From contig LBTZ01000005.1 in assembly GCA_000992325.1 (NCBI GenBank), positions 1-42,694 of the forward strand: a DNA stretch of 42,694 nt, given 5' to 3'. A program made the position numbers and the translations under genes. The DNA is from Parcubacteria group bacterium GW2011_GWD2_38_11. Lineage in GTDB: Bacteria; Patescibacteriota; Minisyncoccia; Moranbacterales; GWC2-37-73. The notes under the pieces were generated by a model. It saw only the letters and a program-made list of their open reading frames with translations. It did not search any database and was not told where the DNA came from. This document shows, in pieces, positions 1 through 42,694 of the stretch (the stretch's first letter is position 1; each line of letters opens with the position of its first letter).

Positions 1-88
1 CAAGGGAAAAATATTTGAAATCGGGAATGGGTAAGCGATATGTTAAAAATAGGCTGAAATTCTTTTTTGAAATTGAGAGTGGGGGCGT

Positions 89-192
89 GCCCCGTTAGAG
101 ATTTCAAGAGTAAGTTTTTAGTAGGTTGTAAAATTTGAGAGATAAATTATAATATTCAAGTTGGATAATAATTGTGAAATCTCTAACGGGGC
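89..192. repeat. ~104-bp element with 17-bp perfect terminal inverted repeats (GCCCCGTTAGAGATTTC), right arm overlapping the tRNA-Pro 5' end
   Basis: 89-105 GCCCCGTTAGAGATTTC; 176-192 GAAATCTCTAACGGGGC; GGGGCGTG at both 82-89 and 188-195. Confidence 0.8.
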
Positions 193-257
193 GTGGTGTC
201 AACGGTAGCACGAGTGATTTGGGATCATTTAGACAGGGTTCGAATCCCTGCGCCCCG
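188..257 (+). tRNA. tRNA-Pro(TGG)
   Basis: Cloverleaf: acceptor GGGGCGT/GCGCCCC, anticodon loop TTTGGGA (TGG), T-arm GGTTCGAATCC; no encoded CCA. Confidence 0.93.
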
Positions 258-260
258 ACA

Positions 261-309
261 TACAAACAAAAACAGGATGACTCAAAAAGTCATCCTGTTT
301 TTGTTTGTA
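261..309. terminator. Long perfect hairpin after tRNA-Pro (probable terminator)
   Basis: 22-bp arms TACAAACAAAAACAGGATGACT / AGTCATCCTGTTTTTGTTTGTA, loop CAAAA. Confidence 0.8.
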
Positions 310-614
310 TTTTGCGCAGGGATTCGAAGGGTATTTCAAAAAAGCAAACGATTTTGCTTTTTTGAAAACCCCGGCTCCGGAGGAGAACTTTCTCTGCGTA
401 CTCGCGAGAAAGTTCGGAGGAGGAGGAATCCCTGCGCCCGCTTTGCATAATGCAGGGATTCGAACCGGCAGAAGCTAAGCAAGATTTCGTTCAGCAGGAC
501 GAAATCGCAGCGTGCGTCGATGAATGTGAGGAATACGAGCATTTAGCGCCACCGCGGGCAAGGAGCTAGTGAGTGTCGACGAACGAGCGACGCGTAAATC
601 CCTGCGCCCCGACA
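310..614 (+). mobile_element. tRNA 3'-tail structured element, copy A (tRNA-Pro-matched)
   Basis: Tracts matching the tRNA-Pro 3' end: inverted 314-328, direct 426-439, inverted 451-466, direct 597-614; modules shared with 18979-19329. Confidence 0.75.
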
Positions 615-672
615 ATTTGTAAAAAAACCCTTTTCGTGCTTAGATTAAAGCATAATTGTAAATTAATCAGAC

Positions 673-1317
673 ATGAGTTATCGATTAAAAATCGACAATC
701 GAAAAAAAATTGCATTGATCGTGGCTCGAGAGCTGCGAGCACTTTTTCCAGATGCAAAAATAGCACTTAATTTTAGTAATTCATGGGAGCTTTTGGTGGC
801 AGTGATTTTGAGCGCACAATGCACGGACAAAAAAGTAAATGAAGTAACCGCTAAACTTTTCAAAAAATATAAGACTTTAGATGATTATGTGGGAACTAAT
901 CAACTTGAATTTCAACAAGACATTTTTCAGACAGGATTTTATCATAACAAAGCTAAAAATATTTTAGCTAGTGCTAAGATAATTAAGGAAAAATATAAAG
1001 GTAAAATCCCATGCACAATGGAAGAATTGATTCAATTGCCTGGTGTGGCCAGAAAGACTGCCAATGTCGTGCTTGGGAGCGCTTGTGGGGTGTATGTGGG
1101 CATTGCAGTTGACACACACGTGAGAAGACTTGCTAATTTGTTGGGTTTAAGTCCCGAAAAAAATCCAGATAAAATCGAAAAGGATTTGATGCAAATTTTT
1201 CCCAAGCAGGAATGGCCCAAGATCAGTTACCGTTTGATTGAGTATGGTCGTAAATATTGCCCAGCAAAAGCGCATAATCATGATGTTTGTCCACTAAGTA
1301 AAATACTTAATAACTAA
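673..1317 (+). CDS. nth: Endonuclease III (HhH-GPD DNA glycosylase/AP lyase)
   Basis: ILSAQCTDKKVNEVT, LPGVARKTANVVLGSA, VDTHVRRLANLLGL motifs. Confidence 0.95.
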   Translation: MSYRLKIDNRKKIALIVARELRALFPDAKIALNFSNSWELLVAVILSAQCTDKKVNEVTAKLFKKYKTLDDYVGTNQLEFQQDIFQTGFYHNKAKNILASAKIIKEKYKGKIPCTMEELIQLPGVARKTANVVLGSACGVYVGIAVDTHVRRLANLLGLSPEKNPDKIEKDLMQIFPKQEWPKISYRLIEYGRKYCPAKAHNHDVCPLSKILNN

Positions 1318-1503
1318 CAGTCAAGAAATAGGAGTAGCTTTAAAATAACCAAGAAACAAGAAACAATAACCAAATAAATTTCAAATTCCAATCTCCAAAA
1401 CAAGCCGTTTGATTATTGAATTTTGATGTTTGAGTATTGTTTGATGTTTGTATCTTGGTTATTGTATCTTTAGCATATCTCATATCTTGGTGTTTATAAT
1501 ATT

Positions 1504-2628
1504 ATGCTCTCTTATATTGAAATTTCCAAAGAAAATTTGTTGCATAATTTCGGAGTGATCCGCAATTATATTAATCCTGAAACAAAAATAATTTGTGTTA
1601 TTAAGGCTAATGCTTATGGGCACGGGCAAAATGAAGTTGCGCAAGTTCTTGAAAATTATACAGATTATTTTCAGGTTGATGATGTTCAGGAACTGAAATT
1701 ATTAAGAGAAGTTTCCCAAAAATCTATATTGGTTTTGGGCTATGTGGCGAATGGTGAAATTGAAGACGCTTTGAAATTGAATGGAATTTTGGCTGTATAT
1801 GATTTAGAGCAAGTACGCGAAATAAATGAGATTGCTAAAAATCTCAACAAAATTGCCATTGTGCATATTAAAATTGATGCATATCTAGGGAGGCAAGGCG
1901 TACTTGTTGGAGACGCACAATCTTTTGCCCAGGGACTTCAAGAATTTGGCAATGTGAAGGTGGATGGGATTTATTCGCACTTTGCCAATATTGAGGATAC
2001 GGGTGATTTTTCGCACGCTCAAAAACAAATTGATGCCTATCGAGAGACGTTGAAAATATTTGCCAGTGTGGGATTTAAAGATATAAAATCGCACATTTCT
2101 TCCACAGCAGGAACTTTGGTATATGAAAAAAACCAAGGAAACTCGTCATTGATAAGATTCGGTATCGGTCTTTATGGGTTGTGGCCATCGGAGGAATTGA
2201 AAAAGAAATTTGAAAAAGATGATTTTAAATTAAAACCGGTCGCTCGTTGGGTGACACATATTGCGCAGGTTAAAACTTTGCCAGCAAATTATTCCATTGG
2301 TTATGGATTGACATATATTACAACCAGAGAAACGAAAGTCGCGGTTATTCCACAGGGTTATAGCGATGGGTATGATCGGGGTTTGTCGAATATTGGCGAG
2401 GTTTTGATAAAAGGGACTCGTTGTAAAATTTTGGGTCGCGTGGCAATGAATATGTTTGTGGCAGATGTTTCACATCTTGATGATGTTACGGCTGAGGAGG
2501 AAGTTGTTTTGCTGGGAAAACAAGGGGAAGCAGAAATCACAGCAGAAGAAATAGCAAAAAAAACAGGGACGATTAATTATGAAGTTGTGGCAAGAATATC
2601 GGCTTTGCTGCCTCGCATCATTTTGTAA
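1504..2628 (+). CDS. alr: Alanine racemase
   Basis: ICVIKANAYGHG PLP-lysine motif; SHFANIEDTG; IPQGYSDGYDRGLSN. Confidence 0.95.
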   Translation: MLSYIEISKENLLHNFGVIRNYINPETKIICVIKANAYGHGQNEVAQVLENYTDYFQVDDVQELKLLREVSQKSILVLGYVANGEIEDALKLNGILAVYDLEQVREINEIAKNLNKIAIVHIKIDAYLGRQGVLVGDAQSFAQGLQEFGNVKVDGIYSHFANIEDTGDFSHAQKQIDAYRETLKIFASVGFKDIKSHISSTAGTLVYEKNQGNSSLIRFGIGLYGLWPSEELKKKFEKDDFKLKPVARWVTHIAQVKTLPANYSIGYGLTYITTRETKVAVIPQGYSDGYDRGLSNIGEVLIKGTRCKILGRVAMNMFVADVSHLDDVTAEEEVVLLGKQGEAEITAEEIAKKTGTINYEVVARISALLPRIIL

Positions 2629-2707
2629 ATATAAATTGCGTTGTGCCTATTTGAAAGCTTAAAAAGAAATATTGCGTATGTAATTAGGCACGCGCGCTAA
2701 GAAGAGA

Positions 2708-3316
2708 ATGATCAAAGATAAGGAAAAATTGAATATAGCCGAAAAAACAGATGAACAACTCGTCGTGCTAACGCTCAAAGACGAGAACTTCTATTCAGTT
2801 TTGGTGGAAAGGTATGAGGAAAAGCTTGCGCGCTACATCCTTAGAATTTCCGGCGGATCCAAGGAAGACGTGGAAGATACTTTGCAGGATGTTTTTATTA
2901 GTGCCTATAAAAACCTGAATGATTTTGATCCTGATTTGAAATTTTCCTCTTGGATTTATCGCATCGCTCATAACAAAGTCATTAGCCATTTTAGAAAAAT
3001 AACGGCCAGGCCAAAGACGGTGACATATGAAGGGGATGGGCAGTTGCTTAATATTTTAGCCAGTGATCTTGATATTGCCAGGGATTTAGAAAGGAAATAT
3101 ACCGGAGAGGAAGTCAAAAGTATTCTTGGGGAGTTGGATGAAAAATATAGGGAAGTCTTGGTGCTTAAATTTTTGGAAGAAAAAGATTATAAGGAAATTT
3201 CTGATATTTTGGAAAAACCAATGGGAACAGTGGCAACCCTTATAAACAGGGCAAAAAAACAATTCAAAGAAAAAACACTGAAACGAGAAGCACAAACCCT
3301 AGAACCTAAAACCTAA
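2708..3316 (+). CDS. ECF-type sigma-70 family RNA polymerase sigma factor
   Basis: DVEDTLQDVFISAYKNLNDFDPDLKFSSWIYRIAHNKVISHFRK; region 4 GTVATLINRAKKQFKE. Confidence 0.92.
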   Translation: MIKDKEKLNIAEKTDEQLVVLTLKDENFYSVLVERYEEKLARYILRISGGSKEDVEDTLQDVFISAYKNLNDFDPDLKFSSWIYRIAHNKVISHFRKITARPKTVTYEGDGQLLNILASDLDIARDLERKYTGEEVKSILGELDEKYREVLVLKFLEEKDYKEISDILEKPMGTVATLINRAKKQFKEKTLKREAQTLEPKT

Positions 3317-3334
3317 CACCTAATACCTAAAAAA

Positions 3335-4087
3335 ATGACAAAATTTAGCGAAAGTATTATTGGAAAAATTAAGTGCGAGCACATCGCGCCAGTTCCAAGA
3401 TGGCATTTTTTACTTAAAGACTCTGCTTTTTGGACATTTTCTGTTTTCTCTGTTATTTTGGGCAGTCTTTCCTTTAGCGTTGTTATGCACATTATAAATT
3501 CCGGAGACTTGGATATCGTTAATCATCTACAGGGAAATCTCTTAACTTCAGCGGTAATGCTTTTGCCGTATTTCTGGCTATTGTTTTTGGGTCTGTTTGC
3601 TATTGTGGCTTATTTTAATTGGAAGTCCACCAAGAATGGTTATCGCTATAAAAGACGTTGGATTGTGTTTGGCAGTGTCGCTCTGAGCGTTTTTTTTGGT
3701 AGTGTTTTTTTTGCTCTAGGTATGGCAAAAAAACTTGATAACCTTATGACGTTGACAATTCCGCTGTATAACGAATCAAAACATAATGCACTCAATGAGC
3801 TTTGGCTTCAACCAGAGAAGGGCTTGCTTGCTGGAAAAATTATTGAAATTGATGAAAATGAGGAAAAATTAATTGTGAGGGATGAAAATGGAAAGGATTG
3901 GACTGTTACGGATAATGCAACTGGTTGGGAAGATTCATCCTTGGAGAAAAAAGGAAAAATTGTTAAAGTGATTGGCAGGAAGTGCGGAGATTCTTCTTTT
4001 GAGGCCACAGAGGTGAGAAAGTGTAACAACTGTCAGGATGATGAAGACGTGGACATTAAAAATAAAAAGGCAGAAAATGAACAATAA
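3335..4087 (+). CDS. Membrane protein of unknown function with two or more TM segments and a C-terminal soluble domain
   Basis: Hydrophobic segments; follows the sigma factor gene. Confidence 0.75.
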   Translation: MTKFSESIIGKIKCEHIAPVPRWHFLLKDSAFWTFSVFSVILGSLSFSVVMHIINSGDLDIVNHLQGNLLTSAVMLLPYFWLLFLGLFAIVAYFNWKSTKNGYRYKRRWIVFGSVALSVFFGSVFFALGMAKKLDNLMTLTIPLYNESKHNALNELWLQPEKGLLAGKIIEIDENEEKLIVRDENGKDWTVTDNATGWEDSSLEKKGKIVKVIGRKCGDSSFEATEVRKCNNCQDDEDVDIKNKKAENEQ

Positions 4088-4161
4088 AAGGGTATTAATA
4101 CCCCAGGGCAAGCCCTGGACCCCTTGGGCTTTCGAGGCAAGCCTCGAGGTATTAAACCTTT
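4086..4161. repeat. Nested palindromic element with two small hairpins
   Basis: Outer AAAAGGGTATTAATACC / GGTATTAAACCTTTT; inner CCAGGGCAAGCCCTGG (4103-4118) and CGAGGCAAGCCTCG (4133-4146). Confidence 0.65.
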
Positions 4162-4180
4162 TGGTATCGTCGCTCACTCG

Positions 4181-4208
4181 GAAATGCTTGTCTGCTGACA
4201 ATCATTTC
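4181..4208 (+). repeat. Hairpin with TCTGCTGA loop (relative of the hairpins in tRNA-tail elements A and B)
   Basis: GAAATGCTTG-TCTGCTGA-CAATCATTTC. Confidence 0.6.
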
Positions 4209-4279
4209 GCTCGTTTCACTAGATAATAAAAAACTTTGCAAATAATAAAAACCCTTCACTATTCGGCAAAGGGTTTTTA

Positions 4280-5464
4280 TTACTTGATAAGCTCGGTTTT
4301 TTCTAATGTTTCACTGATAATTTTTGGAATGTCTAATTCTTTTTCTGCCTCAAGAATTTCCCAAAGTTTTGCTCGCGTCTCTGGTTTTTTTGGCATCAAA
4401 CGAGTGCAGCAATCATCATGTGGCTGAATGGAAATATCGTAAGTGCCGATAGTCTTGGCTTTTTGCATAATTTCTTCTTTGTCCATTCCGATTAGTGGTC
4501 TGAAGATTGGCAAAGTCGCAGCTTCGCTGACTGCTAAAATGTTTTCAAGAGTTTGCGAGGCTACTTGTCCAATTGAATCTCCTGTAATGAGTGCCAAACA
4601 TTTTTCTTTTTTGGCTAAGACTTCGGCGATGCGCAGCATCATTCGACGATAAAGAATTACGCGAAATCTTTCTGGTGTTTTCATCATAATTTCCTTTTGC
4701 ACATCCGCAAATGGAATTAGATATAATTTTGTGGAGCTTCCAAATTTTTTGAGCTCTTGGCTTAGGGCAACAACTTTTTCAATAGAAGCTTTCGATGTGT
4801 ATGGCGCGCTGTGAAAATGAGCGTAACGTAATTGCACTCCGCGTCTTAGTATTTGAAAAGCAGCCACGGGTGAATCGAATCCTCCAGAAAGCATCGCCAT
4901 AGCTTTGTTTCCTGTGCCAACAGGCAGTCCGCCAAGTCCAGAAATTTTTTCAAGCGATATGAGTGCAAATTCATTGAGAATAAAAATTTTGCATTCGCAG
5001 TCTGGATTTTTCATATGGACTGCAAATTTTCCATCCAGTTTGTCATAAATATAGCCTCCAACTTCACGATTAATTTCTTCCGAAGTCATTGGGAAATTCT
5101 TGTTTGATCGCTGGGTGGTTACACGAAATGTCTTAAATTCCTGATTTTTTATCAGATCCCAACAAGAAGTTTTCAGCGTTTCTATATTTTGTTCGACGCT
5201 GGTCGCGAAAGAAAAATTGGCGATACCGGGAGTGTGCATTAATGCATCTCTTATTTCTTTATTTTCCCCCGTTCCTTTTTCATTGAGCTTGATCAAAATT
5301 CCGCCAGACATTTTTTTGATATATTCAAAACTGCTCGGGCAAAATGCTTCAAGTTGGGTCTTGATGTTTTCAATTAGTTGTCGCTCAAAGAAATTGCGGT
5401 TTCCGCCCTTAAGGGCAATTTCACCATAGTGGCAGAGAATGTGATCGCGTAGCATATATTTCAA
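4280..5464 (-). CDS. thiI: tRNA 4-thiouridine sulfurtransferase ThiI (no rhodanese domain)
   Basis: GEIALKGGNR start, THUMP region, PP-loop MLSGGFDSPVAAFQ. Confidence 0.93.
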   Translation of the reverse strand: MKYMLRDHILCHYGEIALKGGNRNFFERQLIENIKTQLEAFCPSSFEYIKKMSGGILIKLNEKGTGENKEIRDALMHTPGIANFSFATSVEQNIETLKTSCWDLIKNQEFKTFRVTTQRSNKNFPMTSEEINREVGGYIYDKLDGKFAVHMKNPDCECKIFILNEFALISLEKISGLGGLPVGTGNKAMAMLSGGFDSPVAAFQILRRGVQLRYAHFHSAPYTSKASIEKVVALSQELKKFGSSTKLYLIPFADVQKEIMMKTPERFRVILYRRMMLRIAEVLAKKEKCLALITGDSIGQVASQTLENILAVSEAATLPIFRPLIGMDKEEIMQKAKTIGTYDISIQPHDDCCTRLMPKKPETRAKLWEILEAEKELDIPKIISETLEKTELIK

Positions 5465-5566
5465 AATGTTTTAAGTATCAAGTATTAATAACATATAATC
5501 AGTAAAAAGAAAAGGGACGACAATTACTGTCGACCCCCTTAAGGAGTGAAGTTGTGCATGAATTTT

Positions 5567-5998
5567 TCATGCCAGGTAGTAAATTCCCTGCTTGCATTTA
5601 TGGTAAGTAGAGATGAATAGGGTGAACGGTAAAACGATGCCTATCTGCCAAGGATTTAGCTTTTTTATGATTTTCAAATCAAGCTGGATAGATTCGGCAG
5701 AAAATTCAGCAATGGTTGAATGCTCACTTTCGGCGCAGAGAAATTCCAGAAATGTTCCAGGCGATAAAAATGTTCCAGCTATCAAAATAACTGACATTGG
5801 AAAAATGTAAGTTGATGGATTGGATGGTATTCCGTTAATGCAAAGGGCAAGTGCCAATGTGAACATAATTGCGGTGGATGCTAGTGTTAGCCCAGACAAT
5901 AGGGCGTAGCCAACTGCTTTCCAGCACCTGTAATCCCTGATGACAAGATGGAGCCTCTCTTTCCTAGAATAAGCGCCTAATTTCAATGAACTATTCAT
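5567..5998 (-). CDS. Small membrane protein of unknown function
   Basis: ORF with strong SD AGGAGG before ATG at 5998; hydrophobic segments. Confidence 0.7.
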   Translation of the reverse strand: MNSSLKLGAYSRKERLHLVIRDYRCWKAVGYALLSGLTLASTAIMFTLALALCINGIPSNPSTYIFPMSVILIAGTFLSPGTFLEFLCAESEHSTIAEFSAESIQLDLKIIKKLNPWQIGIVLPFTLFISTYHKCKQGIYYLA

Positions 5999-6182
5999 AG
6001 CATCCTCCTGTTTGGTATGGTATTTAACTTGTGATGTGAGCATATATTGATATCTCTAAGCATGTCAACGCTTTTTATTGCTTATTTTGGTTTTTTGCAT
6101 TATGATGTTTAGGATGTGTGACTTGATTTTGAGTTGACTTTATAAACTTTATGAGCTTTTAACTTTAAGAACCTATATATTT

Positions 6183-7235
6183 ATGGCTTTACAAATAGGA
6201 ATTGTGGGATTGCCGAACGTGGGTAAAAGCACCCTTTTTAAGGCGTTGACCAAAAATCCGGTAGAAATCAGTAACTATCCATTTTGCACTATTGAACCCA
6301 ATGTTGGTGTGGTAAAAGTGCCGGATGAGCGCTTAGACAAACTGTCGATAATGTCAGAAACGGAAAAAATCGTGCCAGCAGTGGTGGAATTTGTGGATAT
6401 TGCTGGGATTGTAAAAGGAGCTTCTGAGGGCGAGGGCTTGGGAAACAAGTTTTTGGCTAATATCAGGGAAGTTGACGCAATTGCTCAAGTCGTGAGGGTT
6501 TTTGAGAACTCCAATATTACCCACGTGCATAACAAAGTTGATCCACTTGAGGACATTGAAATCATCAATACTGAGCTTATTTTGGCAGATCTTGAAACTG
6601 TAACCAAGAGAATGGAAAAATTAGCTAAAGATGCTCGTGGGAATGACAAAGATGCCCAATTTAAGCTTGTTATAGCGGAAAAAATCAAAAATACACTGGA
6701 AAAAGGTCTTTTGGCTAATATGACAGACATTGATTTTGAAGACCAAAATACCAAAATTGCCGTGCGAGAGCTGCAATTGCTCACAATGAAGCCATTTTTG
6801 TATGTTTATAATGTTTCTGATGTTAATGAAAAATTGCCTGATATTTTGGAAAACAGAAGGCACGTGAAATTGGACATTAAAATTGAGGAAGAATTGATTG
6901 AGATGAGCGAGGATGAGAAGGCTGAAATGGAGCTAACTTCGCATATTAATGATTTGATTGTTGAGGCGTACGACTTGTTGGGGCTGCAAACATTTATCAC
7001 TACTGGAAAAATTGAAACAAGGGCTTGGACAATCAAGAAGGGTGCAACCGCACCCGAGGCAGGGGCTGCAATCCACACTGATTTTCAAGAAAAGTTTATT
7101 AGGGCTGATGTGATTATGTGGGATAAACTTTTAGAGATTGGTTCTTGGGGCAAAGCCAAGGAGCTTGGCGCCGTCAAAACTGTAGGAAGGGATTATGTTA
7201 TGACAGATGGGGAGGTTGTCGAATTTAAAGTCTAA
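6183..7235 (+). CDS. ychF: Ribosome-associated OBG-family ATPase YchF
   Basis: [78 protein letters not shown]. Confidence 0.97.
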
Positions 7236-7382
7236 AACAGCTTCTTAGGCTTTAGCTTGTTAGCTTCTTAGGAAATACTAAATACAAAATGCAAAATCCA
7301 AAATGCAAAAAACCGCTGGCGTTGGCTGGCTGTTTTTTGTTGTTTCTTGTTGTGTAGTTTTGTGCTATCATATTAGATATAA

Positions 7383-8390
7383 GTGGGTGGGTTAACTAAT
7401 ATAAAAAATGTATCAATGTTTAACTTGAAACAAAGGGTTTATGATGAATTTAATCTGAAAAAACAAGCTGATGAGCTTGGGGTGAGTGTTTGGCAGACAC
7501 CAAGTTTTTTGTTTATCATAATGGGATTAGTTATTATTGCTGCGATGACTGGAATATATGTTGTTTCTGCGCATTATGATTCTCCAGAGGTCGTGGTGAT
7601 CAGTGAATCTCTGGTGGTGATTTTGCTTTTTACAATTGGAAATTCAATTATAAGGACAGTGGAAGAAGTGGCAAAAGCTAATAAGATGAAAACAGAGTTT
7701 GTTTCTATTGCTTCGCATCAACTTAAAACTCCAATTTCCGAGATGAAATGGCAAATAGAATTGTTGTTGATAAAATTCTCCACAGGGCTTAGCGTTAGGC
7801 AGACTGAAATAATGAATGAAATTGCTCGTTCAAGTGAAAAGATGGGACGACTTGTCAATGATTTGCTGGACGTAGCCAGAATTGATCAAGGACAATTGGC
7901 ACTAGATAAGAAAAATGTTAATTTTTGCGATCTGGCAAATGATTCGGTTGAATCACAAAAGATTTTTGCCAAGGCTAGAAATATTGAATTAGTGACATCT
8001 TGTAATGTCGATAAACTTATGGTTTTTGCAGACAAAAGGCGCCTCTCAGTAGTGTTGGATAATCTTATTTCCAATGCGATTAAATATATTGATGGAAAGG
8101 GTAAGGTTGAAATTTTTGTTGAGAATGTTGATGGTTTTGCTCAGGTTTGTGTTAGGGATGATGGAGTTGGTATTCCAAAAAATGAACAGGACAATATTGC
8201 TGAGAAATTTTTCCGCAGCAATAATTCAATTAAAAATAGAACTGATGGGACAGGACTTGGTCTTTATATTGCCAAGAATATTATCGAACAATCAGGAGGA
8301 AAACTCTGGTTTAAATCAATTGAAAATGTCGGCAGTGAATTTTATTTTTCAGTTCCGTTGGCTATAGAAAAAGAAACGGTGGTGGCTTGA
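7383..8390 (+). CDS. Sensor histidine kinase (2 TM; start codon uncertain)
   Basis: H-box FVSIASHQLKTPISEMKW; N-box LDNLISNAIKY; GTGLGLYIAKNIIEQSGG. Confidence 0.93.
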   Translation: MGGLTNIKNVSMFNLKQRVYDEFNLKKQADELGVSVWQTPSFLFIIMGLVIIAAMTGIYVVSAHYDSPEVVVISESLVVILLFTIGNSIIRTVEEVAKANKMKTEFVSIASHQLKTPISEMKWQIELLLIKFSTGLSVRQTEIMNEIARSSEKMGRLVNDLLDVARIDQGQLALDKKNVNFCDLANDSVESQKIFAKARNIELVTSCNVDKLMVFADKRRLSVVLDNLISNAIKYIDGKGKVEIFVENVDGFAQVCVRDDGVGIPKNEQDNIAEKFFRSNNSIKNRTDGTGLGLYIAKNIIEQSGGKLWFKSIENVGSEFYFSVPLAIEKETVVA

Positions 8391-8501
8391 TAATAAATAG
8401 ATAGTATTTTTAATTTAAAAAACAAATAGCTGACAGCTTTTTGAATGAAGAAGCATAATAATGTCTAATTCACTAATAAGTTGCATAGCTACTAAGCGTA
8501 T

Positions 8502-8879
8502 ATGGAAAAGAAAAAACTGTTAATCATAGAAGACGATCTTGTTTTGCAAAAAGCACTTAGTGAATATCTTATTACTGAAGGTTTTGAAATTAAATGCGCT
8601 GAAGATGGTGAAGAGGGTGTAAAAATGGCACTGACTGAAAAACCTGCTTTAATTTTGTTGGATATTGTTTTGCCAAAGAAAGATGGTTATGCTGTTCTGA
8701 CAGAAGTTAGAGCAAATGAGGGTACAAAGAACATTCCGATTGTATTGTTAACGAATCTCGGAAGCATTTCAGATGTGGAAAAAGCCTTGGAATTAGGGGC
8801 AACAACGTATCTTGTAAAAGCTGATTATAAATTGGAAGAAGTTACCGCAAAAGTAAAAGAGATTTTGAATATCAAGTAG
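8502..8879 (+). CDS. Response regulator (CheY-like receiver)
   Basis: LLIIEDD, LILLDIVLPKKDGY, PIVLLTNLG, YLVKAD. Confidence 0.93.
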   Translation: MEKKKLLIIEDDLVLQKALSEYLITEGFEIKCAEDGEEGVKMALTEKPALILLDIVLPKKDGYAVLTEVRANEGTKNIPIVLLTNLGSISDVEKALELGATTYLVKADYKLEEVTAKVKEILNIK

Positions 8880-8925
8880 TTCTACAAATTACGAATAAAT
8901 ACAAATATACAAAAACAAAAATATA

Positions 8926-8967
8926 ACCCCGGTTAAATGGTCTGCCTACGGCAGAATTTAACGGGGT
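8926..8967. repeat. Palindromic repeat (GTTAAAT...TGCCTACGGCA family) in the pilB leader
   Basis: ACCCCGGTTAAATGGTCTGCCTACGGCAGAATTTAACGGGGT. Confidence 0.75.
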
Positions 8968-8975
8968 AAAAATAA

Positions 8976-10724
8976 ATGAGAATTGAAAATAAACAACTTA
9001 AGGATTTTCTTTTGGATTCCAATTTATTGGATGTTAAAATAGTAGAAGAAAATTTCAAAATTTCATTGGAAACCAATCAAAAATTGGGAGATTTGTTGGT
9101 GGAAAAAAAATTAATGAATGAAATAGAGCTTCGAAAGCTTTATTCATATATTTTAGGGATCCCTTTTGTTAACTTGGAAAAGGAAACTATTACTGCTGAT
9201 ATTTTGCAGATTATTCCTGAGCCGATTGCCAAAAAATATGGCATTATTGCTTTTGAAAAAATTGGTAATGATTTGAAAGTTGCAATGAAAAATCCAGAGG
9301 ATCTTCAAACTATTGATTTTATCAAGAAAAAAACAGGGCTTAGGATTATTCCATGCCTTACTAATGAGGAGAGTATCAAGGCGATTCTTAAACAATACGA
9401 AAAAAGTTTAAAAGCTGAGTTTGGGGATATTATCAATAAAAATTCGGAAGATGTTTCCGCTGGAAATGACGCGGAAAATTTGGAAAAAATTGCACAAGAT
9501 TTGCCAATAATTAAAATAGTAGACACACTCTTAAAACATGCTATTTTGCAGTCTGCTAGCGATATTCATATTGAGCCAGGCGAAAAAGAAGTTCGTGTGC
9601 GATATCGTATCGATGGTGTTTTGCACGATGCAATGACACTCCCGCGTCAAGTTTTGGAGGGTCTTGTTGCGCGTATTAAGGTTTTATCCAATCTTAAACT
9701 TGATGAACATCGCTTGCCACAAGACGGACGTTTTAAAATTGAAAAAGAAGGCTATCGAATTTCTTTCCGTGTAAGTATGCTCCCTGTTTTTGAAGGTGAA
9801 AAAATTGTAATGCGTTTGTTGGATGAATCATCAAAGGGTCTTACTTTGGAAAAGATGGGACTTACTGGTAATGCGCTAGAGGTTGTTCATAAGCATATTA
9901 AGCGTCCTAATGGAATGGTATTGGTGACTGGACCAACTGGTAGTGGAAAAACCACAACATTGTATACGATTATGGATATTTTGAATACCACTGAGGTTAA
10001 TATTAGTACGGTGGAGGATCCTGTTGAATATCGAATGATTAGAGTTAATCAAACTCAAACTAATGCTAAAATTGGGATGACATTTGCCGCCGCGCTTCGC
10101 AGTCTTTTGCGTCAAGATCCAGACATTATAATGGTGGGAGAAATTCGTGATGGAGAAACTATGCAAATTGCGGTAGAGGCAGCAATGACAGGACATCTTG
10201 TGCTTTCAACTTTGCATACCAACAGTGCTGCAGGAACGCTGCCTCGTCTTTTGGATATGGGTGCGGAGGCCTTTTTGGTTGCTTCGACTGTGAATGTTGT
10301 TATTGGTCAGCGACTTGTTCGAAAATTGTGCAATGAATGTAAGGTCGCCTATACCTTTGATGAAAAAGAGGTAAAAACTCTTAGTGCTAGTTTTGATATG
10401 GACTCCATTTTAGCATTGCTTAAAAAGACTCCTGAAATTGGAGAGAAGGTTACTGCAAAAAGCACTTGGAAAAATTTGAATTTTTATCGCGCCAAAGGAT
10501 GTGAGCAATGTAACAATGAAGGATATCATGGGCGATTGGGAATTTATGAGGTATTGGAAATGGATGAAACAATTGGAAAATTGATTACCTCAAATGCTTC
10601 ATCGGATGATATAGAAAAAAAAGCCAGGGAAAATGGTATGCGTACAATGGGAGAGGATGGATTCATTAAAGCAATCCAAGGTATTACTTCAATTGAAGAA
10701 GTAATGAGAGTAACTAAGGAATAG
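8976..10724 (+). CDS. pilB: Type IV pilus assembly ATPase PilB
   Basis: GPTGSGKTTTLYTIMDIL Walker A; VGEIRDGETMQIAVEAAMTGHLVLSTLHTN; RLVRKLCNECK and CNNEGYHGRLGIYEVL. Confidence 0.97.
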   Translation: MRIENKQLKDFLLDSNLLDVKIVEENFKISLETNQKLGDLLVEKKLMNEIELRKLYSYILGIPFVNLEKETITADILQIIPEPIAKKYGIIAFEKIGNDLKVAMKNPEDLQTIDFIKKKTGLRIIPCLTNEESIKAILKQYEKSLKAEFGDIINKNSEDVSAGNDAENLEKIAQDLPIIKIVDTLLKHAILQSASDIHIEPGEKEVRVRYRIDGVLHDAMTLPRQVLEGLVARIKVLSNLKLDEHRLPQDGRFKIEKEGYRISFRVSMLPVFEGEKIVMRLLDESSKGLTLEKMGLTGNALEVVHKHIKRPNGMVLVTGPTGSGKTTTLYTIMDILNTTEVNISTVEDPVEYRMIRVNQTQTNAKIGMTFAAALRSLLRQDPDIIMVGEIRDGETMQIAVEAAMTGHLVLSTLHTNSAAGTLPRLLDMGAEAFLVASTVNVVIGQRLVRKLCNECKVAYTFDEKEVKTLSASFDMDSILALLKKTPEIGEKVTAKSTWKNLNFYRAKGCEQCNNEGYHGRLGIYEVLEMDETIGKLITSNASSDDIEKKARENGMRTMGEDGFIKAIQGITSIEEVMRVTKE

Positions 10725-10800
10725 GAATTAGGAGCTAGGTTGTAGGAATTAGGCCTTATTTATTTGGCTAATTCCTAATTCCTAATTCCTAATCACTACC

Positions 10801-12036
10801 ATGCTAAGTCTTATGCCTAAATATATTTATACTGCCAAGAGTTATAGCGGTGAAACCAAGGGTGGTGAAGCTGTAGCTCAAGATGAAAAAAATCTTGCTC
10901 AACAATTGCGTAGCGAGGGTTTTTTGGTCACTTCAATATCACTGGTGAAAGAAATAGATGTAAATAGTGTCAGTGTTAAATTTCTGGATAGATTTCAAAG
11001 CGTGCCGCTCAAGGAAAAAATGGTTTTTGCAAGAAATCTCAGTATTATGGTTGCTTCAGGATTAACGGTATCACGCGCAGTAAACAACTTGGCATTGCAA
11101 ACTCAAAACAAAACATTTAGAAAGATTTTATTGGAAATATATGAGGAGATTCAGGGAGGCAAGTCATTGAGTGAGGGCTTGGCTAAATTCCCAAATATTT
11201 TTGGGGAACTATTTATTAATATGGTAAAAGTGGGAGAGACTGCCGGTAATCTAGATGAGGTTTTAAAAATAGTTGCTGTTCAACTGGAGAAAGAGCATGA
11301 TCTTAAGAGCAAGGTTAAAGGGGCGATGATTTATCCGGGAGTGATTCTTACGGTTATGCTTATAATCGGATATATTATGCTTACCTTTGTGTTGCCAAAA
11401 CTTCTGGGAGTTTTTAAGGATATGGGCACTGAACTTCCAGCTATGACCAAGTTCATTGTAAATCTGAGTGACCTCCTTCGTAATAATGGACTTGCGAGCG
11501 CAATTTTTTTGGTTACATTTATTATCTTTGGACAGTGGTTTTTGAGACAACCGATTGGTAAAAAAACATTGAGTTGGGTTGCTATTAGTTTCCCAATTTT
11601 TAGTCCACTAGTTAAACAAGTTAACTGTGCACGATTTGCTAGAATCTTCAGTTCTTTGCTGAAAAGTGGAGTTGGCAGTGTTGACGCACTTAAGATAATT
11701 TCACACACTCTTACTAATTATTATTATCAGCAAGCGCTCCTGAATAGTATTGATGATATTCAAAAAGGTGTTGCGTTGAGCAAGGTACTCGCTGACAACA
11801 AACATATTTTTCCAATATTGGTTTCCCAGATTGTTCAAGTAGGGGAGGAAACAGGTAAAACAGAAACAGTATTATTGCAATTGGCTGAATTTTATGAAGA
11901 TGAGGTTGATCAAATTACTAAAAATTTATCAGCCGTTATTGAGCCGGTATTGATGGTCGTGATTGGATCTGCTGTCGGATTTTTTGCTGTGGCGATGCTG
12001 CAACCGATGTATAGTATGATGGATAGTGTTAAATAA
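10801..12036 (+). CDS. pilC: Type IV pilus inner membrane platform protein PilC
   Basis: YIYTAKSYSGETKGGEAVAQ; GKSLSEGLAKFPNIFGELFINMVKVGETAGNLDEVL; duplicated T2SF domain. Confidence 0.95.
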   Translation: MLSLMPKYIYTAKSYSGETKGGEAVAQDEKNLAQQLRSEGFLVTSISLVKEIDVNSVSVKFLDRFQSVPLKEKMVFARNLSIMVASGLTVSRAVNNLALQTQNKTFRKILLEIYEEIQGGKSLSEGLAKFPNIFGELFINMVKVGETAGNLDEVLKIVAVQLEKEHDLKSKVKGAMIYPGVILTVMLIIGYIMLTFVLPKLLGVFKDMGTELPAMTKFIVNLSDLLRNNGLASAIFLVTFIIFGQWFLRQPIGKKTLSWVAISFPIFSPLVKQVNCARFARIFSSLLKSGVGSVDALKIISHTLTNYYYQQALLNSIDDIQKGVALSKVLADNKHIFPILVSQIVQVGEETGKTETVLLQLAEFYEDEVDQITKNLSAVIEPVLMVVIGSAVGFFAVAMLQPMYSMMDSVK

Positions 12037-12048
12037 AATTGAAACAAA

Positions 12049-13407
12049 GTGAAAATTTTTAGAAAAATAAAAAAAATAAAAAAAGGCTTCTCTTTAGTGG
12101 AGGTTTTAATCGTGATGTTTATTGCTGCGGTTGCTTTTACGGCTTTTTATACTGTTTCTACTTTCGGAACAAAATATATTATAGAATCAAAAAATAGGCT
12201 AGCTGCTGTTGCATTTCTTAATGAAAGAATGGAGATCGTTAGAAATCTTGAATATAATGATGTTGGGATAGAGGAAAGCGTTGATGTTGATGGTATTCTT
12301 CCGCAGGAAACTGATGCGATTGCGAATGGACGCTCGTATCACATTTCTAATTCGGTTGCATATGTTGATGATCCTTTGGACGGTGTATGGCCAGCAGATA
12401 CAATTCAAAATGATTACAAAATTGTCAGAGTAGTCGTTTCTTGGAATGATAGTAATGGGCAATTGCAAAGCGTGTCTTCATCGTCACGTTTTGTGCCACC
12501 TGGGCTGGAAACTAGCGTGGGAGGATCGCCACTTTCAATTAATGTTATTGATGGCACCACCTTGCTTCCGGTTTCGCAAGCATCTGTTCATATAACAAAC
12601 AACACGATGTCTCCCCCAATTAATGATACGATACAAACCGATGTCAATGGGCACATTATGCTTCCTGTTGCAAAAATATCCAGTGATACTCACTTGTCAA
12701 TCACAAAAAGCGGTTATGAAACAATCGAGACTATGGATTCTTCCTCAACATTCATTCCTGTTTATGGACATATAAATGTTATTGAGGGTTTTCTTAATAC
12801 TTATAATTATTTGCAAAACAAAGTTGGAGATCTTATTGTTAAAACCGCTGATTATCAGGGTAATCCAGTGGGTGATCTCGGATTTACTATAGGAGGAGGA
12901 AAGGTTATTGGTCATGATGCAGTCGAAGTTGAAATTTTTAGTATGGCAGAAACAACAGGCACAACGAATGCAACTACTGGAGAAAAGGAATATTCCGATA
13001 TAAGTTCGGGAAATTATTCCATTTTAATGAGTCCCGATGATCAGTATGAGTTTATAGATTATGATCCATCTGTTTCCCCAGCTTTTCTTGCTCCTGATAG
13101 CATTACAACATATACGCTTCGTGTGGCTGATAAAAACATTAACGCTTTATTTTTGAAAATTACTGATACTGAAGTTCCCGCTGCTTCAATTGCAGGAGCT
13201 AAGGTGACTCTTACTGATGGAGCGACAGATGTGTTCACAGACAAGCTAAGTTCATTAAGCGGGGTAGTTTTTTATCCGGATGGGGAAACAATTTTGGAGA
13301 ATAAAGAGTATACTCTTAAAATTAATGCCGATGGCTATGTGGAGCATACACAAGCAGTTACAATTGATAAATTAACTCATATCGCAGTTAGTTTATCAAG
13401 GATATAA
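12049..13407 (+). CDS. Prepilin-like protein fused to Ig/carboxypeptidase-regulatory-like domains
   Basis: Type III signal KKGFSLVEVLIVMF; GTG start; VDVNGHIMLPVAK and AGAKVTLTDGATDVF segments. Confidence 0.8.
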   Translation: MKIFRKIKKIKKGFSLVEVLIVMFIAAVAFTAFYTVSTFGTKYIIESKNRLAAVAFLNERMEIVRNLEYNDVGIEESVDVDGILPQETDAIANGRSYHISNSVAYVDDPLDGVWPADTIQNDYKIVRVVVSWNDSNGQLQSVSSSSRFVPPGLETSVGGSPLSINVIDGTTLLPVSQASVHITNNTMSPPINDTIQTDVNGHIMLPVAKISSDTHLSITKSGYETIETMDSSSTFIPVYGHINVIEGFLNTYNYLQNKVGDLIVKTADYQGNPVGDLGFTIGGGKVIGHDAVEVEIFSMAETTGTTNATTGEKEYSDISSGNYSILMSPDDQYEFIDYDPSVSPAFLAPDSITTYTLRVADKNINALFLKITDTEVPAASIAGAKVTLTDGATDVFTDKLSSLSGVVFYPDGETILENKEYTLKINADGYVEHTQAVTIDKLTHIAVSLSRI

Positions 13408-13408
13408 A

Positions 13409-14068
13409 ATGCAAAAAAGAAAAACTTTTTTTAAAAAATCACTGTCTAGTGTAAGACAAGGATTTACGCTGGTAGAAACAATTATTGCAATTGCACTTTT
13501 TTTGCTGGGCACGCAAGCAACAGTGCTTGTTTTTGCCAAAACGATGAAAAATAAAGCTTACACGTTGGAAATGGGCAAGTCATCTTTTATTGTTTCGCGT
13601 AGTATGGGAGATTTGACTCAATATTTGAGGCGAGCTAGACAATCAGATGCGGGGTCGTATCCAATCGTTTCAGCTGATGATAATGATTTGGTGGTATATT
13701 CTGATTATAATAAGGATGGTGATACTGAAAGATTGCATATTTATTTGGAGGACAATAAAGTTTTTATGGGAATCAGAAATCCATCAGAAAGTTTTCCTGT
13801 GACTTACGATCCAGATGATGGGGAAATATTCCAATTGGCTGATCACATTATAAACTCAACTACTGATAAAATGTTTTCATATTATGATAGTGCGTATACC
13901 GGAGATCCTACTGATCCGCCGGTTAATACTCCAGCAGATGTTTCAGAAATTCGTTTGGTAAAAATATTTTTAAAAATTAATATTGATCCAGACAGAGCAC
14001 CAGACAACATTCAGCAAGAAACTTTTGTAGAACTTAGAAACCTAAATGATTACGACAGAATTCATTAA
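13409..14068 (+). CDS. Prepilin-type N-terminal methylation domain protein
   Basis: RQGFTLVETIIAIALFLLG. Confidence 0.85.
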   Translation: MQKRKTFFKKSLSSVRQGFTLVETIIAIALFLLGTQATVLVFAKTMKNKAYTLEMGKSSFIVSRSMGDLTQYLRRARQSDAGSYPIVSADDNDLVVYSDYNKDGDTERLHIYLEDNKVFMGIRNPSESFPVTYDPDDGEIFQLADHIINSTTDKMFSYYDSAYTGDPTDPPVNTPADVSEIRLVKIFLKINIDPDRAPDNIQQETFVELRNLNDYDRIH

Positions 14069-14071
14069 GCT

Positions 14072-15625
14072 ATGATTAATTTTAGATTCAAAAAAACCCA
14101 ATTAAATAATTTGCCTACGGCAAAATTTAACAGGGCAAGTACAAAAAAGGGAAGCGCCCTGGCTATGACTTTGGTGATGGTTGTTATTGTTGCGATCATT
14201 CTCACATCGCTTCTTGGCTATATTTCTTCTCAAATAAAATATAGTAAGGACAGGGTTGAGCGTGAGCGAGCTTTTCAGGTTGCTGAAGCGGGAGCTTATT
14301 ATTATAGATGGTATTTGGCGCATAAAGTTTCTGGAAAAACCGCTGCTCAGATTGAAGATTTTTGGGCTAATGGAGATGCTGACGGACTTCCTATTGGTAT
14401 AGATCCAATTAATAATCCATATATTGGTACATTTAATGATTCAGAAAATATGCCTGTCGGAGAATATGAATTAAATGTTGTTCCTCCAGAAGACGGTTCA
14501 ACAATTGTGACTGTTACATCAACGGGTTGGACCAATAATAAGCCAAATATTAAACGCACTGTGCAGGTGCGATTTCGCAGACCTTCTTGGAGTGAATATA
14601 CCTTTTTATCCAATAGTTTTTTGCATTTTGGAGACCAATCGACAGTGTATGGGAAAATTCATTCTAATGATGGAATTCGTTTTGATGGACTAGCTTATAA
14701 TGTTGTTAGCTCAGCCAAAGCAAGATTTGACGATACTTCTATAGGTGGAACTGCGCTGGATTTTGGAGTACATACAACAGCCGGAGAGGATGATCCTTTG
14801 GCACCAGCTTATCCATGGCCGTCAGGAACCGTTCCAGTTCGAAGTGATATTTTCATCGGAGGCAGAGAATTCCCAGTTCCTGAAGTTAGTTTTTCTGGTG
14901 TGGCTACCGATCTTGATAATATGAAAGTTCAGGCGCAGGCAGGTAATGGACAATATTTTGGTGCTATAGCACTAAGTGATGGTAAACCAGGTGGAGGAAG
15001 AAGAATTACTTTAAAAAGTGATGGAACTTACGATGTTTGTGCAATAAATAAAACCAATAAGACTACGCATAGTATTTCTAAATATTGGAAAAATGATATG
15101 AGTGGAACTTGCGATACTTGTAGTGGAACCTGCGTGACAAATTATCCAATTATTAACAATGGAGTAATTTTTGTGGAGGATAATATTTGGGTTGAGGGCT
15201 CTATAAATAACAAAAGAGTTACTATTGCTGCTGCTAATTTGTCTGGCGGGGGAAATCAGGCAGATATCTATATTGGAATAGGTGATGATAATTTACGACT
15301 TGCCGCTTATGATTGTGTCAATATGCTTGGATTGGTGGCGCAAAGGGATATAAGAATCCTTAATTCTTGCCCAGAGGATTTTATTGTTGACGCTGCCTTA
15401 CTTGCTCAAACAGGCTTGGTGGGTATAGTTGGGGGAACATCGGGAACAAAAAATTCCCTTACATTTAATGGAGCAATATCATCATATCTGCAGACTTTCT
15501 TTTTCAATGGAACCAGTGGCTTTGATGATAGAACTTATAATTTTAATAATAAACTTTTGGATTGTCCACCGCCATATTTTCCAACTGGGACAGAGTATGC
15601 AATAGATCTCTGGGATGAGCTATAG
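14072..15625 (+). CDS. PilX-like pilus assembly protein
   Basis: KKGSALAMTLVMVVIVAIILTSLLGYISSQ..QVAEAGAYYYRWY; position in pilus operon. Confidence 0.75.
   Translation: MINFRFKKTQLNNLPTAKFNRASTKKGSALAMTLVMVVIVAIILTSLLGYISSQIKYSKDRVERERAFQVAEAGAYYYRWYLAHKVSGKTAAQIEDFWANGDADGLPIGIDPINNPYIGTFNDSENMPVGEYELNVVPPEDGSTIVTVTSTGWTNNKPNIKRTVQVRFRRPSWSEYTFLSNSFLHFGDQSTVYGKIHSNDGIRFDGLAYNVVSSAKARFDDTSIGGTALDFGVHTTAGEDDPLAPAYPWPSGTVPVRSDIFIGGREFPVPEVSFSGVATDLDNMKVQAQAGNGQYFGAIALSDGKPGGGRRITLKSDGTYDVCAINKTNKTTHSISKYWKNDMSGTCDTCSGTCVTNYPIINNGVIFVEDNIWVEGSINNKRVTIAAANLSGGGNQADIYIGIGDDNLRLAAYDCVNMLGLVAQRDIRILNSCPEDFIVDAALLAQTGLVGIVGGTSGTKNSLTFNGAISSYLQTFFFNGTSGFDDRTYNFNNKLLDCPPPYFPTGTEYAIDLWDEL
14097..14135. 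repeat. Palindromic repeat inserted within the PilX-like CDS
   Basis: CCCAATTAAATAATTTGCCTACGGCAAAATTTAACAGGG; similar to 8926-8967. Confidence 0.7.
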
Positions 15626-15760
15626 GTTATGTATGATGTATGATGTATAATGTATAAAGAAATATTAAAATAAATATCAAATAAAAAGTATAAGTAGTAA
15701 GCATTTTTTAGCATCTTGCATTTATGTTATATGCTATAGGTTGTATGCTGCATAAATAGA

Positions 15761-16852
15761 ATGTCTTTTCTCAATAAAAAAATATTTAATAATGACTTTG
15801 ATGTTTTTGGACTGGATCTTAGCGATTTATCGGTTAAGGTGATTAGACTTGAAGACGATGGTACATCCGAATATGTGGCCAGTTATAGTACTGTTATGCT
15901 TGCCAGTGGAGCAATAAGTGACGGGGAAATACAGCAAAAAGATCAGGTAGTGACTGCAATCAAAAAGGCAGTTGAAGCGGCTGGTCCAGAAAAAATAAAA
16001 ACCAAAAAGGTTATCTGTTCTTTGCCTGAAACGAAAGCATTTCTTCGTATAGTTTCAATTCCTCAGATGAGTGACGACGAACTTAATGAGGCAGTGAAAT
16101 GGGAAATGGAAGCCAACATTCCACTACCACTTGATCAAGTTTATTACGATTGGCAGTTGATCCCGGAGACGCTTCTTTTGGAAAAAAATAGAATAAATTT
16201 GTTGGTTGTGGCGATTGCAAAGGCTGTTGTCGATCAAACTATTGAAGTTCTGGAATTGGCAGGTCTGGAGCCTGTTGGGCTGGAAATAGAATCCATAGCT
16301 CAAGCCCGGAGTTTACTTTTGGAAAAAAATGAAAAAGAAACAGTGCTCATTGTGGATATTGGAGACAGAAGAACAAGCTTCTCTGTTACTAAAGGTGGGC
16401 TGCCCTGTTTTACATCCAGCATTCCTCTTTGCGGGCAATCACTGACGGATGTTATTTCTAAAGGGATGAATATTGGTTTTGAAGAAGCGGAAAAAATCAA
16501 GATTTCTTATGGTATAGGGGATGATTTTAAAAATGATGCTCTTTTCAAAGCGACTCAGCCAGTTTTGGAAAATTTTGCGCAGGAAATAGAACGCTCAATA
16601 GATTTTTTCATAACAGGTCTCAAATATTCAAATAGTATTGATAAAATAATTATTTGTGGCGGTGGGGCAAACACCAAGGGTATTTTGCCGTATTTTTCCA
16701 AAAAATTGGGACGGGAAATTCAATTGGGTAACCCTTGGATAAATATGAAGCTTGGTAAAAATTTACCAGTAATTGAAAAAAATCAGTCGTTGCAATTTTC
16801 AACGGCAGCGGGCCTCGCCCTTAAAGGATTACATTATGAAGATTTATCTTGA
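15761..16852 (+). CDS. pilM: Type IV pilus actin-like ATPase PilM
   Basis: VFGLDLSDLSVKVIRL; EAVKWEMEANIPLPLDQVYYDW; IICGGGANTKG. Confidence 0.93.
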   Translation: MSFLNKKIFNNDFDVFGLDLSDLSVKVIRLEDDGTSEYVASYSTVMLASGAISDGEIQQKDQVVTAIKKAVEAAGPEKIKTKKVICSLPETKAFLRIVSIPQMSDDELNEAVKWEMEANIPLPLDQVYYDWQLIPETLLLEKNRINLLVVAIAKAVVDQTIEVLELAGLEPVGLEIESIAQARSLLLEKNEKETVLIVDIGDRRTSFSVTKGGLPCFTSSIPLCGQSLTDVISKGMNIGFEEAEKIKISYGIGDDFKNDALFKATQPVLENFAQEIERSIDFFITGLKYSNSIDKIIICGGGANTKGILPYFSKKLGREIQLGNPWINMKLGKNLPVIEKNQSLQFSTAAGLALKGLHYEDLS

Positions 16853-17390
16853 TTTATTACCAAAACAAAGGAAAACGGAATTGAAACGAAAAAAAATGTT
16901 TCAAAATATTTTGCGTGAAGAATTTTTATTCTTACTTCCGGTTATTTTGTTTATAGTGATCTTATTAAATATTTATTACTTACTTTCTATTCAGCGGGAT
17001 AGTTCTATTGCTGCAAAATCATTAGCTGAGTCTCAGGATAAATATCAAGAACTTAGCTCATATGAGGAAAAATTTAAGCAAGTTAATGCTGGTGCCTCAA
17101 AGTTATTAAAGATCCAAGCTGGTCATTTTTACTGGGCGGAAATTTTCAATAAATTGGGCGTGGCTGTGCCAGAAGGAGTTTTTATTGCCAATTTTTCGAC
17201 AAAGGATTTTAATATTTTTCTTGTTGGCAAAGCTAAAAATCGTGATATGCTTTTGAGTTTCAAAGATAGGTTAGAAAAAGATGATTGTTTTGCCAATATA
17301 AATGTGCCGTTATCAAATCTTGTTGTGAAAGATGACATTGATTTTCAAATGGATTTTTTAATAAATCAGGGTTGTCTAAAAAAACAATAA
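16836..17390 (+). CDS. PilN-like protein (ATG 16836 preferred over the ORF-track start)
   Basis: MKIYLDLLPKQRKTELK..., one TM, overlaps the pilM 3' end. Confidence 0.75.
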   Translation: MKIYLDLLPKQRKTELKRKKMFQNILREEFLFLLPVILFIVILLNIYYLLSIQRDSSIAAKSLAESQDKYQELSSYEEKFKQVNAGASKLLKIQAGHFYWAEIFNKLGVAVPEGVFIANFSTKDFNIFLVGKAKNRDMLLSFKDRLEKDDCFANINVPLSNLVVKDDIDFQMDFLINQGCLKKQ

Positions 17391-17520
17391 TGAATCCGGA
17401 AGTGATGTTTTAAAGAACGGAGTAATTGTTAGATGAGCAAAGTTATCAAAAATACATTATAAATAAAAAATATCAGAATTTTATTTGAGCAAAGCTCATT
17501 TGGATTTCTATTGCCGGATG

Positions 17521-18189
17521 AAAAATTTCTTAAACAAACAACGTGAGATAATATCTCTGTTAGCGTATGCCGCAATTGTCGCAAGTCTTGTTTATCTTGT
17601 AATTTTGCCACTACTTGTCCGCATAGAAGATATTAACAATCAGATTCAGGAAGAGGCGATGAACCAGGAGAGTGTTCGATTGCACATTGAACAATTGCCA
17701 AGAATTCAAAAGCAATATGAAACGGTTATCAATGATGTTGATCTGACAAACGCTCTGCTAGACAAGGAAAAAGCAGTTGTGCTCATTGAAAAGCTTGAAA
17801 AGATGGCGGAAAATACTAAAAACGAAATAACAATTTCAGTGCAGGAAAGCGCGCCTGCCAAGAAATCTTCAGCAAAAGTGGTTTCGCCAGCTGCCGAAAC
17901 GCTTGCTACTGGCTTGCCAAGTCAAGATTATTTGCAGATAAAAATAAATTTAGTTGGGAGTTATAATTCCATTGTGGAATTTGTTGCTCGTCTTGAAAAA
18001 TTTGAATATTATTCTGATATTATAGCTGTTCAAATTAATAAGGAGGATATGTCCAAGGAACTTAATAGAAATACTTCAAATGTCGGAATGTTTTCTAAGC
18101 CCGTATTGGTCGGCAGCGAAGAAATTTCAAAATCTTCAGCAAATGATTCCTTGAGTGCCTCTCTTGATACAGTATTTTATACAAATTAA
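17521..18189 (+). CDS. PilO-like protein (ATG 17521 preferred)
   Basis: One TM then coiled region, YLQIKINLVGSYNSIVEFVARLEKFEYYSDI typical of PilO. Confidence 0.75.
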   Translation, partial: KNFLNKQREIISLLAYAAIVASLVYLVILPLLVRIEDINNQIQEEAMNQESVRLHIEQLPRIQKQYETVINDVDLTNALLDKEKAVVLIEKLEKMAENTKNEITISVQESAPAKKSSAKVVSPAAETLATGLPSQDYLQIKINLVGSYNSIVEFVARLEKFEYYSDIIAVQINKEDMSKELNRNTSNVGMFSKPVLVGSEEISKSSANDSLSASLDTVFYTN

Positions 18190-18201
18190 TCAAACGAAAA
18201 T

Positions 18202-18534
18202 ATGCAATTTGATTTTAAACTGAATTTTAAAAAAGCAACGGTGACGGAAATGCAAATAATTCCTGCAATTGGACTTTTTTGGCGAAAAAGGTATAAGAGC
18301 ATCTTTCTTGTCTTCTTGGTGACTGTGATTATTTTGAGTGCTTATATATGGCAAAGGAGTTTATCCGGCGGGGAATGGAGTCCGGAAAAAAAGCAGGAAT
18401 ATTTAAATGCGCAAAATAAGGGGGTAATCTTTAATGAGAATAATTTCAAAAAAGCACTTGCGGATATTGAAATGAGAAAGCAGGATATTGCTGACGAACA
18501 AAAACAAGCAAGAGATATTTTCAAGGCGTATTAA
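18202..18534 (+). CDS. Small single-TM protein at the end of the pilus operon
   Basis: Operonic ORF with TM FLVFLVTVIILSAYIW. Confidence 0.6.
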   Translation: MQFDFKLNFKKATVTEMQIIPAIGLFWRKRYKSIFLVFLVTVIILSAYIWQRSLSGGEWSPEKKQEYLNAQNKGVIFNENNFKKALADIEMRKQDIADEQKQARDIFKAY

Positions 18535-18553
18535 AAAGAAATTTCAAGTATCC

Positions 18554-18582
18554 TTGCTTTTTCTTTAAAAGTGTGCTACAAT
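18554..18582 (+). promoter_or_regulatory. Sigma70-type promoter
   Basis: TTGCTT-17 nt-TACAAT. Confidence 0.65.
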
Positions 18583-18593
18583 AATAAGATAGA

Positions 18594-18617
18594 GATGGGT
18601 GAAAACCATCTTTTTTT
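18594..18617 (+). promoter_or_regulatory. Leader hairpin plus T7 run (attenuator-like)
   Basis: GATGGGTGAAAACCATC TTTTTTT just downstream of the promoter. Confidence 0.5.
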
Positions 18618-18637
18618 GTTTATAAATAAAAATTTAT

Positions 18638-18967
18638 ATGAATGAAACTAAAATGTTTTCAGTTGAGAGTAATACAGTTGAGATTCCTTTTAATTCAGCT
18701 GATTTTCGAATATGGCTTGTTGGAAAGAAGGGAAATGAGATAAAGAGAAGGGAGTTTGAAGAAGTTCAGTCTCTAAACTTGGATGATGGTGTAATAGCCA
18801 CTGTTATTTTTGGATTGGTTGCCGAAGCATTTGGTGAAAAATCAAAAGAGAATGAAATTAAAGTTCAGATTGAAAACGGACCGATTTCATATGAAACAAC
18901 TTGGGAAAAATTAGACCCAATATTCAAAAAAGGTATTATTGATAAAATACTTTTAACGCAAAAATAA
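18638..18967 (+). CDS. Hypothetical protein
   Basis: Complete ORF with promoter upstream. Confidence 0.65.
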   Translation: MNETKMFSVESNTVEIPFNSADFRIWLVGKKGNEIKRREFEEVQSLNLDDGVIATVIFGLVAEAFGEKSKENEIKVQIENGPISYETTWEKLDPIFKKGIIDKILLTQK

Positions 18968-18978
18968 GAGCCTCCTTG

Positions 18979-19329
18979 TTTTGTGCGCTCTTGCTATGGT
19001 TACTCGTCGTTTGTTCGCCGTCGCTCACAATCTCCTCGCCCGCAGTGGCGCTAAATGTTCGTATTCCTCACATTTATCGGCGTTCGCTGCTAAAATTTTC
19101 TGCTGAAAATTTTATAGCTCACTGCCACTGGTTCAAATCCCTCAGTACTCGCGCTCTGAGGGATTTCTCCTCACCCAAACTTTCTCGCGATTACGCGGAG
19201 AAAGTTTTCCTTCGGAGCCTGGGTTTTAAAAAACGCAAAATCGTTTGCGTTTTTAAAATACCCTTCAAATCCCTCAGAAAACAAAACAAAAAACAGACAC
19301 CCTTTGGGGGTGTCAGTTTCTTGTTTTTG
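18979..19329 (-). mobile_element. tRNA 3'-tail structured element, copy B (tRNA-Arg-matched), including a terminator-like hairpin at 19280-19329
   Basis: Copies of the tRNA-Arg 3' end at 19264-19277 (inverted), 19151-19166 (direct, 16 nt), 19130-19145 (inverted), 18979-18991 (direct); modules shared with copy A. Confidence 0.75.
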
Positions 19330-19403
19330 TGCGCTCTGAGGGATTTGAACCCCCGACCCTCTGGTTCGAAGCCAGATACTCTATCCAGCTGAGCTAAGAG
19401 CGC
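19330..19403 (-). tRNA. tRNA-Arg(TCG)
   Basis: GCGCTCT/AGAGCGC acceptor; anticodon loop CTTCGAA. Confidence 0.93.
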
Positions 19404-19430
19404 ATTGTGAAATGAATTGTAAAAACCTAG

Positions 19431-19503
19431 GGCGAGCACAGGGAATCGAACCCTGATTCTCGGTACCACAAACCGATGTCTTAACCGTTAGACGATGCCC
19501 GCC
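19431..19503 (-). tRNA. tRNA-His(GTG)
   Basis: G-1:C73 pair, loop TTGTGGT. Confidence 0.92.
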
Positions 19504-19610
19504 ATATTAAAAATGGAAAATGTAAATCTCAAAATGAAAAAGTTTATTAAGATGTGACGAAGTCACTCATTAACTTTAAATTTTGATTTTTAAATTTTAA
19601 ATTATCCATG

Positions 19611-19682
19611 TACCCCCACCAGGAATCGAACCTAGATCTTCAGCTTAGAAGGCTATTGCTCTATCCGTTGAGCTATGGGGGC
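19611..19682 (-). tRNA. tRNA-Arg(TCT)
   Basis: GCCCCCA/TGGGGGT acceptor; loop CTTCTAA. Confidence 0.88.
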
Positions 19683-19736
19683 GTAGATGCAAATATTTTT
19701 TAAAACCCTTAAAAAGAAAAGAGTTTTTAAAAAATG

Positions 19737-19809
19737 TGGGTTATGCAGGATTCGAACCTGCGACCGTCGGCTTAAGAGGCCGCTGCTCTACCAACTGAGC
19801 TAATAACCC
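19737..19809 (-). tRNA. tRNA-Lys(CTT)
   Basis: GGGTTAT/ATAACCC acceptor; loop CTCTTAA. Confidence 0.92.
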
Positions 19810-19873
19810 AAATTTTTAACAACTAGCCAAGTATATCAGCTTTTTTATACTTAGTCAATCCAGTCAGGAAGTG

Positions 19874-21232
19874 TTAGTTCTTTGCCTTCGTGGGAGCTTT
19901 AGCCATATCCTTGAGCATTTTTTTGTAGGCTTTCCATTCATCTTCTGACCAATTAGCTGGTTTTGCGCTTAATGTTGGACCACCTGGGTGAGGATATCTG
20001 TATGGTGAGCCGTAGGAACTGTTGAAAACATCAGTAATAAGTTCTGTGCCATTGCTATCAAAAACATGCTGGGTAAAGCGAGCCTTAAGTGATCCATCTG
20101 GTTGTTTTTCAATGATGTATGGCCCATCAACTGTTGTTTTTCTTCCATCATCAGTTCCATAAAAACTGAAAGTAAGTTGAGTTCCAACTATTTTGGTTTG
20201 AATCAAGATGTGGTTTGGTGTGTTGTTTACAAACCTTAAATCAGGATTTGGCACATAAACAGCAGCATCCATTCCTTGCGGATTGTAATAGGAAACTGGG
20301 TAAGCATGATTTCTACGCGCGGTAATTTTAAGACCGGAATATATTGCAGCTCTGAAAGCTGTGGTTGAGACTTGGCAAATTCCACCACCAAACTCCGGTT
20401 CGGTCACATTGTTTTTAATTACTAGTTCCGGGAGGTATCCATGCTCGCCATCAACTTCTCCGAGATTTTTTACAAATGAGAATTCTTCTCCTGGCTTGAT
20501 TAACAGCCCATTGAATCGCTGGGTTGCAACTTTGATATTGAAAATTCGATTACTGGGAGAACCTTTGAAATTGGAAGTTCCTTCGCCAATAAGAGAGGAA
20601 ACACCAAGATCATTCACGTCGGCATAGTTGGTGGTGGATTTTTTAGAATCGTATGGCAGAACTATGTTTTGAGGAGAGTTCAAATAATCATTGTTGTTTA
20701 AATTTTGCAGGAGCAGCTTAAGACTTTTGTCTATGTCGAGCGTGATTCCATTTTTGGATTCTTCAAAAGTGACAACCTTGCCATTTTCCACTTTAAATTT
20801 TGCGTCTTGTGGGTCGCGATTTACCTTTCTTGCCAAATCTTCAAGATGAGATTTGATCACTTGCTCGTTTATATTTGATTGCGAAGAGAGTAATAAACGT
20901 CTACGTTGAATATTTGTGAGTGTTAGTTCGCAAAATATTTTGCTGACTGGACAGAAAGAGGAATTTTCAAATTCACCTTTAACATTGGAAGATAATGAAA
21001 AAGAATTACTATAATACACCCATTCATCAAAAAGTTCTTTGGTGATCGGATCTGAATATTGATCCACGGTGAGTGCTAAAACGTTCGTTGTTGCATTGTT
21101 AATTTGTCCAGCAGGAGACTGAGCTTTTGCAATTTTTGTCTCGCTGTTAGTTGCAAGCAAAAGTATGATTAAAAATGCTGTATAGGAGTATTTACGCATA
21201 GATTTAGCATACTGCAATTTCTGGATTATCAC
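19874..21232 (-). CDS. VanW-family secreted/membrane protein
   Basis: PGEEFSFVKNLGEV...EFGGGICQVSTTAFRAAIYSGLKITARRNHAYPVSYY. Confidence 0.9.
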   Translation of the reverse strand: MIIQKLQYAKSMRKYSYTAFLIILLLATNSETKIAKAQSPAGQINNATTNVLALTVDQYSDPITKELFDEWVYYSNSFSLSSNVKGEFENSSFCPVSKIFCELTLTNIQRRRLLLSSQSNINEQVIKSHLEDLARKVNRDPQDAKFKVENGKVVTFEESKNGITLDIDKSLKLLLQNLNNNDYLNSPQNIVLPYDSKKSTTNYADVNDLGVSSLIGEGTSNFKGSPSNRIFNIKVATQRFNGLLIKPGEEFSFVKNLGEVDGEHGYLPELVIKNNVTEPEFGGGICQVSTTAFRAAIYSGLKITARRNHAYPVSYYNPQGMDAAVYVPNPDLRFVNNTPNHILIQTKIVGTQLTFSFYGTDDGRKTTVDGPYIIEKQPDGSLKARFTQHVFDSNGTELITDVFNSSYGSPYRYPHPGGPTLSAKPANWSEDEWKAYKKMLKDMAKAPTKAKN

Positions 21233-21374
21233 AAGGGTATTGAGGGAGGAATTAGGAATTAGTAGTTAGGTTGTAGGAATTAGGTTATTAGGGGATTCTT
21301 GTTACAAATAAAAACTCAGCCATAAGCTGAGTTTTTATTTGCTAATTTCTAACTCCTAATTCCTAAAACCTGCC

Positions 21375-21887
21375 TTAGAATCCGCGAACTTGAATTCGTT
21401 TGATCTTAGTTGTGTCTGCCTTTGGTAGGCGAATAGTCAAGATGCCATTTTTAAGCGAAGCTTCTGCTTTATCGGAAATAATATCAATAGGAAGAACGAC
21501 AGAACGAGAAAAATGACCCCAATAACACTCTTGGTAATAATAATTTTCAGCGCTTACAATTTCTTCATTTTTTCGTTCACCTTTAATGGTAACCATATCG
21601 TTGTTAATCGAAACATCAAGGTCTTCAGGTTTCACACCTGCAATGGTCGACTTGATAACGATTTCAGTGTCAGTTTGATACACATCAATTGTGAGTTGTC
21701 CTTCTGCGTCAGAAGAAAAATTTTCTTCTTCTTCCGCAAAAACAGGACGCTGAGGCTCGGCTCGCATAATCATTTCAGTTTCTTCTTCTTCTGCATAAAT
21801 TGGCATAGAAGATTCTCCTCGTCCATCTGGCTCAAATGATGTTGATCCAGTTACACGTTCAAAAAAGGATTTTTTTGTTTTTAGCAT
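21375..21887 (-). CDS. Hsp20/alpha-crystallin small heat shock protein
   Basis: GQLTIDVYQTDTEIVIKSTIAGVKPEDLDVSINNDMVTIKGERK...LKNGILTIRLPKA. Confidence 0.93.
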   Translation of the reverse strand: MLKTKKSFFERVTGSTSFEPDGRGESSMPIYAEEEETEMIMRAEPQRPVFAEEEENFSSDAEGQLTIDVYQTDTEIVIKSTIAGVKPEDLDVSINNDMVTIKGERKNEEIVSAENYYYQECYWGHFSRSVVLPIDIISDKAEASLKNGILTIRLPKADTTKIKRIQVRGF

Positions 21888-21988
21888 AGACTTTTATGTA
21901 AATCATTGACCAAAAGATCGCTGACTTCCCCCTGTTTAAAAATTAAGCTTTATATAAATATTATATGATGGTTTTCAGTCCCGCGCAA

Positions 21989-22090
21989 GCCCTGTTAGAA
22001 AAATGTCAATAAGTAATATTGCAGCATTTTATCTTTATATTCTAAATTAGCATACATTTAAAAGTCGCCTTATCATATTTCTAACGGGGC
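21989..22090. repeat. ~102-bp element with GCCCYGTTAGAAAWATG terminal inverted repeats
   Basis: 21989-22005 vs 22074-22090, 15/17 match when inverted; same TIR and similar length as 89-192. Confidence 0.7.
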
Positions 22091-22657
22091 AAGTCGAGCA
22101 TTGATTCTGATGAGATTTACAATGTTAATAAAGACCAATAGCCCGAGTAAACCAAAAATTGCGTAGTTCAAAACAAAAGTGCGATTTAAAACTAAAAGGT
22201 TGTAGGCACCGTGAAAAAAGGCGGCAAAAATAATGGCATAAATCAGCGTACTCATCCTTTTTGGATTTCTTGTTGCTACCATATAGCCAATAAGACCTGC
22301 TGTTCCGATATGAATGATAGCAATTTCAATTAAAAGCTTAGTCTCTGGGGCGACGCCGGTCGCCATAATCAAACCTATTTCAACTGAAAAAAATCCCAGT
22401 CCAACCAAAAAAGAATTTACCAAGTATGATCTTTGCATAGAAAACATTTCGATGCGCTTGGAAATAATAATATATTTGAATATCTCCTCAATACAAACTC
22501 CGATGATAATAAACTGGGGGATTATAAAAAGATCCAAAAAAGAAATGGCATTTGTTTGATTTGTTTGCATTGAAAAACCAATGAAAACTATCAGTTCCAC
22601 AATAAGTGCGCCAAGCGCTGCAATTATTCCCCAAAAAAATGATTCGAGTTGAGCCAT
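22073..22657 (-). CDS. PrsW-like membrane protein (putative intramembrane protease family)
   Basis: CIEEIFKY, FFHGAYNLLVLN in multi-TM context. Confidence 0.7.
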   Translation of the reverse strand: MAQLESFFWGIIAALGALIVELIVFIGFSMQTNQTNAISFLDLFIIPQFIIIGVCIEEIFKYIIISKRIEMFSMQRSYLVNSFLVGLGFFSVEIGLIMATGVAPETKLLIEIAIIHIGTAGLIGYMVATRNPKRMSTLIYAIIFAAFFHGAYNLLVLNRTFVLNYAIFGLLGLLVFINIVNLIRINARLAPLEI

Positions 22658-22674
22658 AAAATTTTTTGAATTGC

Positions 22675-25332
22675 TTATGATAGTGAATCTAGATGTTTTT
22701 GAAGCTCGGAAAGTTCGGCTTGTTTTTTTGCAAGCGTTTCTTTTTGTTGATTGATAATTTGCGTTGGTGCTTTAGAAGTGAAATTTTTATCAGCAAGCCT
22801 TCCAGCTAGTCCCGCAATGAATCCCTCGAGATTTGCAATTTCTTTTTTGATGCGAGCGGTCTCCTTTTCGGTGTCGATTGCATCAGCTAAATGGATGTAG
22901 AGATTAATCTCGCCGAGTGTTCGCTTGATTTCATCTTTTAGTTCTTCTTCTGACTTGTTGTATCCAATAGTTTCAATGCCAGTTTTAAGACGCTTCAAAA
23001 TGTCTTCTTGAAATTCTGATTGAAATGTTTTGAGAAGCTTCTCGTTTTTTGAATTTATTGTGATGGTAATTTTCTTGCCAAGTTCTATTTTATTTTCCGT
23101 GCGTACATTTCGAATTGTTGTAATTATGTTTTGAATAGCTTCGAATTCACGTGCTTCAATATTCGAACATAATTCAGGATTTGATTTTGGCCAGGCTGAA
23201 ATTATGAGCATTTTTTCTTGCTTAGCTAGTGTCCAAATATGTTCAGTGATAAATGGCATAAAAGGATGCCAAAGACGCAATAATTTGTCTAAAACATATC
23301 CAAGTACTTTTTGATTTTTTTCAATCTTATTTATTTCCAAATACCAATCTGCAAAATCGTTCCAGGTAAATGACTTTAAAATATCTGCTGCAACTGAAAT
23401 TTGTTTATTTGCAAAAAGTTTGTCAATTTCTATTGTGGTCTTGTCTAGGCAGTTGATTATCCAAGCATCTGCTGGTGTTTTGATATCTTCTTTTGAAATC
23501 GTTTTAACTAGTTTGAAATTTTCTTGCGAGAGACAAAACCTTGAAATGTTCCAAAGTTTGTTGGCAAAGTTTCTGAAGGTTTCAATTTTTTCTTCATAGA
23601 GGCGAGAGTTTTGTCCTGGAGCACTGTCCATAACAAGGCTCATACGCAGGGCGTCGGCGCCAAATTTATCAATAACGGTAAGTGGATCAATTCCATTTCC
23701 TCTGGACTTGGAAAATTTGTGACCTTCTTTATCGAGCACGAGTCCCGTGTAGAACAAATTTTTGAATGGTATTTTGCCTGTAGTATAAAGACTCATCATA
23801 ATCATTCGCGATGACCAGAAAAAAAGCAGGTCTCGCCCCATCACCATTGTGTCTGAAGGATAAAACATTCCAAAATCACCTTCTTTTGATTTGAGAGTGG
23901 TATATGCCCATTGACCTGAAGTAAACCAGGTGTCAAAAGTATTTTCATCTTGCACCCAGCCTTCACCCTCGGGTGGTGTCAGTCCAACATACATTTCAGG
24001 TTCTTGTTGTGAGTTGTCAGTTGTCAGTTGTGAGTTGGTTCTATACCAAACAGGGAACTGAGGTCCCCACCAAATTTGACGGCTAATGCACCAGTCGCGC
24101 ATATTTTCAAACCAATCAATGAGAATTTTTTGAAAATTGTTTGGGAAAATTTCAATTTCGTTTTTCTTGATAGCTTCAATAGCTTTCTTTTTTAAGGAAA
24201 AGTTTTTAGCATCAACATTGATAAACCATTGGCTCGAAGTCAAAGGCTCAATAATTGTTTTGCAGCGCTCACAGATTGAAATGCTGTGCGCAAGCTCTTC
24301 AACTTTTTCTAATAAATTTAATTTTTCCAAATCCTTAAGCACCTCTTCGCGCGCAACGTGAGCGGTCAGTCCTGCATATTTGCCACCAAGCTCGGTGATC
24401 GCAGCTTTTTCGTCGATGATTTGAATTTCTTCGAGATTGTGATCTTTTCCGATTTGCCAATCTAGCGGATCATGCGCCGGGGTTATTTTTACAGCTCCTG
24501 TTCCAAATGATAAATCGATTCGTTTGTCTGCGATAATTGGAATAATCGTATTTTGCAGCGGTAAAACAATATTTTTTCCAATTAATTTCAAATAGCGCTT
24601 GTCTTTTGGATTGACTGCTACAGCAGTGTCGCCAAGCATTGTTTCGGGCCGCGTGGTGGCAACAGTAATAAATTCCGTTGAATTTTCCAATGGATATTTA
24701 ATAAAATACAATTTTCCAGGAGTTTCTTTGTGTAGAACTTCTACATCAGAAAGAGCAGTGGAGCAGCGCGGACACCAGTTGATGATTCGCTTGCCTTTAT
24801 AAATAAGCCCGTCTTCGTGCATTTTCACAAATGTTTCCATAGCAATCTTAAGCACGTCAGGATCAAGCGTGAATTTTTCGCGTGACCAATCAGCAGATAT
24901 GCCAATCTTTTTTTCTTGAGAGCGCATATAATTTGCACGATCAATGCAAAATTCGTAAGTTTTTTTGTAAAAATTTTCACGCCCAATTTCTTGGCGAGAA
25001 AGTCCCTGTTCGGCTAATAATTTTTTTTCAAAAACAACCTGAGTCTGAATTCCAGCATGATCTTTCCCAGGCAGGAGCAGTGTTTTTTTGCCATTCATAC
25101 GAGCATAGCGACCAAAAATATCCATTACAGTGTATCCACTAGCATGACCAATATGTAGTTCGCCGTTAGCATTTGGTGGGGGAAGCACGTTGCAATAAGT
25201 TTCTCTCTTGTCGAGATTATCAGCCAAAGGCTGACCAGCCTCTGGCTGGAAACACCTGCTTTGTTCCCAGCGCGCATAAATTTCATCCTCAACTTTTTGT
25301 GGTTCGTATATTTTTGGAAGTTCTTTATTCAT
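22675..25332 (-). CDS. valS: Valyl-tRNA synthetase
   Basis: LPPPNANGELHIGHA; GKDHAGIQTQ; DALRMSLVMDSAPGQN; KFSKSRGNGIDP. Confidence 0.96.
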   Translation of the reverse strand: MNKELPKIYEPQKVEDEIYARWEQSRCFQPEAGQPLADNLDKRETYCNVLPPPNANGELHIGHASGYTVMDIFGRYARMNGKKTLLLPGKDHAGIQTQVVFEKKLLAEQGLSRQEIGRENFYKKTYEFCIDRANYMRSQEKKIGISADWSREKFTLDPDVLKIAMETFVKMHEDGLIYKGKRIINWCPRCSTALSDVEVLHKETPGKLYFIKYPLENSTEFITVATTRPETMLGDTAVAVNPKDKRYLKLIGKNIVLPLQNTIIPIIADKRIDLSFGTGAVKITPAHDPLDWQIGKDHNLEEIQIIDEKAAITELGGKYAGLTAHVAREEVLKDLEKLNLLEKVEELAHSISICERCKTIIEPLTSSQWFINVDAKNFSLKKKAIEAIKKNEIEIFPNNFQKILIDWFENMRDWCISRQIWWGPQFPVWYRTNSQLTTDNSQQEPEMYVGLTPPEGEGWVQDENTFDTWFTSGQWAYTTLKSKEGDFGMFYPSDTMVMGRDLLFFWSSRMIMMSLYTTGKIPFKNLFYTGLVLDKEGHKFSKSRGNGIDPLTVIDKFGADALRMSLVMDSAPGQNSRLYEEKIETFRNFANKLWNISRFCLSQENFKLVKTISKEDIKTPADAWIINCLDKTTIEIDKLFANKQISVAADILKSFTWNDFADWYLEINKIEKNQKVLGYVLDKLLRLWHPFMPFITEHIWTLAKQEKMLIISAWPKSNPELCSNIEAREFEAIQNIITTIRNVRTENKIELGKKITITINSKNEKLLKTFQSEFQEDILKRLKTGIETIGYNKSEEELKDEIKRTLGEINLYIHLADAIDTEKETARIKKEIANLEGFIAGLAGRLADKNFTSKAPTQIINQQKETLAKKQAELSELQKHLDSLS
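25220..25249. repeat. 30-bp double-hairpin repeat inserted in frame in valS
   Basis: TCAGCCAAAGGCTGACCAGCCTCTGGCTGG, coding QPEAGQPLAD; paralogue at 28228-28257. Confidence 0.85.
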
Positions 25333-25443
25333 ATTCTTGTCTATAAAAGGCTTTAATATATAAGTATGATATCAGGATAAGAGATATTTTTCAAGGAAAG
25401 ACAAGAAGAAAGGGAGTCGCGGTGCGACTCCCTTTGTGCGGCA

Positions 25444-25812
25444 TCAATGCAATTCTGCAATGATGACCAGTTTCATTTTTGGAGAGAGGATTCTCCTGGA
25501 AGCATTTTTTATTTGTTCGGCAAGTGTTGCCAGTTCAAACGGTTCAAGTGTGTCATTGATGAAGTCCGTTATCAGGATTTGATTCTGAGTATTTTCTTTA
25601 GAATAGAAAAGTTTCCGTATTTGTTTTAAAAAGTCGTTCACTTTCCCTCCTGTGATATTTGTCTTTAGGATAGTTGCAAAAGAATAAATGTCTTTTATTC
25701 GACTAGGCACATCAATCTCCTTTTTGTTGGAGTAGTATGTTTCATAAAGAACCTCGTTAAGCCTCGTAACATTTATTGGTACTTCAGCAAATCCTGCATT
25801 CTTTTTCATCAC
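25444..25812 (-). CDS. Hypothetical protein
   Basis: ORF preceded by AAAGGAGGG SD and followed by hairpin AGGGAGTCGC/GCGACTCCCT. Confidence 0.7.
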   Translation of the reverse strand: MMKKNAGFAEVPINVTRLNEVLYETYYSNKKEIDVPSRIKDIYSFATILKTNITGGKVNDFLKQIRKLFYSKENTQNQILITDFINDTLEPFELATLAEQIKNASRRILSPKMKLVIIAELH

Positions 25813-25872
25813 AATACCCTCCTTTGTTTTTAAGTTGCAGATAGTTTTATCTAGCTATATTGTTGCATAAAA

Positions 25873-27183
25873 CTATTTCATTTTCAAGTTAGCATCGGGT
25901 TGAAGTGTTTTCCAGCCATTTAACGCTTTTGTCTTTTGTGCGTCGCTTATAGATTGCCAATGAAAAGCAGCAGCAGCCCCAATCATCGCAGCATTGTCTC
26001 CTGTCAGTGATATATCAGGTATTTTGTATAATGTAGCAGGTATGAATTCCGCAATAGCGTCGCCAAGTTGTGCGCGAAGTTCAGTGTTAGCGCTGACGCC
26101 ACCAGCGAGTAGAATTGTTCTGGGATTGTAAAGCTTAGCTGCCTTGATTGTTTTTGAAACAAGAACATCGATACAGGCCTGCTGAAATTCATGACAAACT
26201 TCGGCAATATATCTTTTATCTTTTAGTAATGCTGGATTTTTTTTGGTTTCATATAAAACTGCGGTCTTGAGTCCGGAAAAAGAAAAATTGAATCCATGCT
26301 TATTTAACATTGGTCGCGGAAATTTTACGTTGTATTTTTCATTATTTTCCAGGTTTAATTTTTTGTCATCAGTCATCAGTAATCGGTCATCTGATTTTTT
26401 TTTGTCATTTGAAATTTGGTCATTTGAATTTGTTTGGAAATTGGAAATTGGAAATTGGAAATTCTGCGCACATCGTGCGACAGCTGGTCCTCCTGGATAT
26501 CCAATTCCTAAAATTCTCGCCACCTTATCAAAAGCCTCTCCGACCGCATCATCAACTGTCTGTCCAATAATTTCATATTTCAAATGGTCTTTCATTAAAA
26601 CAAGCTGTGTATGACCTCCCGATACGACCAATGCTAGGACAGGGAAAATCGTATCGGAATTTTCAATTTTCTCCCCGACGGGATAAGCTTGGGGCAAAAA
26701 TTCACAATTTTCAATTATGGAAGCTGCATTTTTTTTGATATTTTTGATTCTTGATTTTTCATTTTCATTCGAAATTAGAAATTCAAAATTCGAAATTCCG
26801 CTAATGAAATTAGCGTAGATGTGTCCTTCGATGTGGTGAATTCCAATCAGGGGCTTTTCCCAGAGATAGGAGAGGGTTTTGGCATAGTTAACCCCCACCA
26901 GAAGCGCAGGAATGAGTCCAGGACCGCTTGTGACACTGATTGCATCAAGTTGGCTCGGTGTAATTTTAGCTTCCACCAGGGCCATTTTTAGAAGTTTGGG
27001 GAAATTTTTCAAGTGTTCTCTAGCTGCAAGATTTGGCACAACTCCACCCCATTTGGCGTGCAATTTTACTTGAGATGAAACCTGATTTGTAAGAATCTCA
27101 AGTCCTTTTTTTGAACTGCATAAAATGGCGATGGCTGTTTCGTCACAAGATGTTTCAATTGCTAAAATAAATGTATTTGACAT
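25873..27183 (-). CDS. tsaD: tRNA N6-threonylcarbamoyladenosine synthase TsaD with two low-complexity insertions
   Basis: AIETSCDETAIAI; HHIEGHIYANF; VVSGGHTQLVL; LAGGVSANTELR. Confidence 0.96.
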   Translation of the reverse strand: MSNTFILAIETSCDETAIAILCSSKKGLEILTNQVSSQVKLHAKWGGVVPNLAAREHLKNFPKLLKMALVEAKITPSQLDAISVTSGPGLIPALLVGVNYAKTLSYLWEKPLIGIHHIEGHIYANFISGISNFEFLISNENEKSRIKNIKKNAASIIENCEFLPQAYPVGEKIENSDTIFPVLALVVSGGHTQLVLMKDHLKYEIIGQTVDDAVGEAFDKVARILGIGYPGGPAVARCAQNFQFPISNFQTNSNDQISNDKKKSDDRLLMTDDKKLNLENNEKYNVKFPRPMLNKHGFNFSFSGLKTAVLYETKKNPALLKDKRYIAEVCHEFQQACIDVLVSKTIKAAKLYNPRTILLAGGVSANTELRAQLGDAIAEFIPATLYKIPDISLTGDNAAMIGAAAAFHWQSISDAQKTKALNGWKTLQPDANLKMK

Positions 27184-27249
27184 ATTGATTGTATTATTAT
27201 ACTATGTAGTCTCCTTTAAAGCTCCTTGGATTGATATATTTTTTCGGAG

Positions 27250-28056
27250 ATGACCCTATGTGTAATCGTTAAACGATACTATCATATGGCAGCCAAAATG
27301 AAAAGTCTATCCCGCAGGCCGGCTTCGCGCAAAATTGCACGAGGCGATGGTATGCAAATAATACTTTTTCGTCGCAAGACTGATTTGCCTTGGAAAGAAT
27401 CCGGCTCCGAGACTCTTTTGAGAGCAAAACTTCCAGTTGAAATTAACAATTCTCAATATCGAAGAAATTCTGATTTGGAGCGTGTCAAAGACTTGGGTGA
27501 CAATGAACTTATTGTTATTATTCACACGCAAAATATAGAAGCGTACAAAGAACTTTTCGCCCGCTATCAAAAAAAGCTTTTTACCTATATTTATCACCTG
27601 GTTGGCAATCGGGATGAGACAGAGGATATTTTGCAAAATGTTTTTTCCAAAACGTATAAGAGTATTGAAAATTTTGACACTACGCGAAAATTTTCCTCCT
27701 GGATATATCGCATCGCTCATAATGAATCAGTGAATTTTCTGAAGCGTAAAAGTAAGCGCTATACTATTTCCTGGGATGATATTTCAACAAGTAAAGATAA
27801 AATGGAAACCGCAACCAATGATGAGCGTCCTGAGGAAAAAATGGAACATCAGGAGATTGTGAAAGAGATAAGTTGGGCTATGGAAAAAATTCCCCCGAAA
27901 TATCAGGAAGTTTTGCGTCTGCGATATTTTAATGAATATTCGTATGAAGAGATGGGAAAAATTCTTGGAAAACCTTTAAATACAGTCGGAACACTTATTA
28001 ATAGAGCTAAAAAGAAGCTATTGGAAGTGGTGCAGGAAGAAGAAAAAAAGAAATAA
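27250..28056 (+). CDS. ECF-type sigma-70 family sigma factor (start may be ATG 27286 or later)
   Basis: DETEDILQNVFSKTYKSIENFDTTRKFSSWIYRIAHNESVNFLKR; GTLINRAKKKL. Confidence 0.92.
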   Translation: MTLCVIVKRYYHMAAKMKSLSRRPASRKIARGDGMQIILFRRKTDLPWKESGSETLLRAKLPVEINNSQYRRNSDLERVKDLGDNELIVIIHTQNIEAYKELFARYQKKLFTYIYHLVGNRDETEDILQNVFSKTYKSIENFDTTRKFSSWIYRIAHNESVNFLKRKSKRYTISWDDISTSKDKMETATNDERPEEKMEHQEIVKEISWAMEKIPPKYQEVLRLRYFNEYSYEEMGKILGKPLNTVGTLINRAKKKLLEVVQEEEKKK

Positions 28057-28100
28057 AAAAATCTTTTTCAGGGCAAAATTCGATTTAAAATAGGGTGGAC

Positions 28101-28128
28101 TTGATTATTTTTTTGTTTCTGTTATATT
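28101..28128 (+). promoter_or_regulatory. Putative promoter upstream of the partial tRNA-Glu
   Basis: TTGATT-16 nt-TATATT. Confidence 0.5.
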
Positions 28129-28192
28129 ATATCAGTGATCGGTGAGAGAAGAATCATTTTTTGATTCTTTGTTTTTTTGAAAAATAGCATTT

Positions 28193-28267
28193 GGCGCCAT
28201 CGTCTAGTGGTTAGGACACCAGGTTTTTCAGCCAAAGGCTGACCACCCTTTGGGTGGCATCCTGGTA
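28193..28267 (+). pseudogene. Partial tRNA-Glu copy interrupted in the anticodon loop; no T-arm or 3' acceptor
   Basis: Matches 28538-28582 apart from the 30-nt insert at 28228-28257. Confidence 0.88.
28228..28257. repeat. 30-bp double-hairpin repeat
   Basis: TCAGCCAAAGGCTGACCACCCTTTGGGTGG. Confidence 0.85.
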
Positions 28268-28282
28268 TAATTGTCAAAACAT

Positions 28283-28531
28283 ATGTATTATGTTTACATA
28301 TTAAAGAGTAAGGTTAAAGAATATCATTACATTGGAAGTACTGAGGATTTAAAGAGACGTTTTGAGGAGCACAATCAAGGTAAGACAAAATCAATAAAGC
28401 ATCTAATTCCTTTTGAGCTGATATATTACGAGGCTTACAGGACAAAAAAATTAGCACTTGTTAGAGAAATCGATTTGAAGAAAAATAGTTTTAGAAAAAA
28501 AGAGTTATTAGATAGGGTTGAAAAAATATAA
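28283..28531 (+). CDS. GIY-YIG nuclease family protein
   Basis: YYVYILKSK...HYIGSTEDLKRRFEEHNQGKTKSIKHLIPFELIYYEAYRTKKLALVREIDLKK. Confidence 0.93.
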   Translation: MYYVYILKSKVKEYHYIGSTEDLKRRFEEHNQGKTKSIKHLIPFELIYYEAYRTKKLALVREIDLKKNSFRKKELLDRVEKI

Positions 28532-28537
28532 ATATTT

Positions 28538-28609
28538 GGCGCCATCGTCTAGTGGTTAGGACACCAGGTTTTCATCCTGGTAACAGGGGTCCGATTCCCC
28601 TTGGCGCTA
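28538..28609 (+). tRNA. tRNA-Glu(TTC)
   Basis: Intact cloverleaf, anticodon loop TTTTCAT, T-arm GGGGTCCGATTCCCC. Confidence 0.93.
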
Positions 28610-28725
28610 CAAACAAAGAAAATCTCCGCTTTAATGCGGAGATTTTTGTTTGTTTGGTGATGGGAAAGATTGTATACGTTTTTGATTTGCTTGTATATTT
28701 TTGGCGCTAGTTTATAATTGAAAAT

Positions 28726-29331
28726 ATGGAACAAGCAGGACAACACATTTTTGAATTTTTGCGGCAATATGGTTATTGGGCGATGCTGCCTTTGATGATT
28801 ATTGAAGGACCGGTGGCTACTATTATTGCTGCGATGTTGGCTTCGTTGGGAGCTTTTTCTTGGCCAATAGTTTTGTTTTTTTCAATTCTGGGGGATATTA
28901 TCGGAGATGTTCTTTTGTATGGAGCTGGGTATAAATGGGGAATGGGCTTTGTGCGGGGATTTGGAAAATATATGGGCATCACGGAAAGTTTGGTTTTGCG
29001 GATGGAAAAATATTTTGAAAAGCACGGAGGGAAGACCATTTTTGCAGTTAAATCAACCACGGGACTTTGTTGGGCAACGTTTGCAGCAGCTGGTATTGTG
29101 AAAATGGATTTCAAAAAATTTGTGAAGTATTCAATTCTTGGCGGTTTTGTTTGGAGTGGGACATTGGTTGCGATGGGATATTTCTATGGTTATTTGTGGA
29201 AAGAAATGAAACAATATATCAGTTGGGTTGGCTGGATCATCGCTGCAGTGGCCGTTGTTTCATATGTTGGCATAACTTTATACAAAAATTTTCAAGCCAA
29301 AAAACTTTTGAAGGAAAATGTTGACGCATAG
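28726..29331 (+). CDS. DedA-family (SNARE-associated) membrane protein
   Basis: YWAMLPLMIIEGPVATIIAAMLASLGAFSW; GDIIGDVLLYGAGYKWG. Confidence 0.85.
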   Translation: MEQAGQHIFEFLRQYGYWAMLPLMIIEGPVATIIAAMLASLGAFSWPIVLFFSILGDIIGDVLLYGAGYKWGMGFVRGFGKYMGITESLVLRMEKYFEKHGGKTIFAVKSTTGLCWATFAAAGIVKMDFKKFVKYSILGGFVWSGTLVAMGYFYGYLWKEMKQYISWVGWIIAAVAVVSYVGITLYKNFQAKKLLKENVDA

Positions 29332-29426
29332 ATAAAATTGAAAAACGTATTTTTTTAAAGCTGCTGATACGCAGCTTTTTTCTTGCAAAAAGGGTGCAAA
29401 AGAGGTAGGCTTAATAATAGAAATAT

Positions 29427-30260
29427 ATGGTAAAAGGAATTATAAAATTTGCAGAAAAGGCAAAAAATATCATTTTTGCAGATCCTAATCTTTTGTATAA
29501 AGAACAGCGGCATTTGGTCAATAAGCCGTTTTTTTTCGTGGGCAATAATGGCAAAGGCGTTTTGCTTGTGCATGGTTGGACAAGTACGCCATATGAAGTT
29601 CGTCGGCTGGGAAAATATCTTAATGAAAGTGGTTATACGGTTTTAGGGATTCAACTTGCTGGTCATGGAACTGTGCCAAAAGATTTGGAAGATTTGAAAT
29701 GGCAAGATTGGCTTAGGGATGTTCAAAATGGTTATATGGAATTAAAAAAAACTTGCGATAAGGTTTACATTGGCGGAACTTCGATTGGAGGAAACTTGGC
29801 ATTGCTTTTTGCCAAAGAGCAAAAAGATATTGCAGGGCTTGTTATAATGGCAACTCCTTACAAAATGCGGTTTGAATCTTTGGGATTGTTTTTTATTAAG
29901 ATTATGTTGAAATTAAAAAAGAAATATAGGCGAAAATTTTATCCGCCGACATTTGGGCTTTCAACGACAATTACTCGCCTTATTTCATATCAGACTTATC
30001 CCGTCGCAAGTGTTTTGCAGGCATTTGAGATTGTAAGGGAAATGAGAAAAGATCTTGCAGTTATTTCTCAACCAGTTTTGATTATGCAATCAACGCATGA
30101 TCATATTGTGGAGAAAAACAGCATGGAAAATATTTATAAGAAAGTTGGGTCTGAAATAAAAAAGAAAATATATATTAAAAAAGCCTATCACACTTTTATT
30201 TCGGATATTAAAAATGAGCACGTGTTCGAGGATATACTGAGGTTTTTGGAGGATAACTAA
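29427..30260 (+). CDS. Alpha/beta hydrolase (carboxylesterase-like)
   Basis: GVLLVHGWTSTPYEVRRLGKYL; GTSIGG nucleophile; AYHTFISD. Confidence 0.88.
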   Translation: MVKGIIKFAEKAKNIIFADPNLLYKEQRHLVNKPFFFVGNNGKGVLLVHGWTSTPYEVRRLGKYLNESGYTVLGIQLAGHGTVPKDLEDLKWQDWLRDVQNGYMELKKTCDKVYIGGTSIGGNLALLFAKEQKDIAGLVIMATPYKMRFESLGLFFIKIMLKLKKKYRRKFYPPTFGLSTTITRLISYQTYPVASVLQAFEIVREMRKDLAVISQPVLIMQSTHDHIVEKNSMENIYKKVGSEIKKKIYIKKAYHTFISDIKNEHVFEDILRFLEDN

Positions 30261-30430
30261 ACTTTTAGTTTCAGGCAATTTTTTGTTTTTATTATTGACT
30301 TTAAATTTTCAATTCACAATTTCCAATTTACAATTAATTTTCAATTTCAAAATTTTCAAACAGGGAATTGATTATTGAGTTATTGTAAATTCAATGAAAA
30401 TTGAGAATTGATCATTGGAAATTACGCTTT

Positions 30431-31612
30431 ATGCGCATAGCGATATTTACAAACAATTATCTTCCTAATCCCTTTGGTGTTTCAATGTCAATTGAAAGTT
30501 TTCGCAGGGAATTTGAAAAACTCGGTCATACCGTGTATGTTTTTGCGCCTGAATTTAGGGGGTATGTTGATGAAAATCAAAATGCCTGCCCGTCTGATAG
30601 GCGGGTTTTCAGATATCCAGCATTGGATTTGAAATTTAAAAACATTCGTTTCCCAATTGCAATTCCATATTCCTACCGCATTGATAGGATTTTATCTGAT
30701 TTGGAAATTGATGTGATTCACTCTCAACACCCAAATCTTTTGGGCTGGCAAGCAAAAAGATGGGCAAAGAAAAAAAATGTACCGCTCATTTTCACTTGGC
30801 ACACATTATATGATCAATATGCGCACTTCGCGCCATTTATTCCCAGTAAGTTAGCAGCTTGGTGGACAATTAAAAACGCTGTGAGATATGCAAACAGCTG
30901 TGATCAAATTATTGTGCCAACCAAATCAGTTAAAAAAATAATAACTGATTGGGGAGTGCACAATGAAAATGTTCAAGCAGTTGCAACGGGAGTTGAAGAA
31001 AGTTTTTTTCAAAATACTGATAGAGTTGGAACGAGAAAACAATTTGGCATTGAAGATGATGAAGTGGCGCTGCTGCTTCTTTCCAGATTAACAACAGAAA
31101 AAAATGTGGAATTTTTGGTGCGAGCAGTGATTAGAATTTTGAAAAAAAATGAAAAAACAAAATTTATTTTGGCTGGGGAAGGGCAGGAGCTGCCAAAACT
31201 TAAAAAGATGATTGTTGATGCTGGATTGATAAATAAGGTTGTTTTTTCAGGGATTGTGAAAAGAGAAATTACAAAAAATATTTTTGCAGCTGCTGATATT
31301 TTTGTTTATGCTTCAAAATCAGAAACACAGGGAATGATTTTAACTGAGGCGATGTGTTTGGGTCTTCCGGTTGTGGCCCTGGCAGCAGCTGGAGCGATAG
31401 ATATAATTGGCAATCAAATCACTGGATTATTGGTAAAAGAAAATGAAGATGAATTTGTAAATGCTGTCGAAAGATTGATAAATGATGCAGAACTTAGAAA
31501 TAGATTTTCGGAAAATGCCAAAAAAATAGCCAAGGAAAATTATACAGCTTCCATCTGTGCTGAAAAAATGCTGGAAATTTATGAAAAAGTTATTGCTGGG
31601 AAGAAAAAATAA
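30431..31612 (+). CDS. Glycosyltransferase family 4 protein
   Basis: MRIAIFTNNYLPNPFGVSMSIESFRREFEKLGHTV; KNIFAAADIFVYASKSETQGMILTEAMCLGLPVVA. Confidence 0.93.
   Translation: MRIAIFTNNYLPNPFGVSMSIESFRREFEKLGHTVYVFAPEFRGYVDENQNACPSDRRVFRYPALDLKFKNIRFPIAIPYSYRIDRILSDLEIDVIHSQHPNLLGWQAKRWAKKKNVPLIFTWHTLYDQYAHFAPFIPSKLAAWWTIKNAVRYANSCDQIIVPTKSVKKIITDWGVHNENVQAVATGVEESFFQNTDRVGTRKQFGIEDDEVALLLLSRLTTEKNVEFLVRAVIRILKKNEKTKFILAGEGQELPKLKKMIVDAGLINKVVFSGIVKREITKNIFAAADIFVYASKSETQGMILTEAMCLGLPVVALAAAGAIDIIGNQITGLLVKENEDEFVNAVERLINDAELRNRFSENAKKIAKENYTASICAEKMLEIYEKVIAGKKK
30584..30606. repeat. Small palindromic insert (GCCTGCCCG..GGCGGGT) in the glycosyltransferase CDS
   Basis: GCCTGCCCGTCTGATAGGCGGGT, coding ACPSDRR; similar to the element at 33103-33127. 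Confidence 0.5.
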
Positions 31613-31720
31613 CTTTCTCGTGTAGTAATAAGAAGTATAATATTTTTTTTAAACTAAAGTTTCTAGGGCTTTAATTTTCTTTATGAACTTTATAACTTTA
31701 CGAACTTTATAAACTTACTT

Positions 31721-32314
31721 ATGGTTTACGAAGCAAAAAAATTTGATCATCTGCTAGGTTTGGATGGTTTTTCAGATGAATTACTGAAAAATCATTTCAC
31801 TTTGTATGAAGGTTATGTGGCAAATACAAATAAGGTGGTTGATCTGATTGTGAATCTTTTGGATCAGGATAAAACGGGCGCACCGGAATATGCCGAGGTG
31901 ATGCGCAGATTTGGTTGGGAATTTAATGGGATGCGTTTACACGAGTTGTATTTTGAAAATATGATGAAGGGTGGTTCGGCGTTAGAAATGGAAAGTGAAC
32001 TTGGCAAAAAAATTGTTGCGGAATTTGGTTCACTGGAAAGATGGGAAAAGCATTTTCGTGCAACTGGCGCGATGCGGGGAATTGGTTGGGTCGTGCTATA
32101 TCAAGATGACGAAACTGGCACGATGTATAATGTGTGGATTAATGAGCACAACGATGGGCATATGACTGGCGCAACACCACTTTTGGTGATGGATGTTTTT
32201 GAACATTCTTATATGATTCAATATGGCTTGAAAAAAGCTGATTATATTGATGCATTTATGAAAAACATTTGCTGGCATGTTGTTAGCGCAAGGTTTGCGC
32301 AGGCAAATGCTTAA
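31721..32314 (+). CDS. Fe/Mn superoxide dismutase
   Basis: LLGLDGFSDELLKNHFTLYEGYV; GIGWVVLYQD; LLVMDVFEHSYMIQYG; spaced metal ligands. Confidence 0.92.
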   Translation: MVYEAKKFDHLLGLDGFSDELLKNHFTLYEGYVANTNKVVDLIVNLLDQDKTGAPEYAEVMRRFGWEFNGMRLHELYFENMMKGGSALEMESELGKKIVAEFGSLERWEKHFRATGAMRGIGWVVLYQDDETGTMYNVWINEHNDGHMTGATPLLVMDVFEHSYMIQYGLKKADYIDAFMKNICWHVVSARFAQANA

Positions 32315-32326
32315 AAAGTGAAAAAG

Positions 32327-32355
32327 AAAAAAGCCTCCAAAATATGGAGGCTTTT
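32327..32355. terminator. Intrinsic terminator after sod
   Basis: AAAAAGCCTCC..GGAGGCTTTTT. Confidence 0.85.
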
Positions 32356-32375
32356 TGATTCTTTGATCATTTTTT

Positions 32376-32837
32376 TTATTCATTTAATCTGCGAAAGAAA
32401 TTCTCCCAGCCGTAAAGGGGACCTTCTTTGTATCCTTGGTAAAAAAAATAAATACCAAAAATGTAACAAAGAATAGCAAACCCGAAGTAATCCATTTTTT
32501 GAGAAGAGAAGAGTGAGCCTAAGAAAAATATGGTTGCACCAAGGGAGAAAGCAAATGGTTTTTCCATGCCGCCATAAACAATTCTACCAGCTAATTTGTT
32601 GCGAGAATAACGATAGATAATACAGAAAAAAATTACAGCTAAAATCAACTTGGCGTTAATGCTTTTTGCAAACAATCCTGTGGGCAGCCCAAGAGCAAAA
32701 ACTAATGAGCAGCAGAGAAAGAAGCTGGAAGATATTAATGACTTTTCTTTGCGTTTGTTTTTTTGGTAGTCTTGTTCAAAGTAAATGTTGCAGCCTGTTT
32801 GTTTTTCGTTGTTTTGAGTTGCAGTGATATTCTTCAT
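32376..32837 (-). CDS. Small multi-TM membrane protein
   Basis: ORF with AGGAGG SD 8 nt before the ATG. Confidence 0.7.
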   Translation of the reverse strand: MKNITATQNNEKQTGCNIYFEQDYQKNKRKEKSLISSSFFLCCSLVFALGLPTGLFAKSINAKLILAVIFFCIIYRYSRNKLAGRIVYGGMEKPFAFSLGATIFFLGSLFSSQKMDYFGFAILCYIFGIYFFYQGYKEGPLYGWENFFRRLNE

Positions 32838-32962
32838 AATTAAACCTCCTACTCCGAATTTTTATGTTAAAAAACTATTAAGATTATGGCATTAAAGAAG
32901 GATAAGAGCAATAATAATTTAAAAAGACATAAGAATATTAGCTTGTTATTTCACTTCTGCCA

Positions 32963-33023
32963 GTTCGATTCCCCCTACCCGCACTTAAAGAAAACAAAAC
33001 AGACCCTAAGGTCTGTTTTGTTT
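32963..33023. repeat. Inverted 20-nt copy of the tRNA-Gly 3' end plus terminator-like hairpin (reduced tRNA-tail element)
   Basis: GTTCGATTCCCCCTACCCGC (32963-32982) is the exact reverse complement of 33032-33051; hairpin 32992-33023. Confidence 0.75.
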
Positions 33024-33030
33024 ATCTATG

Positions 33031-33102
33031 AGCGGGTAGGGGGAATCGAACCCCCCTCCTCAGCTTGGAAGGCTGATATAATAGCCACTATACGACACCC
33101 GC
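33031..33102 (-). tRNA. tRNA-Gly(TCC)
   Basis: GCGGGTG/TACCCGC acceptor; loop CTTCCAA. Confidence 0.9.
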
Positions 33103-33127
33103 CTGCGCCAAGGCTTCGGCGGGCAGG
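33103..33127. repeat. 25-bp palindromic element abutting the tRNA-Gly 5' end
   Basis: Minus strand GCGGG-CCTGCCCGCCGAAGCCTTGGCGCAG-GCGGGTG: tRNA 5' GCGGG repeated on the far side. Confidence 0.6.
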
Positions 33128-33199
33128 CCCGCTTCTACTTTGGATGTTTTTAACTCTTATTATTATATACAAGAATAAAGTTTTGTCCAGGGGTCGTGC

Positions 33200-33227
33200 T
33201 TGACTTTTTTGAAATATGTCTTATAAT
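33200..33227 (+). promoter_or_regulatory. Sigma70-type promoter
   Basis: TTGACT-16 nt-TATAAT. Confidence 0.7.
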
Positions 33228-33285
33228 CAGTAATCAAGTAATTTAAAAATATAATGTTATCACTAAAAAAAGGGGGGTATCTGAT

Positions 33286-33728
33286 ATGAAATCAAGAGTT
33301 TTGGTTGTTGGTTTTCCCATACGGAGAGATGAGGTACTCTTGGGTATCCGTAATCAAAAACCCTGGATTTGTAATCTTAGTGGTTTTGGCGGAAATATTA
33401 ATGACGAGGATGGAAACGATCCGAGAAAAACCCAAGTCCGCGAACTGCGCCCCAGCTTATTGAAAAAAGAGCTGAGTTCATTGTTAATTGTGAAGGGAAA
33501 GAGTCAAAAATTCTTCACGCCTATCTGATACCATATTTCATGGGGAAGGAGGTTACAACAAAAGAGATGTCCTCTCCTATGTGGTTTCCGAAAAAAAATA
33601 TCCCCACAGATTTGATGATCCCGGGTGATGAATTTTGGGTTTGTCGGATGTTGGCAGGAGAATTTATGAGCGGTACAATATTTCGAAGCGCTGATGCTGA
33701 GATATTTCTCGGGATCGAATTGAATTAA
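33286..33728 (+). pseudogene. Frameshifted MTH1-like NUDIX hydrolase lacking the EExG part of the Nudix box
   Basis: GFGGNINDEDGN..VREL in one frame, QLIEKRAEFIVNCEGKESKILHAYLIPYFMGKEVTTKEMSSPMWF..IPGDEFWVCRMLAGEF in another. Confidence 0.6.
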
Positions 33729-33779
33729 TTTTTTCAATGTGAAATTTAAAAGCAGAACATTAAAAGGAGGAAGTCGATT

Positions 33780-34061
33780 ATGTCGAAGAGAATGATTTAT
33801 GGTGGTCCTTGCGTGGTTTGTCTTGAGGAAAAGACTTCACTGGAGTATGTGCCTAAATCGGAGAAATTGGGCGTTTCCGTTGTGCAATCGAAAAATGATC
33901 GCAAAGTCATCATAAAGGAATGCCGGGTGTATTGTAGGAAAAAAGGGATACAATTTTCGCTTTCGGACTCGGTGACCTTTGGTTGGGGATTTGCCGACAT
34001 TAAAAGTGTGCAAAAAAGTGATGGCGAAATTATCTGGGAAGCCCCATCTTCAAGCAAATAA
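33780..34061 (+). CDS. Hypothetical small protein
   Basis: ORF with AAAGGAGGAA SD and downstream terminator. Confidence 0.7.
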   Translation: MSKRMIYGGPCVVCLEEKTSLEYVPKSEKLGVSVVQSKNDRKVIIKECRVYCRKKGIQFSLSDSVTFGWGFADIKSVQKSDGEIIWEAPSSSK

Positions 34062-34082
34062 AAAACATAAAACGTTTTGTAT

Positions 34083-34121
34083 AAGGGCTTGGCTAATAAT
34101 TATTAGCCAAGCCCTTTTTCA
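34083..34121. terminator. Intrinsic terminator
   Basis: AAGGGCTTGGCTAATAATTATTAGCCAAGCCCTTTTT. Confidence 0.88.
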
Positions 34122-34170
34122 TTTTTTGGATCTATGATAGGATGTTTAGGTAATTTTTTAATAATAAAAT

Positions 34171-34671
34171 ATGGGGAATAAAAAAATTTTAATGGGGCTG
34201 ATTGTAGTGGTGGCTATAGTTTTGGGTTATACTTTGACTCGTAGCAAAACTGCTAATGCTCCAGTAGTGAAAGATGAAAAGACTGCTGTGGTTTCGCAGG
34301 AATCTCAATCAATAAATAATCAATCTAATGAGACAAAAAAACCTATGGAATTAGAAATCAAAACAACTCAAGAGGGAACAGGTGATCAAGTGGTCAAATC
34401 AGGTGACAATATCGCTGTACATTACACTGGAAAATTGACTGACGGGACTAAATTTGATTCAAGTGTAGATCGTGGCACTCCTTTTGAATTTCAAATTGGA
34501 CAAGGAATGGTAATTGCTGGTTGGGAACAGGGACTTTTGGGAATGAAGGTTGGTGAAAAACGAACATTAACAATTCCTTCTGAATTGGGATATGGATCAC
34601 GTGGAGCTGGTGCGATTATTCCACCAAATGCCACTCTTGTTTTTGATGTAGAACTTATTTCTATCAAATAG
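34171..34671 (+). CDS. FKBP-type peptidyl-prolyl cis-trans isomerase, membrane anchored
   Basis: [60 protein letters not shown]. Confidence 0.95.
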
Positions 34672-34887
34672 TTAGTAATAGCATTGCTATATCTTTCTAT
34701 TTTCACAAAAAATCTCCCTTTTTATGGGAGATTTTTTTGTTACACAAGTAAATCTTTTGATATAAATAAGTAACAATAATATATGGGATATTTGATTATT
34801 ATAAATCTCCAAAATATGTTATATTGTAAGTAGTCTTAAAAAATATTAGCCCTGAAGAGGTGGGCTTATTGCAAACTGTAAATAAAG

Positions 34888-36036
34888 ATGCTTTTTCAGA
34901 ATAAAAAAACAGAAACATCAAACAAAAAAAATTGTGATGGTGTTGTTTCGTATCGTGATTTGCATAAAAAAGAGGAAGTTGTTTCCCCTAGTTTTGCTGT
35001 GGGAAAAAAAGTTTGGGCAAAAAAATTAAGCAGTGCCGCCCTGAAAGTTTTCTTCAGTGATTATCTCTATTTACTTTTCAAATCAGCGGCAAATAATCAT
35101 CTCAGAATTGTAGCCCCAAAAAAACAACAAGGAGAAAGATGTAGTTTTCAATTTCAGTCGTATACTCAACTAAAAAAATATCAAAAAAAAGTCAGACTTT
35201 TCACCTTCAGTACATCTTTCACTTCGATATTTGTGTTCATTGTTATAATCGGATTTCAGCTTATCAACACTCATCAAGGAAAAGGTGCAACTTTTGGATG
35301 GCTGCAAACTGATTGGAACGGTGGTGCGGACACGGTGACAACAGCAAATCATACAACAAATCAAAGTGGTTGGACCAAGTTTTTTTCTAAAGACATTGGT
35401 GTGGATACGAGTGGCGGAGAAATGAAAATTTCTGGCATAGCTGATTCTTTTGTGACAACTTCTGACACGGATTTTAATGCTTTTGCAAAGACGCAATCTT
35501 ACGTGAGTGGTGCGGGAGCAGCTGGAACAATTTATGCGCAAAAACCTGACGGTGGAACTTGCGCAACTGCTGCTGAATGTGCAAATGGCTGGTGTAATGC
35601 CAATGTTTGCGCCAATCCTTGGACTGCGGGGCCTTGCAGTGGATTTACAGTATATAGGGAAGATACCGGAGATGGTGCTCATCCTGGTCAATGGACGTGG
35701 AAAACAAGCGACACTGATTGCGCCGCTCCACAATGCTTGCCGGTGGATGGCTATGATAGCTTGGTGGCGGATAATAGCGTTGATTTTTCTCTTTATCCTG
35801 CGCGAAATGCATGCAAAGCAATTGGTGGCAGGTTACCAACCAGAAATGAGCTTCTGTGTATTTATAGTAATAAGGCGAGTTATGTCGGTGCGTTCGATGT
35901 TGGTGGTAGTTTGTATCTTGCTTCCCAAGAAGCTGCAGTAAACAAGGTGCTATATGTCAGATTTAGCGATGGCTTTTCAAATCTTGCAGGGTCTTGGTAT
36001 AAAACTAGTTGGAACAGGGTCAGATGTGTGAAATAA
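34888..36036 (+). CDS. Secreted protein with C-terminal DUF1566/C-type-lectin-like domain
   Basis: TM near residue 110; C-term GGRLPTRNELLCIYSN..YVRFSDGFSNLAGSWYKTSWNRVRCVK. Confidence 0.65.
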   Translation: MLFQNKKTETSNKKNCDGVVSYRDLHKKEEVVSPSFAVGKKVWAKKLSSAALKVFFSDYLYLLFKSAANNHLRIVAPKKQQGERCSFQFQSYTQLKKYQKKVRLFTFSTSFTSIFVFIVIIGFQLINTHQGKGATFGWLQTDWNGGADTVTTANHTTNQSGWTKFFSKDIGVDTSGGEMKISGIADSFVTTSDTDFNAFAKTQSYVSGAGAAGTIYAQKPDGGTCATAAECANGWCNANVCANPWTAGPCSGFTVYREDTGDGAHPGQWTWKTSDTDCAAPQCLPVDGYDSLVADNSVDFSLYPARNACKAIGGRLPTRNELLCIYSNKASYVGAFDVGGSLYLASQEAAVNKVLYVRFSDGFSNLAGSWYKTSWNRVRCVK

Positions 36037-36048
36037 AAGTAATCTAAA

Positions 36049-39000
36049 ATGTTTTTGAAAAATAAATTAAAATTAAAAATATTTTCATTTGCAATGTTTT
36101 TTTGCAGTGCTTTTTTTATTTTTTCAATCGAAAGTGCTAAGGCGTATACATATTCAGCCAGCGCAATTTCTCCAGTAAAAACTTATGCAACGCAAGTTTC
36201 TTTCGGCGCAATTTCTTGGACTGAAGTTTCCTCTGCCACGAGCATAAGCCCTAGGCCGGCAAACTCTTTGATTGTTATGAATGTAAGAGCGGGGGATTCT
36301 GCCACGCCTGACGGAACTTGGACCAATGGTGGAAATTGGACAGAAGTTACTAATGGACAAAGTTTGTCTTTTCTTGGAGGGAAACAATATCTTCAATATC
36401 AAGTCAGTTTTTCCTATGACGATTTGAACAATATGCCTGGTGTTTCTGATGTGACGATAGCGTCAACAGCTTATCCTGTGGGGTTGTATAAAATTGTTAG
36501 TTCTGCATATGACACTAGCGACGCAACCAATTTACTTGCAAGAATTCAGTGGAATGAAAATGAGCCGTCAGGTGCAAATGTGAGATTTCAAATGCGTAGT
36601 GCTCCAGACAACGCTGGCACCCCGAACTGGGCAGCTGGCAGTGGTTGGTGCGGCCCTGTAAACTGCGCCGCTACAACAGCTGATATTGATTATGCATCTG
36701 ATTTTTATGAAACCGAGCCAACGGGAGAAACTGCAAATCCAATTCATATAATAGGCGACAATGATCAATGGATTCAATATGTTGTTTGGCTGGAAAATGA
36801 TAGTACGGCTGTTACTCCTGTTCTTTCTGACGTCACATTGACTTATGTTGTTAACGCGCCGCCGCAGGTGCAAAACGTGAGCGCAAGTCAAAATTCTGAT
36901 GGCACAGTGACGGTGAACTATGAAGTAAAAGACCCAGACACCACCACCGGAATTCTCGATGGTTTCTTGGATGCTAATCTTGAATATTGCACAGCTTCTT
37001 GCACCACCCCAGGAGGTGAAACTTGGGTCAATGCTGACACTATAGCTGGTGACTTTGGATTGATTGCAGTGCAAGAAGGAAGTTTCACTGCATATTCTGC
37101 CATCTGGACGCCAAAAACAGATTATCCAAATCAATACAATGCCAATATGAAAGTTCGAGTTGGCGTGGATGATAATGAAGCTGCTAATAATTTGGTTTAC
37201 GGCGATTCTGCCAACTTTGTTTTGGACGTTAAAAATCCAACCAATGTGGGTGTTGTCATCGATCACACCAAATCTTCAGATAATTTGACACTCACCACTC
37301 CAGCCGATGATTCTCTTTATCAAATTGCGTATTCAAATTATTCGGATTTCAGGGATGCATCTTTTGAAGCTTTTCCAGTGGACAATGAGAAAACTTACAG
37401 CAATTTAACTTCTGATCCGGCTACTGTTTATGTGAGAGTGAAAGATGAAAAAGATAATTACACTGACGTCAGCGCAACAACCCCAGCTCAACCAAGTCAT
37501 ATTGTGTATTACGATACTTCCAACGAGGCTTCAGGCGAATACCGCGAGTTTGTTGCTTGGGATATTGTGTCAGTGGAGCAAGTTGGCAGTGGATTTGCAG
37601 GTTATGATATTTATCGCGCCGACAGGTTGGAATCTGATGAAACTGCCACACCCGTCTATGCTTTTCTGGATTCTATTGTCGATCGCAATACTAATTTTTT
37701 CACTGATTTAAACCTGGATAATGGTAAACATTATTATTACAAAATTCTTGTTAGGGACACAGCAGGAAATGTTTCTCAATATTCTTCAGCAGTGGATGAC
37801 AATCCCAATGGTCAAGGAGGATCAGATCAAACTCCTCCAACTTTATCAGATGTAAATATTTCCAATATCAACACCACCAGCGCAACTATAACTTGGAATA
37901 CAGACGAACTTTCAGATTCCAGTGTGGGTTATAGTGAAAACGTTACTTATCTTCCTGAAAGAGGATTAGCTTCTATGGTAATGGCTCATGAAATTGTGCT
38001 TACCAATCTTGATCCTGGCACGACGTATAATGTTCGCGTCAAATCTCATGACAGTGTTGGAAATCTTGGCCAAAATGACAAAGATAACCCAGGCTCGACT
38101 CTTATTCAAAATTTTACTTTTGAAACCTTGCCTGGTCCTGCAATTTCAGGAGTCACGGTTCCTAATATTTCGAACAATCAAGCCACTATTGATTGGAAAA
38201 CCAGCACGGACTCTTCGAGTTATGTTGTTTATTCAAACACTATATCTGATGGAGTATTGGTAAACCCTAAGGAATTTGGAACTCCTGAACTTGTTGGCAG
38301 CCCAGTTGCTGGAAAATATTCTCATTCTCAAACCATAACCACTTATAACGATCTGCCATTGGTTCCAAACACTAGATATTATTTCTATGTAAAATCCGTG
38401 GATGGCGATAGTAATGTTTCTATTGATAACAATGCCAGTATGTTTTATGAATTGCTTACGACTGAAGACAGTGATCCTCCTATAATATCTGATGTTGAAA
38501 CTCCACTGGTAACGAAAGACGGAGTTGTTGTTTCTTGGACAACCAATGAACCTGCAACAAGTAAGGTCTCTTATACAACCATCAATGGTGGTCCATATAA
38601 TGAGATTGTGGAGGTTTTAACTTATGATCGTAGTCATTATGTTATATTGGGTGATCTTGATGCGGATGAGGATTATTATTTCAAAGTGACCTCTGATGAT
38701 ATCAATACCAATTCTGAAAGCAGTGATCAGCAAACATTCACAACATTGAAAGATGTTGAATTTCAGCACGATCCACTCTCGACAATTACATTCGCTGATC
38801 CTAATCCATCCATAATCACCGACACAGTAGCGGTTATTTCATTTGATACTGATCAAAATGCTAATTGTTTTGTGGAATATGGAACTGAATCTGAAAATCC
38901 CACCGCTGTTCCCGCCAAGGAAGGAACAGAAATTTTTAACAAGGGTCACAATATTCAACTCAATGGTCTTATTTTCGAGACAAAATATTATTACAAAGTT

Positions 39001-40311
39001 ACTTGTGAGGATAATTTGGAAAACGTAATTTCTTCCAGTGAAAAAGATTTCACAACCAAAGAAAAAAACTATACCGCCTCAGGAATAGGCGAGCTAATGG
39101 ATTCGACTGCTCCAACAATTTCCAATATTAAAATTTCTGCTATTAATGGAGAGAGCGCTACAATAAGTTGGGATTCTGATGAAAAGGGAAATAGTACGGT
39201 CAGGTATGGCATCTCAGATGTTTCTGAAGTTGCTGCGAGTGACAGTGTTGTTAATAGTGATAAAGATAACTATGTAACCTCGCATTCGGTTGTGCTTGGC
39301 GGCCTTATTCCAGCTACTAGATACGTCTTTATTGTTTCCTCTATTGATGCAGCTGGAAATATTGCTCAATCATCGCAAGACAGTCTTGTTACATCTTCAC
39401 CTTCATCGATATCTTTTATAAAAGCTCAGTCGAAAGAATTGGGACAAGCAACCATCACTTGGAAAACTAGCACCGAAACAACTTCAATTGTGGAATATGG
39501 TTTATCTACAAGTTATGGAGAGAAAAAGGAATCGGCATCGCTGACTAGTGATCATTCATTGAATCTTTCCGGTCTTAACCAAGGAAATACATACCACTTT
39601 AGGGTAAAAGGTAAGGACAAAAATGGAAAACTTTATGCTTCCTCTGATCAAACTTTTGATCCCAAGTCTCCTCCGATAATTGAAAACATAGTAATAGGTG
39701 AAATAACTGAACATAGCGCTTTAGTTTCATTTACTACCAACGTTCCAACTGATGCTACTGTGGCATATCAAGATGCGCAAAACAATGATAATTCAGGAAC
39801 ACAGGGAGAATCTGATCTCACAGTTGATCACAAAATAAAAATCATCGGTTTAAATTCTGGAACAACATATCGCACGACGCTTAGCGTTAGAGATGAACAG
39901 GGAACACAGTCGGTCCAAGTTGCTCGGGATATAATCACAGGCAAAGATGAAAATTCTCCAAAAATAGACAATGTTAGAACTGATAGCGCTCTGACTCAAT
40001 CAGACAAAGTTCAGACTATTATCTCCTGGAAAACTGATGAGCAAGCCACCTCAAGCATCCTTTACAAGGAAGGCAGAAACGGGGATGAAAAAGAAATTAA
40101 AATCACAGACAACTTAACCACCAGTCACGTTGGCGTTGTTACAATCTTTAAACCAGGAGCAGTGTATAATTTTAAAGTTAAATCAATTGACTCATCTGGC
40201 AATATTGCAATCTCCAATGATTTTGCACTGCTTACACCAAGGAAAAGAGAAAACATCATTCAAATTATTATCGGAAACTTCACTGAAATCTTTGGATGGG
40301 CGAAATTCTAA
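36049..40311 (+). CDS. Giant secreted fibronectin type III-repeat protein (1420 aa)
   Basis: Signal peptide; repeated xxATITWxTxxxSxSxVxYG..HxVxLxxLxPxTxYxFxVxSxDxxGN units. Confidence 0.88.
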   Translation: MFLKNKLKLKIFSFAMFFCSAFFIFSIESAKAYTYSASAISPVKTYATQVSFGAISWTEVSSATSISPRPANSLIVMNVRAGDSATPDGTWTNGGNWTEVTNGQSLSFLGGKQYLQYQVSFSYDDLNNMPGVSDVTIASTAYPVGLYKIVSSAYDTSDATNLLARIQWNENEPSGANVRFQMRSAPDNAGTPNWAAGSGWCGPVNCAATTADIDYASDFYETEPTGETANPIHIIGDNDQWIQYVVWLENDSTAVTPVLSDVTLTYVVNAPPQVQNVSASQNSDGTVTVNYEVKDPDTTTGILDGFLDANLEYCTASCTTPGGETWVNADTIAGDFGLIAVQEGSFTAYSAIWTPKTDYPNQYNANMKVRVGVDDNEAANNLVYGDSANFVLDVKNPTNVGVVIDHTKSSDNLTLTTPADDSLYQIAYSNYSDFRDASFEAFPVDNEKTYSNLTSDPATVYVRVKDEKDNYTDVSATTPAQPSHIVYYDTSNEASGEYREFVAWDIVSVEQVGSGFAGYDIYRADRLESDETATPVYAFLDSIVDRNTNFFTDLNLDNGKHYYYKILVRDTAGNVSQYSSAVDDNPNGQGGSDQTPPTLSDVNISNINTTSATITWNTDELSDSSVGYSENVTYLPERGLASMVMAHEIVLTNLDPGTTYNVRVKSHDSVGNLGQNDKDNPGSTLIQNFTFETLPGPAISGVTVPNISNNQATIDWKTSTDSSSYVVYSNTISDGVLVNPKEFGTPELVGSPVAGKYSHSQTITTYNDLPLVPNTRYYFYVKSVDGDSNVSIDNNASMFYELLTTEDSDPPIISDVETPLVTKDGVVVSWTTNEPATSKVSYTTINGGPYNEIVEVLTYDRSHYVILGDLDADEDYYFKVTSDDINTNSESSDQQTFTTLKDVEFQHDPLSTITFADPNPSIITDTVAVISFDTDQNANCFVEYGTESENPTAVPAKEGTEIFNKGHNIQLNGLIFETKYYYKVTCEDNLENVISSSEKDFTTKEKNYTASGIGELMDSTAPTISNIKISAINGESATISWDSDEKGNSTVRYGISDVSEVAASDSVVNSDKDNYVTSHSVVLGGLIPATRYVFIVSSIDAAGNIAQSSQDSLVTSSPSSISFIKAQSKELGQATITWKTSTETTSIVEYGLSTSYGEKKESASLTSDHSLNLSGLNQGNTYHFRVKGKDKNGKLYASSDQTFDPKSPPIIENIVIGEITEHSALVSFTTNVPTDATVAYQDAQNNDNSGTQGESDLTVDHKIKIIGLNSGTTYRTTLSVRDEQGTQSVQVARDIITGKDENSPKIDNVRTDSALTQSDKVQTIISWKTDEQATSSILYKEGRNGDEKEIKITDNLTTSHVGVVTIFKPGAVYNFKVKSIDSSGNIAISNDFALLTPRKRENIIQIIIGNFTEIFGWAKF

Positions 40312-40325
40312 AAAATTTAATCCAG

Positions 40326-40354
40326 TTGACTTTTGATGAAATTAGTGCTATACT
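40326..40354 (+). promoter_or_regulatory. Sigma70-type promoter
   Basis: TTGACT-17 nt-TATACT. Confidence 0.75.
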
Positions 40355-40369
40355 TATAGAGTAATAAAG

Positions 40370-40396
40370 GACGGGTGTAAAAACCACGTCTTTTTT
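40370..40396 (+). promoter_or_regulatory. Leader hairpin plus T6 run (attenuator-like)
   Basis: GACGGGTGTAAAAACCACGTC TTTTTT. Confidence 0.5.
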
Positions 40397-40416
40397 CTTT
40401 TTAATAAAGCAAAAAA

Positions 40417-40725
40417 ATGCCAACAAAAGCAAAACAAAGCAAAAAAAATGAAAATCCAAGTGACTGGAAAACCCTGATTCACGGATTCGTGGGAAATATA
40501 CTCGAGCAATTAAATGAGAATGTGACGAACCGTGTTCGCGTCTGGACAAAGCAAATGAAGCGCAGGGCAGTTGGAGGAGTTGTGATGCTACTTGGAGCAA
40601 CATACTTTCTGACAGGTCTGTCTACATATGCTGATGCAACCCTAGGCAAAAATATTCCAGGACTTGGATATGTAGTAATTGGTGGAGTTGCATTATTAAT
40701 AGGCTACTTAGTTAGTAGGAAATAA
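40417..40725 (+). CDS. Small membrane protein of unknown function
   Basis: ORF with two TM segments and promoter. Confidence 0.65.
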   Translation: MPTKAKQSKKNENPSDWKTLIHGFVGNILEQLNENVTNRVRVWTKQMKRRAVGGVVMLLGATYFLTGLSTYADATLGKNIPGLGYVVIGGVALLIGYLVSRK

Positions 40726-40850
40726 GAATAGTAATCAATAATTTAAAAATAATTTTCTTGAAAATACAAAAATCAACTATTAATTTATAAAAATGCTAAT
40801 TCGTATATTTGTAAATTTGTAAGATGTTTGTAATTCGTAGAATTAAAAAA

Positions 40851-41162
40851 ATGAACAAGAAGCAAATTAAAAAAGTTGTCGCAAAAAATGTGAAGAAGGC
40901 ACAAGTGAAAGGGGCTGTGATTAAAAAAGCAGTTCAAAAAAATGTGCAAAAGGCACAAACCTCAGGAGCTGAACTTCAAAAAATGGCTCTTAAAGAGTAT
41001 GACAAAATAAAAAAGCAAATGGATGCAACTTCAAAAAAAGTTGAGTCTTATGTGAAAAAGAATCCAGCCAAAGCCGCAGCAATCTCTGCCGGTATCGGTA
41101 TGGCTCTCGGCGCAGTCGCCGGAATCCTGGCCGCTGGAGGAAAAAAGAATAAAAAGAAATAG
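40851..41162 (+). CDS. Lys/Ala-rich protein with C-terminal glycine-zipper TM (YqjD/ElaB-like)
   Basis: KKVVAKNVKKAQVKGAVIKKAVQKNVQKAQ; YVKKNPAKAAAISAGIGMALGAVAGILAAGGKK. Confidence 0.6.
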   Translation: MNKKQIKKVVAKNVKKAQVKGAVIKKAVQKNVQKAQTSGAELQKMALKEYDKIKKQMDATSKKVESYVKKNPAKAAAISAGIGMALGAVAGILAAGGKKNKKK

Positions 41163-41215
41163 AAATTAGTTATAAAGTTGTAAAGTTCATAAAGTTATAA
41201 AGTCGCAAATTTTAA

Positions 41216-41243
41216 AAGCCTGCTCCATTCGGGGCAGGCTTTT
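41216..41243. terminator. Intrinsic terminator
   Basis: AAAGCCTGCTCCATTCGGGGCAGGCTTTT. Confidence 0.85.
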
Positions 41244-41257
41244 ATGTTGATTATTGG

Positions 41258-41455
41258 TCATTGATGATCTTGTTCTGATAAGCAGGGAAGACAAAATTTT
41301 TCACATCCGGGCGTGTTATTGATAACGCTTCTTGTGTACCATTTGTCGACTTGTCTGTGGCATCCTCCGCATTCAAATTCAAGATGTATCTTGGTTTCTC
41401 TTTCAGGCTCTGGTCCTGAATCTCGGCGATACAGATCGTCGTAATCGTTTCCCAT
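41258..41455 (-). CDS. Small Cys-rich (putative zinc-binding) protein
   Basis: CGGCH...CEKFCLPC; AAAGGAGG SD. Confidence 0.65.
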   Translation of the reverse strand: MGNDYDDLYRRDSGPEPERETKIHLEFECGGCHRQVDKWYTRSVINNTPGCEKFCLPCLSEQDHQ

Positions 41456-41625
41456 ATAAACCTCCTTTAGAGTTTATTCTAATGTAAAAAAGCAATTTTT
41501 TTTGATATTTATAAGTTTAATCTATCGGTAAACCCGTACTTAGTCAATGCTTTATTGCTTTACAATAATATTTTAAAATGATATTAAATTATTAGTACTT
41601 AATAAATCGCAAGGAGGAGTGAGCT

Positions 41626-42063
41626 ATGCAAGTGGACAAGGAAGTGGAAGGGATCTTCATGAAAAAAAGCCAAAAATGGCTGGAAGCGGCGGAGAGATGC
41701 GATAAAAGCAATGTTGAGGAAAAGATAGCGCGGGCCACGGAAGATATTCAGGAATTTCTTGAAAGTGAACATGGACATATTGCTTTACATAAACTGCTGA
41801 GAGCAACAAACAAGCATGTGCTTTTTGCCAAAAATAACAGGCTGCATCCTGACTTTCCGGCAGGGGTTTATATACTCACAGATGTTGGACCAATGCATGT
41901 TCAAATTGGACTGGATAGTAATGGCCTTATTATGCTAAAACCAATGCCGATAAGTATCGCGGACTTGGTCAGGGCTGCAGTGGAGCATGCAAATATGATG
42001 CCACATATGGTTTTTCAATTTCTCCTGGAAGAGCTTGATAAGATAGCAGCTTCATCGACTTAA
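41626..42063 (+). CDS. Hypothetical protein
   Basis: ORF with AAGGAGGAG SD and downstream terminator-like hairpin. Confidence 0.7.
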   Translation: MQVDKEVEGIFMKKSQKWLEAAERCDKSNVEEKIARATEDIQEFLESEHGHIALHKLLRATNKHVLFAKNNRLHPDFPAGVYILTDVGPMHVQIGLDSNGLIMLKPMPISIADLVRAAVEHANMMPHMVFQFLLEELDKIAASST

Positions 42064-42194
42064 GTCAGATAGCTGACTTAATCAAAATTTTTTGAAAAAT
42101 GATATAAAAAGCCTGAATAATTTCGGGCTTTTTCTTTTATTGGGTTCACTTTACGAACCTTATAAACCTTATAACTTTATGAACTTCAGCTCTA

Positions 42195-42223
42195 TTGACA
42201 CTTTTTTCAATATGTGTTAACTT
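42195..42223 (+). promoter_or_regulatory. Putative rpoB promoter with ~240-nt leader
   Basis: TTGACA-17 nt-TAACTT. Confidence 0.5.
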
Positions 42224-42466
42224 ACTTGTACATTCTAGCTTTAGGAAAGAACTTCTACTTTTTGCATTGTTTTTGAGTGAAAACAGCGCACAAACTTTTT
42301 GTCAAATTAAAGTGTTAAAATGCTTTAAAATGGCTCTTTTTGTCAAAGATTAAATGACTAAAAAAATACAACTTAATTAAATAGTCTTAACCAAAAAACT
42401 CGCTACCGAGCTTTTCTATGCGTAATTAATTTACGTTGTCGATAAGAACTAGTGAGAGTTGTTTCT

Positions 42467-42694
42467 ATGGTAAAAGAGAAGAAAGCACTAAAGGTGAAGG
42501 AGACTTATGCCTCAACTTCATCCCTGTCTAAAAGAAAGTTTTTCAAAAAGCAGTTGATGGTGTCGCTTCCTAATCTGATTGAAGCTCAGATCGATGCGTA
42601 TCAGTGGTTTTTGGATAGAGGTCTTCGGGAATTGTTCGATGAAATCAACCCAATTAGTGATTTCACTGGAAAAGATTTAGAGCTTTCGCTCACT
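42467..42694 (+). CDS. rpoB: DNA-directed RNA polymerase subunit beta, 5' fragment (runs off window)
   Basis: Own translation [76 protein letters not shown]. Confidence 0.88.

What the first reader, a model, noticed from the sequence alone, without database searches (positions are those of the whole stretch)
18979..19403. Second copy of the tRNA-tail element after tRNA-Arg: same modules, but the tRNA-like arms now match tRNA-Arg
Reverse-complemented, this region aligns module for module with 314-614: [inverted T-arm]-GGGTATTTTAAAAACGCAAACGATTTTGCG...-CTTTCTCCGCG..CGCGAGAAAG-[direct T-arm]-[inverted T-arm]-hairpin-AATGTGAGGAATACGAACATTTAGCGCCACTGCGGGCGAGGAG. Module 1 is 97 nt in both copies. 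The T-arm/acceptor copies here read CTGAGGGATTTGAA / AAATCCCTCAGAGCGC, matching tRNA-Arg, where copy A has tRNA-Pro sequence. So the arms follow the host tRNA while the modules stay constant. That needs either templated copying of the target at insertion or ongoing gene conversion between tRNA and tail. This module/arm decoupling is the strongest sign of an undescribed system in the window.
Basis: seen in the sequence. Interest (0 to 1): 0.93.

Follow-up and report, generated by a model that had tools for sequence, protein, structure and literature searches.

The report
Structured-RNA elements inserted at tRNA T-loops
Tiny non-coding mobile elements, each carrying a folded RNA-like module and a short inverted copy of the gene it sits behind, have spread to the ends of many different tRNA genes in ultra-small (CPR/Patescibacteria) bacteria, and they match no family in Rfam or in the papers searched.

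Summary
Behind tRNA-Arg and tRNA-Pro the same order recurs: terminator hairpin, inverted T-arm, module 1 (97 nt), direct T-arm, inverted T-arm, module 2, direct tRNA 3' end. A degraded third copy follows tRNA-Gly. Module 2 is a structured-RNA family: 97 covariance-model hits, 31 of 35 base pairs with two-sided compensatory change, no Rfam match. It occurs in 6/6 genomes of the genus, 17/19 of the family (Moranbacteria), 40/132 of the order and 12/290 of a phylum sample. Of 85 distinct hits, 71 lie 31-342 nt behind a tRNA (20 isoacceptors) or a tmRNA. The inverted arm tracks its own host tRNA beyond every one of 10,000 permutations, including unusual T-loops, and it spans the insertion point (positions 53 to about 65), while module similarity hardly depends on the host. 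So "arms follow the tRNA, modules do not" holds. Lagging arms (Asp, Trp, Gln) speak against ongoing gene conversion. In one Gln case the element brought a foreign tRNA 3' half with it, leaving the old one as a distal fossil. Best reading: a non-autonomous mobile RNA/DNA element that inserts at the T-loop. No enzyme was found; the mechanism is inferred.

The parts
19329..19403 (-). host tRNA-Arg(TCG); its positions from about 58 to 74 are the proximal copy of the duplicated 3' end
   Evidence: ARAGORN; Rfam RF00005
19279..19328 (-). A/T-rich hairpin directly behind the tRNA (terminator-like in both directions)
   Evidence: sequence
19264..19278 (-). inverted T-arm 1 (TCTGAGGGATTTGAA), reverse complement of tRNA-Arg T-loop/T-stem
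19167..19263 (-). module 1, 97 nt, two hairpins
   Evidence: same length as Pro copy; 11 relatives, 12 of 43 predicted pairs with two-sided change
19151..19166 (-). direct T-arm/acceptor copy 1 (AAATCCCTCAGAGCGC)
19130..19145 (-). inverted T-arm 2 (CTGAGGGATTTGAACC)
   Evidence: tracks the unusual T-loop GTTCAAAT of its host
19005..19129 (-). module 2, three-way-junction structured RNA plus 3' hairpin
   Evidence: CM R1 hit 19005-19131, 136.4 bits; covariation
18979..18991 (-). distal direct copy of the tRNA-Arg 3' end and trailer (AGAGCGCACAAAA), incomplete
187..259 (+). host tRNA-Pro(TGG)
260..313 (+). hairpin behind tRNA-Pro, perfect 23-nt arms
314..328 (+). inverted T-arm 1 of the Pro copy
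329..425 (+). module 1, 97 nt (Pro copy)
426..439 (+). direct T-arm copy 1 (Pro)
452..466 (+). inverted T-arm 2 (Pro)
467..592 (+). module 2 (Pro copy)
   Evidence: CM R1 hit 465-592, 137.6 bits
593..614 (+). distal direct copy of the tRNA-Pro 3' end (AAATCCCTGCGCCCCGACA) with the 3' end of module 2
32963..32982 (-). inverted T-arm matching tRNA-Gly(TCC) (GCGGGTAGGGGGAATCGAAC, 20 nt)
32941..32962 (-). truncated module 2 start behind tRNA-Gly (degraded copy)

Best explanation
These are non-autonomous mobile elements that insert into the T-loop of tRNA (and tmRNA) genes and hand the gene a working 3' end, so the host tRNA survives. An inserted copy reads: tRNA, 3' end plus hairpin, inverted T-arm (invT), structured module, then the displaced second copy of the tRNA 3' end (from about position 58 to the mature end). 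SHOWN: the arrangement, the RNA-type structural constraint on module 2, the spread over many tRNAs, the tracking of the host by invT, an empty orthologous site, one transfer between tRNA-Gln species. INFERRED: invT is the reverse complement of the uninterrupted target (positions 53 to about 65, across the insertion point), so at insertion the target's T-arm was either copied into the element's 5' flank or recognised by it as a pairing guide. The arm is then frozen and decays. The folded module, on the tRNA-sense strand, would be what an enzyme supplied in trans (not identified) recognises, as RNA or as folded single-stranded DNA.
For: Position: 71 of 85 distinct module-2 hits lie 31-342 nt behind a tRNA or tmRNA on the same strand. 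Structure: 96.4% of cells paired, 31/35 pairs with two-sided change, covariation score 0.499 against 0.188 shuffled (0/500) and at most 0.080 when slid; G-T pairs 42 against A-C 3 on the sense strand. Tracking: own host 14.07 against 9.50 permuted for invT, 11.46 against 6.03 for the distal copy; hosts with non-consensus T-loops match their own invT octamer in 23 of 30 against 3.1 expected, including positions 53-57 (GTCCGA, GTGCGA, GTTCAA), which are not in the distal copy. A tmRNA insertion copies the tmRNA's own arm (L100). Decoupling: module identity 0.733 for same genome/different tRNA, 0.763 for same tRNA/different genome, 0.739 for neither. Empty site: tRNA-Trp of G002 has no element and its trailer matches the distal flank of the occupied G005 site; Trp is also empty in G004 and holds module 1 in G000/G001/G003. 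Block transfer: L046 (G011 Gln-CTG) carries a Gln-TTG-type arm and hairpin, with the old Gln-CTG 3' half left distally.
Against: No enzyme was tied to the elements: G000, G003 and G004 have copies but no RT (PF00078) or Y1 (PF01797) hit; IS110 is rare; RtcB is near universal and absent from G004. No excised form was seen. 14 of 85 hits have no called tRNA within 700 nt upstream; in two of these (L011, L012) a tRNA is present but further off or interrupted. Some arms do not match the host (L089). Some copies (Pro, Lys) are so widely kept in the genus that a host function is possible. Transcription is untested.
Confidence: 0.6

Rival explanations
1. A satellite of tRNA-site integrases: a circle carrying a tRNA 3' end (attP), hairpin, invT and module recombines in the T-loop through a tyrosine or serine integrase supplied in trans. 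The arms match because each satellite lineage carries the 3' end of its own tRNA.
For: Direct duplication of the tRNA 3' end ending at the mature 3' end, original trailer kept distally; block transfer between two tRNA-Gln species with replacement of the 3' half; tRNA gene fragments left by integrative elements are widely reported (PMC9897764).
Against: The module codes for no integrase. A circle-borne 3' half (58-76) does not explain an inverted arm that also tracks positions 53-57 of the target. Ordinary att sites have no such inverted copy (own knowledge).
Confidence: 0.2
2. A host-beneficial tRNA-tail RNA: read-through transcripts make a structured RNA whose invT pairs with the tRNA or the distal arm and regulates maturation; the match is kept by selection.
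For: Strong RNA-type covariation; persistence behind tRNA-Pro in most genomes of the genus; the invT/direct-arm stem closes the module.
Against: Patchy presence at orthologous tRNAs, degraded copies, very different tRNAs used in different genomes, terminator-like hairpin between tRNA and module, arms that lag behind the host.
Confidence: 0.12
3. The arms are kept matched by local DNA processes only: fold-back copying at the terminator palindrome and quasipalindrome correction between the inverted repeats, without target-specific insertion.
For: In some loci the hairpin and arms form one long near-perfect palindrome (Pro, Lys, Tyr of G004); arm lengths cluster at 10-13 and 18-22 nt.
Against: In loci with a complete distal copy the inverted arm is often only 10-13 nt; arms lag behind host changes (Asp, Trp, Gln); the junction to the module stays at position 52-54 in tRNAs, and a tmRNA whose arm shares no sequence with the usual arms has a similarly precise junction.
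Confidence: 0.08

Closest known systems
Integrative elements/genomic islands at tRNA genes (tyrosine integrases)
   Same: Insertion in the 3' part of a tRNA or tmRNA gene, element-supplied 3' end, displaced 3' fragment as direct repeat
   Different: No integrase or other gene in the element; about 100-250 bp; structured RNA-like module; inverted copy of the target T-arm
REP/REPIN elements with RAYT (Y1) transposases
   Same: Small, non-coding, palindromic, dispersed, probably mobilised in trans
   Different: Sits behind tRNA genes; no GTAG/CGTC tag seen at the boundary; no Y1 hit in five of six genomes of the genus
Integron gene cassettes with attC sites
   Same: Palindromic junctions alternating with cargo in short arrays behind a fixed gene
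   Different: Junction sequence is the host tRNA's; cargo is a conserved RNA-like fold, not a gene; no integron integrase was looked for
Group I/II introns and IStrons
   Same: Structured RNA with insertion into RNA genes, possible pairing with the target
   Different: Insertion does not interrupt the RNA (3' end duplicated); no Rfam intron match; T-loop, not anticodon loop
tRNA-primed retroelements / casposons
   Same: Complementarity to tRNA 3' half; target duplication at tRNA 3' ends
   Different: invT is anchored at position 53 and usually stops at the T-stem, not a tRNA-3'-end primer site; no terminal inverted repeats seen, no RT hit in three bearer genomes

Membership tests
tRNA-site integrative element | direct duplication of the tRNA 3' end with restored tRNA | tested here: met
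tRNA-site integrative element | encodes its own integrase | tested here: not met
   module is 97-130 nt between arms; the ORF of about 140 aa at the Gln locus has no Pfam hit
REPIN/RAYT | Y1 (PF01797) transposase in the genome | tested here: not met
   no hit in G000, G002-G005; present only in G001 of the genus
REPIN/RAYT | GTAG or CGTC tag beside the palindrome | tested here: not met
   read by eye: module boundaries are GGGCAG.. and ..GACGCGGA in A1
Known structured RNA family (Rfam 15) | gathering-score match of module 1 or 2 | tested here: not met
   only tRNA/tmRNA at gathering; MIR1862 hits far below cut-off reflect a long palindrome
Retroelement (RT in the same genome) | reverse transcriptase PF00078 | tested here: not met
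   no hit in G000, G003, G004; 27 of 40 bearers against 40 of 92 non-bearers by my count, a weak association only
IS110 (bridge RNA) | IS110 recombinase PF01548 | tested here: not met
   over cut-off in 12 of 132 genomes and in none of the genus
Integron | integron integrase (IntI) nearby | not tested
   no search made; the arm/host match already differs from attC
Casposon | Cas1 casposase and terminal inverted repeats | tested here: inconclusive
   no terminal inverted repeats seen by eye at the inferred ends; Cas1 not searched

The most novel reading that the evidence does not exclude
An RNA-centred mobile element of CPR bacteria whose folded RNA carries or acquires a 10-22 nt sequence complementary to the intact target (the tRNA T-loop, across the insertion point) and uses it for targeted insertion into tRNA genes: a guide-bearing or target-templated mobile element unlike described introns, retroelements or bridge-RNA systems.
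Probability: 0.35. Interest if true: 0.97.

Novelty: categorically new. Interest (0 to 1): 0.88.

Why it matters
A structured-RNA family spread over the candidate phyla radiation, sitting behind 20 tRNA isoacceptors and a tmRNA, with a target-complementary arm, is absent from Rfam and from the papers searched. If the arm is a guide or a templated copy of the target, this is a new way of aiming DNA insertion. Even if not, it shows a mobile element that can replace tRNA 3' halves and leave fossils of old tRNA alleles, so tRNA evolution in reduced genomes can be read from it.

Tried and rejected
Ongoing gene conversion as the main cause of the match: rejected because arms lag behind host alleles. 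Perfect palindrome as the starting state of every insertion: rejected because loci with intact distal copies mostly have short (10-13 nt) inverted arms. Whole block always carried from donor to host: cannot explain tracking of positions 53-57. Enzyme by co-occurrence: RT, Y1, IS110 and RtcB each fail to mark the bearers. Viral or plasmid carriers: no pattern match in viral contigs, no blastn match in phages or plasmids. Gene cargo: the ORF of about 140 aa between tRNA-Gln and module 2 in G000 has no Pfam hit and sits behind a terminator like those downstream of other tRNA-Gln genes, so it is more likely the ordinary downstream gene. Shine-Dalgarno reading of AAGGAG: dropped because it varies to GCGAGC in distant copies. 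Literature searches on tRNA tails, CPR, palindromes and structured RNA gave nothing on this.

Full report
Check of the finding. The window lies in a 936-kb, 39-contig genome; exact-pattern relatives are mostly named Moraniibacteriota or Parcubacteria group MAGs. Behind tRNA-Arg (19329-19403, minus) and tRNA-Pro (187-259, plus) the same order recurs at the stated coordinates, and module 1 is 97 nt in both. A truncated copy stands behind tRNA-Gly. In the same genome further copies follow tRNA-Trp, -Lys (two tandem units), -Asn, -Leu and, some 780 nt away, -Gln. Named MAGs from different projects show the same, so this is not an artefact of one assembly.

What the module is. 27 module-2 sequences align over 129 columns; 24 of 35 predicted pairs have two-sided changes. 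A covariance model found the family in 17/19 genomes of the family, 40/132 of the order and 12/290 of a phylum sample; all six genomes of the genus have it. On 97 hits, 96.4% of cells pair, 31 of 35 pairs show two-sided change and the covariation score is 0.499 against 0.188 in shuffles (0 of 500) and at most 0.080 when slid. G-T pairs (42) far outnumber A-C (3) in the tRNA-sense strand, so that strand is the folded one. The alignment of the 97 was fitted to the model, which leans towards the structure; the size of the effect and the earlier free alignment make that a minor caveat. No Rfam family matches. Module 1 is another hairpin module with the same kind of boundaries (11 sequences, 12 of 43 pairs with two-sided change).

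Where it sits. 71 of 85 distinct hits have a tRNA (20 isoacceptors) or a tmRNA within 31-342 nt upstream on the same strand. The tmRNA insertion (L100, G291) is confirmed by Rfam RF00023. Two of the remaining 14 (L011, L012) have a tRNA further upstream or an interrupted one; others have degenerate T-arm-like sequence upstream.

Do the arms follow the host? Yes. Own-host score of the inverted arm 14.07, permuted mean 9.50, largest of 10,000 permutations 10.75; distal direct copy 11.46 against 6.03 and 7.24. Since the T-loop GTTCGAAT is common, the sharper test is on hosts with other T-loops: 23 of 30 contain their own octamer, 3.1 expected. The tracked positions include 53-57, which lie on the 5' side of the insertion point and are absent from the distal copy. 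So the inverted arm represents the uninterrupted target. Module identity hardly depends on the host.

How did that arise? Three observations narrow it. First, arms lag: in G005 tRNA-Asp the arm reads as CCCATCAGCCCC while tRNA and distal copy read CCCTTCGGTCCC, and G004's tRNA-Asp has CCCATCGGCCCC; Trp and Gln give similar cases. Arms are therefore set at insertion and then fossilise; constant gene conversion is unlikely. Second, in L046 (G011) tRNA-Gln(CTG) carries a hairpin, arm and module nearly identical to those of tRNA-Gln(TTG) in G008 (highest between-host module and hairpin identities 0.977 and 0.93, which I attribute to this pair from the printed sequences), while the distal copy AATCCTAGCGCTCCAAC resembles the tRNA-Gln(CTG) 3' half of G000/G003. 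The simplest reading is that a block entered at the T-loop, replaced the 3' half and the tRNA's 5' half adapted. Third, tRNA-Trp of G002 has no element and its trailer resembles the distal flank of the occupied G005 site. Together these show insertion at the T-loop with the original 3' end displaced.

Mechanism. The step that copies or reads the target is inferred. Either the target T-arm is templated into the 5' flank of the module, or the flank is a guide that pairs with the target and only matching targets are hit. Arm lengths cluster at 10-13 nt (T-loop plus 3' T-stem) and 18-22 nt (to the tRNA end), anchored at position 52-54 in the tRNA cases. Reverse transcriptase and Y1 transposase are missing from G000, G003 and G004 although these hold many copies; IS110 is rare; RtcB is near universal. 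A genome that lacks an enzyme today may have had it, and MAGs are incomplete, so absence is weak evidence. No phage, plasmid or viral contig match was found.

Known relatives. It works most like a satellite of tRNA-site integrative elements, whose displaced tRNA fragments are well documented (PMC9897764), but it carries no gene and has an inverted target copy. REPINs, attC cassettes, introns and casposons each share one trait and miss a defining one or were not fully tested (see table). Novelty is judged from Rfam 15 and open-access papers only; most subscription papers were not searchable.

Verdict. The finding is real and understated: a phylum-wide, apparently undescribed family. Which enzyme moves it, whether an RNA or single-stranded DNA is the moving form, and whether the arm is a guide or a copy remain open.

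Noticed in passing
window 32941-33029 (-): Behind tRNA-Gly(TCC) a hairpin, a 20-nt perfect inverted T-arm and the first ~20 nt of module 2, then unrelated sequence: a degraded third copy in the window.
   Followed up: partly
L100 (G291:C4), 1501-1633: Module 2 inserted at the 3' end of a tmRNA gene, with a complete duplicate of the tmRNA 3' end including CCA.
   Followed up: partly
L013 2080-2349 (-), L030 756-1028 (+): tRNA-Thr(GGT) of G000 and G003 is interrupted by a ~196-nt insert behind the anticodon; other genomes have it intact. Looks intron-like but reaches no Rfam gathering score.
   Followed up: partly
L012 1287-1426 (+): tRNA-Asn(GTT) of G000 is called with a 66-nt insert in the anticodon region, upstream of a module-2 tandem.
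   Followed up: no
L028, L060, L081, L098, L105 upstream of the module: Module copies without a tRNA 5' half; upstream stand similar degenerate T-arm-like strings (GTTCTAACTTCGT..). Possibly dead tRNA copies.
   Followed up: partly
L031, L020, L027, L106: Further module types between the same arms: a short form with only the GAGGAATACGAG hairpin (Ser-TGA, Lys-CTT) and a CGCCGGAG.. form (Arg-GCG, L106).
   Followed up: no
L102 (G184): An apparently exact direct repeat of about 63 bp (3' end, loop, inverted arm, first 8 nt of the module) flanks the module, which would allow loss of the module by recombination; similar module stubs stand at L028, L061, L037.
   Followed up: no
L021/L030/L016 tRNA-Trp: Two tRNA-Trp alleles (acceptor ..CCGCCCG and ..CACCCCG): in G001, G003 and G005 the distal fossil carries the allele that the live tRNA does not.
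   Followed up: partly
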